Shown piece after piece: positions 1 to 64,000 of a stretch of 64,000 nucleotides of DNA (position 1 is its first letter; every line of letters starts with the position of its first letter). A program made the translations under genes and the position numbers. The stretch is from the NCBI GenBank assembly GCA_026392155.1, contig JAPLCP010000173.1:1-64000 (forward strand), read 5' to 3'. The notes beneath the pieces are model-generated. The model was not told the DNA's origin. It saw only the letters and a list, made by a program, of their open reading frames with translations, and searched no databases. The stretch is from Armatimonadota bacterium. GTDB lineage: Bacteria; Armatimonadota; Armatimonadia; Armatimonadales; Armatimonadaceae.

Positions 1-288
1 CCGTTTGCAAGGCTCGCCAATATCATCGCCACCGACGAAGACGAGCGCCTGCCGGAAGTGCGCCTGCGTGCCCTCGCCAATCGCTTAGAGGACTGCGACG
101 GCCTCAAAGTCCTCGGCCCTGCGCCGTGCCCGCTCTCACGCCTTAAGGGAAAGTACCGCTGGCATCTCTTGCTCAAGTGCACCGACGGTGAGGCACTGCG
201 CACCTATCTGCGCCGTGGCCTGCTCTCCCTCACCAGCTCCGACCGATCCGGGATGACGATAGATCTCGACCCGATGAGCCTGTTATGA
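1..288 (+). CDS. priA: Primosomal protein N' (PriA) helicase, C-terminal part (5' truncated by window edge)
   Basis: Frame 1 open from base 1: PFARLANIIATDEDERLPEVRLRALANRLEDCDGLKVLGPAPCPLSRLKGKYRWHLLLKC...IDLDPMSLL; typical PriA C-terminus. Confidence 0.85.
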   Translation, partial: PFARLANIIATDEDERLPEVRLRALANRLEDCDGLKVLGPAPCPLSRLKGKYRWHLLLKCTDGEALRTYLRRGLLSLTSSDRSGMTIDLDPMSLL

Positions 289-3200
289 AAACAGCGCCGA
301 GATGTCGTCGCGGGTGAGGGACTTGAAGAGGCTCTGCTCGGTCTGGATGATCGAGTCCACGAGAGCCTTTTTCTTCTCCTGTAGCAAGACGATCTTCTCT
401 TCCACCGTGTCGCGGGCGAGGAACTTGTAGACAAAGACGGGCTTGGTCTGGCCGATTCGGTGCGTGCGATCCGATGCCTGCTGCTCGACGGCGGGGTTCC
501 ACCACGGGTCAATGTGGATCACGTAGTCCGCCGCCGTTAAGTTCAAACCGACGCCGCCTGCCTTGAGAGAGATCAGGAAAAACGGAATGTTTTCGTCGGC
601 CTGGAACTGATCCACACGGCCCTGACGGTCTTTGGTACGGCCATCTAAATAGAGATAGGGGACGGATTTTGCGTCTAGCTCGTTTTTGAGCAGCCCCAGC
701 ATCTGGGTGAACTGCGAGAAGATCAGCGCCTTGTGGCCCTCCGCACGGAGTGTCTCCATCGTCTCTAAGATCGCCTCCAGCTTCGCCGAGCCGACCTTGG
801 TCGTGGGCTCCATCAGGCGCGGGTCGCAGCAGATCTGGCGCAGGCGCAGGAGCCCTTCGAGCACGCGGAGCTGGGCATTGGAGCTGCCCTCACTATCGAG
901 GATGCCTAAGATCTGGGCACGGTACTTATCGCGGGTTTGCTCGTAGAGCTTGCGCTGGGGGGCTTCTAGCTCGACGGTGATAATGCGCTCAGTGCGGGGC
1001 GGCAGGTCCGTGGCGACTTGGGCCTTGGTGCGACGCAGGAGAAAGGGACGCGTGAGAGCCCGGAGCGCTGAGGCCGCGTTTTCATCCTTGCCGCGCTCAA
1101 TCGGGGCGAGAAAGTTCTCCTTAAAGACCTCGATGCCGCCGAGCAGGCCAGGATTCAGAAACGCAAACTGGCTCCAGAGCTCGGCAGTGCCATTCTCGAT
1201 AGGCGTGCCTGTCAGGGTCAGGCGGTGCTCGGCCTTGAGCAAGCGCGAGGCGCGGCTGGTCTGGGCAAGCGGGTTTTTAATGGCCTGGGCTTCGTCTAGG
1301 ATCGCGTAGAAGAAGGGGTACTTGCTGAGCTTCTCGATATCGCGTAGCAGAATCCCGTAGGTGGTAATAATGAGGTCGTTGCCATCAAAGGCTTTGGTAT
1401 CTTCCACGCGGCTGCTGTCGTCGTAGCGGTGTAGCTTCAGGCCCGGTGCGAACTTTTCTGCCTCCCGCTCCCAGTTGAAGACCAGCGAGCGCGGCACCAC
1501 CAGCAGGCTGGCTTTCTTGCTCTGGCCCTGCACGGAGAGAAGCAGGGCTAGGGCAGCAAGAGTCTTTCCTGTTCCCATGTCATCAGCGAGGCAGCCACCA
1601 AAGCCACTGTTTTTGAGAAAGTGCAGCCAGTCGTAGCCCGCTTTTTGGTAGGGGCGCAGAACACCATCGAGAGAAGCGGGCAGAGGAGTCTCGTCCACTT
1701 TCTCAAACTGCCGCAGCTTGCGTTTCTTGCGCTCAAACTCTTCGTCGGCCTGCGCGTCGCCGTCGCTGTCGGTGATGGCTTGCTCGAAGAGTAGTGCATG
1801 GAGGGGCGAGAGGCGCAGGGCATCGGTGTCTTTGGGCTCACCTGCCAGCGCAAAGACATGCCGGAACCGCTCGATCCAGTCATCGGGGATCATCCCTACC
1901 GAGCCGTCGGCTAGCTTGACGTAGCGCTCTTTTTTCTTAATCGCCCGGCGCAGCTCTTTAAGGCTGGCATGCGTGTCCCCAAACTCAACGAGGCCCTCGA
2001 CATCGAACCAGTCAATTCCGCTGGTGACATTAAACGAGAGAGTCGGCTTGCTCCGGTTAACTTTAATGCTACTGAGCGCCTCCTCGCCAAAGATCGCGAA
2101 GCTCTCCTCGACGAGGCGTGGCAGGTGATGCAGCAAAAAGTCTACGGGAGTCAGACGAGCACGGAGCGTAAACTCACCCGCCTCGTTGCCACGCTTGAGG
2201 CCGTGCGTGAGTAGGGCATCGTAGGCCTTGATCTCCGCACTCGTATCCCGGTAGACCCGGTCTAAAAGTCCCGTTGTCTCGTTGTACTGGAGCATGGTTG
2301 GGGACGATTCTTTGCGCCAGGCCAGCTCTGTCTCGCCGTAGCCGAAGCGAAGCTGGGCGACTAGCTCTTTTTCCCGCTCGCTCAGATAGAGGCGGCACTG
2401 TGGGGCCACCCCCCGCACTTCGTCGCCAAAGAGCCCCTCGCCGGTGAGAGGCAGGCGCTCCGCGGCACGCGGGAGATACTCACTGCGGAAATAGGGAACC
2501 TCTTCCACAGGAACCACGACCGGCTCGCTCTCCAAGAGCGTCACCAGTGACTTGGGAACGGAGCCAAAGCCCACCAGCTGGCTGTCCAGCTTGAGCCAGA
2601 GCGGATCTTTTAGCACCATCTCCGGGCGCTTGACAGTCACGGGCTCACCCTCGATCAGCAGGCGCGGCCCGAGGATCATGCTCCCATCGGGGTTGTTGCT
2701 CAGGTGCAGCGCCACGCTGCCTGCCCCGGGCTTGACCTTGACATGGTGCTGGAAGGGAAGTGCATCGGTGCCGGTGAAGACAAGCGCCTCTCCCAAGAGG
2801 GCCAGGAGGGAGTGCAATTGCGACGACTCCGCGCTGTAGTAGTTGTAGTACGAGGCCTGCGTGGTGGCGAGGCGAACGGCGAGCTTGAGCTCCTGTGAGG
2901 CATTTTCGAGCTGCTCACTATCCACATTACGCATGCGCCAGTTACGCCCGCCTTCGTCTTTAAGCTGCTTGGCGAGCGCGGCATGATCTGCGTGGTCGAG
3001 GATACCCCCGAGTGCACTCTGTGGGATCGCGTAGGGGATAAGCTGCCAGTTTCGGTAGGAGGGCTGGAGCGAGAACGCGAGCAGGCGCGGGGGGCGCTTG
3101 GCCTTGGTGGCAGTGGCATCGCTTCCCAAGACGCTCTGGAGGCGTGTCTCCCAGGTCTGTGGGGGATTAGACGTTAAGTACTGCTCCAGTCCCATCGCCG

Positions 3201-3474
3201 CCGTGGCAATGTGCAGACAGGGGCGCTCTCCGGTAAACAGAGGGCAGGTACAGTCGCAGGCGATACTCCCCTCTTCAAGAATCTCTAGCCGCACCCGCGC
3301 TTTATCGTGTGGCCCTGCCTCCACGAGCATCGTTGCTTCTGTGGGAGAGCTCTCCTCAACCTGACACCGGCCGCGCCATAGTAAGTTGCGGGCCTTGTCT
3401 AGGATCGTCCGGTCGGTAGCTTCTGCAATTTTAGCGCGACGAAGAAGAGTCGCTGTCAGGAGAGGGCGGCGCAT
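283..3474 (-). CDS. SNF2-family DEAD/DEAH helicase with N-terminal SWIM zinc finger
   Basis: 1063 aa; CDCTCPLFTGERPCLH SWIM-type CxC...CxH; GGCLADDMGTGKTLAAL Walker A, DEAQ, LTLTGTPIEN, QASDRTHRIGQ SNF2 motifs. Confidence 0.9.
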   Translation of the reverse strand: MRRPLLTATLLRRAKIAEATDRTILDKARNLLWRGRCQVEESSPTEATMLVEAGPHDKARVRLEILEEGSIACDCTCPLFTGERPCLHIATAAMGLEQYLTSNPPQTWETRLQSVLGSDATATKAKRPPRLLAFSLQPSYRNWQLIPYAIPQSALGGILDHADHAALAKQLKDEGGRNWRMRNVDSEQLENASQELKLAVRLATTQASYYNYYSAESSQLHSLLALLGEALVFTGTDALPFQHHVKVKPGAGSVALHLSNNPDGSMILGPRLLIEGEPVTVKRPEMVLKDPLWLKLDSQLVGFGSVPKSLVTLLESEPVVVPVEEVPYFRSEYLPRAAERLPLTGEGLFGDEVRGVAPQCRLYLSEREKELVAQLRFGYGETELAWRKESSPTMLQYNETTGLLDRVYRDTSAEIKAYDALLTHGLKRGNEAGEFTLRARLTPVDFLLHHLPRLVEESFAIFGEEALSSIKVNRSKPTLSFNVTSGIDWFDVEGLVEFGDTHASLKELRRAIKKKERYVKLADGSVGMIPDDWIERFRHVFALAGEPKDTDALRLSPLHALLFEQAITDSDGDAQADEEFERKKRKLRQFEKVDETPLPASLDGVLRPYQKAGYDWLHFLKNSGFGGCLADDMGTGKTLAALALLLSVQGQSKKASLLVVPRSLVFNWEREAEKFAPGLKLHRYDDSSRVEDTKAFDGNDLIITTYGILLRDIEKLSKYPFFYAILDEAQAIKNPLAQTSRASRLLKAEHRLTLTGTPIENGTAELWSQFAFLNPGLLGGIEVFKENFLAPIERGKDENAASALRALTRPFLLRRTKAQVATDLPPRTERIITVELEAPQRKLYEQTRDKYRAQILGILDSEGSSNAQLRVLEGLLRLRQICCDPRLMEPTTKVGSAKLEAILETMETLRAEGHKALIFSQFTQMLGLLKNELDAKSVPYLYLDGRTKDRQGRVDQFQADENIPFFLISLKAGGVGLNLTAADYVIHIDPWWNPAVEQQASDRTHRIGQTKPVFVYKFLARDTVEEKIVLLQEKKKALVDSIIQTEQSLFKSLTRDDISALFS

Positions 3475-3498
3475 GAAACCTGCATTATATCGCGTCTC

Positions 3499-4203
3499 CT
3501 AAAAGTACGTTCGGGCCATCTGTTGCCACCAAGGCCAGTCATGACCCGTGCTATCGCCCCAGACATCGAGCTTGTGAGGAATGGAGCGAGCACTAAGTAC
3601 CCCACTAAGGCGTATATTGTCGTTGCGGCAGATATCGTTCTCTCCCGTTGCCAGAATCAAGGTTAGCTGCTGGTAGCGCTCCCAGTACCAGCCATCATCA
3701 TCCTGGGGGAGATACATCAAGGGCTGGTGGAAGTAAAAATCCTCGCCACGGTAGTCGCCCACAAAGCTCGTCATGTCGTAGGCACCGCCCATGCTCACGC
3801 AGTGGCTCACGACATCGGGGTGGCGAAGGGCAAAGTTGACGGCATGGTAGCCCCCAAACGAGCAGCCCGTTACGGCAAGACGTCCGTTGCCGCCTGTCAT
3901 CAGGGGGAGCACCTCATGGAGCAGATACGCCTCGTACTCATTATGGCGCCGAATCTTATCCCAGGGCGCGACCTTCTTGTTGTACCAGCTCTCGGCATCG
4001 ACACTATCCACACAGTAGAGGTGCAAGTAGCCCGCCTCAATCTTGGCAGAGAGCGCGTTAACCATGCCCCGGTCTTCGTACTCGTAGTACTTGCCCAGCG
4101 ATGTTGGAAAGACCAGCACGGGCATCCCGGCATGGCCAAACTCCAGAAGCTCCATCGTACGATTCAGGCGTGGGCTATGCCAGCGATGAAAAACTCGGTT
4201 CAT
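3499..4203 (-). CDS. Esterase family protein (alpha/beta hydrolase)
   Basis: 234 aa; GCSFGGYHAVNFALRHPDV nucleophile elbow, putative-esterase type. Confidence 0.75.
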   Translation of the reverse strand: MNRVFHRWHSPRLNRTMELLEFGHAGMPVLVFPTSLGKYYEYEDRGMVNALSAKIEAGYLHLYCVDSVDAESWYNKKVAPWDKIRRHNEYEAYLLHEVLPLMTGGNGRLAVTGCSFGGYHAVNFALRHPDVVSHCVSMGGAYDMTSFVGDYRGEDFYFHQPLMYLPQDDDGWYWERYQQLTLILATGENDICRNDNIRLSGVLSARSIPHKLDVWGDSTGHDWPWWQQMARTYF

Positions 4204-4299
4204 TTTTATCTCTCCGCCCCCTCGAAGGGAGCGTCTGGTGGCATCGTTCCTCTGCCGTAAAGCCCGTGCCGGGCTACCAATTCTATTCCCCGGGCGGTC

Positions 4300-5490
4300 T
4301 TAGTCGGTATGCTTCTCTTTAGGGGGCAGGCTATGGAAGAAATCCTGGTAGAAACGTTCTGTATAGGTGCTCAAAAGCTCGCCGACGCGCTCGTATTTTT
4401 CGGAGGCGACAACTACCCCCGCGTGGTTCTTCTTTTCGAGTTTCCACCAGACCTCAGGATCGTTGTAGCCAGATAGATCGGGGGATTCTTGACGGGCGAG
4501 AGAGACTAAGAGCCCGGCATAGCGCTTGTGCGACGGCTCCGGAGTGTAGCTCTCTCGCACCTCCAGCTTGGCCCACTCCGCCCACAGATTCAGACCAGAG
4601 GCCGCCTCGATCATGTCCGCGATATGGGCACCTCCAACACGGGCGCTGGTCTCGAGAAAATAAAACTGCCCATCTGCGGCACTCTGAATGTACTCGGTGT
4701 GCGAGACACCGCGCACGAGCCCGAGGGTTTTTAAGACCGTGGCATTGAGTTTTTTAAGCGCTTTCTCCTCCATGGAGCCATAGGTCACGTTCTGGGTGCA
4801 GAAGACGCGGCCTTCGTGACTGACTTCCAGCGGTGGGCGGGCGTAGCGGCTCACGAGTGCCCAGAGGACTTTGGAGCCGTCCACGATAGAGTCCACGTGC
4901 CAGATCGTGCCGGGCAGAAACTCTTCGAGCAAGTAGTAGGACTGTCGGTCGCCCAGCGCGTCTAAAAGGGGCCAGAGGTCAGCCTCGCTCTCGACTTTCT
5001 TGATCCCAATCGCCCCCGCCTGGGTGCGTGGCTTGAGGACATAAGGCGGCGGGACATCGGCCATAAACGCCCGGATCTCGTCGTAGTTGAGTACCCCGAC
5101 AAAGCGCGGGATGGCCAGGCCACCGTCACGGGCTTTGGAGCGCATGGCGAGTTTATCGCGGAAGTAGCGCGCCGTGGTGTCGCCCATGCCCCCGATGCGC
5201 AGATGCTCCCGCAGAAGCGCGGCTTTCTCGACATCAAAGTCATCGAGTGGCACGATCTTATCAATCTTGACCGTGCGTGCGAGATAACTCACGGCATGCA
5301 TCATGTCATTTAGATCCCACTCTTTGTCCACATCGGGCATGAAGTAGATATCGTCTAGGCACTCGCGTGGCCAGTCCGCATTTTCTAGGCTCTGGGAGGT
5401 GAGTAGAAGTGTCTTCCAGCCTTCTGCTTTACACTGGCGCAGAAACGCCTGGCCTTTTTCAAAGCTCGCAATGGCAAGAATCGTTTTCAT
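4300..5490 (-). CDS. ATP-grasp domain protein (carboxylate-amine ligase-like)
   Basis: MKTILAIASFEKGQAFLRQCKAEGWKTLLLTS...PPYVLKPRTQAGAIGI...EYIQSAADGQFYFLETSARVGG; start moved to the internal ATG at 5490. Confidence 0.8.
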   Translation of the reverse strand: MKTILAIASFEKGQAFLRQCKAEGWKTLLLTSQSLENADWPRECLDDIYFMPDVDKEWDLNDMMHAVSYLARTVKIDKIVPLDDFDVEKAALLREHLRIGGMGDTTARYFRDKLAMRSKARDGGLAIPRFVGVLNYDEIRAFMADVPPPYVLKPRTQAGAIGIKKVESEADLWPLLDALGDRQSYYLLEEFLPGTIWHVDSIVDGSKVLWALVSRYARPPLEVSHEGRVFCTQNVTYGSMEEKALKKLNATVLKTLGLVRGVSHTEYIQSAADGQFYFLETSARVGGAHIADMIEAASGLNLWAEWAKLEVRESYTPEPSHKRYAGLLVSLARQESPDLSGYNDPEVWWKLEKKNHAGVVVASEKYERVGELLSTYTERFYQDFFHSLPPKEKHTD

Positions 5491-5529
5491 TTGGCGCATT
5501 CTACCTGATCCTGCCGCTCTAACCGGCGG

Positions 5530-5582
5530 GACAAAAAAACAGCCCTCGCCCATTAAAGGAGCGAGAGCTGTTTTATAAAAAG
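5530..5582 (-). terminator. Rho-independent terminator downstream of rpmG-rpmB
   Basis: Minus strand AAAACAGCTCTCGC TCCTTTAATGG GCGAGGGCTGTTTTTTTGT: stem with T tract. Confidence 0.8.
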
Positions 5583-5592
5583 CGCTGGTTGC

Positions 5593-5841
5593 TTACACAC
5601 CCTTGGGTAGGGGAGCCTGGCCTGCCAGGATCGCCTTGAACTTACGGCTGGTGAGCATGCGAGCTGCCACTTTGATCTTCTTGGTGCCGCCGCCCTCAGC
5701 AGGAACGGAGACAGTCTGAAGATTCACCTGGAAGGTGCGGCAGGTCTTGGGGGCGCGGTGGGCCCACTGACCTGAGTGGACGTGTCGGGTGTTGCGACCC
5801 GCTTGGGCCTTACGGCCACTGATGGCGCAGACTTTAGACAT
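5593..5841 (-). CDS. rpmB: 50S ribosomal protein L28
   Basis: [42 protein letters not shown]...; L28 family. Confidence 0.92.
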   Translation of the reverse strand: MSKVCAISGRKAQAGRNTRHVHSGQWAHRAPKTCRTFQVNLQTVSVPAEGGGTKKIKVAARMLTSRKFKAILAGQAPLPKGV

Positions 5842-6008
5842 TACTTTGTCTCCTTGAAGGTCGTGTGCTTGCGCAGGACGGGATCGTACTTTTTCAGCTC
5901 GATCCGGTTGGGGTCGTTACGCTTGTTTTTAACGGTGACGTAGGTTGCACCGCTCTCCGTGGAACGGAGGGTGACGATGATGCGGTTTTCTGAACTTTTT
6001 TTTGCCAT
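5841..6008 (-). CDS. rpmG: 50S ribosomal protein L33 (not in supplied ORF track)
   Basis: Minus-strand reading gives [55 protein letters not shown] (55 aa), an L33 signature; its stop overlaps the rpmB start by 1 nt. Confidence 0.92.
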
Positions 6009-6092
6009 GGGAATACGTTTGCGCTCCTAGGATGCCAAGGGAGAAGTATACCGGGTGAAATCAATCTTCGCAAGAGTAGGTACACTTTTCGT

Positions 6093-7058
6093 GTGAAAAA
6101 TCGTTTTTGTGAGCACTTTGGTCTGACCTCTCCTGTGGTTCAGGCTCCTATTGGCAGTGCCTCTTGCCCTGAGCTGGTGGCCGCCGTGAGTAATGCGGGA
6201 GGTCTCGGAGTGCTCTCGGGAACCTGGCGCACGCCCTCGGAGCTGCGCTCCCTGATCCGAAAGACACAGGCGCTGACCACGCGGCCCTTTGGAGTGAACT
6301 TGGTACTGGCGTGGGACATGACTGAGCGCGTGGCGATTTGCTTAGAGGAGAATGCCAAGCTACTCTCGTTTTTCTGGGGCGATCCCGGGCCGCACATCCC
6401 GGTGGTTCACTCTGTTGGTGGGAAGGTTTTTCACACCGTGGGTAGCGCGGATGAGGCCCGAAAAGCTGCCGATGTTGGCGTGGATGTGATCGTCGCGCAG
6501 GGCTGGGAGGCGGGTGGGCATGTCTGGGGGAAAGTCACGACACTCGCTCTAGTCCCACGGGTCGTGGATGCCATCCCTGAGCTTCCCGTGCTTGCCGCGG
6601 GAGGAATCGCCGACGGACGAGGGATCGCCGCCGCGCTGGCCCTCGGAGCCGAGGCGGCGTGGATGGGGACACGGTTTCTGCTAACACGCGAGGCAAGGGT
6701 GCACGCCCGCTACCAGCAGTGCCTCCAAGAAGCCACGGAGGCTGACACGCTCTATACCGAAAGATTCTCGGGCGGCTGGCCGGATGCGCCGCACCGTGTC
6801 CTAGAGCGCCTTCGGGACTGGGAGCAGGCCGAGGAGATTATCGCACACTACAGCGATGGCGAGGCGATTGGTCGGCTCTCGTCGAACCTGCCTGCCCCAG
6901 GCGTTACCGGCAATATCGAGGCGATGTGCCTCTACGCGGGCCAGAGCGTGGGGCTAAGCCGAGAAATTCTGCCCGCCGCCCAGCTTGTTGCACAGCTCAG
7001 CGAAGAAACCCACACGGCGGTCTGCAACCTTTGGAGACGTCAGGGTACAATATCGTAG
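6093..7058 (+). CDS. Nitronate monooxygenase / 2-nitropropane dioxygenase family flavoprotein
   Basis: 321 aa; PVVQAPIGSASCPELVAAVSNAGGLGVL, AQGWEAGGHVWG, LPVLAAGGIADGRGIAAALALGAEAAWMGTRFL. Confidence 0.88.
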   Translation: MKNRFCEHFGLTSPVVQAPIGSASCPELVAAVSNAGGLGVLSGTWRTPSELRSLIRKTQALTTRPFGVNLVLAWDMTERVAICLEENAKLLSFFWGDPGPHIPVVHSVGGKVFHTVGSADEARKAADVGVDVIVAQGWEAGGHVWGKVTTLALVPRVVDAIPELPVLAAGGIADGRGIAAALALGAEAAWMGTRFLLTREARVHARYQQCLQEATEADTLYTERFSGGWPDAPHRVLERLRDWEQAEEIIAHYSDGEAIGRLSSNLPAPGVTGNIEAMCLYAGQSVGLSREILPAAQLVAQLSEETHTAVCNLWRRQGTIS

Positions 7059-7070
7059 GAGTTTTTCAGA

Positions 7071-7532
7071 ATGGCTCGACTATCACCGTGGGTTTTTGCG
7101 GGTATTGGCTGTCTAGGTGTGGTGGCTTTAGGCGTGGTGTCTATCGGTGGCATTGGGCTCATGGTTGCCAAAAACATGAAAGAGGAAATAGCCAAGCCGA
7201 TTGATAAAGCTGCCGTCTTGCACGACCTCAATGTGCCAATTCATCCCAAGGCAACCCTGGATGAGATCACGACTCGCTCTCTGCGTGCGGGAATGGTCTC
7301 TATGGCCCGGATGACAAACCTTAAGATGGCAGCGGCGGCCTTTCAGCTTGGTGCACCTGCGGATGAGGTGCTCTCTTGGTATGAGAAAGAGCTGGAAAAG
7401 CGGGGCTACCAGAAAAAATCTGCGGATAAAGAGCAGTCGCTGCGCTATGAGCAGAAAGACAGCACGATTTTAATCAGCGTCACAAAGTCAGGCTCGCTGA
7501 CTATCACGCGCATGAGAACGCCGGGTAAGTAG
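7071..7532 (+). CDS. Small membrane-anchored protein, paralogue of the next gene
   Basis: N-terminal TM SPWVFAGIGCLGVVALGVVSIGGIGLMV; shares layout with 7567..8109. Confidence 0.65.
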   Translation: MARLSPWVFAGIGCLGVVALGVVSIGGIGLMVAKNMKEEIAKPIDKAAVLHDLNVPIHPKATLDEITTRSLRAGMVSMARMTNLKMAAAAFQLGAPADEVLSWYEKELEKRGYQKKSADKEQSLRYEQKDSTILISVTKSGSLTITRMRTPGK

Positions 7533-7566
7533 TGTATCGTTTATTTTGTTTTAAGGAGTCGTCATT

Positions 7567-8109
7567 ATGAGTTTTGATCTAGGAAAAGACACATCGTTTA
7601 ACCCACCGCCGCCGCCCAAGCGCCGGATGTCCCCGTGGGCGATTACGGGCATTGGCTGTCTCGTGCTGCTGGTTGGGGGAGCCGTCGGGATTGGGGTGCT
7701 GGTCTCGAAGGCTACCAATGCGATGAAAGAGGAGATGAAAAAGCCCGTCAATAAAGAGCAAGCGTTGGCAGATCTTGAGGATACTCCGATCTACTCAAAG
7801 GCGCAGTTTGATGAGATGGGAACCCGGATGGGACGCGCAGGAATGAGCCTTGGGCGACAGTTTATCCCGGCGGAGAAAACGGCGATTGTCGGCTTCCGTA
7901 CCGAAGATTCTGCGAGCACGGTCTATGCCTGGTACGACGAGAAAATGGCGACCCTAGGCTTTCGTCCCGAAGAGGGTGGGCGCGGTGCACAGCGTGGAGG
8001 CCATGCGTTTCGGAAGGGCAACGACATGGTGATGGTGCAGATGAACAAGGCTAAGGGCGAGTGGAATAGCCTGATCCTGATGCGCTTCTACAACGTCAAG
8101 AAGAAGTAG
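7567..8109 (+). CDS. Small membrane-anchored protein, tandem paralogue
   Basis: RRMSPWAITGIGCLVLLVGGAVGIGVLV...MKEEMKKPVNKEQALADLEDTPIYSKAQFDEMGTRMGRAGMS. Confidence 0.65.
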   Translation: MSFDLGKDTSFNPPPPPKRRMSPWAITGIGCLVLLVGGAVGIGVLVSKATNAMKEEMKKPVNKEQALADLEDTPIYSKAQFDEMGTRMGRAGMSLGRQFIPAEKTAIVGFRTEDSASTVYAWYDEKMATLGFRPEEGGRGAQRGGHAFRKGNDMVMVQMNKAKGEWNSLILMRFYNVKKK

Positions 8110-8114
8110 GGCAC

Positions 8115-8462
8115 CTAGCGCCGAACCATCTCCTCTAGGGCCGTCACGTAGGCTTCAAAAGCGCGGCGGCCCGAGTCGGTGGGGAGATAGGTGGTGCGGG
8201 GCTTCTTGCCGTGGAACTCTTTGGTAACACGGACATAGCCGCTCTCTTCCAGCACCGTTAAGTGGGTAGAGAGGTTGCCATCCGAGACCCCCAGAGCGGC
8301 CTTGAGGAAGTTGAAGTCGCACTCTCCCGAGGCCATTAAACTCGACATGACGCCAAGGCGAACCTTCTGATGGATTACGTCATCTATTGCATCTAGTTTT
8401 CGAACTGCCGCCATTTTCTCTCTTATTTCCTCACTTACCAACCGTACTTCAGGCCCATCCAC
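8115..8462 (-). CDS. Winged-helix transcriptional regulator (MarR/ArsR-like, HTH_34 type)
   Basis: VRLGVMSSLMASGECDFNFLKAALGVSDGNLSTHLTVLEESGYVRVTKEFHGKKPRTTYLPTDSGRRAFEAY. Confidence 0.82.
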   Translation of the reverse strand: MDGPEVRLVSEEIREKMAAVRKLDAIDDVIHQKVRLGVMSSLMASGECDFNFLKAALGVSDGNLSTHLTVLEESGYVRVTKEFHGKKPRTTYLPTDSGRRAFEAYVTALEEMVRR

Positions 8463-9103
8463 GCCCCATAGATAATATGAAAGCCCCCGAATGTTAGGGC
8501 CATCAGGGCACGTGGGCCGATCACAAAGTTGTCTGGTAGCAGGAGCGCAATCACGCCCGCCGCCAGAAACGCCCAGCCCATCACCGAGACTTCCCGCCGA
8601 CTAAACATCCCGATCGCTAAAAGCGCTACGGCGTAGCAGAGAATCCACAGGCCGTAGAGATAGGTTCCCAGCGCCTCCGGGTGCAGCAGGTGAAACAGGG
8701 TAATCCCTACGCCTGCCAGCAGGCCGGGAGCCACGGCCCGTGCCAGGTGCACCCCGAGCGCCGAGAAGGCTTTCTTCCCCACACGTGCCGCTTTCCGCTT
8801 GGTCAAGAGTACGTCCGTGACAAACGCCAGCACGACAGTCGCTCCCCAGATCGCCACAAAGAGCAGCTTTTCCGACCAGGTTCCCAGGTTGGTGGGAGCA
8901 AAGATCGCCGCCGCTAGCGCATAGCAGCCCGCCAGGACACCCGAGAGCCCTGAGAGGGTCGAGTGCTTTGTCGAGCGCTCCATCGCCTGCCGGATGACGC
9001 GAAGGTGCTCCTCGGCCTCTCCAGCGCTGGTGACGATGCGAAAGATGGGGCTACCATCGGGGTGAAATTTTGTTTCTTTGCCTGGCAAAGCGCTTTTCCT
9101 CAC
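8435..9103 (-). CDS. Multi-pass membrane protein, paired with the winged-helix regulator
   Basis: 222 aa with several hydrophobic segments; 28-nt overlap with the downstream regulator. Confidence 0.65.
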   Translation of the reverse strand: MRKSALPGKETKFHPDGSPIFRIVTSAGEAEEHLRVIRQAMERSTKHSTLSGLSGVLAGCYALAAAIFAPTNLGTWSEKLLFVAIWGATVVLAFVTDVLLTKRKAARVGKKAFSALGVHLARAVAPGLLAGVGITLFHLLHPEALGTYLYGLWILCYAVALLAIGMFSRREVSVMGWAFLAAGVIALLLPDNFVIGPRALMALTFGGFHIIYGAWMGLKYGW

Positions 9104-9118
9104 TAGGGTACCGCAGGT

Positions 9119-9778
9119 TTAAGATGCTGTCAACTGAAGCAGGGCTTCTTCGGCGGCGGCTCGCTCTGCCGCACGGAGTGCTCTGCCGGTGCCCATGCCC
9201 AGAAGCTGCTCCTCACAGAGTACTTCAACGGAGACAGAGTCGGTCTCGGTCTCGGAGACGAGCTGGCGGTACTCGGGCTTCTTGCGGCCCTGTGCCTGGA
9301 GTGCCTCTTGTAGGCGGCTCTTGGGGTGCTTGGCGGCAGGGTTCTGCAAGACAAGCTGGAGCGGCTCGGCCAGTGTGGTCTGGACAAAGGCAAAGGCAGC
9401 GTACTCGCCACACTCCAGGTAGAGCGCCCCGACCACGGCCTCATACGCTCCCGAGAGCAGGCGGGTCTGCTGGGCGAGGCCCATCTTCTGGCCACCGGGA
9501 TCGAGGCGGAGCAGCTCAGGCAGGCCGAGAGACTGCGCCACATCGGCCTGGGTCTCGCGGTCTACGACACTAGCGCGGGCGAGGGTGAGTGTGCCCTCAG
9601 CAGCATCGGGGAGCGCGTCCATGAGAATGCGGGCGACATAGGCACTGAGCAGGGCATCGCCCAGAAACTCCAGGCGCTCGTTGGAGTGGGGATGGGGAGC
9701 CGCCGAGCGGTGGGTCAGTGCCTGCGTGAGCAGCACACTCTCCGGGGCAAATCCCCACCGCTGGGCGAACGCGGTCAC
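9119..9778 (-). CDS. rnc: Ribonuclease III
   Basis: THRSAAPHPHSNERLEFLGDALLSAYVARIL RNase III signature; C-terminal dsRBD (SRLQEALQAQGRKKPEYRQL...). Confidence 0.93.
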   Translation of the reverse strand: MTAFAQRWGFAPESVLLTQALTHRSAAPHPHSNERLEFLGDALLSAYVARILMDALPDAAEGTLTLARASVVDRETQADVAQSLGLPELLRLDPGGQKMGLAQQTRLLSGAYEAVVGALYLECGEYAAFAFVQTTLAEPLQLVLQNPAAKHPKSRLQEALQAQGRKKPEYRQLVSETETDSVSVEVLCEEQLLGMGTGRALRAAERAAAEEALLQLTAS

Positions 9779-10983
9779 TTCAGCGCCGCCACGGCATCCG
9801 CGATCCGGGCAACGCCCTTCTCGATTGTGGCGCGGCTGGTGGCGTAGCTCAGGCGCATGTAGTCGTCGGCCCCGAAGCCCGAGCCGGGCACGACGGCGAC
9901 TTTCTGCGTGGCAAGCAGGTAGTCCGCCACATCATCGCCGCTTGTGAGCGTCTTGCCCTCGGGTGTGATCTTGCCGTAGAGCTCGCTCACTTTCGGAAAG
10001 ACATAGAACGCGCCCTCGGGCATCAGGCAGCTCAGGCCGTCAATGCTGTTGACTCCCGCGACAATGAGCTTTCTTCTTGCATCGAACTCGGTGCACCACT
10101 CTTGTAGAAAGCTCTGGTCGCCGGTGAGCGCGGCGAGGCCCGCCCACTGCGCGATACTGGTCGGGTTGCTCGTGCTCTGGTCTTGCAGGCGGTTCATTGC
10201 GCTGACATACTCCAGCTCCGCCGCGACATAGCCGAGGCGCCAGCCGGTCATGGAGTAGGCTTTGCTCATCCCATTGACCGTGAATGTCCGCTTCTTGATC
10301 TCCGGCCCTAGCGCCGCAATCGAGACAAACTCATTGTTATCGTAGACAATTTTCTCGTAGATCTCGTCGGAGATGACGAAGAAGTCGTGCTGAATGGCTA
10401 GCTCTGCTAGCGCCTCGATCGTGGCACGCGGCCACATCGCGCCGCTAGGGTTGCTGGGCGAGTTGAGGATCACGATCTTGGTCTTGGGGGTGATCGCGGC
10501 CTTGAGCTGCTCGACGGTAGGGGCAAAGTTGGTGGCATCGGTGGTCTGCAAAATCACCGGCGTCCCATCGGCGAGCTTGACCTGCTCGGGGTAGCTGACC
10601 CAGTAGGGCGCGGGAATCACCACTTCATCGCCCTCGCTGACCATGGCCTGGAAGATATTGTAGAGCGTGTGCTTGCCGCCGCAGGAGACAATCACATTGG
10701 CGGGAGCGTAGTCCAGGTTGTTATCGGTCTTGAGCTTCTCGGCGATGGCCTTGCGTAGCTCCGGGATGCCTGCCGAGGGCGTGTACTTGGTCTTGCCTTT
10801 GGCAAGCGCCTCGATGGCAGCGTCTTTGATGTGCTGCGGGGTGTCAAAGTCCGGCTCCCCGGCACCGAAGCCGAGGACATCGTGACCGTCCGCCTTGAGC
10901 TGGTTGGCTTTGGCGGTGATGGCGAGGGTGGGCGAGGGGGCGCAAGCAAGTGCGCGGGGGGAGAGGGGGGAAAGACGACTCAT
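9775..10983 (-). CDS. Pyridoxal-phosphate-dependent aspartate aminotransferase (class I/II)
   Basis: LGFGAGEPDFDTPQHIKDAA, LNSPSNPSGAMW, VNGMSKAYSMTGWRLGYVA (PLP Lys); internal ATG at 10983 preferred; 4-nt overlap with rnc. Confidence 0.92.
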   Translation of the reverse strand: MSRLSPLSPRALACAPSPTLAITAKANQLKADGHDVLGFGAGEPDFDTPQHIKDAAIEALAKGKTKYTPSAGIPELRKAIAEKLKTDNNLDYAPANVIVSCGGKHTLYNIFQAMVSEGDEVVIPAPYWVSYPEQVKLADGTPVILQTTDATNFAPTVEQLKAAITPKTKIVILNSPSNPSGAMWPRATIEALAELAIQHDFFVISDEIYEKIVYDNNEFVSIAALGPEIKKRTFTVNGMSKAYSMTGWRLGYVAAELEYVSAMNRLQDQSTSNPTSIAQWAGLAALTGDQSFLQEWCTEFDARRKLIVAGVNSIDGLSCLMPEGAFYVFPKVSELYGKITPEGKTLTSGDDVADYLLATQKVAVVPGSGFGADDYMRLSYATSRATIEKGVARIADAVAALK

Positions 10984-11030
10984 TTCATCTTGTAGTATAG
11001 CGCACTCTGCTGACCATCTCCCCTGGATGC

Positions 11031-11106
11031 TCGGCCATCTCCCCAAACCCCTCTTCCCAACGAGGAACGAGTGGCAGGGGGAAGAGGGGTTTGGGGAGAT
11101 GGCCGA
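11031..11106. repeat. 28-bp perfect inverted repeat with 20-nt spacer
   Basis: TCGGCCATCTCCCCAAACCCCTCTTCCC (11031-11058) and its exact reverse complement (11079-11106). Confidence 0.9.
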
Positions 11107-11112
11107 AGGGGA

Positions 11113-11502
11113 TCACTCGCTCAGGAGGCGGGAGACGGCGGTAAGAAGCTCGGTGGGCTGGAAGGGTTTGGTGAGGTAGAGATCGGCCCCTTGGAGCAGG
11201 CCCTTCATCATGTCGCTATCCGAGTCGTGGGCGCTGAGCAAGACGACAGGGAGGTTCTGGAGCACTCTATCGGCGCGTACTAAGGCCACCAGCGCCAGGC
11301 CATCCAGCTCGGGCATCTCCACATCGGCGACGACGAGGTCAAAAGACTCTTGCATGAGCAGGCGCATGGCCTCGGCACCATTGGAGGCGGTCTCAATGGT
11401 GTAGCCTGCATTGCTCAGATTGGCATGCAAGATCCGTCGTATTTTTTCGTCGTCATCAACAACAAGGACGCGGAGGGCTTCGGGCGTAGTGGCTTCTGGC
11501 AT
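11113..11502 (-). CDS. Single-domain response regulator (CheY-like receiver)
   Basis: RVLVVDDDEKIRRIL...DLVVADVEMPELDGLAL...LPVVLLSAHDS...LYLTKPFQPTELL. Confidence 0.9.
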   Translation of the reverse strand: MPEATTPEALRVLVVDDDEKIRRILHANLSNAGYTIETASNGAEAMRLLMQESFDLVVADVEMPELDGLALVALVRADRVLQNLPVVLLSAHDSDSDMMKGLLQGADLYLTKPFQPTELLTAVSRLLSE

Positions 11503-11580
11503 ATCGGTCTAGTTTACGCCAAAAAGGGGGGCTTGAACACCCCCCAAGAAGGCTATTAAATTATTCTCAATACTACCAGG

Positions 11581-12543
11581 CTAGGAGCGCAGGTCTTCAA
11601 ACAAGACGGTCGAGAGGTAGCGCTCGGCGTTGCTGGCGACAATGACCACGATGCGCTTTCCGGCGTTTTCGGGGCGCTTGCCCACCTCAATGGCAGCGTG
11701 GATCGCCGCGCCCGACGAAATCCCCACCGCGAGTCCTTCTTCACGCATCACCCGGCGTGCCATGGCGACCGCTTCTTCGTTGGCGACCGGGAAGGTCTCG
11801 TCCACGACACTGGTGTGCAGGTTGTCCGGAACAAAGCCCGCCCCGATTCCCTGGATTTTATGCGGCGCGGGGGCGAGTGTCTCGCCCGCAAGGGTCTGAT
11901 GGATCACCTGCGAGGCCGTCGGCTCCACCGCTACCGTGGTAAAGCTGGGCTTACGTGCCTTGATCACCTCCGCGACTCCCGTCAGAGTTCCGCCCGTGCC
12001 CACGCCGGAGACCAGAATGTCTACCGTGCCGTCGGTGTCTCTCCAGATCTCCTCGGCGGTGGTGCGCCGGTGAATATCTGGGTTGGCGGGGTTCTCAAAC
12101 TGCTGGGGAATAAAATACTTCTCCGGGTCTTGCGCCGCGATCTCATTGGCTTTCTTAATCGCACCGGTCATCCCGATTCCGTAGCTGGGGGGCACCAGCT
12201 CCAGAGTCGCGCCGTAGCCCTTAAGGAGCAAGCGGCGCTCCATGGACATCGTCTCGGGCATCACCAAGATAATCTCGTAGCCCTTGGCCGCCGCCACAAA
12301 CGCCAGCGCGATTCCCGTGTTGCCACTGGTCGGCTCGACAATCACATTTCTGCCCGGCGCGATCCGGCCCGCTTTCTCCGCTGCCTCGATCATGTTGACC
12401 CCGATACGGTCTTTTACGGAGAGGCCTGGGTTGAGATACTCCAGCTTGACAATAATCTCGGCGACAGAGCCCTCGGTGACGCGGTTGAGGCGCACGAGCG
12501 GGGTGTTGCCAATCAGCTCAGTGGGATTGTTGTAGATTTTCAT
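11581..12543 (-). CDS. cysK: Cysteine synthase (O-acetylserine sulfhydrylase)
   Basis: [63 protein letters not shown]. Confidence 0.94.
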
Positions 12544-12558
12544 AGTTTTTCCTATTGC

Positions 12559-13014
12559 TTAGATATGCATGGCTAAGAAGCCATCGCGGGTTGCGGTGCG
12601 GCGCTCTAAAAGCTCGGCGATGGTGACCGTCTCCACGACAGAGAGCAGGGCCGCGCGAAGCTCACGCCAGACCCCCCGTACCACTTGCACCTCGGGGATC
12701 GCACCCAGAGACTCGGGCTCTTCGGGCGTGCCCTGGATCAGCTCGTGGGGGATCAGCGGCCCGGAGAGCGCCCGCAGCACCGCTCCCACAGTTACCCGAT
12801 CGGGAGTATCCGCTAAAACGTAGCCGCCGCCTGCTCCACGAATCGAGCGCACGACTTCCGCGCGGCGTAGCGACGCCAGAAGCTGCTCCAGAAACGGCTC
12901 GGGGATTTGCTGACGTGCCGCGATCTCACGTGCCTGCACCGGTGAAGCATTTCCCTGTGCGGCCAGATCTAAAACGGCTCGTAGGCCATAGTCTTCTTTA
13001 GAGGTAAAGGTCAT
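12559..13014 (-). CDS. Rrf2-family transcriptional regulator, no Cys residues (CymR-like rather than Fe-S IscR-like)
   Basis: MTFTSKEDYGLRAVLDLAAQ...AREIAARQQIPEPFLEQLLASLRRAEVVRSIRGAGGGYVLA; no cysteine in the translated protein. Confidence 0.88.
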   Translation of the reverse strand: MTFTSKEDYGLRAVLDLAAQGNASPVQAREIAARQQIPEPFLEQLLASLRRAEVVRSIRGAGGGYVLADTPDRVTVGAVLRALSGPLIPHELIQGTPEEPESLGAIPEVQVVRGVWRELRAALLSVVETVTIAELLERRTATRDGFLAMHI

Positions 13015-13092
13015 AATTTTGACTAATTCTAGTAAATTGATCGGATTTATACTATCCTAAAACTCCGCATTTGGCAAGGTACAATAGCCACC

Positions 13093-14232
13093 GTGCTCAA
13101 GATTCACTGTATCTCTGACTTTGCGCAGCTTGAAAATCACTGGAAGAGGCTGGCGGCAGCAGGCAATGCCACCGTCTTTCAAACCTGGGAGTGGAGTGCC
13201 GCTTGGTGGCGTCATAATCAGCGCGGCAAGAAGCTCATGGCGCTACTTTGTGAGGAGACAGGCGAGCTTGGGGCGGGCGTGATCGGGCTGGCTCCGTTTT
13301 ATCGTACCGCTGGGGTCTTGCGGCTTGTCGGAACCGGCGGCTCGGACTATCTCGATTTTCTCGCCCTGCCTGGCCATGAGACCGGTGTCGCGATCATGGT
13401 GGCGGAGTGGCTCCAGAGCAATCCCTACCGCTGGCTCTGGGCGGATCTTCAGCAGATTGCGCCGGGAAGCACCGCCCGGCACCTGACAGGAACCCAGCAG
13501 TGGCCGGGGGAGACTTGTCCCTATCTGCCGCTCCCGACAACCTACGGAGCCTTCCTGCAAACGCGCAATAAAAAGCTGCGCCAGAATATCGGCTACTACG
13601 AGCGCTCGATGGAAAAGCAGCACGCGCTGGAGATTCGCCTCGCCTCACACAAGTCTTTTAAAGCGGACATACGGGCGTTTTTTGAGCTCCACCAGCTCCG
13701 CTGGCGGGGGCGCTGGATGCCAGGGGCCTTTGCCTCACAGGCCGCACGCGCTTTTCATACGGAGGCTGCGTGGGCGCTTCTGGAGTCCGGGAACCTGCGC
13801 CTGCACACGCTCCGGCTGGATGGCAAAGCGGTGGCGTCTCTCTACTGTTTTCATAAAGCCCGCACCACCTACTACTACCTCAGCGGCTTCGATCCTAAAG
13901 TATCCAAGCTCTCGCCGGGAACTGTCCTAACGGCCAACGCGATCCAGCATGCTATTGAGGCGGATAGTGCCACGACCTTTGACTTTCTCCGCGGCGACGA
14001 AGGCTATAAGTACAAGTGGGGAGCGCAAGACCGCTACAACAAGCGCCTCTCCCTGGCGCAGCCGGGCCAGCCTCTCTCACAGCTCCTGGCAACCTCGGGG
14101 CGTCTTGCGCTGTCTTTGGAGCTAAAGCTCAAGCACGCGATGCACGCTCGCCAGGGCGGGGTGCACTCCCCGGCAGGCAAAGAAAAATCCCCCGAAAAAA
14201 CGGAGCAAAGGCAAGGAAATGAAGTTTTTTAG
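13093..14232 (+). CDS. GNAT/FemAB-like acyltransferase (CelD/BcsL-type acetyltransferase)
   Basis: FQTWEWSAAWWRHNQRGKKLMAL...YYYLSGFDPKVSKLSPGTVLTANAIQHAIEADSATTFDFLRGDEGYKYKWGA. Confidence 0.8.
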   Translation: MLKIHCISDFAQLENHWKRLAAAGNATVFQTWEWSAAWWRHNQRGKKLMALLCEETGELGAGVIGLAPFYRTAGVLRLVGTGGSDYLDFLALPGHETGVAIMVAEWLQSNPYRWLWADLQQIAPGSTARHLTGTQQWPGETCPYLPLPTTYGAFLQTRNKKLRQNIGYYERSMEKQHALEIRLASHKSFKADIRAFFELHQLRWRGRWMPGAFASQAARAFHTEAAWALLESGNLRLHTLRLDGKAVASLYCFHKARTTYYYLSGFDPKVSKLSPGTVLTANAIQHAIEADSATTFDFLRGDEGYKYKWGAQDRYNKRLSLAQPGQPLSQLLATSGRLALSLELKLKHAMHARQGGVHSPAGKEKSPEKTEQRQGNEVF

Positions 14233-14632
14233 TGCCCTCATGCGCTGGTTGTTTTTTCTCGCGCTCACGGCGGCGCTTGCCTGGAACATCTGGCAGGTAC
14301 GCCAGCTTCGCACGGAAGTCAACCAGCTAAAAGCCGCGCGGGGTAAGGCGGGCGGAGGAAGTGTATCCGATAAGCCAACCTTGACAAACTCGCTTGCGCT
14401 CCTCAAGGCATCGAAAGCGCACGCGGAGAAAGCCCAGGTGCTTCTCAAGGCCAAGAAGCTCGAAGAAGCTGCCAAAGAGACGAAGCTTGCCGCAGAGACG
14501 GCGCAAAAAGCCTATGCCGGTGCGCAGAACTCCGACCCACTCGGGGAGCTACAAAGTACGGTACAATCCCTATCAAAGCAGGTTGGTTCCCTCTGGGAGA
14601 CCGAGAAAAAGAAAGAACCAAAAAAACCATGA
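14219..14632 (+). CDS. Membrane-anchored coiled-coil protein of unknown function
   Basis: TM WLFFLALTAALAWNIWQV followed by Ala/Lys-rich coiled-coil; overlaps neighbours. Confidence 0.6.
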   Translation: MKFFSALMRWLFFLALTAALAWNIWQVRQLRTEVNQLKAARGKAGGGSVSDKPTLTNSLALLKASKAHAEKAQVLLKAKKLEEAAKETKLAAETAQKAYAGAQNSDPLGELQSTVQSLSKQVGSLWETEKKKEPKKP

Positions 14633-15384
14633 ACACGCAAAAATGGGGGAGTGGCTCGCTGGTTATACTGGCACTCGCCGGAGTGGGCTGTAAAGGAGGG
14701 CTCCCCTCTAAGCAAAAAGAGGTTGAACTCGGTCAGCAGTTCGCGCAGGAGTACGAGCAGAAGCTCCCCGATGGCCCGATTGTCACTCGTGGCCCAGAGT
14801 ACGAGCGGGTTCAGCGCGTCGCTGCTAAGCTTCTCCCCCTCGCCCGAAAAGACTGGGATGTTCCCTACACGGTTAAGGTGATCCAGTCCGACCAGATCAA
14901 TGCCTTTGCTGTGCCCGGCGGCCCCATTTACTTTTATACGGGCCTGATCAAGCTGGCAGCCAATGATGATGAGCTTGCATCGGTGCTGGGTCATGAAATT
15001 GCGCATATCACGAAGCGTCACTCCGTGAAGCAGATGAAGAAAAGCCAGGACATGATGATTGGGCTGGCCGCTATAGATGTGCTCATCAAAGGTGGCAATA
15101 CCGTCAAAGGTGCGGCGGAGATCGCGGCGGGGCTTCAGCAGATGAAGTTCTCCCGAGGCGATGAGAATCAGGCGGATGAGTTTGGTTTTAAGTACTTAGT
15201 GAACATGAACTATAACTCGGATGCGATGGCGAGCTTCTTCACCAAGATGGGGGAGAAAACGGGAGGAAATGGGGGAGGCAGGCTCGGCGATTTTCTTTCA
15301 TCGCACCCGATGACCAACAAGCGTGTTGAGGCTGCAACCAAGCGCTCCACCGACTTCAAAAAAGGAAACTACAAGGCTCCGTGA
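14629..15384 (+). CDS. M48-family metalloprotease, lipoprotein
   Basis: LVILALAGVGCKGG lipobox; LGHEIAHITKRHS HExxH; ENQADEFG. Confidence 0.9.
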   Translation: MNTQKWGSGSLVILALAGVGCKGGLPSKQKEVELGQQFAQEYEQKLPDGPIVTRGPEYERVQRVAAKLLPLARKDWDVPYTVKVIQSDQINAFAVPGGPIYFYTGLIKLAANDDELASVLGHEIAHITKRHSVKQMKKSQDMMIGLAAIDVLIKGGNTVKGAAEIAAGLQQMKFSRGDENQADEFGFKYLVNMNYNSDAMASFFTKMGEKTGGNGGGRLGDFLSSHPMTNKRVEAATKRSTDFKKGNYKAP

Positions 15385-15400
15385 AGGGTTTCCTGAAACT

Positions 15401-16078
15401 GTGAGGGTTATCGCTGTGGTTCCGGCCTACAACGAAGGTCGTCGCATCGTGCCCGTTCTGGATACGCTGGCTGCTGCGCCTTCCGTAGATGCGATCGTGG
15501 CGGTCGACGATGGCTCCCGTGACGATACATTTGCGGTGGCGAGTCAGCACCCTGCGGTGGCGACGGGCAAGCTACGGGTCGTTCAGCAGAACCCCAACCA
15601 GGGCAAAGGGGCGGCCATGCAGCGTGGTGCGGATGAGGCCGAGGGAGCGGATATTCTTCTGTTTCTGGATGCCGATCTCACCGGGCTTACCGTCGAGCAC
15701 GTCGAGCGCCTGCTTGCCCCTGTGCGGAGCGGCGAGAAAGTCATGGCGCTGGGAGTCTTTCGGGGCGGCAACTTCTGGACCACGCTGGCCCAGATCCTCG
15801 CTCCCAATATCTCCGGCCAGCGTGCCATCCGCCGCGATGTCTTTCTCAATGTCCCCTGCCTCGCCGATGCCCGCTACGGAGTCGAGCTAGCGATCACCAG
15901 CTTTGTGATGGGGGAAGGCCTCCCCATGACCGATGTCGTCTTGAAAGATGTCTCCCACCCCACCAAAGAGCGGAAACTGGGCCTCCTGCCGGGCGTTGTT
16001 GCCCGGTGCCGAATGTACCAGCAGATGATGCCGTTTTTACTGCGCCGCTACAATCCCAAGCGAAAGCGAAAGCCCTAA
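15401..16078 (+). CDS. Family 2 glycosyltransferase
   Basis: GTG start at 15401 gives MRVIAVVPAYNEGRRIVPVLDTLAAAPSVDAIVAVDDGSRDDT...LLFLDADLTGL. Confidence 0.85.
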   Translation: MRVIAVVPAYNEGRRIVPVLDTLAAAPSVDAIVAVDDGSRDDTFAVASQHPAVATGKLRVVQQNPNQGKGAAMQRGADEAEGADILLFLDADLTGLTVEHVERLLAPVRSGEKVMALGVFRGGNFWTTLAQILAPNISGQRAIRRDVFLNVPCLADARYGVELAITSFVMGEGLPMTDVVLKDVSHPTKERKLGLLPGVVARCRMYQQMMPFLLRRYNPKRKRKP

Positions 16079-16093
16079 GGCGAAAATAATACT

Positions 16094-16819
16094 ATGAGCA
16101 AATCTCTTCGTGACGATCTTTTGAGCCTTTTGGCATTGCAGGTAGTAGACTCCCAGATTGAGAAAGCCAAGGCGACTCTGGCGGCGACAGACAATGGTGC
16201 GGCGGCCTTAGGGGCTTACAACACCAAAAAGAAAGAGGCGGAGGCGCTACGGGCACTGGCGATAAAAGCCCAATCGGAGCAGAAAGATACAGAGCTGAAG
16301 CTGGAGACGATTGAGACCAAGCGTAAGCATGAGGAGAAGCGCCTCTATAGCGGGAGTGTGACGGGCTCACGGGAGCTGGAGAATCTGCAAAAAGAGCTGG
16401 ACATGCTGGTGCGGCAGAAAGATGCTGCAGAAGAAAATGTCCTTCTTGCGATGGATGCCGCCGCCGAAGCTGTCTCGCTCGCGGAGACGGCAGAGAAAGA
16501 GCAGCTGCTTCAGGCGAGCCGGTTTAAAAAAGTGCGTGCCCACTACGAAGCCCGGCACAAAGAGCTGACGGCAGAGATCGAGAGCCTGAAAGCGCCACGG
16601 ATTGCCGCCGTGGCCGAGGTCAGCAGTGCGGAGCTTCTCACACGCTACGACAATATCCGGGGCAAAAAACAAGGAGTCGGCTGCGCTCCGGTGGGCAGCG
16701 ACGATGCCTGTGGGGCCTGTCACACGCGCATCAATACACAGGCTGCAGACGCAGGACGGCGTGGGGAGAGTATCGTCTTTTGTGAGCACTGTGGCCGCAT
16801 TCTCACTCCGGCCCACTAG
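16094..16819 (+). CDS. Coiled-coil protein with C-terminal C4 zinc ribbon (zf-RING_7/CT398-like)
   Basis: Long coiled-coil plus CGACHTRINTQ...IVFCEHCGRIL. Confidence 0.83.
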   Translation: MSKSLRDDLLSLLALQVVDSQIEKAKATLAATDNGAAALGAYNTKKKEAEALRALAIKAQSEQKDTELKLETIETKRKHEEKRLYSGSVTGSRELENLQKELDMLVRQKDAAEENVLLAMDAAAEAVSLAETAEKEQLLQASRFKKVRAHYEARHKELTAEIESLKAPRIAAVAEVSSAELLTRYDNIRGKKQGVGCAPVGSDDACGACHTRINTQAADAGRRGESIVFCEHCGRILTPAH

Positions 16820-16848
16820 TTGCAAGGTGCTAAACTCGGGAGCGGATC

Positions 16849-17538
16849 ATGCGACAAAATGCGGCTTTTCGAGTAGGGGTACTGGCTTTATTGGGAGCAC
16901 TAGCGGGGTGTTCTGGGGCAGGGAGTGGGGGGCCAGCGACGGCAACCGCACTCTCTGTGCCGACCACGCGCTTTGAGCCCAACTATCTCGACACGCTTGA
17001 CGAGGGACGGCAGTGGTCACGCTTTGCACTGCGCTACCAGCTCCGCTCGTCCTCGGGCCGCGACTTGGCACCGCTTATGGAGGCTGGTCTGAGCGCTTGG
17101 GCTCCGCACTACGACGGGATTTTTACTTTTACGGCCACAACAGACAGCAGCTACGAGCTCTCTGTGGAGACGGTTCCCGAGGGCTCGCTAGGCAGCTCTA
17201 CGATAGGACTGACAACCGTCACCTACCGCACCAGCGACTCCGGGATTATCCGTGCACAGATCAAAGTGGATGAAAACCTAGACGAGGAGCTAATGGTCCA
17301 AGTTCTCGCGCACGAGCTCGGGCACGCGATTGGCTTGGATGGCCATAGCCTGGATAGAGCGGATCTGATGTTTCCTCGTGCCCACTTGCCGCTTGTGGTG
17401 ACAGAGCGGGATCGCAATACGTTCTTGACCCTCTACTCAAATTTACTCGCGGGCCGTGGGCGAGCACTCTCGCCAAAGCAAAACGACGGCAGTGAGCAAG
17501 TCACCACCGTCGTCTGTTCGTTTCCGAAGCGAGACTAG
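16849..17538 (+). CDS. Matrixin-like zinc metalloprotease, lipoprotein
   Basis: LLGALAGCSGAG lipobox; HELGHAIGLDGHS HExxHxxGxxH. Confidence 0.8.
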   Translation: MRQNAAFRVGVLALLGALAGCSGAGSGGPATATALSVPTTRFEPNYLDTLDEGRQWSRFALRYQLRSSSGRDLAPLMEAGLSAWAPHYDGIFTFTATTDSSYELSVETVPEGSLGSSTIGLTTVTYRTSDSGIIRAQIKVDENLDEELMVQVLAHELGHAIGLDGHSLDRADLMFPRAHLPLVVTERDRNTFLTLYSNLLAGRGRALSPKQNDGSEQVTTVVCSFPKRD

Positions 17539-18023
17539 TTGCGTCCGCCGGGGCCACCAGGCCCACCAGGCCCACCAGGCATGCCTTCAGGGCGTGGTAG
17601 AGTCGCCTTTGCCATCAGCTTGAGGCCATCTACCGAGTACTGCAGAAGCTGATCGCCACGCAGGATATAGACGTACTTATCGGTAGCCGCAATGCTTGCG
17701 CCCCCGCCGCCCATCATCCCCATCATGCCGCCCATACCCCCTGGTCGTCCCTGTCCACCACCGGGGCCGCCAAAGCCACCACCGCCGGGAGGCCCTCCCT
17801 GACCGCCAAAGCCACCCTGGCCGCCGCCAGGAGGGCCACCGAAGCCGCCTTGGCCACCACCAAAACCACCCTGAGGCGGCTGAGGAAGCTCCTGCGCAAC
17901 CAAAGTATTACTCGTGTCCTTGGCTTTTTGGGCGTTTGCCTGCTGCATCGTCGCCGCAAAACCGACTGTCAGCGCGGCTCCTAAAGCCATCCCGCCAACT
18001 ACATTCCATCGTGCTCGTGTCAT
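17535..18023 (-). CDS. Secreted Gly/Pro/Met-rich low-complexity protein
   Basis: MTRARWNVVGGMALGAALTVGFAATMQQANAQ signal-like N-terminus; GGFGGGQGGFGGPPGGGQGGFGG... and GPGGPGGPGG C-terminus. Confidence 0.65.
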   Translation of the reverse strand: MTRARWNVVGGMALGAALTVGFAATMQQANAQKAKDTSNTLVAQELPQPPQGGFGGGQGGFGGPPGGGQGGFGGQGGPPGGGGFGGPGGGQGRPGGMGGMMGMMGGGGASIAATDKYVYILRGDQLLQYSVDGLKLMAKATLPRPEGMPGGPGGPGGPGGRN

Positions 18024-18098
18024 TGTCGAATCCTCCGTGATCTCTAGTATGAAAGACAAACGTGAAGAAGTCCTGAAGAAGTTTAGGTTTCCAAATAC

Positions 18099-18127
18099 TT
18101 GACAGAGTAGAGACGGCGCGATAGAAT
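18099..18127 (+). promoter_or_regulatory. Sigma70-type promoter of tRNA-Leu
   Basis: TTGACA (18099-18104), 17-nt spacer, TAGAAT (18122-18127). Confidence 0.8.
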
Positions 18128-18161
18128 CTCTCTCGCCTGCTAGTCAGGCAGTCCCTCAATT

Positions 18162-18243
18162 GCCTAGGTGGCGGAATTGGCAGACGCGCATGGTTGAGGG
18201 CCATGTCCCGCAAGGGGTAAGGGTTCAAGTCCCTTCTTGGGCA
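18162..18243 (+). tRNA. tRNA-Leu (anticodon GAG)
   Basis: GCCTAGGTGGCGGAATTGGCAGACGCGC ATGG TTGAGGG CCAT ... GGTTCAAGTCC ... TTGGGCA; type II tRNA with long variable arm. Confidence 0.93.
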
Positions 18244-18244
18244 T

Positions 18245-18295
18245 AAAAAAACGCAGAGGCTCCTCGTAACATTCGAGGGGCCTCTTGCGTTTTAA
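18245..18295 (+). terminator. Rho-independent terminator after tRNA-Leu
   Basis: AAAACGCAGAGGCTCCTCG TAACATT CGAGGGGCCTCTTGCGTTTT hairpin with T tract. Confidence 0.85.
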
Positions 18296-18335
18296 TAGGG
18301 AGACTCAGGTATCATAAACTGTCTCTAAAGAACTG

Positions 18336-21300
18336 TTGAGGAGTTTTTCATTGAATCGCACGTTGCCCCTGTCAGCGCTGGTTTTGACGCTGATGCTCAC
18401 CCCCGCTGTCCCGACGATGGCGCAGCCACCCGCCTCTCCTGCCGCTAGCCCCGCTCAGCCTCCTGCCGCTGCCCAGAAGGTGCTTTTTGTCAATAGAGCC
18501 CAGCAAAATCAAGTCAAGAAGATCAATGCAACCGCAACGTTTTCACTAGATGGTCCTGGGGGGCAGAAGCTCACGCTGGATGTGAAAGAGCTGGATCGGA
18601 TCAACTACACCGGCGTGGCCGCCAGTGGAGAGATCACCTACGAGAGCCGTACCGAGTCGCTCCAGCAGTTTATCAACGGTCAAAAAGGCCCCGATGATCC
18701 TGATGTGGGAAAAGATGTTGATACGTTCACCATCAAGCCGGATGGCACGCTCGTCAGCTATAAAAGCTCCAAGACCGAAAAAGACGAAGATCATAGCGAT
18801 GAGCGCCTCTATGTGGCGACATCCATTGCCTTCCCTGACAAGCCTGTTGCGGTGGGAGAGAAATGGACACGGGAGTTTAAGGCGAGCTCCACGTATGGGC
18901 TGATTGAGGCCAAGGGTGAGTACGAGCTCCAGGCACTGGAAGAAAAAAATGGCACGCTGTGTGCTCGGATCGGGGTGTCGTACACCGAGAACTCCGGCAA
19001 GAACCCCATCACGACCAAGGGGCTTATCTGGATCGAGATCGGTAGCGGCGATGATGTGGCCTCCGATATCGTGGTCGCCAACATTCCCTTCGGGGAGGGT
19101 GAGGTGGTGACGGCCAGCTTCAAGTCCAATCGCGACAGTGGCGGCCCACTCCCCGCCGACGAAGTGAAGAAGCTACAGGTGGGCCTGAAAGCCGAGCAGA
19201 GCAGCATTAAGGCGCAGTCCCCCAAAGTCGAGCCGCCCAAGGCCAAGACCATTGACGAGACGGTGAAGGACTTCGACAAGCTTCCTGGCGTGGTGACTCT
19301 CTGGCGAAAGCGTGAGGAAAGTGGCAAGGACACGATCTACGCTGAGGTGCGCGAAGACCAGCTTGATAAGCTCCTGCTGCTTCAGGCGACTTTTAGCACC
19401 GGTGATTCCAGCCACGCCGTTGCGGGCGATCCGATCAGCGACTTTGTCTTCCAGCTTACCAAGAGCCCCGATGACAAGATCTATCTCGCCGTGCCCAATA
19501 CCAACTACATTGGGGCTCAGGATGCCGCGACAGCGCTTGCTCTGAAGCGCTCGATGCCGCCGATGTCTTTTCTCCAGACCTTTAAGATCGAGGCCAAGCA
19601 GTCTGATCGCAAGAGCCTTCTCATTGACTTGTCCGAGTTCTTCAAGAGTGATTTCTTGGGAATTGGCTTTGCGTTCTCTGGCGCATCTCCTATTCCTGGA
19701 CTGCTGGCAGGGCCCGCGGGCGGTGGCATGGGGCTAGATCGTGAGAAAACTTATGTCCTCTCGGTGAAGAACTTCCCGGAGAACTTAGTGGTCACGAGCC
19801 AGTACCACTTTGTGCGCGGTCTCTCGCCATTGCTGGTAAACACGCCGACCCTGGGAGACCCCCGAAGCGCTCCTGTCCAAGTGACGTTTAACCTCTCCGC
19901 ACTCCCCGTGGACAACGGCTATATCCCCCGACTCTACGACCCGCGCATCGGCTACTTTACGGCAGACAACCAGACCCTGGAGCGCGATGATAAGCTGGAT
20001 CAGACCCAGCGCTTTATCACCCGCTGGGATCTGCGCAAGAAGAACCCGGAGGTCGCTGTCTCTGAGCCGGTCAAGCCTATTGTCTTCTGGCTGGACAACG
20101 CTATCCCCGAGCAGTATCGTCCGACCTTCCGTGCCGCGCTTCTCTCGTGGAACCCGACTCTGGAGAAAGCCGGCTTCAAAGACGCCATCCAGGTGAAGCA
20201 GATGCCCGATAAGCCCACCGACGAAGAAGTCAAGAAGGGGCTGGTGCCAACGGACACCGCCGACATGCGCTTCAATGTGATTCGCTGGGTTCTCTCTCCC
20301 AACCCCGCCGATGCCTATGCCATCGCGCAGGCTCGTCATAACCCGCTTACCGGGCAGATTCTCAGTGCCAGTATCACGGTGGATGCGGGAATGGCGCAGG
20401 TTACCAAAGTGGAGTACAAAGACTCCGTCGCCCCTGAGCAAGCCTTCACCCGAATCGCGGAGTATGAGAAGCGCGAGGAAGAAGAGAAAGCACACGGACA
20501 CCGACACGACAGCAAGCTCCGCTGTGAGTACGGCAAGCTGGCAAAGACCAATGCCTGGTTTGGCTTCCTCGCGGTCAATGTCCTCGCCGAGGGAAAGATC
20601 AGCCAGAAAGACTATGTCACACAGTTCCTTCATGAGGTAGTCGCACACGAGTTTGGCCATATTCTGGGGCTGCGGCATAACTTTGTCGCCTCCACTCAGT
20701 ACACGCTGGCTCAGCTTGGCAATCCCAAAGTGGTTCCGTTTGGCAAGACGGTGACGGCATCTTTGATGGACTACACGCCCTTCAATATCGCCGCGCTAAA
20801 ATCGCCGGGCGTTCCGTTCTGGTCGCTGAGCCCGGGAATCTATGACCAGTGGGCGCTTCAGTACGGCTACATGCCTGCTCCTGCGGCGCGTACACCCAGC
20901 GACGAGCTGCCCATGCTCAAGCAGATTGCAAGGCGCAGTGGAGAGCCCGGCCTGCTCTACATGACCGATGGGGAGGCCGATATCTTCGACCCCACGATCA
21001 CGCGCTTTGATAGCTCCGCAAACCCACTTGACTACTGGGAGCGGGTCATGCAGACCGCGCAGGAGATGATGGGGAAGCTCGATAAGCGTGTCAAGCCCGG
21101 CGAGAGCTATCTGGAGTTTTCCCGGCAAGTTCAGGTGGTCTTGGACATGCTCTCGCAAGGCTCCGGGCAGGCGAGCCGCTACATTGGGGCACAGCAAGTC
21201 CGCCGAAGCTTCAAGGGGGATGCAGGCGAGAAGCCAAACCTCAAGCCAGTAGACGGTGCGCAGCAGAAGCGTGCTCTGGAGCTGATTGCCAAGTATATCT

Positions 21301-21860
21301 TGGCACCAGGAGCCCTAAAGCTGCCCCCTGGCTACCTCGAAAAGCTTACGATGGACCTGTCCGCGCCCGAGTCGCGCCCCTCCGAGTATTTCGTGGGAGA
21401 CTACATTGCCAACCTTCAGAAAGCCGTCGTACGGCGCATGCTCTCGACGACCACGCTGTCGAAAGTGGCGAGCAATGAGTATAAAACGGCAGACCCGACG
21501 AAGGCACTGACCCTCCCGACCCTCTTCAAGACGGTCTCGGATGCGGTCTGGAGCGAGCTGGTCACTAAGTCTAACGTCGGTTTCTCGCGGCGGCACCTCC
21601 AGCGTCAGCACATCGAGTCGCTGATTGGCCTCGCCAGTGGCACCGGCACCGATGATAGCCGAATGCTGGCTTCCGCGCAGCTCAAGATGCTCCGGGAGAA
21701 GCTCAAGGCCGCGCAGAGTATTACATCGCTGGATGAGTACACCCGCCTGCACTACACCGATCTGGCGGAAAAAGTCCAGCGCCAGCTCGAGGCAAAGGTC
21801 AATATCAGCGGCGGCGGCGGTGGGGGCATGGGCTTCCTCTTTGGCCGCCCTGGAAAGTGA
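18336..21860 (+). CDS. Large secreted zinc-dependent metalloprotease (DUF5117/DUF5118-type)
   Basis: 1174 aa; signal-like N-terminus; VAHEFGHILGLRHNF HExxHxxGxxH; SLMDYTPFN. Confidence 0.85.
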   Translation: MRSFSLNRTLPLSALVLTLMLTPAVPTMAQPPASPAASPAQPPAAAQKVLFVNRAQQNQVKKINATATFSLDGPGGQKLTLDVKELDRINYTGVAASGEITYESRTESLQQFINGQKGPDDPDVGKDVDTFTIKPDGTLVSYKSSKTEKDEDHSDERLYVATSIAFPDKPVAVGEKWTREFKASSTYGLIEAKGEYELQALEEKNGTLCARIGVSYTENSGKNPITTKGLIWIEIGSGDDVASDIVVANIPFGEGEVVTASFKSNRDSGGPLPADEVKKLQVGLKAEQSSIKAQSPKVEPPKAKTIDETVKDFDKLPGVVTLWRKREESGKDTIYAEVREDQLDKLLLLQATFSTGDSSHAVAGDPISDFVFQLTKSPDDKIYLAVPNTNYIGAQDAATALALKRSMPPMSFLQTFKIEAKQSDRKSLLIDLSEFFKSDFLGIGFAFSGASPIPGLLAGPAGGGMGLDREKTYVLSVKNFPENLVVTSQYHFVRGLSPLLVNTPTLGDPRSAPVQVTFNLSALPVDNGYIPRLYDPRIGYFTADNQTLERDDKLDQTQRFITRWDLRKKNPEVAVSEPVKPIVFWLDNAIPEQYRPTFRAALLSWNPTLEKAGFKDAIQVKQMPDKPTDEEVKKGLVPTDTADMRFNVIRWVLSPNPADAYAIAQARHNPLTGQILSASITVDAGMAQVTKVEYKDSVAPEQAFTRIAEYEKREEEEKAHGHRHDSKLRCEYGKLAKTNAWFGFLAVNVLAEGKISQKDYVTQFLHEVVAHEFGHILGLRHNFVASTQYTLAQLGNPKVVPFGKTVTASLMDYTPFNIAALKSPGVPFWSLSPGIYDQWALQYGYMPAPAARTPSDELPMLKQIARRSGEPGLLYMTDGEADIFDPTITRFDSSANPLDYWERVMQTAQEMMGKLDKRVKPGESYLEFSRQVQVVLDMLSQGSGQASRYIGAQQVRRSFKGDAGEKPNLKPVDGAQQKRALELIAKYILAPGALKLPPGYLEKLTMDLSAPESRPSEYFVGDYIANLQKAVVRRMLSTTTLSKVASNEYKTADPTKALTLPTLFKTVSDAVWSELVTKSNVGFSRRHLQRQHIESLIGLASGTGTDDSRMLASAQLKMLREKLKAAQSITSLDEYTRLHYTDLAEKVQRQLEAKVNISGGGGGGMGFLFGRPGK

Positions 21861-23755
21861 CCTCGCCTCCTTCCCCCCCTGCCCCCGCCCAGCGGGGGGG
21901 AGTTCTTCTGTTACTCGGAACTCTTGCACTCTTCTTCGATGTGATCTTTCGAGGACGGGTCTTTTTCTACGGAGATCTCGCGCTCTATTTTATTCCCGAG
22001 CTAGCGTTCCTGCGCGACGAGCTTCTGGCAGGGCGCATCCCGCTCTGGAACCCGTATGTCAACTGTGGCCAGCCCTTTGTGGGAAACCCTCAGGCCTGGC
22101 CGCTCTATCCGTCGACGCTTCTGCTTCTGCTCTTCTCCGCGGAACGCACTGTCGCGCTCTCGACGGCGCTTCATGTGCTCTGGGCGGGCTGGGGAATGCA
22201 GGCGTTTTTGCGGACGCGCTCCCTGGGGCCCGTGGCGGCGGCACTGGGCGCGGTTGCCTTTGCTTTTGGCGGGGCCTTTGTCTCGAAAGCACAGTTCCCC
22301 AACATGCTTCAGGCAATGAGCTGGCTTCCGTGGCTGCTCTGGGGAGCTGAGCGGGTGCTGGCGAAAAACGCGCTGGGGCGTGTGGCAGCTCTTGGGGTGT
22401 GTGTCGGGCTGGCGCTGCTGGCGGCACATGCACAAGTGACTCTGATGCAGCTCTACCTGGCCGTGGCATGGGTGATTTTCCGTCTTGTGAGCTTGCCTCG
22501 TCGTGAGCGTCTTGGCGTTTTTGGTGCCCTCGCCTTGGCGGCTCTGCTGGGGCTTGGTCTGGCACTGGCACAGCTCCTGCCCGTGATTGAGTACGCAGGC
22601 ACCTCCACGCGTCCGCACCTGGGGCTCCGTGAGGCGAACCGTTTCTATCTACCCTGGAAAGAGCTGCGGTTGCTGGTTGCACCCAACTCCTTTGGCAACC
22701 CCGCGATGTCCGGGGGCTGGTTCGGAAAAGGCAACTTCTGGGAGCCGTGCTGCTACCTCGGACTGATCCCGCTCGTGCTGGCCTTTTGTGGCCGTGGGAG
22801 CCGTGAGCGGACATTTTGGATTGGGGCAGCCTTTCTGTGTTTCTGGCTGGCACTCGGGCGTTCTGCGGGGCTGTTCACCCTGGCGTTTTACGTCTTGCCC
22901 GGTGTCAAGCAGTTCCACGATCCGGCACGCTGGCTCTATCTGGGAACCTTTGCGCTTGCCGTGCTGGCCGCACAGGGACTGGAGCGGGTGCGTGTCAAAG
23001 AGCCGGTCAAGTGGGCTCTGGTGCTGCTCGCAATCGCTGATACGGTTTTCTTTGCGCGGACACTTCACCCAACCTGCGATCCTGCCGAGCTGTCGGGGAT
23101 TGCCCAAGCGCCACCGCCGCTTGCAGGGCGTGTCTTTCACCTGCGGCCCTACGAAGCCTGGAAGTATATCGCGCCCTACAAGCACTACCGTGAGGTCTCG
23201 CTGACGAAGCTCTTTGCGCAGCCCACGCCCAATATGCTGCTCGGGAGCCACACGCGGCAGGCGGGTGGCTACGAGCCCGTTGCCCGGCGGGACGTGACCA
23301 ACGCGCTCAAGGCACTGGGCGAGCTCCCGGAGGAGCCCGCGAAGCTCACCAAGGCCCAGCAAGAGCAGCTCGAAGCACTGGGGATTGAGCGTGTGGTGGG
23401 CATAAAGAGTGAGTACGCTCTGACACAGCCCGCACCTTTAGCCACAGGTGGGAGGCTTGTTGGTTCTCGTCCCGGCGAGTGGGTTCTCATCCCGGAAAGC
23501 CCCGAGCGTACCGAAGTCGTAGTCCGAGAGAGCTTTGCTTCCGGCTGGCGCGCTTGGGCGGATGGGACACCTCTGCGTATTGCGCCCACCCCGCCGATTT
23601 TTATGAGAGTTTCCGTACCACCGGGCACGAAACAGCTCGTTTTTCGCTACGAACCTCTTTCCTGGCGTGTGGGGGTGTTTCTTTCCGGGGGCACAGGGTG
23701 TATACTGGTGGCATTCATGATGGTCTCATTAAGGAAACGGGTGTGGCAGAGCTAA
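21857..23755 (+). CDS. YfhO-like multi-pass membrane protein
   Basis: 632 aa polytopic; GRIPLWNPYVNCGQPFVGNPQAWPLYP; C-terminal soluble domain WRAWADGTPLRIAPTPPIFMRVSVPPG. Confidence 0.75.
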   Translation: MTSPPSPPAPAQRGGVLLLLGTLALFFDVIFRGRVFFYGDLALYFIPELAFLRDELLAGRIPLWNPYVNCGQPFVGNPQAWPLYPSTLLLLLFSAERTVALSTALHVLWAGWGMQAFLRTRSLGPVAAALGAVAFAFGGAFVSKAQFPNMLQAMSWLPWLLWGAERVLAKNALGRVAALGVCVGLALLAAHAQVTLMQLYLAVAWVIFRLVSLPRRERLGVFGALALAALLGLGLALAQLLPVIEYAGTSTRPHLGLREANRFYLPWKELRLLVAPNSFGNPAMSGGWFGKGNFWEPCCYLGLIPLVLAFCGRGSRERTFWIGAAFLCFWLALGRSAGLFTLAFYVLPGVKQFHDPARWLYLGTFALAVLAAQGLERVRVKEPVKWALVLLAIADTVFFARTLHPTCDPAELSGIAQAPPPLAGRVFHLRPYEAWKYIAPYKHYREVSLTKLFAQPTPNMLLGSHTRQAGGYEPVARRDVTNALKALGELPEEPAKLTKAQQEQLEALGIERVVGIKSEYALTQPAPLATGGRLVGSRPGEWVLIPESPERTEVVVRESFASGWRAWADGTPLRIAPTPPIFMRVSVPPGTKQLVFRYEPLSWRVGVFLSGGTGCILVAFMMVSLRKRVWQS

Positions 23756-24093
23756 CAATCCAAACAACAAACACGGGAGAGATCCCTGTGATGGGGCTGA
23801 GTGGTGAGCTAGATGCCTACCACGCGCCTCGGGTTAAGGCGGAGCTTGAAGGGCATCTGGCGGCGGGCAAGACGACCGTTATTGTGGACCTGAAGCGTGT
23901 CGCCTACATAGACTCAACGGGTCTAGGGGTGTTGGTGGCCGCACGGAAGCAGGTTCTCGAAGCAGGCGGAACGCTCCTGCTTATCATTCTGCCCGAGAGC
24001 GCGGTTCAGCGCACCTTCACCATCACCGGACTGCTGGGTATATTTTCCATTTTTGAAGAAGAAGCGGCTGCGCTGAGCGCGGCGGCAAGTTAG
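23743..24093 (+). CDS. STAS-domain anti-sigma factor antagonist
   Basis: GTG start at 23743: MAELTIQTTNTGEIPVMGLSGELDAYHAPRVKAELEGHLAAGKTTVIVDLKRVAYIDSTGLGVLVAARKQV. Confidence 0.88.
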   Translation: MAELTIQTTNTGEIPVMGLSGELDAYHAPRVKAELEGHLAAGKTTVIVDLKRVAYIDSTGLGVLVAARKQVLEAGGTLLLIILPESAVQRTFTITGLLGIFSIFEEEAAALSAAAS

Positions 24094-24115
24094 GCAAGTT
24101 AGGAAGGATAGCAAG

Positions 24116-25354
24116 ATGCATAAATTTTCCCGAGCGTCGCTTCTCAAGGCGCTCATTCCCGGCCTGGTTCTCTCCCTGAACCTGGTGGGCTGTAAAGATC
24201 CCAATGCAAACAAAACCGGCGGCGACCCTGGTACCGGGGCGGCAACCACAGCGGCAGCTCAGGACACCAGCGGCGATACGATTAAAGTGGGGCAGTACGC
24301 CTCGCTAACGGGCGAGACCTCGACCTTTGGGGTGGAGTCCAATGCGGGCCTGACCTTTGCAATTGACGAGCTCAATGCGGCGGGGGGAATTGACGTTGGT
24401 GGCAAGAAGATGAAGGTCGAGGTGGAGACGCAGGACGACCAGAGCAAAGCCGATGAAGCCAAGACGGTCGCGGTCAAGTTCGCCTCGGATGCCAAAGTGG
24501 TGGCGGTGATTGGCGAGGTTGCCTCAAGCCGCTCCAAGACGGCGGCTCCTGAGTTCCAGCGCGCGGGTATCCCGATGATCTCACCTAGCTCCACCAACCC
24601 GGAAGTGACCAAAGTCGGAGACTTCATCTTCCGTGTGTGCTTTATTGACCCCTTCCAGGGCTTTGTGATGGCCAAGTTTGCCAGTGAAGAGCTCAAGCTC
24701 AAGAAAGTCGCTATCATGCGCGATCCCTCACAGGACTACTCGGTCGGGCTGGCCGATGTCTTCAAAGAGGAGTTTGCCAAGATGGGCGGGGCGATTGCGG
24801 TAGATGTTTCCTACAACGCAAAAGACTCCGACTTCCGCAGCCAGCTGGGCCAGATCAAGGCGGCAGGCGCAGATGGTATCTTCATTCCTGGCTACTACAA
24901 CGAGGTTGGGACGATCGCACGGCAGGCGAAAGAGCTCGGCATTGAAGTGCCTCTCATGGGCGGCGATGGCTGGGACTCTGAGAAGCTGGTCGAGGGCGCA
25001 GGTGGCCCCGGAAAAGCGCTGGAAGGTGCCTACTTCTCCACCCACTACTCCAAAGACTCCAAGGAGCAAAAAGTCCAAGACTTTGTGAAGGCGTTTAGTG
25101 CGAAAAATGGCAAGGCTCCCGCAAGCCTCGTCGCACAGGGCTACGATGCGATGATGATCCTCGCCGATGCCATCAAGCGTGCGGGCTCGACAGAGCGCAA
25201 GAAAGTGCGCGATGCCCTCGCCCAGACCAAAGACTACGAGGCTGTCACGGGGAAAATCACCATTGATGCCGACCGCAACGCGACCAAGAGCGCGGTGGTT
25301 TTGCAGATCAAGGGTGCCGAGTTTGCCTACGTCAAGACGATCGCTCCTAATTAA
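24116..25354 (+). CDS. Branched-chain amino-acid type ABC transporter substrate-binding lipoprotein
   Basis: LVLSLNLVGCKDP lipobox; VGQYASLTGETSTFGVESNAGLTFAIDELNAAGGIDVGGKK...VEVETQDDQSK. Confidence 0.92.
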   Translation: MHKFSRASLLKALIPGLVLSLNLVGCKDPNANKTGGDPGTGAATTAAAQDTSGDTIKVGQYASLTGETSTFGVESNAGLTFAIDELNAAGGIDVGGKKMKVEVETQDDQSKADEAKTVAVKFASDAKVVAVIGEVASSRSKTAAPEFQRAGIPMISPSSTNPEVTKVGDFIFRVCFIDPFQGFVMAKFASEELKLKKVAIMRDPSQDYSVGLADVFKEEFAKMGGAIAVDVSYNAKDSDFRSQLGQIKAAGADGIFIPGYYNEVGTIARQAKELGIEVPLMGGDGWDSEKLVEGAGGPGKALEGAYFSTHYSKDSKEQKVQDFVKAFSAKNGKAPASLVAQGYDAMMILADAIKRAGSTERKKVRDALAQTKDYEAVTGKITIDADRNATKSAVVLQIKGAEFAYVKTIAPN

Positions 25355-25360
25355 TCTTCC

Positions 25361-25400
25361 GTCCCACGTGAGCTAGCGCTTGCGTGGGACTTTGCCTTTT
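25361..25400 (+). terminator. Intra-operonic hairpin between substrate-binding protein and permease
   Basis: GTCCCACG(25361-68) ... CGTGGGAC(25383-90) TTTGCCTTTT. Confidence 0.6.
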
Positions 25401-26363
25401 ATGGATCAATTTCTTCAGAACACTATCAATGGTATCCAGCTCGGAAGTATCTATGTGCTGATCGCGCTGGGCTACACCATGGTCTACGGCGTCCTCCGAC
25501 TCATTAACTTCGCCCATAGCGATGTTTTTATGGTTGGGGCCTATGTCGGCTACTTTGCTTCCCGCTGGCTAAAAGTCAAGCAGCAGGTGACTCTCTTGGG
25601 AGGACTGGTACAGCTCCTGCCTGTCCTGCTGATCTCGATGACAGTCTGTGTGGCGCTGGGCTTGCTGATCGAGCGCCTTGCCTACCGACCTCTGCGCCGT
25701 GCGCCGCGTCTCACGGCTCTGATCACGGCTATTGGAATCTCGCTCTTTCTGGAAGGGGCGGCTCAGCTTCCCTTTGTCTTTGGCGTAGACCCCAAGTTCT
25801 ATCCCGAGATCCTTCCCAGTGGCCCGGAGGCGACCCTTCATGTGGGGCAGAACCTGACCATCTCCCAGAACCAGCTGGTTCTGGTGATTACGGCGTTTGT
25901 GCTCATGGCAATCCTCTGGTTTATCGTCCAGCGCACCAAGATGGGCAAGGCCATGCGCGCCGTCAGTCATGACTTTGATGCGGCAGCTCTCATGGGGATC
26001 AACACCGATGCGGTGATCTCGTTTACCTTTGGCCTTGGCGCTGCACTCGCCGCAGCGGGTGGCGTGCTCTTTGGTGCCCTGACCTTTAAGAGCATCCTGC
26101 CCTTGATGGGAGTGCAGATGGGCATCAAAGCCTTTGTCGCCGCCGTGGTCGGGGGGATTGGCTCGATTCCCGGTGCGATGCTCGGTGGGCTGCTCATGGG
26201 CCTCTCTGAGTCTTTCGTGAAAGGCGCACCGCATGTCAAGATCGGCTCCTACGACTTTGACCCGTCGCGCTGGGTAGATGCACTGGCCTTTGTGATTCTG
26301 ATCGTGGTGCTCCTAGTTCGGCCTGCGGGGCTGCTGGGCAAGAACACGCCGGAGAAAGTCTAG
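25401..26363 (+). CDS. livH: Branched-chain amino-acid ABC transporter permease (LivH type)
   Basis: MDQFLQNTINGIQLGSIYVLIALGYTMVYGVLRLINFAHSDVFMVGAY. Confidence 0.92.
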   Translation: MDQFLQNTINGIQLGSIYVLIALGYTMVYGVLRLINFAHSDVFMVGAYVGYFASRWLKVKQQVTLLGGLVQLLPVLLISMTVCVALGLLIERLAYRPLRRAPRLTALITAIGISLFLEGAAQLPFVFGVDPKFYPEILPSGPEATLHVGQNLTISQNQLVLVITAFVLMAILWFIVQRTKMGKAMRAVSHDFDAAALMGINTDAVISFTFGLGAALAAAGGVLFGALTFKSILPLMGVQMGIKAFVAAVVGGIGSIPGAMLGGLLMGLSESFVKGAPHVKIGSYDFDPSRWVDALAFVILIVVLLVRPAGLLGKNTPEKV

Positions 26364-26365
26364 CC

Positions 26366-27418
26366 ATGCAGAAGAAGATCTTAACGCGTCTTGGCGGGAG
26401 CGCTGTGACCCTGATCGGGCTGCTCGCGGGCTCGATGCTCTTTCCGCTCTACCTTCAGGATGTGGTCTACCGCGTGGTGATGCTCTGTGGGATCGCGATC
26501 ATCATGGCGGTCTCACTGAACCTGATCAATGGCTTCACAGGCCAGTTCTCGATTGGACATGCGGGTTTTCAAGCCGTGGGCGCCTATGTTGCGGCCTCGC
26601 TGACGGTCTACGGTCACGACAAGCTCTTTCCTTTTGTGCCAAAAAACGGGGACTTTTCCTCGCCGCTCTACTCCCTGCTCTCGGGTGGCCCCGCGATGCT
26701 GCTCTCGATGCTGGTGGGAGGGCTTGCGGCGGCGGGAATCGGCTATGTCGTCGGCCTGCCCAGCCTGCGCCTGCGCGGCGACTATCTGGCCATTGTGACA
26801 CTCGGGTTTGGGGAGATTATCCGGGTCGTGGTGGAGAACCTCGATGTGGTCGGGGGGCCGCGTGGCTTCTCAGGCGACCTGAAGTCTGGAGTACAAGTCC
26901 CGGCGCTGACCAACTTTTTCTGGGTCTATGGCACGGTACTCGTGGTAATTCTGGTGGCGCGCAATCTACGTTTCTCGGTACATGGCCTGTCCTATCTCTC
27001 GGTACGCGAGGACGAGATCGCGGCGCAGGCGATGGGGGTCAATACAACCACGGTAAAAGTGAAAGCCTTCGTGCTGGGAGCGTTTTTCGCGGGAGTGGCA
27101 GGCGCACTCTTTGCGCACTATGAGCGGACAATTCTCATCACGTCGTTTGGCTTTGTTCGCTCGTTCGATTTTGTGACCATGGTGGTGCTGGGAGGGCTCG
27201 GCTCGATCACAGGCGCAGCACTTGCCGCGGTCGTCTTGACCGCGCTCCCCGAGGTTTTGCGCTACACACTAGGATCAGAGTCCACAAAATACCGTCTTGT
27301 TGTCTATGCACTGCTACTCGTGATTATGATGCTGGTGCGGCCACAGGGCATTTTTGGCAGAGGGGAGCTTTCCCTGAAGCGCTGGTTTGGAAAAAAACAG
27401 GAGGTTGAAACAGGTTGA
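26366..27418 (+). CDS. livM: Branched-chain amino-acid ABC transporter permease (LivM type)
   Basis: SLNLINGFTGQFSIGHAGFQAVGAY; LGFGEIIRVVVENLDVVGGPRG. Confidence 0.92.
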   Translation: MQKKILTRLGGSAVTLIGLLAGSMLFPLYLQDVVYRVVMLCGIAIIMAVSLNLINGFTGQFSIGHAGFQAVGAYVAASLTVYGHDKLFPFVPKNGDFSSPLYSLLSGGPAMLLSMLVGGLAAAGIGYVVGLPSLRLRGDYLAIVTLGFGEIIRVVVENLDVVGGPRGFSGDLKSGVQVPALTNFFWVYGTVLVVILVARNLRFSVHGLSYLSVREDEIAAQAMGVNTTTVKVKAFVLGAFFAGVAGALFAHYERTILITSFGFVRSFDFVTMVVLGGLGSITGAALAAVVLTALPEVLRYTLGSESTKYRLVVYALLLVIMMLVRPQGIFGRGELSLKRWFGKKQEVETG

Positions 27419-28707
27419 ATAAACCATTTGTTTCTGAGGTTGATAAGAAAAACCGTGTTGCGGTTTTTGTCGATTTTGAGAATATTAAGCGATCGGTAGA
27501 CGATTTTTTTGAGAATGATCGTGTTGAGCTGAAGCTAGTCCTAGATGAGATTGCGCGGATGACACACGGGCGTATTGTTCTCAAGCGTGCCTATGCGGAC
27601 TGGAGTGTTTTTCACGACTATCGCTCTGATTTATTGGATAATGCGGTTGAGCCCGTCCAAACATTTCCCCTGACTCAAAAAGGAAAAAATGGCTCCGATA
27701 TTCGGATGGCAGTGGATGTGGTGGAGTTTGTCCTTCGGCAGCCCGAGGTCACGCATGTGGTCGTGATCTCGGGTGACGCGGGCTTTACGCCGCTGGTGGT
27801 AAAACTGCGCGAGCTAGGCCTCCAAGTGCTGGGAGTTGGGGTGCGGGCCAGCACGTCTAACTATCTGATCAAGGCATGCGACCGGTTTATCTTCTACGAT
27901 GATCTGCGCGACATTCCAAGCACGGGTGCAAGCTCTGATCCCTCGGGACTACTGATGCGTGCCTTGACGGCGATGGGAAATCGCTCCGTGCCCGGCTCGG
28001 CGCTGAAGATCCAGATGCGTCGCCTTGATCCGCTCTTTGATGAGAGCCGTCTTGGCTTTAACTCGTTTCTGGAGTTCCTCCGAGCGAACCTGGAGCTCGT
28101 CGATGTCCACAAGCCGCCCGTTGGGGATGTGACTGTCGCGCCGCATGGCTCGCTCTCGCTTGAGGAAAAAGTGGCCTACACGCCGCCGTCCGCCTCAGAC
28201 AAGATGCGCTTCTGGCTACGCGAGAATAACTTCCGCTACGTGGCCTGTGACGAGCGCCATCAGATTATCACGGCTCTCTACACCATCTTCCAGAATGCGG
28301 AAGTTGAGGGCAGGATCTCTCTCAAAGAGGCCAAAGACCGGCTCCATGCCTGGTTTGAGGAGCACCATCCGACCGTCTCCTGGGACTCGGTAAACTCGAC
28401 GGTCTATCACTTGTTCTACACCTGGTGCTTTGACTTTGACCGGAGTGAGGAAGCGGAGAGCAAGCAGCTCTGGGATCGCCTGACGACGCTTCAGACCGAT
28501 GTGCTGAGCGCCGATGACCTGATCGAAAAGACCGAGCAGGGGATCGCCCGCAAGCTCTGGGAGCGGGAGCGGGAAGAGATTGATGCGGACGCGCTCAATG
28601 CTTGGCTCTACGATGGTAACCCAGAGGCACTGGAAAGTGTCAAGGAGCTAATTGAGATCGTCTCCGCACCCGACTACACCACGGTGGGACGCGTCGGGGG
28701 CGGCTAA
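27415..28707 (+). CDS. NYN-domain (LabA/DUF88-like) predicted ribonuclease with OST-HTH/LOTUS-like domain
   Basis: VAVFVDFENIKRSV...KNGSDIRMAVDVVEFVLRQPEVTHVVVISGDAGFTPLVVKLRELG; then SGLLMRALTAMGNRSVPGSALKIQMRRLDPLFDESRLGFNSFLEFL. Confidence 0.85.
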   Translation: MNKPFVSEVDKKNRVAVFVDFENIKRSVDDFFENDRVELKLVLDEIARMTHGRIVLKRAYADWSVFHDYRSDLLDNAVEPVQTFPLTQKGKNGSDIRMAVDVVEFVLRQPEVTHVVVISGDAGFTPLVVKLRELGLQVLGVGVRASTSNYLIKACDRFIFYDDLRDIPSTGASSDPSGLLMRALTAMGNRSVPGSALKIQMRRLDPLFDESRLGFNSFLEFLRANLELVDVHKPPVGDVTVAPHGSLSLEEKVAYTPPSASDKMRFWLRENNFRYVACDERHQIITALYTIFQNAEVEGRISLKEAKDRLHAWFEEHHPTVSWDSVNSTVYHLFYTWCFDFDRSEEAESKQLWDRLTTLQTDVLSADDLIEKTEQGIARKLWEREREEIDADALNAWLYDGNPEALESVKELIEIVSAPDYTTVGRVGGG

Positions 28708-28728
28708 GCTAAGGAGTCGAGTCGCCGT

Positions 28729-29625
28729 ATGAGCATCGCCAACCAGGCCTGGAGCTTCTGGAGAACCGTTAGTGAAGTCTCTCCTCGCGTCATCCGCGAG
28801 GAGATGACCCGCGACTACCGGCTGGCCCTCGTCGGCGATGAGGCGGATCGGGCTGCTTTTCGCCAGCTCTTACTGCCCGAGAGTGCCAGTCGTGTGGAGC
28901 GAGAAGACGGCGGGACTCGTCTCTTAGAGCTGCCCCGTGCCCCCGATGAAGGCACCTCGGCGGGCTGTGCGGCGACGTTCTATCTTGGAGCTACTGGTGA
29001 GCCCGTCGGGGTTCGTGGCCCCAATGGGCTGCCTTTTGTGGGCACACAGCAGCAAGCCCTGGAGTGGGTGGCACAGATGAAGCCCGATCTCTGTATCGCC
29101 TTTGCCCGGTATCTGCCGGGAATCCGTCCTATGGCCTGCAAGCGGCTGATGCTCCGGGCCAGTGAGACCAATGCGCGCTTTGCCTTTCTCTCGGCACTGC
29201 CAGGAATCTTGCCCGTAACCTTGCCTTTCTTGCCAGCATCGTCGGCGATGGATGTCTTGGTGCTGACCAAGAACCAGGCGATGCTGGTGATGCGTCTTGC
29301 TGCGGCACATGGCCATCCGCCGGGCTATACCAAGCAAGTTCGCGAGGTACTCGGAACGGTCGCAGGGGCGATGGGCTGGCGCTTGCTGGCCCGTGAGATT
29401 GTCGGGATGATTCCCGCCGGAATAGGGGTAGTCGCTAAGACGGCTATCGCCTACTCCGGCACGATCACGGTGGGAAAGGCTGCTCTTTTTTACTACCAGA
29501 AAGGCCGCCAGATGACCGCCGACGAGATCCGCCAGGTGCATAAAGAGAGCGAGGCGGCGGCGCAGTCACGGGCGGAGCAGCTTGTCAAGAGCCCTCCGAG
29601 CCCTGAGGAGCTGACGGAACTCTAG
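28729..29625 (+). CDS. Hypothetical protein, possibly membrane-associated (DUF697-like C-terminus)
   Basis: 298 aa ORF in the same direction; AIAYSGTITVGKAALFYYQKGRQMTADEI C-terminal region; family assignment tentative. Confidence 0.55.
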   Translation: MSIANQAWSFWRTVSEVSPRVIREEMTRDYRLALVGDEADRAAFRQLLLPESASRVEREDGGTRLLELPRAPDEGTSAGCAATFYLGATGEPVGVRGPNGLPFVGTQQQALEWVAQMKPDLCIAFARYLPGIRPMACKRLMLRASETNARFAFLSALPGILPVTLPFLPASSAMDVLVLTKNQAMLVMRLAAAHGHPPGYTKQVREVLGTVAGAMGWRLLAREIVGMIPAGIGVVAKTAIAYSGTITVGKAALFYYQKGRQMTADEIRQVHKESEAAAQSRAEQLVKSPPSPEELTEL

Positions 29626-29670
29626 TCGGGCACGCTTTCTGCCAACGCTTTCGGAGATACTGCTAGGGCG

Positions 29671-30954
29671 CTAGCTGCCGAACTCCACCAGAAAGCGCGG
29701 GCAGATCTGCTGGGTATCGTAGACGATCATCTCGTTGTTGGCGACGGTGCACTTGCCGGCCTCTGCAAACGTCGAGTCGTAGCCATCTTTGCGTGGGTCA
29801 AGTGCGGAGTTTGCTCTCTGAGGGCGGAACACTTTGCCCATGGCGACATCGCAGAGGAACATGAAGCAGTGATTGTCGCTCTTACCGCGCCAGTAGCCAT
29901 AGGCATAGTTCAGCGACTTGGTGCTCTGGTCCGAGAAGTAGATACCGTTTCCAAAGGCACGTCCACAGCAGTGTGATGCTGAGGCGGGAGCGATGACAAA
30001 GCCGCTACGCAGGATCGAGAGCAGGTTGCTGGCTTGCGTCCCATGCCAGAGCTCCTGCACGTTGCCGATTTTCTTGCTGTGCGCCTCAAACTTCTGGCTC
30101 ATGGCGGCGATCTCGATCTTAAAGACTCGCTTTACGTCTAGGTGAGCGCAGGCATGCATCGCTTTTTGGGTGCTTTGGTACTTGCACCGGATGCGCTCGA
30201 TCTCGTCTTGATCTGTGACCAGCTCCAGCCGCGCTTCAAAGAGCTTGGGAGCGGGGGCGGCCTCTTTTGTGCTGTCTTCGTCGGCCTTGAGGATGAGCGC
30301 CAGGCTGGCTTCCAGTGCATCGAGAATCCCGTTTTGCTTCTGGACAGCCTCGGTGTCGGGGAAGAGCACTTTGGGGTCGGGCTTGGCGCGTCCGATGTTC
30401 TGTGGGATGAGCATCAAGTAGTCGTTGAGGGTTGGGATGAAACATGCGTGGCTCCAGTCGCTCGCCGCCACAAACTGCCCGATGGTGCTGAGAAGCGCCC
30501 GTGCTTCGGTGAGGGCATCCTGGGTGACCACTCCGAGGGGCGTGGAGAACGTCCCCTGACTCTCGTCGTAGGTCATCGTGGTCGCTTCGAGAATCCGGTG
30601 GACATTGACCCGCGCCAGATACTGCACCAGCGCTTGCGTCTCCGGGGAGCTGGTGACGATCTGCTCGGCAGCGACTTTTGCCAGCGTCTCTCCCTGAAGG
30701 TTACTATTGCCCGCCGTATTGGCCAGCGTCTTTTGGGGCCGGTAGCCCTTGCCTTCTTTCTCGCGGCACTTGGCGTCTAGCTGGTACTCGCTATAGCTGG
30801 GAAAGACCTTGCGCTGCCCGTCTTCCCCGACCCGTCCCCAGTGCGTCTCACAGGAACCGTCGGAGAGGAGTTTGATGTTCCAGAACTTGTTGTTGTTGCC
30901 TTCAATATTGGTCAGTACATACCGTGCTTCTTTGACCACGCTTATCGTTGCCAT
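29671..30954 (-). CDS. Poly(ADP-ribose) polymerase homologue: WGR domain, PARP regulatory domain, ART catalytic domain
   Basis: WGR: NNKFWNIKLLSDGSCETHWGRVGEDGQRKVF; PRD: MTYDESQGTFSTPLGVVTQDALTEARALLSTIGQ and LIPQNIGRAKPDPKVLFPDTEAVQKQNGILDALEASLAL; catalytic: LWHGTQASNLLSILRSGFVIAP, FGNGIYFSDQSTKSLNYA, NNEMIVYDTQQICPRFLVEF. Confidence 0.93.
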   Translation of the reverse strand: MATISVVKEARYVLTNIEGNNNKFWNIKLLSDGSCETHWGRVGEDGQRKVFPSYSEYQLDAKCREKEGKGYRPQKTLANTAGNSNLQGETLAKVAAEQIVTSSPETQALVQYLARVNVHRILEATTMTYDESQGTFSTPLGVVTQDALTEARALLSTIGQFVAASDWSHACFIPTLNDYLMLIPQNIGRAKPDPKVLFPDTEAVQKQNGILDALEASLALILKADEDSTKEAAPAPKLFEARLELVTDQDEIERIRCKYQSTQKAMHACAHLDVKRVFKIEIAAMSQKFEAHSKKIGNVQELWHGTQASNLLSILRSGFVIAPASASHCCGRAFGNGIYFSDQSTKSLNYAYGYWRGKSDNHCFMFLCDVAMGKVFRPQRANSALDPRKDGYDSTFAEAGKCTVANNEMIVYDTQQICPRFLVEFGS

Positions 30955-31185
30955 GTCTCACTTCACCTTGCCTTTAATCTCTCGCCCCGTGGTGTGCGGC
31001 TTCACCAGAAGACTCCAGAAGTCAGTGCTTAGGCGGAAACTATTGGAGGTATTGTGAGGCGATCTCTTCTTGGCGAAAGGGGAAGCCACTCTTCACCGAA
31101 TCAAGGCCTAGGCTCCCGGTGCCAACGGAGATCCACAGCGACGACCCAATCTCTCCGCGACGCTCCCCTTGCTTGCGTATTTTGG

Positions 31186-32094
31186 TTAGCTCCCTTGAGC
31201 TAGGAGAAACGCTTCGACGGTTTCTCGGTGGGGGAGTCCCGCACGGTTGCCGTAGCGCTGGATGCGAAGCGCGACGGTGGCTTGGGCGAAGTTGGCAGCT
31301 TGGATGGCGGGCATTCCGGTGGCGTGTGCCCAGGCAAATGCGCCGTGGAAGACATCGCCCGCGCCGCAGGTGTCTACGACGTTGGAGATCGGGAAGGCAG
31401 GGAGAAAAACCGGCTCGGGCTGCTCTTGCGTGGCGATCATGACCCCTTTCTCGGCAAGGGTGACACCGGCGACCTTGACGCCCGCCGCCAAAAATCCGCG
31501 CACTTGCTCAGCGGGGTTGTCGGCGTGCTGAGGGAACGCGCCTGCGCCGCCGCCTTTGCTGGCAAGCACCACATCACAGAGTGGGAAAAGCTGCTCGCGG
31601 CCCTCGCGCATCGTGCCCAGATCAAAGGAGACATGGCCGCCTGCCGCTTTCACGGTTTGTGCGGCATGCAGAGCGCCGTCTAGGTCACGGCCATCTATAT
31701 GGAGGAGGCTGGCCTGGCGCAGAAGCTCGTCGTGAGCGGGGGTGAAGGTCATGTGGGGAAGCTCCTCGGCATAGTTTGCCAGTGTCCGGGAGCCATCACG
31801 CTCATCCAGGAGCACCAGAGAGCGGCTAGTGGTCACGCCCTCCACACGCTGAAAGTCCGAGGAGACGCCTTGCTCATCAAGACGGTGTGCCAGATCATCG
31901 GCATCACGATCGTCCCCGACCACTCCCAGATAGACACACGAGAGCCCCCCTAGCTTTGCCACCGCCGTCAGCGCCACAGGAACCGGTCCGCCCACTTGCT
32001 CGAAGTAGCGACTCGCACGCACCTTAGTGTCGCGCTCCCAAGCAGGCACCACCGCGACAAAGTCTTTATTGATCAGTCCAAAACCAACTACCAT
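31186..32094 (-). CDS. PfkB-family carbohydrate kinase
   Basis: VVGFGLINKDFVAVVPAWERD; VVDTCGAGDVFHGAFAWA (PfkB signature 2). Confidence 0.87.
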   Translation of the reverse strand: MVVGFGLINKDFVAVVPAWERDTKVRASRYFEQVGGPVPVALTAVAKLGGLSCVYLGVVGDDRDADDLAHRLDEQGVSSDFQRVEGVTTSRSLVLLDERDGSRTLANYAEELPHMTFTPAHDELLRQASLLHIDGRDLDGALHAAQTVKAAGGHVSFDLGTMREGREQLFPLCDVVLASKGGGAGAFPQHADNPAEQVRGFLAAGVKVAGVTLAEKGVMIATQEQPEPVFLPAFPISNVVDTCGAGDVFHGAFAWAHATGMPAIQAANFAQATVALRIQRYGNRAGLPHRETVEAFLLAQGS

Positions 32095-32098
32095 ATCA

Positions 32099-33844
32099 CT
32101 ATTGTACCGAAGGGCGCAGGTCGAGCAGGGTCAGCTCCACACTGACTTTTCCGTTCCACTCATTGAGCTTGGGGCTATAGACAATGTCTACGCGCTCGCC
32201 GGGCTGCACACGCTCGGTCCAGTCGCCGGACTTGAAGCGCACGGCTTTGGTGGGCCACTGCCGTCCCGGAAGCTTGATCTGGAAGATCGCGGTGTTGTTG
32301 TCCTTGCCCACGCGCCGCGTCTCAGTGATAATGCCGCCGCAGGTGAGAAAGACGGGCTCTGGGTTATCACGGCCAAAGGGGGCAAGCGCCTGGAACGACT
32401 CTACCAGGCCCTGGTTTAGCAGGCGCGTATCGGGAAGCTCGGCATCTATCTCCAGAGTAATCGGCTCGGGCTCATCGCTGATCAGCCCCTCCGCGACCTC
32501 GTGAAGGCGCTGACGGAACGCATCCAGGTTTGCCGCTGCAACATTCACCCCCGCGCTGGCTGAGTGCCCCCCGTAGCGCCCGAGCAGATCTGCACAGCCG
32601 TGGAGCGCGTCCAGCAGGCTGAAGTTTCCGTAGGTGCGCCCGGAGCCGCCGTAGCTATCGGTTTTTTCGTCGTAGCTGAGAATCAGGGTGGGGCGGCGAA
32701 GCAGCTCAGCGATCCGCCCTGCGACAATTCCGACCAGGCCTTTGCCCCAGCGTGCCCGCGCCAGCACCAGCACCCGCCGGTCTTCGTGTGTCAGCGCCTC
32801 TGCGAGCGCTTCTTGCACCACCCGATCCGTCTCGGTGCGCCTGAGATCGTTGAGGGACTCGATCTGTGCGACAAGCTGCTCGGCTTCATCGGCATCTTTG
32901 GTGATCAGCAGCCGGTAGGCAAGATCGGCATCTTCCATGCGCCCAGCAGCATTGAGGCGTGGCCCGAGCTGAAAACCGATGCTCTCCGCCGTGAGGGGCT
33001 TGCCCTCCAGCCCGGCGCGTGCCAGAAGCAGCTTGATCCCGGTTTTCTTGCCCTGCGCCAAGGCTAAGAGCCCGTGCAGCACCAGAATTCGGTTCTCGCC
33101 TGCGAGCGTGCTGGCATCCGCGACCGTGCCCAGTGCGACCAAGTCCACAAAGTTGTGGCGGAAGGCTTGCAGGTGCTCGGGCTTGAGCCGCGCCGTGAGC
33201 GCGTCCAGCACTTTGAAAGCCACGCCTGCGCCACACAGATCCCGAAAGGCAAGCTCACCTGCATCTTCGCGGTAGGGATTGACAATGGCCACGGCATCCG
33301 GGAGAGTCGGGCCGGGCCGGTGGTGGTCGGTGACAATGACATCTATCCCCAGTGCGTTGGCATGGGCGACGGCCTCTAGAGCATTGACCCCACAGTCCGC
33401 CGTCATGATCAGGCCAGCCCCCAGCTCTTTGGCTTTATTGGCTCCGTAGACCTGGAAGTCATAGCCATCGGTGCGGCGGGGAACAAAGCCGACCACATTG
33501 GCTCCCAGACCGGTGAGGGCACGCAGGCAAAGCGCCGCACTGGTCACCCCGTCGGCGTCGTAGTCGCCATGCACAAAGATCTTCTCGCCCGTCTCAATCG
33601 CCCGCGCTAGCCGCGTAACGGCTTTGTCCACATCGGGCAGAACGTAGGGGTCGTGCAGGTCACTGAGATGCGGCGTGAGATACCGCTCGGCCTGCACCGT
33701 CTCCGTAATGCCCCGGTTGATCAGTAGGCGTGCGACCAGCGGCTCAACCTGAAGCGCCGCCGCGAGCGCCTGAACCTGCGCCTCATCAGGCACGGCAAGC
33801 CGCCAGTGGGCTTCAAGTAACGTTGGGGATGTCATAAAAAGCAA
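32099..33844 (-). CDS. recJ: Single-stranded-DNA-specific exonuclease RecJ
   Basis: FVHGDYDADGVTSAALCLRAL; DCGVNALE; VTDHHRPGPTLPDAVAIVNP; GGHSASAGV. Confidence 0.94.
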   Translation of the reverse strand: MLFMTSPTLLEAHWRLAVPDEAQVQALAAALQVEPLVARLLINRGITETVQAERYLTPHLSDLHDPYVLPDVDKAVTRLARAIETGEKIFVHGDYDADGVTSAALCLRALTGLGANVVGFVPRRTDGYDFQVYGANKAKELGAGLIMTADCGVNALEAVAHANALGIDVIVTDHHRPGPTLPDAVAIVNPYREDAGELAFRDLCGAGVAFKVLDALTARLKPEHLQAFRHNFVDLVALGTVADASTLAGENRILVLHGLLALAQGKKTGIKLLLARAGLEGKPLTAESIGFQLGPRLNAAGRMEDADLAYRLLITKDADEAEQLVAQIESLNDLRRTETDRVVQEALAEALTHEDRRVLVLARARWGKGLVGIVAGRIAELLRRPTLILSYDEKTDSYGGSGRTYGNFSLLDALHGCADLLGRYGGHSASAGVNVAAANLDAFRQRLHEVAEGLISDEPEPITLEIDAELPDTRLLNQGLVESFQALAPFGRDNPEPVFLTCGGIITETRRVGKDNNTAIFQIKLPGRQWPTKAVRFKSGDWTERVQPGERVDIVYSPKLNEWNGKVSVELTLLDLRPSVQ

Positions 33845-33845
33845 A

Positions 33846-33882
33846 CTCCCGCCCTCCGAGCAAAGCCGGAAGGCGGGAGGGA
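33846..33882 (-). terminator. Terminator downstream of secDF
   Basis: Minus strand CTCCCGCCTTCC GGCTTTGCTC GGAGGGCGGGAG TTTGCTTTTT. Confidence 0.7.
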
Positions 33883-33883
33883 T

Positions 33884-36496
33884 TTATTTCTTACGCTTGG
33901 GGCCCTGTGCCCAGGCACCCGGTCGAGCAGGTGCATCGCTATCACCCGTGTCGGGCGTGGATGAGGGGAGTTCTTTACTGTCTCTGCTATCTTTGACCTC
34001 GGCTAGGCCCTGGCCCTTTTTCCCAAACTTGCGCTGCCAGTCAAAGACCAGCGGCGCGGCGTTGAAGATCGAGGAGTAGGTTCCCGAGAGGATCCCCACC
34101 AGAAGCGCGGCGTTCAGAGGTCGGATTACCGAGCCACCGAAGATGAGGAGCGCTAGCAGAGTGAGAACCACCGTACCACTGGTGAAGAGTGAGCGCGCAA
34201 AAGTCTCGTTGATCGAGTCGTCAATGAGATTTCCTAGATCGGCTTTCTCCCCTTTATGCTGGAGGTTCTCACGGATACGGTCGAAGATGATGATCGTGTC
34301 GTGAACGGAGAAACCAACCACGGTCAGTGCCGCCGTTAAGAACAGTGAGTCAATCTTCCAGTTGAGCAGCCAGCCTAAGAAACAGAAGACCCCAATGAGC
34401 ACAGCGACATCGTGGAGCATGGCGATAATGGCCGCTACCCCAAACTTGATGCCGTTCTTGAAGCCGCCAATCGCGAATCGAAATGCGAGATAGACCACGA
34501 TAAAGAGCGATGAGAGAACGATGGACGAGAGGGCGTTCTTGGTCAGCTCCTGGGAGATCGAGGCCCCGATCCGCTCAAAACCGCCCTTGGTGACACCGGG
34601 GAACTTGGCCTTGAGCTTCTCCACAAGGCTCTCGGCCTCACGGACGTTCATCTCTTGCTTGCCCGCTTCGGTCGGGACACGGAGCAGAACCGTGTTGTCA
34701 CCGGCGATCTGCGCGGCAGCCTCTTTAAAGCCTGCCTCTGCCGCCGCGCTCTCGACTTCGGCGCGGGTGACGGTTTTATCGAACTTGAGGGTGAGCTCGG
34801 AGCCGCCCGTGAACTCGATTCCCTGCTTGAAGCCGCCCATCACCGCAAAGGCGATCCCAGGGACGATAATCGCCAGCGAGAGGAAGTACCAGCGGAAGCG
34901 GGTCGCGACGATCTTAAAGTGCGGTCGCCAGAGGTTATTGACCCCCCATGCCTCCATGTTTACGGTCTTGTTGTCCCCAACCAGCAGCAGTAAGAACGAG
35001 CGGGTGACCGTGATGGCCGTGAACATCGAGAGCGCGACACCGATCATGAGTGTCAGGGCGAAGCCACGGACGCTCCCATTGCCAAGCTGGTAGAGCAGCA
35101 AGCTGGTCACTGCCGTACACATGTTGGAGTCAAAGATCGCGGAAAACGCACGCTGGAAGCCCGTCGTGATCGCGATCTTGAGGTTCTTGCCTGCCTTCAG
35201 CTCCTCTTTGGTGCGCTCGAAAATCAGAATATTGGCATCCACCGCCATACCGACCGAGAGGATAAAGCCCGCGATTCCGGGGAGGGTGAACGTGACCGGG
35301 ATGAGCACAAAGATCGCGTAGGTGAAGAGGGTGTAGAGCAAGAGCGCTCCGACCGCGACCACGCCGGGCAGGCGATAGACCCCGATCATAAACACCCCAA
35401 CCAGCACGAGGGCGACCACACCGGCCAGCAGGCCGCTCTTGACCGCATCTTTGCCCAGGGTGGCTTCTAGGCTCTGCTGCTGGACGATATTAAGCGTCAC
35501 GGGGAGCGCACCGCCATTGAGATAGTCAGAGAGCTGCTTGGCGTCTTTCAATGTCGCAAAGGGCTGGATCATCGCCTTGCCATCGGTGATGGGGTCGTTG
35601 ATCTTGGGAGCCATCAGGATGCGGCCATCGAGGTAGATCATCAAGATCTCATCGGTGTGAGCCTTGGTGAAGGTCGCGAACTTCTCTTTTCCCTTAGGAT
35701 TGAACTCCAGCTCGACAATGGCGTTGGTTCCATTGCCAAAGTTAGCACGGGCGCGGCCTGGGACAAGGTCTGAGCCATCGAGCTCCATGCGAGAAGCGGT
35801 CAGGAAGACATTGAACTGGGTGAGCTCATCGGAGAGGGCAGTGAGGGTCTTCAGGTCGCTGTCCTGCACCTTGACCGTCTCTAGGCCCGCGAACGAGCCG
35901 AGTGTATTGAGCGGCGCAGGCAGCGGCACGGGCTTGGCACCGGCACGCTCACCGGCATCCACGATGTCACGAAGTGCCTGGAGGATATGAAACGGGTCGC
36001 GGAAGGTCTTGTCGGTGGTCTTGTCCGTGATCTCGTAGCTCTCGCGGCTGCCATCGCCGGAGCGCTGAAAATCGTAGCGCCCGAGCTTGTTCTTCTCCGC
36101 CGTGTACCAGTCGGAGCTGTAGTAGAACTGAAGCTGGGCGGTCTTTTGGAGCTGATCCAGAATGTCTTTCTCGTTCTTGACGGCGGGAATCTCAACCACG
36201 AACTGCTTCTCGCCCTTGGGAGTGATCACGGGCTCGGCGACTCCATTGGAGTTGACACGGTTGTCGAGAGTCCGCAGCACCGAGGCGCGGGTTTCTTCAT
36301 CCCACTTCTGGCCCTTGGGCAGCGTGTCAAGATTTGCCTCCAGCACCACGCGGGCACCGCCCTGGATGTCGAGCCCCAGCCTTGGGGACACTTTCTTTCC
36401 AAAGGCGCTATTGGGAGCCACAAGCGGCGCAAGGGTCACAGCGGCAGCCAGCAGGGCGAGGACGATAACAAGAAGAGCTAATTGTCTGGGTTTCAA
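33884..36496 (-). CDS. secDF: Fused protein translocase subunit SecDF
   Basis: 870 aa; SPRLGLDIQGGARVVLEA (SecD) and GGFKQGIEFTGGSELTL (SecF) in one ORF. Confidence 0.93.
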   Translation of the reverse strand: MKPRQLALLVIVLALLAAAVTLAPLVAPNSAFGKKVSPRLGLDIQGGARVVLEANLDTLPKGQKWDEETRASVLRTLDNRVNSNGVAEPVITPKGEKQFVVEIPAVKNEKDILDQLQKTAQLQFYYSSDWYTAEKNKLGRYDFQRSGDGSRESYEITDKTTDKTFRDPFHILQALRDIVDAGERAGAKPVPLPAPLNTLGSFAGLETVKVQDSDLKTLTALSDELTQFNVFLTASRMELDGSDLVPGRARANFGNGTNAIVELEFNPKGKEKFATFTKAHTDEILMIYLDGRILMAPKINDPITDGKAMIQPFATLKDAKQLSDYLNGGALPVTLNIVQQQSLEATLGKDAVKSGLLAGVVALVLVGVFMIGVYRLPGVVAVGALLLYTLFTYAIFVLIPVTFTLPGIAGFILSVGMAVDANILIFERTKEELKAGKNLKIAITTGFQRAFSAIFDSNMCTAVTSLLLYQLGNGSVRGFALTLMIGVALSMFTAITVTRSFLLLLVGDNKTVNMEAWGVNNLWRPHFKIVATRFRWYFLSLAIIVPGIAFAVMGGFKQGIEFTGGSELTLKFDKTVTRAEVESAAAEAGFKEAAAQIAGDNTVLLRVPTEAGKQEMNVREAESLVEKLKAKFPGVTKGGFERIGASISQELTKNALSSIVLSSLFIVVYLAFRFAIGGFKNGIKFGVAAIIAMLHDVAVLIGVFCFLGWLLNWKIDSLFLTAALTVVGFSVHDTIIIFDRIRENLQHKGEKADLGNLIDDSINETFARSLFTSGTVVLTLLALLIFGGSVIRPLNAALLVGILSGTYSSIFNAAPLVFDWQRKFGKKGQGLAEVKDSRDSKELPSSTPDTGDSDAPARPGAWAQGPKRKK

Positions 36497-36567
36497 AACA
36501 TTTACCTTGTGCCCAAATTGACAGGCACCAAAGGCGCATTATACCAGATGATGCAAATAATGCGGGC

Positions 36568-36596
36568 TTGACAGTAGGATTGGACGGGGATACATT
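36568..36596 (+). promoter_or_regulatory. Sigma70-type promoter of mazEF
   Basis: TTGACA, 17-nt spacer, TACATT; ATG at 36606. Confidence 0.65.
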
Positions 36597-36605
36597 GTAA
36601 TTACT

Positions 36606-36869
36606 ATGGTGAAAACACGTCTCGTTAAGATTGGCAACTCTCAAGGTATCCGGATTCCCAAGCTCTTGCTGGAGCAAACTAAGCTCACGGATGATGTGGA
36701 GCTGACGGTGGAAGCGGGGCAGCTCATCGTGCGCGCCGCCCATCCTGTCCGCCACGGCTGGGACGCTCAGTTTCAGGCAATGGCAGAGGCAGGGGACGAC
36801 GCTCTTCTCGACGGTGAGGCACTAGGACACACTCCCACAAACTGGGAGGCCGACGAATGGAGCTGGTAG
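36606..36869 (+). CDS. mazE: MazE/AbrB-type antitoxin
   Basis: MVKTRLVKIGNSQGIRIPKLLLEQTKLTDDVELTVEAGQLIVRAAHPVRHGW. Confidence 0.9.
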   Translation: MVKTRLVKIGNSQGIRIPKLLLEQTKLTDDVELTVEAGQLIVRAAHPVRHGWDAQFQAMAEAGDDALLDGEALGHTPTNWEADEWSW

Positions 36870-37186
36870 TACGGCGCTTCGAGGTCTGGCTGGTGAACCT
36901 TGATCCGACTGTGGGCAGCGAGATTCAGAAAACCCGTCCCTGTCTCATCGTCTCCCCCGACGAGCTGAACCGCAATATCGCCACCGTGATCGTCGCCCCG
37001 ATGACCACGCGTGGCAAGAACTACCCCACGCGCATCCCCTGCGAGTTCCAGGAAAAGTCTGGCCAAGTGGTCTTGGATCAGCTCCGCACCGTAGATAAAA
37101 CCCGCCTCACGAAGCGCCTCGGCTCCCTCAGTGACGATGAACAACGCGCCGTCCTCCACGCCCTCGCCGAACTCTTCGCGGAGTGA
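36857..37186 (+). CDS. mazF: MazF/PemK-type endoribonuclease toxin
   Basis: RRFEVWLVNLDPTVGSEIQKTRPCLIVSPDELNRNIATVIVAPMTTRGKNYPTRIPC; 13-nt overlap with mazE. Confidence 0.92.
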   Translation: MELVVRRFEVWLVNLDPTVGSEIQKTRPCLIVSPDELNRNIATVIVAPMTTRGKNYPTRIPCEFQEKSGQVVLDQLRTVDKTRLTKRLGSLSDDEQRAVLHALAELFAE

Positions 37187-37204
37187 GGTTCATGAGCGTC
37201 TCTT

Positions 37205-37248
37205 GCGCCACAGTATTGTGGCGCTTGTAGGGGATAGTTCCTATCCCC
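37205..37248. repeat. Two adjacent perfect hairpins after mazF
   Basis: GCGCCACA-GTAT-TGTGGCGC (37205-37224) and GGGGATAG-TTC-CTATCCCC (37230-37248). Confidence 0.85.
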
Positions 37249-37270
37249 GAAGAGGAATCCGATAATCCTA

Positions 37271-37528
37271 TTGGGGAGAGTGGTGGCACAAATGCGAGAA
37301 TCAACAACGTATCAAGCGATCTTAAAAGAGGGTGAGGCCGAAGGACTCCGTAAAGGCGTTCTAGCAGGTGAGCGCAATGTCCTCATCCGTATGGCTTCCA
37401 AGCGTCTCGGCACTCCTAGCAACGATGCACTCAAGATGATAGAACTCGCCTCTGAGTACCAGATTCTCACTTGGGCAGAGTGGGTCTGGGAAGTCGAAAC
37501 CTGGCCGGAGCTTTTGGTCAGCCGATAA
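37271..37528 (+). pseudogene. C-terminal remnant of an Rpn/DUF4351-like protein
   Basis: VAQMRESTTYQAILKEGEAEGLRKGVLAGERNVLIRMASKRLGTP tail typical of these families, with no N-terminal nuclease domain upstream. Confidence 0.55.
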
Positions 37529-37591
37529 ACCTCTTTTACCAAATGTTCAACTAAAGCCGGAACACTCGTTGTTCCGGCTTCGTTGGGAGCG

Positions 37592-38401
37592 CTACTTTGG
37601 GGGGAGGGTCAGGATCACGGGGCCATTTTCGGTGACGGCGACAGTGTGTTCCCAGTGGCAGGCGATGGAGCCGTCGGCGGAGACGATGGTCCAAGGGTCT
37701 TCGTCAATGTGCGCGACGCCGTCTTTGCCAAAGACTACCATTGGCTCAACACAGAACGTCATCCCGACCTGGATCACGGTCTTGTCCGCGTCGCTGCCGA
37801 CAAAGCAGGGGACGTCCAAGCCATCTTCGTGTGGCTCTCTTCCAATCCCATGCCCGACCAGCTCCCGCACCACGCTCATGCCGTTTTTCTCGACATGGCT
37901 CTGGATCGCCCAGGAGACATCGCGGATGGTGTTGCCCGCGATGGCTTTCTCGATCCCCAGATACATCGCCTCGCGGGTGACCTGGTTGATCTTCTTGGCC
38001 TTGGGCAGCACGCGCTTGCCCACAATCGTGCTGATGGTGGAGTCGGCGCACCAGCCGTCGAGCTCCGCTGTCATGTCCAGGCTCACCAGCTCGCCCTCGC
38101 GCAGCTTGCGCTTGCGGTTGGGCACGCCATGGATCACCTCATCGCCCACCGAGATGCAGCTATTGTGAAGATACACATCGTCGGTCCAGGGCGGCTTGTA
38201 GGCAAAGAGCGCCGACTTTGCTCCAAAGCGCTTGAGCACCTCGCCCGCCACATCGTCGAGCTCGCCGGTGGTGGTTTTTCCCGGCACGATAGCATCCCGC
38301 ATCGCACGTAGTGCCGCCGCCAGCGCGATTCCTGTCGCACGCATTGCCTCGATCTCACCGGGCGTCTTGAGAGTCCACTTCTGAGCCACTATCTGTCCCA
38401 T
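37592..38401 (-). CDS. map: Methionine aminopeptidase, type I
   Basis: LHNSCISVGDEVIHGVPNRKRKLREGELVSLDMTAELDGWCADSTIS; VGHGIGREPHEDGLDVPCF; FCVEPMV. Confidence 0.93.
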   Translation of the reverse strand: MGQIVAQKWTLKTPGEIEAMRATGIALAAALRAMRDAIVPGKTTTGELDDVAGEVLKRFGAKSALFAYKPPWTDDVYLHNSCISVGDEVIHGVPNRKRKLREGELVSLDMTAELDGWCADSTISTIVGKRVLPKAKKINQVTREAMYLGIEKAIAGNTIRDVSWAIQSHVEKNGMSVVRELVGHGIGREPHEDGLDVPCFVGSDADKTVIQVGMTFCVEPMVVFGKDGVAHIDEDPWTIVSADGSIACHWEHTVAVTENGPVILTLPPK

Positions 38402-39311
38402 CCTCCATTAGCCGGATAAACGCATCTTCTAGGCTCAAGCGGGCCGGGGTAACGGCGTGAACTTGTGCGCCGACTGCCACCAAGGCCGCTACCAGGGCAG
38501 AGATTTCGTCCGTTGCCACCGTGAGCGTGTTTCCCCGCTGCAAGACAGCCCCAAATCTCCCCGCCGCCTGAAGCTGCGTCTCCGAAATGCCTTCCAACTC
38601 TACCACAACCGAGGCCGGTTGCGCCGTCAGCTCGGCGAGCGTGCCTTGTTTAAGAATCCGCCCGCGCCGGATAATCGCGATGAAGTCGCAGGTCGTCTCG
38701 ACTTCCGAGAGTAAGTGCGAGTTGAGCAGCACTGTGACTCCCTCGGCCTTGAGCGAGAGAATCAGCTCGCGGACAATGCGCCGCCCAATCGGGTCCAGTG
38801 CGCTCGTCGGCTCATCCAAGATCACCAATTTGGGCTTGTGCAAGACCGCCTGCGCCAGCCCGACTCGCTGCTGCATGCCTTTGGAGAAGGCTTTGAGCGG
38901 TGTCTTGGCTTTCTCCGCAAGCCCCACGCGCTCCAGTGCCTCCGGAATGCGCGCCTTTCGCGTCTTGGCATCGAGGCCGTAGAGCCGCCCGTGCAAGTCC
39001 AAAAACTCCGTCGCGGTGAGAAACTCGTGGAACTGGAATTTTTCGGGGAGATAGCCAATCAAGCGCCGCGTGTTGCGATCCCCAATGGGCTTTCCCAGAA
39101 TCGTCCCCGAGCCGCTGGTTGGGCGGACATTGCCAAGAAGCATCCCAATGGTCGTGGTCTTGCCCGCGCCATTTGGCCCCAGAAACCCAAAGACCGCGCC
39201 CTCTGGCACCACCAAGTCCAGCGCCTCGACAGCGGCCAAGGCCGCGCCAGGATAGATCTTGCGGAGCTTGTGGGTTTCTAGGGCAAGGTCATCAGGATAG
39301 GTTTTCGACAT
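38355..39311 (-). CDS. ABC transporter ATP-binding protein
   Basis: GFLGPNGAGKTTTIGMLLG Walker A; LKAFSKGMQQRVGLAQAVLHKPKLVILDEPTSALDPIGRR. Confidence 0.92.
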   Translation of the reverse strand: MSKTYPDDLALETHKLRKIYPGAALAAVEALDLVVPEGAVFGFLGPNGAGKTTTIGMLLGNVRPTSGSGTILGKPIGDRNTRRLIGYLPEKFQFHEFLTATEFLDLHGRLYGLDAKTRKARIPEALERVGLAEKAKTPLKAFSKGMQQRVGLAQAVLHKPKLVILDEPTSALDPIGRRIVRELILSLKAEGVTVLLNSHLLSEVETTCDFIAIIRRGRILKQGTLAELTAQPASVVVELEGISETQLQAAGRFGAVLQRGNTLTVATDEISALVAALVAVGAQVHAVTPARLSLEDAFIRLMEDGTDSGSEVDSQDAR

Positions 39312-39732
39312 CGGCCAGATCCTGCATTCGCCCTGATGCTTGCTTGTTCTTTTTTAGATTTTCTAGGTCAATGAAAGGAAGCGTTAAGTCCCCGATTTGA
39401 ATATCAATGTGGGAGGGGTAGCACGATTCAAAATCAATGCCCGAGAGCGAGTTTAGAATATCAATTCTATTGGGAGGATAGCCAAGCTGAACAATAGTAT
39501 CTGGCTCCAGAAAATCTTCGGGTTTTAAATTGAGTGAGGAAAATCCAAACTCATTGAGAGCCTGAACTGTTTTTTGAGCATTCTGAGGATCAAGCCAGAG
39601 CCAGATATCAATGTCCTTGGTATAGCGTGGGTGACCATGCAAAGCGACTGCATAACCACCCACGATGAGATACCGAACCTGGTTATCGTTTAATGACTGT
39701 AAGAACTCTTTGAAGTCCTGACTGAGTGTCAT
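39292..39732 (-). CDS. Nucleotidyltransferase (MNT/AbiEii-like)
   Basis: VRYLIVGGYAVALHGHPRYTKDIDIWL: GG..A...G..R.T.DiDi pattern. Confidence 0.83.
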   Translation of the reverse strand: MTLSQDFKEFLQSLNDNQVRYLIVGGYAVALHGHPRYTKDIDIWLWLDPQNAQKTVQALNEFGFSSLNLKPEDFLEPDTIVQLGYPPNRIDILNSLSGIDFESCYPSHIDIQIGDLTLPFIDLENLKKNKQASGRMQDLADVENLS

Positions 39733-39874
39733 TGTTGTGGTACTCGCATCGGATTTCTTCCAGAGCCGCTAGGCGTTTTTCATAGGATTGAGTCTGCCAG
39801 TACGCAAAGTCATTGCCTTGTTCTTTAAGACGGACTTTGCGTACTACCATTGCAATAGTACGTGGTGTGCTCAT
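39683..39874 (-). CDS. Small protein paired with the nucleotidyltransferase
   Basis: SYEKRLAALEEIRCEYHNNDTQSGLQRVLTVIKR; resembles small partner proteins seen next to such nucleotidyltransferases; 50-nt overlap. Confidence 0.65.
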   Translation of the reverse strand: MSTPRTIAMVVRKVRLKEQGNDFAYWQTQSYEKRLAALEEIRCEYHNNDTQSGLQRVLTVIKR

Positions 39875-39891
39875 TGCGATTATTATACTGG

Positions 39892-41040
39892 CTAGCTGTC
39901 CAGCTCGCCGTCGGTGAGGCCGACGGGCAGGGCGGCGGGGCGCTCGACCGTGGTCTGCATGGCGTAGTGGGTGCTGCTCTCCGATGATGTGTGGAAGCCG
40001 ATCATGGCCTCAAGCACATGGCAGGCAAGGTCACCTGAGCAGCGGTGCGCACGGCCTGTCTGGGCGGCAATCGCAATATCGGCGGCTCCGATTCCCCGGC
40101 TGTTCTCGCGGTAGCCATGAGTCAGCGCGATCTCTTCCCACTCTTCTTTGCCGCGCTTGAGCTTCACGGTGCCACCAAAGCCGTTCGGGTCGGGAACGGC
40201 GAGCGTGCCTTCGGTGCCGAAGATGACGATGGGGGAGAACGGGGGGACGCCGTAGACATCGAAGCTCTGAACGATCTGGGCAATCGCGCCGTTCTCGAAG
40301 TCAATCACGCCGGAGTAGTGGGTGGGAACTTCGACATCAATTACCGTACCGTTCAGCGGCTGGCTGGTGATCGTCCGCTGTGGGAACGTCGTGCGGGTGC
40401 TACCGGTGAGGCGCTTGATGGGGCCGAGCATGTTGACTAGCGCGGTCAGATAGTAAGGGCCCATGTCTAGCATCGGGCCGCCGCCGGGCTTGTAGTAGAA
40501 CTCGGGGGCGGGATGCCAGGTCTCGTGGCCGCGCGAGAGCATGGTCGCCATCGCTGCCACGGGCTCGCCAATCGCGCCATCGTCAATGAGCTTGCGGCAG
40601 GTCTGGTGCCCGCCGCCCAGAAACGTGTCCGGGGCGCACCCGAGCCGCAGATTTTTCTCTTTTGCCAGCGCCACGAGTGCTGCACCCTCTTCAAAGGTGA
40701 CCGCGAGTGGTTTTTCTAGGTGCACGTGCTTCCCCGCCTCCAGCGCCGCTTTGGTGACCGCGAAGTGCGCTTTAGGAATCGTCAGGTTGATCACGATCTC
40801 AATCTCCGGGTCGGCGAGAAGCGCCTCTACCGAGAGCGCACGGCAGCTGTTTTTCTCCGCAGCTGCCTTGGCGCGGTCAAGATCGAGATCCGCGCAGGCG
40901 GCGATGGAGAGAGTCGGGAAAATCTTGGTGGCATTGAAGTAGGCCCCGGAGATCGCTCCGCAGCCAATAACACCAAACTTTACAGGGCGCAGGTCAGACA
41001 TAGCCTCAAGTTCGACAAGGGAGACATGCCCTCCTCCCAA
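39892..41040 (-). CDS. Gfo/Idh/MocA-family oxidoreductase
   Basis: VKFGVIGCGAISGAYFNATKIFP...LEAGKHVHLEKPLAVTFEEG; start may be the downstream ATG (MSDLRPVKFG). Confidence 0.9.
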   Translation of the reverse strand: MGGGHVSLVELEAMSDLRPVKFGVIGCGAISGAYFNATKIFPTLSIAACADLDLDRAKAAAEKNSCRALSVEALLADPEIEIVINLTIPKAHFAVTKAALEAGKHVHLEKPLAVTFEEGAALVALAKEKNLRLGCAPDTFLGGGHQTCRKLIDDGAIGEPVAAMATMLSRGHETWHPAPEFYYKPGGGPMLDMGPYYLTALVNMLGPIKRLTGSTRTTFPQRTITSQPLNGTVIDVEVPTHYSGVIDFENGAIAQIVQSFDVYGVPPFSPIVIFGTEGTLAVPDPNGFGGTVKLKRGKEEWEEIALTHGYRENSRGIGAADIAIAAQTGRAHRCSGDLACHVLEAMIGFHTSSESSTHYAMQTTVERPAALPVGLTDGELDS

Positions 41041-41055
41041 TCCTGGGAGGAGGGC
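41028..41055. repeat. 12-bp perfect inverted repeat with 4-nt loop
   Basis: GCCCTCCTCCCA ATCC TGGGAGGAGGGC immediately downstream of the polyprenyl synthase stop; no T tract. Confidence 0.85.
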
Positions 41056-41057
41056 TC

Positions 41058-42053
41058 CTACCGATCCCGTGCGACGACGTACTTTGCGAGGGTTGTCAGC
41101 GCATCGCGGTAGGGGGACTCGGGGAAGCGCTCTAGCTCAGTGAGGGCGCGGGTCATGCGTGCGTTGGCCTCGGTGCGGGCGACTGCGAAGCCACCGTGAC
41201 GCGCAATCGTGGCGGTGATGTCGGCAACCTCGGAGTCCGTCAGTGCTTGACCGCGCTCCAGGATGGCGAGAAGCTCGGTCTTGGTAGTCGCGTCGCAGTG
41301 GGCGAGGGTGTGGATCAGCGGGAGTGTCACGCGGCCATCTCTGAGATCCGTGCCCAGCTCCTTACCGGTCTGCTTCGGGTCGCCTAAGAAGTCTAGCAGA
41401 TCGTCGGCGATCTGAAACGCGATTCCTAAGTGATGCCCATAGGCACGGAGCGCTGCCGTTTCCTGCTCCGTTCCGCCGCCCATCAGCCCGCCTGCTTCGG
41501 TGCAACCTGCCAGAAAACGCGCCGTCTTACGCTCGATCACCTGCTCGTAGGTCGCCAGATTCAGGTTCCAGTTGCGTGCCACCGCTGCCTGAAGCACTTC
41601 GCCTTCCGCCATCGCAATCGTCACATCGGCAAAGAGCCGCACCAGCGCAAGATTCTCTTCATCGCGTGAGAGCAGCCAGATCGACTTGGCAAGCAGAAAG
41701 TCGCCGGTCAGGATCGTGATGCTATTGCCATAGATCGCGTTGGCGGTGGGCTTCCCTCGGCGCTCTGGGGCTTCATCCACCACATCGTCGTGCATGAGAG
41801 TCGCCATGTGGATCAGCTCCACAGCAGCGGCGGCGGTGTAGGCGCGGTGGGTGTCGAACGTACGTCCCACACAGCGAGCGGCCAGAAGGGCAATGGCGGG
41901 GCGCAGACGCTTGCCCCCTGAGAGCAGTGTATGCCCGGAGATGGCTCGTACTTCCCCAATATCGGAGCGCGTCTCCGCCAGTAAGCACTCCTCAACTTTG
42001 GCTAAGTCGTCTTCAATGCACGCAAGTAACCCTTCAGGGCGAGTGGCTGTCAT
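41058..42053 (-). CDS. Trans-polyprenyl diphosphate synthase
   Basis: LLSGGKRLRPAIALLAAR; MATLMHDDVVDEAPERRGKPTAN; IADDLLDFLGD. Confidence 0.93.
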   Translation of the reverse strand: MTATRPEGLLACIEDDLAKVEECLLAETRSDIGEVRAISGHTLLSGGKRLRPAIALLAARCVGRTFDTHRAYTAAAAVELIHMATLMHDDVVDEAPERRGKPTANAIYGNSITILTGDFLLAKSIWLLSRDEENLALVRLFADVTIAMAEGEVLQAAVARNWNLNLATYEQVIERKTARFLAGCTEAGGLMGGGTEQETAALRAYGHHLGIAFQIADDLLDFLGDPKQTGKELGTDLRDGRVTLPLIHTLAHCDATTKTELLAILERGQALTDSEVADITATIARHGGFAVARTEANARMTRALTELERFPESPYRDALTTLAKYVVARDR

Positions 42054-42787
42054 TTTTTTATTCCTCGGTGGATCACCACCGTTCCAAAGTTCAGATCGGT
42101 AATCTTGACGGAGTGCATACCTGCCTCCTCCATGAGCTTGGCGAGTGCCTCGCGGGAGTGGAAGGCATCAATGGAGGCTGGGAGATAGGCGTAGGCGCTC
42201 CGTCTGCCGGAGATGATCCCTCCGATAATGGGCATGAGCTTCTGGTAGAGGCCATAGCCCCACGCAACGAGAGGATTGGTCGGGCGATTGAACTCCAGAA
42301 TCACCACGCGTCCGCCGGGCTGTGTCACGCGCGCCATCTCCGCCAGCCCCCGCTGAATATCGGCCACGTTGCGGATCCCAAAAGCCACGGTCACGGCGGC
42401 GAAGTGCGCATCGGGAAAGGGGAGCGCCTGGGTATCGGCCCACTGGAGGCGGACATTGGGATACTTCGGGAGCTTCGGCTCGCCCCAGCGCAGCATCTCT
42501 TTGGAGAAATCTGTCCCAATCACCGCGCCGCTCGGCCCGACCCAGCGTGTCAGCTCACAGGCGAAGTCTCCCGTGCCCGTACACACATCCAGCACCTGAT
42601 CACCCGCTTCCAGCTCTGCCTGCCGTGCCGCTTCCCGCCGCCAGCGCGAGTCGAGCCGTAGCGAGAGCACTGAGTTCAGCAAGTCATAGCGAGGCGCGAT
42701 GGCATCGAACATCGTCTCGACATAGTCGTGCTTCTCTTCCGGTGCGGGGAGCGGTGAAGAAATAGTCTCGGGAGAGGGACGTGTCAT
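42050..42787 (-). CDS. ubiE: Demethylmenaquinone methyltransferase (UbiE/MenG)
   Basis: FDAIAPRYDLLNSVLSLRLDSRWRR; VLDVCTGTGDFACEL; VTVAFGIRNVADIQRGLAEMARVTQPGGRVVILEF. Confidence 0.93.
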   Translation of the reverse strand: MTRPSPETISSPLPAPEEKHDYVETMFDAIAPRYDLLNSVLSLRLDSRWRREAARQAELEAGDQVLDVCTGTGDFACELTRWVGPSGAVIGTDFSKEMLRWGEPKLPKYPNVRLQWADTQALPFPDAHFAAVTVAFGIRNVADIQRGLAEMARVTQPGGRVVILEFNRPTNPLVAWGYGLYQKLMPIIGGIISGRRSAYAYLPASIDAFHSREALAKLMEEAGMHSVKITDLNFGTVVIHRGIKK

Positions 42788-42803
42788 GAATTTTCAACTT
42801 TTG

Positions 42804-42829
42804 GACTTTGTGAACATGTTCACAAAGTC
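42804..42829. promoter_or_regulatory. 26-bp perfect palindrome matching the CRP/FNR-type consensus TGTGA-N6-TCACA
   Basis: GACTTTGTGAACATGTTCACAAAGTC, self-complementary; lies downstream of a minus-strand TTGCAG-17-TATAAT promoter (-10 at 42840-42845) and upstream of the ubiE ATG (42787). Confidence 0.85.
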
Positions 42830-42898
42830 TTATGATCGGATTATACCGTCCCTTATTCCTCTCTGCAATGCCAAGGCCACGCAAATTTTAAGCGACTA

Positions 42899-42927
42899 TT
42901 GCATCTCATGAGTAGGCATGATATAAC
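42899..42927 (+). promoter_or_regulatory. Sigma70-type promoter of tRNA-Asn
   Basis: TTGCAT, 17-nt spacer, TATAAC (42922-42927). Confidence 0.6.
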
Positions 42928-42938
42928 TTTTCCGCCGT

Positions 42939-43010
42939 TCCCTTGTAGCTCAGCGGTAGAGCATTCGGCTGTTAACCGAAGGGTCACTGGTTCGAATCCA
43001 GTCGGGGGAG
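42939..43010 (+). tRNA. tRNA-Asn (anticodon GTT)
   Basis: TCCCTTGTAGCTCAGCGGTAGAGCATTCGG CTGTTAA CCGAAGGGTCACTGGTTCGAATCCAGTCGGGGGAG; cloverleaf pairs. Confidence 0.95.
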
Positions 43011-43258
43011 CTTAGGAGAGCGAATTCGCGAACCTGTCGGAGGGGAGTTGCTAGAATCAAACGCAGCTCCCCTTCTATTTTTTTATCTCCCTCCTGATTT
43101 CGGCCTTTGAGCGAGACCCGATCCACCAGCAGGCTAAGAATCTCCTGCCGTTCTTCACCCGTCGCCTTGCGCCAGAGCTCAAGCACCTTGCCCCAGATAC
43201 CCGCGACTTGCTCCGCATTGGGGCGCTGCCGTACCGCCGTCTCTAAGCTGCTTTCGGG
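42950..43258 (-). pseudogene. C-terminal remnant of a (serine) recombinase whose reading frame runs antisense into tRNA-Asn
   Basis: PESSLETAVRQRPNAEQVAGIWGKVLELWRKATGEERQEILSLLVDRVSLKG...EFALLSSPDWIRTSDPSVNSRMLYR*; stop codon immediately upstream at 43259-43261. Confidence 0.65.
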
Positions 43259-43323
43259 TCACACAGGTATAGTAAGACACTAGCGATTTCGACCGGGAAA
43301 GTCTAAACCCTATCGGGCTCAGG

Positions 43324-43578
43324 ATGCCCTTAATGACCGAGTTTGAGCTACCACTGAAAGGTAGCCGTGGTCGCTCTCGAAAGCGCGGGGCCGATGCTGT
43401 CGAGCTGGGACTGGCGGCTGGCGTGTGGGATGTGTTTGTGCCCGTGCCGTCATCGGGGTGCCACGGTCTTTACATCGAGCTAAAGGCAGGCAGGTCATGC
43501 CACCTGCAAGCGATTCCTCCGAGCAGGTCTGGTGATTTGATGACTAGTCTAGCAGGGTGGGAAGCTCGGTGCTGCTAG
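43324..43578 (+). pseudogene. Fragment of a VRR-NUC domain nuclease (phage/mobile-element type)
   Basis: GLAAGVWDVFVPVPSSGCHGLYIELKAGR matches the VRR-NUC core (G.pDlf.pvp.gg.HGLyiElKag), then diverges. Confidence 0.6.
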
Positions 43579-43603
43579 CCGTAGATACACCACTCCCACT
43601 CGA

Positions 43604-43839
43604 CTAAAATGGATGGCCGATTCCAAAGAATAGCAGCTTGTCCTCACCCGACTGACCAATGTCCATCGAAATAATCTTGGATGGGTTCCGGGCGAGCCGT
43701 CCGCCTATTCCATAGGAGTCTTGCGAACGAGCACGTAGGTAGGAACGGCCTGCTCTCTCATCGATGACGCAGGTTTCTGAGCATAACTCGGAACCGAAAC
43801 GAGAAGCAATCCTAGAAGACTTAAGCGAATACGTGACAT
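43604..43839 (-). pseudogene. Internally deleted outer-membrane/surface-antigen-like protein gene, last member of the RND operon
   Basis: 5' piece MSRIRLSLLGLLLVSVPSYAQ (signal peptide, SD-like AGGAAAG); 3' piece in another frame VIDERAGRSYLRARSQDSYGIGGRLARNPSKIISMDIGQSGEDKLLFFGIGHPF*. Confidence 0.65.
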
Positions 43840-43855
43840 CAGACTTTCCTTTTAT

Positions 43856-46800
43856 TCAGAGGTTTTTAGTGACAAGCTGTGTCCTCTGCGTAACGAGGGT
43901 GAAGAGAGTGGAGCAGGTAAGACCACCTATCACTGCTACCGCGAGCGGCTTTTGCAGCTGCGCTCCCGCTCCAATTCCCAGCGCGAGCGGAACCAATCCT
44001 AGGAGCGCTGTGAGGGTTGTCATCAGGATAGGACGCAAGCGGCGCTCTCCTGCCAAAATGACAGCCTCTTCAGCTGAGAGCCCTTCGGATTCGGCGTGCT
44101 GCGCTTGATCAAGTAGCAGAATCCCGTTTTTGACGACGATTCCCACAAGCATTACTGCCCCCATTAGGGAGCTGACATTAAGTGGTGTGTTTGTTATCCA
44201 GAGCCCGAGGGCTACCCCAAAGAGCGCCAGTGGCAGGATCAAGAGGATCGTCACTGGGGCTGTGAAGCTCTTAAACTGGAAAACCATCACGGCAAAGACG
44301 AGCAAAACAGCAAGCACGAGAACCTGCATTAAATTAGTAAACGAAGCCTGCTGACTCTGGTACTGCCCAGCAAGGACATAAGTCACTCCAGCAGGTAGTG
44401 GCTCGCGACGCATCACCGTGCTGATATCGCGCATGACGCTTCCTAGGTCGCGGCCCTCCAGCTGCGCGGTGACCGCCAGCATCCGCCGCTGGTCCTCACG
44501 GGTGATCTCACTGGTTCCGGGAACGGCAGCCAGCGTTGCCAGCGAGGAGAGGGGGATGTACGCCCCTAAAGGTGTCTTGATGAGCGTTGCACCAAAACCT
44601 GCGGCATCGGAACGAAGTGCCTCTGGGTAGCGCACGCGCACTCCGACCTGACGGTCTCCCTGGAGGAGCTTGGTGGCCTCGATACCAAAGAGGGCATCCC
44701 CAACCTGCTCGCCGACGTCACTGACGCTCAGGCCAGCCCGGCCCGCCAGCAGCGGGTTCACACGCGCCGTTAGCTCCGGCCCCGATTCGACCACACCAGA
44801 CTTCATGTCCGCGACGCCGGGCACTTTCGCCAGCTTCTCGGCAAGCGCGGCCCCTGTCGCTTCGAGCTGCTTCTGGTCTTCCCCAAAGAGCTTTATCTCC
44901 ACAGGTTCAGGCGCACCTGCGAGATCCCCGATAAGGTCCTGGAGAACTTCGACAAACTCCACCTCAATGCCGGGAACGTCCTGCGCGATCTTGCCACGAA
45001 CGTCTTCGATGACAGCTTCGATATCGCGCCGCTTGCCAGACTTGAGCACGACCGCAAAGTCGCCCGTGTTGGGCTCGGTGATGAAAAAACCTAGCTCCGT
45101 CCCGGTGCGCCGCGAGTAGGACTTCACCTCCTGAGTTGTCGTGAGGATCTCTTCGATCTTCTTGAGGAGCCTATCGCTCTCAGCAAGCGAGGTTCCCGGC
45201 GCGGTGACGTAGTCAAGGATGAACGCGCCCTCGTCCATCGTGGGCATGAACCCCGTGCCCAGGCGCGTCCCGAAGAAAACCGTCCCTCCGAGTGCCAGCA
45301 CTGCGCAAAAAGGCAACAGCCAGACCCGCTGCCGTAGACAGCGGCGCAGAATCCGCTCGTAGAGCCGTAAGGCCTTCTCAAAGAGCCTGCCATGCTCGCG
45401 CTGGCCCACACGGGTCTTGAGAAACGCAGCGCAAAGGCTCGGGCTGACGGTAAGAGCCAGGGCGAGAGAGACCAAGAGGGCAATGGTAAGGGTGACGGCC
45501 AGCGCGGTGAAGAACGCCCCCGCAACACCCGTGACCAGCGTGAGTGGCAGAAAGACCACCACGGTGGTCAGGGTTGAGGAGATCATGGGAGCCGCGATCT
45601 GCGTGGCCGCTTGCTGAACGGCATCCTCACGCTTCGCACCCTCTGCCAGGTGCCGGAAGACATTCTCGACCACCACAATCGCGTCATCAATCACCAGGCC
45701 GACCCCGATGGCAAGCGCTCCGAGCGTCATTAAGTTGAGGGTCAGGCCACACAGCCGCATGAGAAGAAACGTGATGAGAACCGTGACGGGGATAATCAAG
45801 GCTGTCACGAGCGTTGCTCGCAGATCGCCCAGAAAGAGAAGCAAGACCACGACTGCAAGGCCCGCTCCGATGAGCACGGCATCGCGAACACTGGCGATGG
45901 CCTCACCAATCAGCACGGACTGGTCGTAGAAGATGCCCAGCTCGGTGCCCGGTGGTAGTGATTTCTTGAGCTGAGTCAGCTCACTTTGCACGCCCACCAC
46001 CACGGAGACGGTATTGGCATCGGGCTGACGGACGATATTGAGGAGCACCGACTCTGCACCATCGGCGGTGACGATGGTGGTTCTGTCCTGGGTGCTGGAT
46101 TGGATCTTGGCAACGCTTCCCAGCGTGATCGCCGTCCCATTGCGGGTCGCAATGGGGAGCTGGTTCAGCTCCTCAATCGTGGTTGCTTCACCAGACACCA
46201 GTGCCTGATACTGTTGGAAGCGGATATCCAGCCGCCCCACCGAGCGCACCACGTTGTTCTTGGTGAGGGCTTGTTCTAGATCGGGGAGTGCGAGGTGAAA
46301 CGCGGCGAGCTTACCCGGGTCTGCCTCCACTAATATCTCGGGGATACGCCCCCCTTGAACGACCGCCCGGGCGACACCTGGGACGCGTCCCAGAATCGGC
46401 TTGAGCTTGTAGGTCGCCAAGCTCCAGAGCGCATCCTGAGAGAGATTCTTTGAGCGTAGAGAGATGCCCAGAATGGGAAAGACCGTCGGGTTCATGCGCT
46501 CGACTGTCACCTGTGTATCTGCGGGAAGCTGAGTGCGTGCCTGATTGACCTTCGCGCTCACCAGCTGCTCGGCGACCAGCATGTCGGTGCCCCAGGAAAA
46601 GTCCACTGAGAGCTCCGCCGCGCCGCGCTGAATCTTAGAGCGTAGACGGGCGACACCAGGAACCGTAGCGATGGCCTCTTCAAGGGGACGGGAGACGCCC
46701 ACTTCGACGCGGCGGGCGGGTAGCTCCCCGGCCTCCGCGATAACCACCAGGCGCGGGAAGGTGACGTCTGGGAGAATCGCCACGGGGAATGAGAAGAGTG

Positions 46801-46882
46801 TCCAGCCACCAATCAGGCAGAGAACAGCCGTCACGAAAAGAATCGCCTTGAGGTTCCCGAGCGCAAATCGAGCAAGGTTCAT
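43856..46882 (-). CDS. RND-family efflux transporter permease
   Basis: Start at 46882 (MNLARFALGNLKAILFVTAVLCLIGG); GVGLVIDDAIVVVENVFRHL; LMGAVMLVGIVVKNGILLLDQAQ; ATGA overlap with the MFP gene. Confidence 0.93.
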   Translation of the reverse strand: MNLARFALGNLKAILFVTAVLCLIGGWTLFSFPVAILPDVTFPRLVVIAEAGELPARRVEVGVSRPLEEAIATVPGVARLRSKIQRGAAELSVDFSWGTDMLVAEQLVSAKVNQARTQLPADTQVTVERMNPTVFPILGISLRSKNLSQDALWSLATYKLKPILGRVPGVARAVVQGGRIPEILVEADPGKLAAFHLALPDLEQALTKNNVVRSVGRLDIRFQQYQALVSGEATTIEELNQLPIATRNGTAITLGSVAKIQSSTQDRTTIVTADGAESVLLNIVRQPDANTVSVVVGVQSELTQLKKSLPPGTELGIFYDQSVLIGEAIASVRDAVLIGAGLAVVVLLLFLGDLRATLVTALIIPVTVLITFLLMRLCGLTLNLMTLGALAIGVGLVIDDAIVVVENVFRHLAEGAKREDAVQQAATQIAAPMISSTLTTVVVFLPLTLVTGVAGAFFTALAVTLTIALLVSLALALTVSPSLCAAFLKTRVGQREHGRLFEKALRLYERILRRCLRQRVWLLPFCAVLALGGTVFFGTRLGTGFMPTMDEGAFILDYVTAPGTSLAESDRLLKKIEEILTTTQEVKSYSRRTGTELGFFITEPNTGDFAVVLKSGKRRDIEAVIEDVRGKIAQDVPGIEVEFVEVLQDLIGDLAGAPEPVEIKLFGEDQKQLEATGAALAEKLAKVPGVADMKSGVVESGPELTARVNPLLAGRAGLSVSDVGEQVGDALFGIEATKLLQGDRQVGVRVRYPEALRSDAAGFGATLIKTPLGAYIPLSSLATLAAVPGTSEITREDQRRMLAVTAQLEGRDLGSVMRDISTVMRREPLPAGVTYVLAGQYQSQQASFTNLMQVLVLAVLLVFAVMVFQFKSFTAPVTILLILPLALFGVALGLWITNTPLNVSSLMGAVMLVGIVVKNGILLLDQAQHAESEGLSAEEAVILAGERRLRPILMTTLTALLGLVPLALGIGAGAQLQKPLAVAVIGGLTCSTLFTLVTQRTQLVTKNL

Positions 46883-48402
46883 GGCGCTTCCACCTTGATC
46901 TTTGCCCCATCGGAGAGCTCGTACTGGCCTAGGGTGATGACCTGTGCGCCCGCCGCGAGCCCTGAGCGAATCTCTACACCCGCGTCCGTTTCTACCCCTG
47001 TCGTGACTGGGGTCATCTTGGCGACCCCTCCCGACGCGACGAAGACAACGCTCTTGCCCTCGTGGTTGAGTACGCATTCCTTAGGAACCACGAGGGCTTG
47101 TGAGGCGACACGAATCACGACTTTCACCAGGATGAAGGCTCCGGCACGGACGGATTTGCTCGAACCCGTTTGGAGTCTGAGCGTAACGAGGTTGGTCTGT
47201 GGGTCTACCGGACCGATGCTTATCACACGCGCCATCTCCCCCGACGAAAGATGGGCTTTCTGGCCGGGGCGCACGCGCAGAGCTTCGTCGGCAGGAAGGG
47301 TGGCGAGGATATCGAGCTGGCGGCTGTTGGCAATTTCCAAGACGGTTCCGGCTGGGTCAGCCATGTCGCCCGGATTGAGCAAGCGCCGAACAACGACTCC
47401 CGAGAGTGGAGCCCTCAGTGTCGCGTAGTCTGATTGCGTCCGAGCAGTCTCCATGTCCGCTGCGGCCTTGCCCACGCCACTCTGTGCTGCCTTCGCTTCC
47501 TGCACTTTCGCAGCGACGGCAAGTGTCTGCTTCTGGGCCTGGCGTAGCTGTGCTTGCGCTTGTGTTAGCTTCGCCTCTCCTGTCTTTCGGGCTTGGCTGA
47601 GCACTTCCTCTGCTTGACGGACGCGAAGTTGCCCTGCTTCACGGTCTTCTTGCCTTGCTCCGGCTCGAAGTATTTCCAGAGTCTGGCTAGCACTCTCGAC
47701 ACTGGCTTCCGCGACGGTCAAGGCGGTTTGTGCATCCTCGACCTGACGCTTTGCGGAGACTCCCTTCTCCTGAAGAAACGTCTGCCGCTCGACCTCTTTT
47801 GCTGCTCTGGTTCGTGTCGCCTCGGCTTGCCGAAGTGCGTCCTGTGCCTGGAGAATCTCTTGAGGGCGTGCTCCCGCCAAGGTCTTGGCCAGATCCGTCT
47901 TTGCCAGATTGAGTGATGTCTGGGCTGCCTGAATGGCCCCATCCCGCTCTACCAGAGCGGCATCAATGGCGAGCTGGGCAACGCGGACACTGCTTTCCTG
48001 AGCGCTGGTTGCCGCCCGCGCAGCGAGCTGGGCTTGGGAAGCTGTCGCCGTCGAGGCACGGTAGCCTGCCTCAGCACTGCGAGTCTGCGCGGTAAGTGCT
48101 CTGGGATCCAGAGAGGCAAGGATTTGACCGGCAGTTACCTGGTCGCCTTCTTTCACAAGAACACTTACCAAGCGCCCCGCCATCTGCGGCGCGAGCTTTG
48201 CCGCTGCGCCTTGGGCGCTCTGGAAGGTTCCCTGTGCGGTGACGGTCTCCTCGATATCCTGCCGCGCTGCCTTGGTGACAGTCACAACAGCAACGGGAGG
48301 CTCTGCCTTCGCTTCTTCCTCAGTGGCTTTTTTGCTGCATCCCAACAGAAGCCCCAGGAAAACGAAAGAGCTAATCGACAGAGCAAGAGCTTTTTGGTTC
48401 AT
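46879..48402 (-). CDS. RND efflux periplasmic adaptor (MFP/HlyD family), lipoprotein
   Basis: SSFVFLGLLLGCSKKA lipobox; AGRLVSVLVKEGDQVTAGQILASLD lipoyl-like hairpin. Confidence 0.9.
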   Translation of the reverse strand: MNQKALALSISSFVFLGLLLGCSKKATEEEAKAEPPVAVVTVTKAARQDIEETVTAQGTFQSAQGAAAKLAPQMAGRLVSVLVKEGDQVTAGQILASLDPRALTAQTRSAEAGYRASTATASQAQLAARAATSAQESSVRVAQLAIDAALVERDGAIQAAQTSLNLAKTDLAKTLAGARPQEILQAQDALRQAEATRTRAAKEVERQTFLQEKGVSAKRQVEDAQTALTVAEASVESASQTLEILRAGARQEDREAGQLRVRQAEEVLSQARKTGEAKLTQAQAQLRQAQKQTLAVAAKVQEAKAAQSGVGKAAADMETARTQSDYATLRAPLSGVVVRRLLNPGDMADPAGTVLEIANSRQLDILATLPADEALRVRPGQKAHLSSGEMARVISIGPVDPQTNLVTLRLQTGSSKSVRAGAFILVKVVIRVASQALVVPKECVLNHEGKSVVFVASGGVAKMTPVTTGVETDAGVEIRSGLAAGAQVITLGQYELSDGAKIKVEAP

Positions 48403-49634
48403 GGCAAGGACCCTCCGATGGTGCGCTCCAGCTGAGCGCTTGCGAGCTGAAGTGCTGCCAGAGCACGCAGATACTCGACCTGCTCGCTGGCAAAGGTGCG
48501 CTGAGCGTCAATGACCTCCAGATACCCGCTTGCCCCTTTTTCGTAACCGATCTGTGCCATCTCCAGTAGCTCCTTGGTTTTTGTCAGGCGACTCTCTCCC
48601 TCAAACGAGGCCGCGATTTGAAGGGCTTGCTGGCACTCACGGAGCGCGATCTCCACCTCTAGTAGGGCAAGACGTTCCGTCTCTTTAAGCTGCAACTGCA
48701 GCTCTTGTTTTGCTGCCTCTGTAGCACGTACCTCGGCGCGAATCCGACCATTATCAAAGAGAGGGAGGTTGATACCGATGCGTATCGAGGCATCCCCGAC
48801 TTGCGCCGGGTTCAGGTTGTATCGCCTTCCCTCAAGAACGACGTTGGGGAGGCGCTGGCCCTTTGCCTCGGCGATCCCTGCGCTGCTGGCAAGAACCTGC
48901 GCACGAGCCACAAGAATGTCCGGGCGTCGAGAGAGTGCGAGGGACTGTGCCGTTGCCAAGTTTGGCAGGTTTGTCTTTGCGGTAAGAGCACCTGCGAGCA
49001 CTAGGGGAGCATCGGAAGGCAGTCCTAGCAGGCTTTTTAAGGTGCTGTAGCGGTTGTCGCGATCTGTCGTGGCCTGCGTGAGTGTCTGGCGAAATCGTGC
49101 GTTTTCTATCTGGCTTCGTACGACATTACTGCGTGGAACATCACCTGCCGTGAATTGGGCACTTGCCGCTTCAGCAAAGCGCTGTATCGCTTCCAGGGAA
49201 GACTTCGCTTGGGCCAGCTCAGCATCGGCACGGAGACACTCGATATAGGCACTGGTGACATCGCGGCGCAGATCAAGAAGCGTGGCTACCTGGTCTGCCT
49301 CAGTGGCTTTTTGCTGCTGCTCAGCGGCTTGCTTACGTGGCCGAAGAACACCACCTGGCTCAAATGTCTGTGAGATAATAATATCCTCACCGAATCCGCC
49401 GGTCTGGGAGGAACCGTAGGGGCGTGCCAGCGCGAGGTTGGTGTTGTTCTGCTTGCCCGCAAGCCGTGTTCGTGCCGTTGCCTCCAACACTTTCGCACGG
49501 GCGGCCTGGGGTAGCGGCAGGTTCGCCTCCGCCCTTCGTAGCGCCTCAGAGAGTGTCAGGCTAGACTGCGCCCAGCTTATCTCCATGAGTGCCGCTTGAA
49601 TCGCTAACGTCAAGAGAACCGCGACGACTTTCAT
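48399..49634 (-). CDS. TolC-family outer-membrane efflux protein
   Basis: SSLTLSEALRRAEANLPLPQAARAKVLEA... two OEP repeats; GLPSDAPLVLAG. Confidence 0.9.
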   Translation of the reverse strand: MKVVAVLLTLAIQAALMEISWAQSSLTLSEALRRAEANLPLPQAARAKVLEATARTRLAGKQNNTNLALARPYGSSQTGGFGEDIIISQTFEPGGVLRPRKQAAEQQQKATEADQVATLLDLRRDVTSAYIECLRADAELAQAKSSLEAIQRFAEAASAQFTAGDVPRSNVVRSQIENARFRQTLTQATTDRDNRYSTLKSLLGLPSDAPLVLAGALTAKTNLPNLATAQSLALSRRPDILVARAQVLASSAGIAEAKGQRLPNVVLEGRRYNLNPAQVGDASIRIGINLPLFDNGRIRAEVRATEAAKQELQLQLKETERLALLEVEIALRECQQALQIAASFEGESRLTKTKELLEMAQIGYEKGASGYLEVIDAQRTFASEQVEYLRALAALQLASAQLERTIGGSLP

Positions 49635-49774
49635 TTCTTCATGCGGTGGGCAGGTGCTTCTGCCTTCTCCTTTTTTTCAGGAAGCACTTTACCCTCTTCC
49701 GCAAGGGGCTTACCCTGGCTCTGCGGACCAGCCCAGGTCAGGCCACCGATCTCAAGTAAAAGACGAATCTGCAT
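49631..49774 (-). CDS. Candidate small ORF (47 aa) translationally coupled to tolC-family gene
   Basis: MQIRLLLEIGGLTWAGPQSQGKPLAEEGKVLPEKKEKAEAPAHRMKK*; ATGA overlap of its stop with the TolC start. Confidence 0.5.
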   Translation of the reverse strand: MQIRLLLEIGGLTWAGPQSQGKPLAEEGKVLPEKKEKAEAPAHRMKK

Positions 49775-49869
49775 GGTTTGGTTATCCTTTATCTTCTCCT
49801 ACAGTGTATCTTGGGAAACCTGAACACAGGATGAACGCCAAGAGGCAATCTGCTCGGTATGATGAGGTG

Positions 49870-50535
49870 ATGAAGCTCTTGCTTGTTGAGGACGAAGGCC
49901 CACTCTCCGAGTTTATGGCCCTTGGGCTAACCGATGAGGGCTTTGTTGTCGAGCACGCCGCGACGGGAACACAGGCCAATGAGCTTGTCTTGGTAGGGAG
50001 CTATGATCTGATTGTGCTGGATGTCATGCTTCCAGGCAAAGATGGGTTCTCCCTCTGTGAGCAGTGGCGCGGGCGCGGCATCGCCACTCCTATTCTCTTT
50101 GTAACCGCCCGAGATGCCGTCACCCAGCGGGTGCGTGGGCTCCAGCTCGGCGGCGACGACTATCTCATCAAACCGTTTGCTTTCGAGGAGCTTGTGATGC
50201 GCATCCGCACTCTGCTACGACGCTCCAGCGGTGTGCGGCCTGTCATGAGGCTGGAAGGCGGTGCAATCCTGAATCTTGGTACCCAACAGGTTCAATTGGA
50301 CGCTATAGAGGTCACGCTCACCATGCGGGAGTGGCAGATTCTGGAATGCCTCGCCTTGGCCGCAGGCCGCATCGTCTCCCGAAATGTCTTATGGGAGAGC
50401 GTCTGGGAGAGCGGAGCGACCCCCGATTCGAACTTGATCGATGTCTACATTCGCCGCCTCAGAGAGAAGCTCGGAATGGAGGCCATAGAAACCGTACGTG
50501 GAACGGGCTATAGGCTCAGGACTGCAAACCCATGA
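49870..50535 (+). CDS. OmpR-family response regulator
   Basis: MKLLLVEDEGPLSEFMALGL...DLIVLDVMLPGKDGF...winged helix EVTLTMREWQILECLALAAGRIVSRNVL...VRGTGYRL. Confidence 0.92.
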   Translation: MKLLLVEDEGPLSEFMALGLTDEGFVVEHAATGTQANELVLVGSYDLIVLDVMLPGKDGFSLCEQWRGRGIATPILFVTARDAVTQRVRGLQLGGDDYLIKPFAFEELVMRIRTLLRRSSGVRPVMRLEGGAILNLGTQQVQLDAIEVTLTMREWQILECLALAAGRIVSRNVLWESVWESGATPDSNLIDVYIRRLREKLGMEAIETVRGTGYRLRTANP

Positions 50536-51893
50536 GTAAGATACTCAAGACATTCCGCGCACGGCTCGCTTTCTGGATCGCCATGAGTGCGCTGGGCATT
50601 CTTCTGGCGACAGGCTTTGCTGTCTTTGTCAGTGTGCGAACAGCGCTTCAGGAAAAGCAGGACGAAACTCTCCTAGAGATCACCCGCACCGAGTTAGAAA
50701 GCGTGGGTGGCAAGGAGATCGGAGACCCTTTAGAAATAGGCATCAATGATGAATCTATTCTTGTCTGGAACGAGGCGACGGGGAAGATAGTCCTGGAGCG
50801 TGGACTCGTATCACTTCGCTCTGCGAAGCGCACCGTGCGGAAGCGGCTGTTTACCCGTCTCTACCGGCATGGTCATACCTACCGTGCACTCTACTACCCT
50901 TATGAGGACAACGGAGTTCGCAATATCGCTCTCTGCATCGAATCCATGGCTCCCATGCAGAGCACACTGCGAAGCATCGTTTTTCGTATGCTACTCATCG
51001 GTATGTTAGGCGCAGGTGCCACCTGTCTGCTTGCGTGGAAGCTCGCGGTGCGGCTGACCCAACCGCTCCACGAAATAGCGAGACAGACAGCAAGTATCCA
51101 CATGGCTGATCTTAGCCTACGGTTGCCTCAGCTGACAGAGGACGAGGAGCTCGTGGATGTTACGGAAGGAATTAATGGCATGCTCGCTCGGCTAGAGAGT
51201 CTCTTTGAAGGACAGGCACAGTTCATTGCAGACGCAGCCCATGAGCTTCGCTCGCCGCTCGCGAATCTGCGAACCACTGCCGAAGTCGCCCTGCGTCGGC
51301 AAGACCCCAAGACGCACCAGCGTGCTCTTCAGATCACCGTAGCAGAGGTCGAGCGCCTGACCCGCTTGACCGAGAGCCTACTGACGCTCTCTCTCGCTGA
51401 CGCAGGAGCCTTGGTGCAGGAGCGAGTCGCGGTCGATATTGCACAAGTAATCACAGAGTCTGCTGAGGCGATTCGTGCTCGTGCGGAAGAAGCGGGAGTA
51501 AAGATAGAACTCCAGACCGAGCCACTTTCTATCAGAGGAGATCAACTTCGTCTACAACAAGTTTTTGACAACTTACTAGATAACGCGGTGCGCTACTCGC
51601 TCTCTGGAGGGAGTGTACGGATTCGTATTGAACGAAAGGGAGACAGAGCAGACATCTATATCGAGGATGAAGGTCCTGGTATTTCTGAGGCGAATCTCCC
51701 TCATATGTTTGAGCGCCTCTGGCGAGCTGATACTGCACGTGCTCGCGTGACGGGAGGATTTGGCCTCGGGCTCTCCATCGTAAAAGCCATTGTGGAAGCT
51801 CATGGGGGAATTGTCTCCGTGCGAAGCACTGTAGGAAAAGGCACCGCTGTTCAGATAAGATTCCCTCTCGCGGATCTGACTACCCCTCATTGA
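50532..51893 (+). CDS. Sensor histidine kinase
   Basis: Two TMs, HAMP, FIADAAHELRSPLANLRT H-box, VFDNLLDNAVRYS N-box, DEGPGI and GLGLSIVKAIVEAHGG G-boxes; ATGA overlap with RR. Confidence 0.93.
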   Translation: MSKILKTFRARLAFWIAMSALGILLATGFAVFVSVRTALQEKQDETLLEITRTELESVGGKEIGDPLEIGINDESILVWNEATGKIVLERGLVSLRSAKRTVRKRLFTRLYRHGHTYRALYYPYEDNGVRNIALCIESMAPMQSTLRSIVFRMLLIGMLGAGATCLLAWKLAVRLTQPLHEIARQTASIHMADLSLRLPQLTEDEELVDVTEGINGMLARLESLFEGQAQFIADAAHELRSPLANLRTTAEVALRRQDPKTHQRALQITVAEVERLTRLTESLLTLSLADAGALVQERVAVDIAQVITESAEAIRARAEEAGVKIELQTEPLSIRGDQLRLQQVFDNLLDNAVRYSLSGGSVRIRIERKGDRADIYIEDEGPGISEANLPHMFERLWRADTARARVTGGFGLGLSIVKAIVEAHGGIVSVRSTVGKGTAVQIRFPLADLTTPH

Positions 51894-52035
51894 GCCAAGT
51901 GACCAACCTCTGCCAAGCCCTAGACTCATTTCTTGAACAGCTCAAATCCTGCCTCTATTGTGCTGAGCTGACTGTACGACCCACATAGCCCCTGCTCAGA
52001 AACATTCTGGTTACTTTGTATTTCCTGGACGAAGC

Positions 52036-52500
52036 TCAGCTGACGACGTCTGAAGGATAGTGCTCACCGATCAAGACGTGGCTGAAGCCGACCAGAAAAA
52101 CTCCCGTGACTGCCAAACCCCATACCCAACGCCGACGCCGAACCGACATGTTTTGTGTTCGCCAGTTAGTCAACATCCCGTATACAACCACGGCAAAGAA
52201 AGAATGCCCTGATGGGAATGAATAGCCCAGATGCTCGAAGATAATGCTAGGACGCGGACGGTGGAACAGATACTAGCATGGTTACCCCTTGGGGCAGGAA
52301 GCAATTCGTTGCTGCAAAGTAGATCACGCCCCCGAGCAACACGATCGTCTGTCAGACTGGTGTGTCTTGCCCTCATTGACCTCATGCGCCAGTTTGATGA
52401 ACACAAACATCGCGACGACAGCTAGGATGACTGCTAGTGTCAGCCGACTGAGGATTCGCACAGTAAGTGTCCCGAAAAATCCTTTGCTAGGTTGTCATCG
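52036..52500 (-). pseudogene. Degenerate PAP2-family phosphatase
   Basis: Fragments in different frames: FFGTLTVRILSRLTLAVILAVVAMFVFIKLAHEVNEGKTHQSD; VIYFAATN; YLFHRPRPSIIFEHLGYSFPSGHSFFAVVVYGMLTNW...VFLVGFSHVLIGEHYPSDVVS*. Confidence 0.75.
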
Positions 52501-52607
52501 CCTTTTTTCCATCTAGAGAGCCCGTCTAAGGATGATAATCATAGTAGGTTATCAGCGGGGCAGTAGTTCCTTAAAACCGGGCAGACCTATCTCTGACTTG
52601 GAAGCAG

Positions 52608-52784
52608 CCTAAACGCTTATCGAAACTACCGTTTGTTTGAACACAATTCAGTCTGGTACAACCGCCAGCGTAAGCACTCGATCTTGGGGTATCTGAGCCC
52701 ATAAACTTTGAGGAGATGTATCAGAATCGTCAGCGGGAGCTGTCGAATCCTTTATCGTCTTTAGTGAGGCAAGCTGTTGCTTAA
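52608..52784 (+). mobile_element. IS3-family transposase (integrase core) C-terminal remnant with frameshift
   Basis: AYRNYRLFEHNSVWYNRQRKHSILGYLSP then shifted frame INFEEMYQNRQRELSNPLSSLVRQAVA*; IS3 OrfB tail pattern YN..R.HS.LGYLSP..FE. Confidence 0.75.
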
Positions 52785-52856
52785 CTTAAACTACGCGAAA
52801 TTGGGGATACTCCAGTATCAAGCACGTCATGGTAAAGTATCGCTGGAGGTGTAGCG

Positions 52857-55148
52857 ATGAACGCTCAAATTGACTCTCTGTATCGTTTTTACCTAGATGG
52901 CCAGCACCAGGTAGATGTCCAGCATCAGGACACCGTAGCAACTAAAGGCGCACCAAAGTATGGTGCATGCTCTGGGGGCAAGGCATTTTGTCCACAAGGC
53001 TCACTCCAAGTCGTCGCTCCTGCGCTTAAATGGATTTCTCTCTTACTGCTCGTAAGCTCAACCCTACTAGGATGCTCTCTGGCAAGTGGGAACAGTCAGG
53101 CGACGAGCCGAAATAGCCAAGCAAAACAGAAGACAGCGGCAACAAAGCCACAAGGGACAAGTAAGCCGCAAGCAAAAGCTGATCCCGCAAAAGTACAGGC
53201 TTCCCAGAAAACCCTCTCGCCCACAGCCTATATCGAGACCCTCAAGACCAAGCCGGGTGGCAAGGGACTCTATATCTTCGCACCAGCCCTAAAAGACCCC
53301 AGCCTTTCACCCGACTTTTCCACCGGCTGCTCGCGTTGGCTACATCTTCAGGTCAGCTCCGACCTCCAGCTCACCCAAACACCAGCTTGGTACCAGGGAG
53401 AGTACGTCCGAATCAACTTGGGACGAAAAGATCTTTGTATCACCACAAAAGAAGCCAAAGAGGCGATGGAGACTCTAGGAGTCACCCACTATGCCCTAGG
53501 GACAGCAGAGCCGGGAAAGCTCTCATTTCAGGTCTACAGCAAGGACGCAAAACCCGTAGGAGAGCCTGTTGTCCTCACAGGTGATGAGGCAGCCATCGTC
53601 GCGGCACTGCCGGAGGCGGCAAATGCTCTGCGGCAGAGACTCGCTCTACCGTCTACTACTATTGCACCACCGGTGGAGACTCCTCAAGAGCTAGCACTTA
53701 TCGGAAGGGTTCCTCTTCTCACGGGAGACGACCTCAGTGAGCCAGATGCCACAGGTCTACATAGCCTCTCGCAAAAGTCCCTGCTAGGAGGCCTTTTGTA
53801 CCTCTCCACCTATCTACGTGCGGAGAAAAATCCAGAAGGAGCCAGTGGCCGAGCAGTGCGACTGCTCAAGATGGCAGAGGGGAATCCACTCGTACTGGCC
53901 GAGCTGGCGCGTGCCTATCCCTCCCAAGAAGTTATCGCCCGAATTAATGAACTTGCCTCTCAGGCTCCACAAAATGCTGTCCTCGCCGAGGCAAAGGCAA
54001 ATACCAGCCCAACACGTGAGGCACAGCTCGCTATGGCAGAGCAGTTGGTACGAAATGCTCCAAGCAATCCTAGTAACTGGATTCTACTTGCCAACAAACT
54101 CAGTGCACTGGGTCAAGAGGAAAGGCGCGGAAGAACAGCCGACCAGATTTCTGAGCAGAAATGGGAAAAGCTGAATCAAGCTTACGGACGGTGGCTTGCA
54201 GTAGCACGCCAAGCGGCCCTGCTTGACCCTCGCAGTTCTGTAGCAGCTCTTGAACTCGCCAAGGCAGCCACGTTTGGGGGAGCAGACCAAGAGGCGCGCA
54301 AAGCTCTCGAGTCCGCCTTCCAGCTAGGAGGAGGACGACGTGGCGCCCCGGAGATTGTGGGCTGGTCTTTGGAGATGTGTGCACCGAAGTGGGGAGGGTC
54401 TGAAGAGCTTCTGGAGAAGATGGCAGATCGGGCTGCGAAGCTACCCATCACTGACATCCTTCAGACCACGACCATTATGGAAAAGCTACAGTCACGGGGC
54501 TTTAACAAACAAGCAGAGCAAATCGCCAAGGCCATCCTTGCCGAAGCTCCCAAACGCTTGAAAGAGAACCCAGATTCTGTGATCGCCTACGAGGCGCAAC
54601 GGCGAGCCTACTCCCTCTTGGGACGCCATAGTGAGGCTCTAGAGGCAACGAAACGCTTTGTTGAGCTTCGTCCCCGAGACACCCAGACACGCTTTCTACT
54701 GGTCGAAGCGTACCAAAACGCGGGCCAGGCGGAACCGGCACTGGCTCAAGCCAAAAAGCTGGCAGAGTTCTTCCCTAATACCTATCAGAGTCAGTTTGTC
54801 CTAGCCCGTCTCCTCCACACCCAGAAGAAGTATGCCGAGGCAGTAGAGCCTGCCGAGAAGGCTGCACGGATGTTGCCCAGCAGCTTTCAGGCTCAGATGC
54901 TGGCGGGGGCAATATTTGCAGAACAGAAACGGTTTAAAGAAGCGCTCCCTTACTGTGAGGCGGCGCTTGCCTTGAATCCTGCTGAGTCCGCAGCAATGTT
55001 TAATGTGGGTGCAATGCTATGCGAGTTGGGTCGTGTTCCCGAGGGACGTAAGTACCTGCAAGAGTGCCTGTCCCGTACAAGAGATCCTGAGCGGATCGAA
55101 TCAGTCAAGCAACTACTAAAAAAGTTCCCCGAACCCAAGGCCAAATAG
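52857..55148 (+). CDS. TPR-repeat protein with internal lipobox-like segment
   Basis: SD GGAGG before ATG; SLLLLVSSTLLGCSLA; multiple TPR units (e.g. AEPALAQAKKLAEFFPNTYQSQFVLARLLHTQKKYAEAVEPAEKAARMLP). Confidence 0.8.
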   Translation: MNAQIDSLYRFYLDGQHQVDVQHQDTVATKGAPKYGACSGGKAFCPQGSLQVVAPALKWISLLLLVSSTLLGCSLASGNSQATSRNSQAKQKTAATKPQGTSKPQAKADPAKVQASQKTLSPTAYIETLKTKPGGKGLYIFAPALKDPSLSPDFSTGCSRWLHLQVSSDLQLTQTPAWYQGEYVRINLGRKDLCITTKEAKEAMETLGVTHYALGTAEPGKLSFQVYSKDAKPVGEPVVLTGDEAAIVAALPEAANALRQRLALPSTTIAPPVETPQELALIGRVPLLTGDDLSEPDATGLHSLSQKSLLGGLLYLSTYLRAEKNPEGASGRAVRLLKMAEGNPLVLAELARAYPSQEVIARINELASQAPQNAVLAEAKANTSPTREAQLAMAEQLVRNAPSNPSNWILLANKLSALGQEERRGRTADQISEQKWEKLNQAYGRWLAVARQAALLDPRSSVAALELAKAATFGGADQEARKALESAFQLGGGRRGAPEIVGWSLEMCAPKWGGSEELLEKMADRAAKLPITDILQTTTIMEKLQSRGFNKQAEQIAKAILAEAPKRLKENPDSVIAYEAQRRAYSLLGRHSEALEATKRFVELRPRDTQTRFLLVEAYQNAGQAEPALAQAKKLAEFFPNTYQSQFVLARLLHTQKKYAEAVEPAEKAARMLPSSFQAQMLAGAIFAEQKRFKEALPYCEAALALNPAESAAMFNVGAMLCELGRVPEGRKYLQECLSRTRDPERIESVKQLLKKFPEPKAK

Positions 55149-55258
55149 ATCGAGCCCAAGGGCAAATAGATAAGGGCGCTCCCTAAAGTTTCTTTGACGG
55201 GGGGCTATAGACGAACCAAAGAAAGCAAAGTAGGGATGGATTCTCCCATCGCCGTTAG

Positions 55259-57271
<2,013 letters not shown>

Positions 57272-57280
57272 ACGTACGTC

Positions 57281-58318
57281 ATGGCCCATCCGACCATCGC
57301 GACTCTTGCGGAGCACCTGGGACTCTCCCGCGCCACGGTAACCCATGTGCTCAATGGGCGCGGCGATACCCAGCGCATCAGCCCCAAGACCCAGCAGCGG
57401 GTGCGCGAGGCGGCGCAGGAGCTTGGCTACCGCGCCAATGCCTCGGCACGCGCGGTGCGGGCGGGACGCTTTGGCAATATCGCGCTGATCCAGTCGCTCT
57501 GGGGGCAGTATCTTCCCCCGGAGCTCCTCTTTGGGCTCACCCGCGCCCTCGCCGACCAGGACCTGCACCTCGTGCTCGCGCAAGTCCCGGATCCCGTGAT
57601 GGAAGACGAAGCCTACCTGCCCCATACCCTCCACGAGCTCTCGGTGGATGGGGTGCTGCTCAACCGCCACGTGGCCTCGTCGCCAGGCTACCTGGAGACC
57701 ATCCTGCGGCTCCAGATCCCCGCGATCTGGCTCAATGTGAAGCAGGAGTTCGATGCGATCCACCCCGACGACTCCCAAGGGGGACGGCTCGCCACGGAGT
57801 TCTTACTCACACTCGGGCATGAGAAAATTACCTACGTGGACTCCGACGAGCCACTCAACGCCCACTACAGCAAGCACGACCGAAAGCAAGGCTACGAGCA
57901 GGCGATGGCCGCTGCTGGGAGAGCGCCCCATGTCTATGCCCTGCCCAAGCTCTGGCTGCATGAGCCCGGCGACGAGCGCATTGCCGCAGCGAAAGCCTTG
58001 CTCCAGAGCCCGGAGCGCCCCACCGCCATTGTTGCCTACGAGCTTGCGGAGGCCATGGCAGTTGTCCATGCCAGTCACCAGCTTGGCCTCACGATCCCCG
58101 ATGATCTCTCGATCCTGCTCTTCCACTCTCGCACCGACGACCGCTACTTTCTGCCGTTCCACACGATCAGCAATGAGATGGAGCAGGTCGGGCGTGGAGC
58201 GGTTGCGCTCCTGCGGGAAAAGATGCAGAGCCCCCAGGTCCCCCTGCCCACACGAGCCGTCGTCATGCAGCTCCGCGAGGGCATGACCTGCCAGAGGAGA
58301 AGCACATGCGCCTCGTGA
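57281..58318 (+). CDS. LacI-family transcriptional regulator
   Basis: TIATLAEHLGLSRATVTHVLNGRGDTQRISPKTQQRVREAAQELGYRANASARAVRAGRFGNIALI. Confidence 0.92.
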   Translation: MAHPTIATLAEHLGLSRATVTHVLNGRGDTQRISPKTQQRVREAAQELGYRANASARAVRAGRFGNIALIQSLWGQYLPPELLFGLTRALADQDLHLVLAQVPDPVMEDEAYLPHTLHELSVDGVLLNRHVASSPGYLETILRLQIPAIWLNVKQEFDAIHPDDSQGGRLATEFLLTLGHEKITYVDSDEPLNAHYSKHDRKQGYEQAMAAAGRAPHVYALPKLWLHEPGDERIAAAKALLQSPERPTAIVAYELAEAMAVVHASHQLGLTIPDDLSILLFHSRTDDRYFLPFHTISNEMEQVGRGAVALLREKMQSPQVPLPTRAVVMQLREGMTCQRRSTCAS

Positions 58319-58989
58319 CCGCTCCTCCCGTCTACGATCCCGGCGGCAACGTGGCTTTTGTCAGCGATCTTGCCACCGAAGACTACCTCACCTCGCTCAT
58401 GAACGAAGCGAGTAAGCAAGGCGCTGTCTTGATGGTCGTGGGGGCCAAGCCAGGCTCCCCCCAGGAAGTCGAGCTAGCCGATACCGGTTTTACGATGGCC
58501 TCCGAGTGGTACAGGACTCAGCTTCCGCTGGCATCGCCCCCCCCGGCTCTCGCACTCCGCCCCCTTCGGGTCGATGATCTCCCTGGAGTCGCGGAGATCG
58601 CGCAGGCGTGCCGACTTCAGTACGCCCACTACCAGCCCGTTTTCTGGCGTGTCCATCCCAACGCGGTCGAAAACCATACCGCGTTTCTGAAAACACAGCT
58701 TGCCCGAACCGATGCATGTGCCCTAGCCTGTGTAGACAGCGAAGATAGGCTCTCTGGCTATGTTTTTGTGGATCACCGAGGGATTGATGACTTTGGGGTG
58801 CACGAGCCAACACTCTGGAAAACGGTGGGAAAAGCTCTCCTCGACGGCGCGGCCGCCTGGATGGGAGCGCAAAGTCTCTCCGAGATAACGGTTGTCTGCG
58901 GCCATAAAGACAGGCCAAAACGCGCAATGCTACAAGCGACAGGGCTTTACTGTTGCGATGGCTGGTGGACACTGCCCCTTATGGGTTAA
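58306..58989 (+). CDS. GNAT-like acetyltransferase of the xylan cluster
   Basis: ALRPLRVDDLPGVAEIAQACR...LSGYVFVDHRGIDDFGVHEPTLWKTVGKALLDGAAAWM; 13-nt overlap with lacI-type gene. Confidence 0.6.
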   Translation: MRLVTAPPVYDPGGNVAFVSDLATEDYLTSLMNEASKQGAVLMVVGAKPGSPQEVELADTGFTMASEWYRTQLPLASPPPALALRPLRVDDLPGVAEIAQACRLQYAHYQPVFWRVHPNAVENHTAFLKTQLARTDACALACVDSEDRLSGYVFVDHRGIDDFGVHEPTLWKTVGKALLDGAAAWMGAQSLSEITVVCGHKDRPKRAMLQATGLYCCDGWWTLPLMG

Positions 58990-59008
58990 GGATGGCGAAA
59001 ACAAAACA

Positions 59009-60871
59009 ATGAAAAAACAGAACCTGACACTCACGATAGACACAACAAAAGCGACGGGAAAAGTAAGCCCGCTCCACTATGGCCTGATGACCGAGGAGAT
59101 CAACTACAGCTACGACGGTGGCCTCTACGCCGAGCTGATCCGCAACCGTGCTTTCCTCGATGATGCCAAGAATCCTGTGCACTGGTCGAGTGTCGGTGGT
59201 GCGACTCTGGCGCTCGACACCGCGCTCCCGGTGAACAACGTGCTCACGACCAGCCTACGGGTTGAGGCAACAGCGGCAGGAGCAGGAGCCGCCAACGATG
59301 GCTACTGGGGCTTTCCTATCACGCCAAATACGAACGACAAAGCCAGCTTCTTCGCCCGAGGAAGTGTTGGGGCGCTGACACTCACGCTCCAGAGCCGCGA
59401 TGGCAAGACGATCTACGCACAGACGCGTGTTTCCGCGGTGGGTGAGGGCTGGAAGAAAGTCACGGCGACTCTCAAGACGGGAAATGTCGCGCCCACCACC
59501 GATGCAATCTTCACGATCACCGCAGAGAAGCCAGGGACGCTCTGGCTGAGCCTAGTCTCGCTCTTCCCGCCCACCTGGAACAACCGCCCCAACGGCTTTC
59601 GCCGCGACCTGATGCAGCTTCTGGTCGATCTAAAGCCCGGGTTTTTGCGCTTCCCCGGTGGCAACTACTTAGAAGGCAATACGATCGCCACCCGCTTCGA
59701 CTGGAAAAAGACGATCGGTCCGCTGGAGACGCGCCCCGGTCATCCGTGCCCGTGGGGCTACCGATCAAGTGATGGCATGGGCCTGCTGGAGTTCTTGCTC
59801 TGGTGCGAGGACATGGATGCGGAGCCGGTGCTCGGAGTCTATGCGGGCTACTCCCTGCGCGGCGAGTTCGTCAAACCCGGCCCCGACTTAGAGCCCTATG
59901 TGCAAGAAGCGCTGGAAGAGATCGAGTATATCACAGGCTCGACTTCGACAAAATGGGGCGCACAGCGCGCCAAAGATGGCCACCCGAAGCCCTTCAAGCT
60001 CCAGTATGTCGAGGTGGGCAACGAGGATTTTTTCGATAGATCCGGGAGCTACGACGGCCGCTTCGCGCAGTTCTATGATGCGATCAAGGCAAAGTACCCA
60101 AACCTAAAAGTGGTCTCGACGGTTGGCAATGAGCAGCCTGCCAGCAAGCGCGTCAAGAGCCGCAAGCCCGATGCGCTGGATGAGCACTACTACCGAAAGG
60201 CAGCTGACTTCATTCGCGACTCCCCGACCCACTTCGACCGCTACGACCGCAAGGGCCCCGAGATCTTTGTGGGGGAGTGGGCCGCGCACGAAGAGATAGC
60301 GCCGTGGCTCCCACCCTCGCGCAACCTCCCCGCCACTCCGAGCATGAAGGCCGCTCTGGGAGATGCCGCGTTCATGACCGCGATGGAGCGCCATGCGGAC
60401 TTTGTGACCATGCAGTGCTACGCGCCACTCTTTGTCAATATCAACCCCGGCGGACGGCAGTGGCGCCCGGACTTAATCGGCTACGATGCGCTGCGCTCCT
60501 ACGGTGCACCCAGCTACTACGCCCTAAAATTATTCTCGACTAGTGTCGGCGACGAGCTCCTCAAGGTCAGCCTGGCAGGCGCACCGCTCCTCGCCTCCGT
60601 CACGCGCCAGAGCAAGACGGGCAAGCTCTTTGTAAAGTATGTTAACCCTGGTGAGACACCACAGGCCGTCACCCTTCAGCTCGCGGGCGCAAAGTCAGTC
60701 AAGCCCGAGGCCACAGTCACCACGCTCGCCGCCCCGCCCGACGAGACCAACTCTATGGAAAACCCGAGTAAAGTGATCTCCAAGACCACAAAAATCGGCA
60801 ACATCAAGCCCGAGTTTTCCTATACCTTCCCGCCGTACTCGATCACCTTGATCACGCTGGAGACACGCTAG
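59009..60871 (+). CDS. Alpha-L-arabinofuranosidase (GH51)
   Basis: VSPLHYGLMTEEINYSYDGGLYAELIRNRAF; FLRFPGGNYLEGN; LQYVEVGNEDFF; EIFVGEWAAHE. Confidence 0.92.
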   Translation: MKKQNLTLTIDTTKATGKVSPLHYGLMTEEINYSYDGGLYAELIRNRAFLDDAKNPVHWSSVGGATLALDTALPVNNVLTTSLRVEATAAGAGAANDGYWGFPITPNTNDKASFFARGSVGALTLTLQSRDGKTIYAQTRVSAVGEGWKKVTATLKTGNVAPTTDAIFTITAEKPGTLWLSLVSLFPPTWNNRPNGFRRDLMQLLVDLKPGFLRFPGGNYLEGNTIATRFDWKKTIGPLETRPGHPCPWGYRSSDGMGLLEFLLWCEDMDAEPVLGVYAGYSLRGEFVKPGPDLEPYVQEALEEIEYITGSTSTKWGAQRAKDGHPKPFKLQYVEVGNEDFFDRSGSYDGRFAQFYDAIKAKYPNLKVVSTVGNEQPASKRVKSRKPDALDEHYYRKAADFIRDSPTHFDRYDRKGPEIFVGEWAAHEEIAPWLPPSRNLPATPSMKAALGDAAFMTAMERHADFVTMQCYAPLFVNINPGGRQWRPDLIGYDALRSYGAPSYYALKLFSTSVGDELLKVSLAGAPLLASVTRQSKTGKLFVKYVNPGETPQAVTLQLAGAKSVKPEATVTTLAAPPDETNSMENPSKVISKTTKIGNIKPEFSYTFPPYSITLITLETR

Positions 60872-60879
60872 CCCGACAG

Positions 60880-60901
60880 GACAGGGCGTGAACGCCCTGT
60901 C
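60880..60901. terminator. Convergent hairpin between GH51 and esterase genes
   Basis: GACAGGGCGT-GA-ACGCCCTGTC, 10-bp perfect arms. Confidence 0.6.
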
Positions 60902-61875
60902 TAGGCTTTGCGCTTCAAGTAGCCGTGCATCTTGAGCCAGCTAGAGAACGCGTCGAACCAGCCGGTGCTGGTGGTCTCCTTGGGGTACATCCCAAAGCCA
61001 TGTCCACCCTGCTCGTAGTAGTGGAACTCGACCGGGCGCTTGGCCTTGCGCCAGTTCTCGATCAAGCCGACATTGAAGCCAAACAACGGATCGTCGGCGG
61101 CGATGGCCGCAAAGAGCGGTGGTGCGTCGGCGGGAACCTCCACAGCACCTAGCGGGCCGTAGATATTGCCGAGAAACGCCGGTTTGGCCTCCTTGCTGCT
61201 CAGCCCCGTGGTCATCGTGAGCGCCGCACCCGCAGAGAAGCCGATCATGCCAATGCGGTCGGGATCGACATGCCACTTTGCTGCGTTGGCACGCACCAGC
61301 GCAAAAGCCGCGTTGGCATCGGCGAGCTGGGGGGCGATTCGGGAGGCCATGTCGCCCGAGACCGTGCGGGGGGGAGCGGCAGGAGTGCCCGTTGGGGGGG
61401 CGCCTGCGGGGCGAGGGGCGGGTGGACGTGCGAACTCCTCAAGGTCTGCCGGAGTTTGGTTAAGCCGGTACTTGAGCACGAAGGCCGCGACACCCTTGGC
61501 GGCAAGCGCACGGGCTACCTGCCAGCCCTCGTTCTCCATCGAGAGCGTCCGGAAGCCACCACCAGGCGCGACAATCACCGCAGCGCCGGTCGCCTTTGCA
61601 GGGTCGGGCAGGAAGGGATGGAGAGTGGCGACGGTGACATTGCGGGCAAACATACTGCCATACTGTTTGTGCCACGACTCGGTTGCAGTCGCACCCGGTA
61701 GCGGACCGGTGCTAAGCTCGATAGCATCGGGCTGGGTGGGGATGGGAATGGCCACCATCTTGTCGTTTTGTGCCCTAGCGGGTTGAGCGAGCGGAAACGC
61801 CATTATCAGTGCGACGCAGGTAAAGGTCTTAGCGACTAGGTCGAGGTGCTGCGCAATAGAGCGGTTTGGTTTCAT
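60901..61875 (-). CDS. Secreted alpha/beta hydrolase (acetylxylan esterase-like)
   Basis: Signal peptide (ALIMAFPLAQPARAQ); AAVIVAPGGGFRTLSMENEGWQVARALA; GMIGFSAGAALT. Confidence 0.85.
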   Translation of the reverse strand: MKPNRSIAQHLDLVAKTFTCVALIMAFPLAQPARAQNDKMVAIPIPTQPDAIELSTGPLPGATATESWHKQYGSMFARNVTVATLHPFLPDPAKATGAAVIVAPGGGFRTLSMENEGWQVARALAAKGVAAFVLKYRLNQTPADLEEFARPPAPRPAGAPPTGTPAAPPRTVSGDMASRIAPQLADANAAFALVRANAAKWHVDPDRIGMIGFSAGAALTMTTGLSSKEAKPAFLGNIYGPLGAVEVPADAPPLFAAIAADDPLFGFNVGLIENWRKAKRPVEFHYYEQGGHGFGMYPKETTSTGWFDAFSSWLKMHGYLKRKA

Positions 61876-61908
61876 AGTTACTGCCCCTTCTTCGGAGTGC
61901 TTATTTCG

Positions 61909-61951
61909 TAAAGCTCCTATGGTATACTTCAGCTACGACGAAATAGCAAGG
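61909..61951 (+). promoter_or_regulatory. Shared promoter/operator module, copy B (upstream of GH43)
   Basis: TAAAGCTCCTATGGTATACTTCAGCTACGACGAAATAGCAAGG; 36/43 identical to copy A. Confidence 0.7.
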
Positions 61952-61972
61952 GCTTTTTTCAAAAAAAACGCG

Positions 61973-63811
61973 ATGAAGACACCACAGACACAAACCTGGC
62001 ACGCGGACAACGGCAACGGCACGTTCTCCAATCCGCTGTTCTACGATGAGTTCTCCGACCCCGACCTGATCCGGGTGGGCAGTGATTTCTATCTCACCGG
62101 TACCACGATGCACGCCATGCCGGGCCTCCCCGTGCTCCACTCCAAAGACTTGGTTAACTGGAAATTTCTCAGCTATGCCTGCGAAAAGCTCGACTTTGGC
62201 CCCGAGTACCGGCTAGAAGACGGCAAGGCGATCTACGGCCAAGGGATCTGGGCTCCGAGCTTTCGCTGGCACAAGGGGACGTTCTATATCTTCACCAATG
62301 TCCGGGGCCAGCCGATGCAGGTCTACGCCGCCACCAATCCTGCCGGTCCCTGGAAGCACTGGGCGATGAAGACCGGCTTTCATGACCCGTCGGTGCTCTT
62401 CGACGACGACGGTAAGATCTACGTGGTCTACGGCTACCGTGATCTGCGCCTTGTGCAGCTCAATAACGAGCTAACGGAGGCGATTCCGGGAACGGAGCGC
62501 GTGTTGTTCAAGCAAAGCGATGGCATGGGCGAGGGGGCGCATTTCTATAAGATCAACGGAAAGTACTTCATCACCAGCGCCTGGTACCTGGGAACCATGA
62601 AGATGCCCTGTGCCCGCGCGGACCGCCCCGAAGGCCCCTACGAGGTCAAGGTTATCTCCGAGGGGGAAGACTTTGGGATTGCCAAGGGCGCGATGCACCA
62701 GGGGGGGATTGTCGAGACTCCCACGGGTGAGTGGTGGGGCTTCTCGATGATGGACTTCAACTCCCTCGGGCGGCTGACGGGACTCTCGCCGGTGACCTGG
62801 AAAGACGGCTGGCCCTACTTTGGGCTCCCCGGCAACCTCGGGCGCTCGCCACGCACCTGGGTCAAGCCCAAGACGGGGGTGACCTCAAAGCCCTCGGCTC
62901 CCTACGAGCGTCGCGATGACTTCTCGGGCAAGACCCTCAAGCCGATCTGGCAGTGGAACCACGCGCCAGACAACACCAAGTGGTCCCTCTCCGAGCGCCC
63001 CGGCTTTCTGCGCCTGCACGCGCTTCCTGCCGCTGATTTCTGGCAGGCACGCAACACCCTAACCCAGCGCGCCATTGGGCCAGTCTCGATTCCGACCGTC
63101 GAGCTAGAACTTGGCGGCATGAAGCCCGGCGACCTGGCGGGACTTGGCTTGCTTAACTCGCCGTATGCCTGGATCGGAGTGCACTGTGAGGCAAGTGGCT
63201 TTGTTATGGAGCAGCTCGACAAGACCACGGGTAAGATGGCACAAGCGCCTCTTCGTGGCACACGAGTCTGGCTCCGGGCGGAGTGTGACTTCTTCACGGA
63301 GAAGGCAAAGTTTAGCTTTAGCGTTAATGGAAAGAGCTTCCAGCCTCTAGGTGATGCGTTTAAGATGGTCTTTCAGCTCAAGACCTTCCAGGGCATACGC
63401 TACTCCCTCTTCCACTACAGCACGTCAGGAGCCGCTGGTGGCCACGCAGACTTTGCTCGCTTCACGGTCGAGGAGCCGCTCTGCCATGGCCTGACCAAGC
63501 CCATTCCGTACGGGAAAACCATCACACTCACCGAAGTCGGAAGTGGCCAAGCACTCACTGTCGGTGGTGCCACACAGCTCAAAGTCATCGACCGAGGCCA
63601 GGGGCGTATCGCGCTTCGCCCTCGTAGGGGCTCCGCTGAGGAGACAGAGCCTTTTCAGTGGATCGAGACGGCTCAGGCAGACATCACGCTTCTCTCGCTC
63701 GCCTCCCACCGCTATCTACGTCTCGAAAGTGGGCAAGTGCTCGCCGAGGGACTAGGAGCACCACGAAACCGAGAGGATGGCTCTCGGTTTCGCGCGAAAC
63801 GAGTGCGCTAG
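61973..63811 (+). CDS. Beta-xylosidase/arabinofuranosidase-type glycoside hydrolase (GH43)
   Basis: FSNPLFYDEFSDPDLIRVGSDFYLTGTTMHAMPGLPVLHSKDLVNW; GIWAPSFRWHKGTFYIFTNV; start could instead be 61919. Confidence 0.9.
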   Translation: MKTPQTQTWHADNGNGTFSNPLFYDEFSDPDLIRVGSDFYLTGTTMHAMPGLPVLHSKDLVNWKFLSYACEKLDFGPEYRLEDGKAIYGQGIWAPSFRWHKGTFYIFTNVRGQPMQVYAATNPAGPWKHWAMKTGFHDPSVLFDDDGKIYVVYGYRDLRLVQLNNELTEAIPGTERVLFKQSDGMGEGAHFYKINGKYFITSAWYLGTMKMPCARADRPEGPYEVKVISEGEDFGIAKGAMHQGGIVETPTGEWWGFSMMDFNSLGRLTGLSPVTWKDGWPYFGLPGNLGRSPRTWVKPKTGVTSKPSAPYERRDDFSGKTLKPIWQWNHAPDNTKWSLSERPGFLRLHALPAADFWQARNTLTQRAIGPVSIPTVELELGGMKPGDLAGLGLLNSPYAWIGVHCEASGFVMEQLDKTTGKMAQAPLRGTRVWLRAECDFFTEKAKFSFSVNGKSFQPLGDAFKMVFQLKTFQGIRYSLFHYSTSGAAGGHADFARFTVEEPLCHGLTKPIPYGKTITLTEVGSGQALTVGGATQLKVIDRGQGRIALRPRRGSAEETEPFQWIETAQADITLLSLASHRYLRLESGQVLAEGLGAPRNREDGSRFRAKRVR

Positions 63812-64000
63812 ACTTTTAGCCGGGCGAAGTTTTTCTTGCCGACCTGGAGCTCGTCGCCATCAGTGATGGTGATTGTTGCTGCGGGGTCGGAGAGCTTTTC
63901 TCCATTGAGCTTCACGCCACCTTGCTCAATCAGCCGCCGCGCTTCGCCGTTGCTGGGGGCGAAGTTGCCGTGCCGAACCAGCGCGACGATATTGATGGGG
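63808..64000 (-). CDS. tyrS: Tyrosyl-tRNA synthetase, C-terminal S4 domain (5' end beyond window)
   Basis: Minus-strand reading PINIVALVRHGNFAPSNGEARRLIEQGGVKLNGEKLSDPAATITITDGDELQVGKKNFARLKV*. Confidence 0.85.
   Translation of the reverse strand, partial: PINIVALVRHGNFAPSNGEARRLIEQGGVKLNGEKLSDPAATITITDGDELQVGKKNFARLKV

What the first reader, a model, noticed from the sequence alone, without database searches (positions are those of the whole stretch)
29671..30954. Bacterial PARP with a complete PARP2/3-like WGR-PRD-ART architecture
One 427-aa ORF has a WGR domain, a recognisable PARP regulatory domain, and an ART domain. By motif alignment to human PARP1, H304 corresponds to H862, Y339 to Y896, S347 to S904, Y350 to Y907 and E408 to E988. 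The full H-Y-E triad predicts a polymerising rather than mono-transferring enzyme. PARPs are sporadic in bacteria and their physiology is poorly known. No macrodomain or PARG-like eraser gene is evident in this window.
Basis: partly seen in the sequence, partly recalled or inferred. Interest (0 to 1): 0.72.

Follow-up and report, generated by a model that had tools for sequence, protein, structure and literature searches.

The report
Bacterial DNA-break PARP with genomic erasers
The window holds an intact bacterial version of the human DNA-damage enzyme PARP, and the same genome also carries the enzymes that would remove its poly(ADP-ribose) mark, so this bacterium probably has a complete, reversible PAR cycle; such bacterial PARPs are rare but already known.

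Summary
The WGR and ART domains pass Pfam's cut-offs. The regulatory domain scores just below (25.3 against 26.8 bits), but the model and PARP1/PARP2 fold matches support it. H304, Y339, S347, Y350 and E408 align with PARP1 H862, Y896, S904, Y907 and E988.

'H-Y-E therefore polymerising' is too simple: PARP3 and PARP4 are H-Y-E mono-transferases (PMC10711553). Better support is that two PARP1 elongation residues absent from PARP4 (H826, K903) are kept as H267 and K346. One (M890) is Ala333 here.

No eraser gene was found in the window, but the genome has a bacterial-type PARG (best PDB match 3sig, 2.3e-61), a MACROD-like macrodomain and several ARH-family genes.

The gene is inherited in its genus and under purifying selection. 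Its nearest relatives outside its phylum lie on megaplasmids and large phages, a lineage apart from the second PARP type in its order. It is a new member of a known kind, with an apparently complete PAR cycle. Activity, DNA dependence and chain length are untested.

The parts
29671..30954 (-). PARP gene, 427 aa (WGR-helical domain-ART)
30730..30915 (-). WGR domain, residues 14-75; W39-G40-R41 motif, N22 at the PARP1 N567 position
   Evidence: Pfam WGR 1.5e-10; residue table; the only WGR domain found in the genome
30283..30684 (-). Helical/PARP regulatory domain, residues 91-224; L140, L211, D212 and L214 at PARP1 L698, L765, D766 and L768; V143 at L701
   Evidence: Pfam PARP_reg 1.8e-5; helices in the model
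29674..30246 (-). ART catalytic domain, residues 237-427; H304, Y339, E408 triad; H267 and K346 elongation-site residues; A333 at the M890 position
   Evidence: Pfam PARP 2e-32; fold TM 0.85 to PARP1 ART; residue table
30955..31185 (-). Intergenic leader; the last ~90 bases before the ATG are conserved with the congener
   Evidence: pairwise alignment

Best explanation
A DNA-break-responsive poly(ADP-ribose) polymerase. The WGR domain would bind a DNA end or nick and, through the helical domain, relieve its block on the ART active site, as in PARP1/2. The ART would use NAD+ to attach ADP-ribose to itself and nearby proteins and extend it into PAR. The bacterial-type PARG encoded elsewhere in the genome would cut the chains, and MACROD-like and ARH-family enzymes would remove or recycle the last ADP-ribose. 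Shown here: gene, domains, fold, catalytic and elongation residues, purifying selection, and the presence of the eraser genes. Inferred: DNA activation, polymer formation, targets and any role in damage recovery.
For: Three-domain architecture and fold. Catalytic triad plus H826 and K903 equivalents conserved through the same-phylum, phage, megaplasmid and Bacillota sequences aligned, except H826 in two outliers. H826E PARP1 makes short polymers (PMC8602370), K903A converts PARP1 to mono-ADP-ribosylation, and PARP4 lacks both (PMC10711553). The bacterial PARPs HaPARP and CdPARP are DNA-dependent polymerases paired with a DUF2263 PARG (PMC4245714, PMC5966428). Own PARG keeps the GGG-X7-QEE signature and matches PARG 3sig at 2.3e-61; MACROD-like macrodomain 2.8e-53 to MACROD2. 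PARP and PARG co-occur in 5 of 292 genomes of the phylum where 0.4 are expected. dN/dS about 0.12.
Against: No activity data. M890 is Ala333 here, although most relatives have Met or Leu. The helical domain lacks the PARP1 D770 position and is just below the Pfam cut-off. PARP and PARG are on different contigs and not an operon. Co-occurrence is largely from one family and vanishes within the order (4 seen, 3.7 expected). The relatives on phages and Pseudomonadota megaplasmids that were searched have no PARG of this family. Interdomain arrangement of the model is uncertain (full-length TM about 0.57).
Confidence: 0.66

Rival explanations
1. It is an active mono-ADP-ribosyltransferase, like PARP3 or PARP4, that keeps H-Y-E but does not elongate chains.
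For: PARP3 and PARP4 show that H-Y-E is not sufficient (PMC10711553); A333 replaces M890, N406 replaces Y986; the ART domain aligns to PARP4 over query residues 242-426.
Against: H267 and K346, the equivalents of H826 and K903, are kept, and both are absent from PARP4 (H826 also from PARP3); no acidic residue in place of Y986; the genome has a PARG, whose substrate is PAR.
Confidence: 0.2
2. A mobile-element PARP from the phage/megaplasmid pool, kept for conflict with phages (for example modifying host or phage proteins or depleting NAD+) rather than for DNA repair.
For: Closest relatives outside the phylum are large phages and 0.8-1.2 Mb megaplasmids; jumbo-phage PARPs have been proposed to modify host proteins (PMC7824862).
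Against: Housekeeping neighbours, conserved place with the congener, purifying selection, composition like the window (GC 0.581 against 0.588); no PADLOC hit for the PARP.
Confidence: 0.1
3. A DNA-binding protein with a degenerate or inactive ART.
For: None beyond absence of assays.
Against: Intact triad, intact fold, purifying selection.
Confidence: 0.04

Closest known systems
Herpetosiphon aurantiacus PARP (Haur_4763) with its DUF2263 PARG (Haur_1618)
   Same: Bacterial PARP plus bacterial-type PARG in one genome; DNA-dependent polymerase (PMC4245714, PMC5966428)
   Different: Sequence not available here, so relatedness was not measured; different phylum
Clostridioides difficile CD160 PARP (QEW_4625)
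   Same: WGR-PARP_reg-PARP_cat architecture, H-Y-E, partner PARG (PMC5966428)
   Different: Different phylum; no direct sequence comparison made here
Human PARP2 and PARP1
   Same: WGR-HD-ART order, triad, H826 and K903 equivalents, fold
   Different: No zinc fingers or BRCT; shorter loop before the catalytic Glu; M890 is Ala; D770 position missing; no HPF1 match in the genome, though that search had no positive control
Xanthomonas jumbo phage XacN1 PARP (BBA65562.1) and Klebsiella/Stenotrophomonas phage homologues
   Same: Full-length WGR-HD-ART relatives at 32-36% identity; same larger group in the tree
   Different: Phage-borne; no bacterial-type PARG in the three phage genomes searched, but each has a macrodomain
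WGR domain-containing proteins on Pseudomonas, Vibrio and Variovorax megaplasmids
   Same: Nearest relatives found outside the phylum, 38-44% identity over 97-100% of the query
   Different: Annotated only as WGR proteins; none of the six megaplasmids of these genera that were searched carries a PF10021 PARG

Membership tests
PARP (ARTD) family, WGR-HD-ART class | ART domain of the PARP family | tested here: met
   PF00644 2e-32; fold TM 0.85 to PARP1 ART
PARP (ARTD) family, WGR-HD-ART class | H-Y-E catalytic triad | tested here: met
   H304, Y339, E408
PARP (ARTD) family, WGR-HD-ART class | WGR domain | tested here: met
   PF05406 1.5e-10, W39-G40-R41
PARP (ARTD) family, WGR-HD-ART class | Helical regulatory domain | tested here: met
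   PF02877 1.8e-5, 25.3 bits against a 26.8 cut-off; helical bundle in the model and full-length fold matches to PARP1/2
PARP (ARTD) family, WGR-HD-ART class | Activation by DNA breaks | not testable with these tools
   needs assay
Poly- (not mono-) ADP-ribosylating PARP | Elongation-site residues H826, K903, M890 of PARP1 | tested here: inconclusive
   H267 and K346 kept; A333 in place of M890
Poly- (not mono-) ADP-ribosylating PARP | PAR chain synthesis | not testable with these tools
   needs assay
Bacterial-type PARG (partner gene) | PF10021 domain and GGG-X6-8-QEE signature | tested here: met
   G000:C87:67223-67663, 5.7e-47; GGGFLSGARAQEE; 3sig 2.3e-61

The most novel reading that the evidence does not exclude
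A lineage of WGR-HD-ART PARPs that circulates on large phages and megaplasmids has settled in the chromosomes of this bacterial phylum, where it works with a resident PARG and macrodomain as a complete, regulated PAR cycle; some members of the same family (two genera) carry it beside a second, separately descended PARP.
Probability: 0.35. Interest if true: 0.55.

Novelty: new member of a known kind. Interest (0 to 1): 0.4.

Why it matters
Whether bacteria run a real PAR cycle, and for what, is open; D. radiodurans shows PAR and a PARG but no PARP homologue (PMC6445106). A genome with an intact WGR-HD-ART PARP, a PARG close to solved structures, a MACROD-like hydrolase and ARH-family genes would make the question directly testable, and the link to phage and megaplasmid PARPs suggests one route by which PARPs spread among bacteria.

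Tried and rejected
Defence-system membership: no PADLOC match for the PARP, and neighbours are an ABC transporter, NYN protein, pfkB and RecJ. Conserved operon: none; neighbours differ between genera. Recent import by composition: GC like the window. PARP-PARG linkage within the order: no excess. NCBIfam names no family for the PARP.

Full report
The ORF is real and at the stated place, on the minus strand: ATG at 30954, stop at 29671, 427 aa. Pfam finds PARP (2e-32), WGR (1.5e-10) and PARP_reg (1.8e-5; 25.3 bits against a cut-off of 26.8). PARP_reg is often missed by Pfam in bacterial PARPs although a helical domain is modelled there (PMC5966428), and the same is seen here: in relatives the score runs from 52.2 bits down to no match, while the model has the helix bundle at 91-224 and Foldseek places the whole protein against human PARP2 and PARP1 bound to DNA breaks. 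The ART domain alone matches PARP1 ART at TM 0.85, 2.5 A.

The inference from H-Y-E to polymerase is weak, because PARP3 and PARP4 carry H-Y-E and are mono-transferases; the elongation (acceptor) site matters, with K903, H826 and M890 of PARP1 (PMC10711553), and H826E gives short chains (PMC8602370). Here H267 and K346 stand at H826 and K903 and are conserved across the aligned same-phylum, phage, megaplasmid and Bacillota sequences (H826 missing only in two outlying rows); A333 stands at M890, where most relatives have Met or Leu; N406 stands at Y986. On balance a polymerase is more likely than a mono-transferase, but this is inference.

Erasers. In the genome (4.77 Mb, 228 contigs, 96.6% complete) PF10021 bacterial-type PARG is at C87:67223-67663 (5.7e-47), keeps GGGFLSGARAQEE and matches the bacterial PARG structure 3sig at 2.3e-61 and the D. 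radiodurans TIGR02452 protein (bacterial-type PARG) at 44% identity. Three macrodomain matches, the best MACROD-like, 2.8e-53 to MACROD2, and several ARH-family (PF03747) matches are also present. So a writer, a PAR eraser and a candidate terminal eraser are all there. Across the 292 genomes held of the phylum, 9 have a PARP above cut-off and 13 a PF10021 PARG; 5 have both, 0.4 expected. Much of this is shared ancestry: within the order there is no excess, and the genomes are not independent.

Kinship. Two PARP types occur in the order: type A (the window; 84% in the congener, 65-67% in other genera, 40% in a more distant family) and type B, closer to Bacillota plasmid PARPs; two genomes carry one of each. 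The nearest relatives of type A found outside the phylum are on megaplasmids of Pseudomonas, Vibrio and Variovorax (38-44% identity, full length) and large phages of Xanthomonas, Klebsiella and Stenotrophomonas (32-36%); the tree joins them with type A (93/95) and keeps the same-phylum type A rows together (86/93). The XacN1 PARP was already noted in the literature (PMC7824862). Ten such records have no PF10021 PARG (that search rang in no control, but the same model does find PARG in the window's genome); all three phages searched have a macrodomain.

Place and history. Upstream neighbours keep their order in the congener, the PARP sits at the same place, and dN/dS is about 0.12. Neighbours differ in other genera, so no partner is implied by position. 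No defence system was found for it.

Taxon. The phylum is probably Armatimonadota, which is an inference from memory and not tested. A 2014 survey (PMC4245714) and a 2018 one (PMC5966428) each found bacterial PARPs in six phyla; neither text mentions Armatimonadota.

Verdict: observation confirmed; a new member of a known kind, a bacterial WGR-HD-ART PARP with erasers elsewhere in the genome. Activity, DNA dependence and chain length remain untested.

Noticed in passing
G009:C249 about 1118-2849 (L004, L060): A type B PARP is followed within about 90 bases by a macrodomain match on the same strand, suggesting a writer-eraser operon.
   Followed up: partly
G009 and G018: Each genome has one type A and one type B PARP; a 2014 survey knew only one bacterium with two PARPs (PMC4245714).
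   Followed up: partly
G010:C188 and G013:C32: PF10021 and PF05028 PARG-like genes lie a few kilobases apart in genomes without a PARP.
   Followed up: no
window 36606-37186 (+): MazE-like and PemK-like toxin-antitoxin pair.
   Followed up: no
window 27415-28707 (+): NYN-domain protein with a weak OST-HTH/LOTUS match, near the PARP and conserved in the congener.
   Followed up: no
window 28729-29625 (+): 298-aa protein without a Pfam, NCBIfam or PADLOC match, 69% identical in the congener.
   Followed up: no
L069 about 1548-1910 (Klebsiella phage 05F01): Macrodomain, annotated as a putative phosphatase, about 5 kb from the phage PARP.
   Followed up: no
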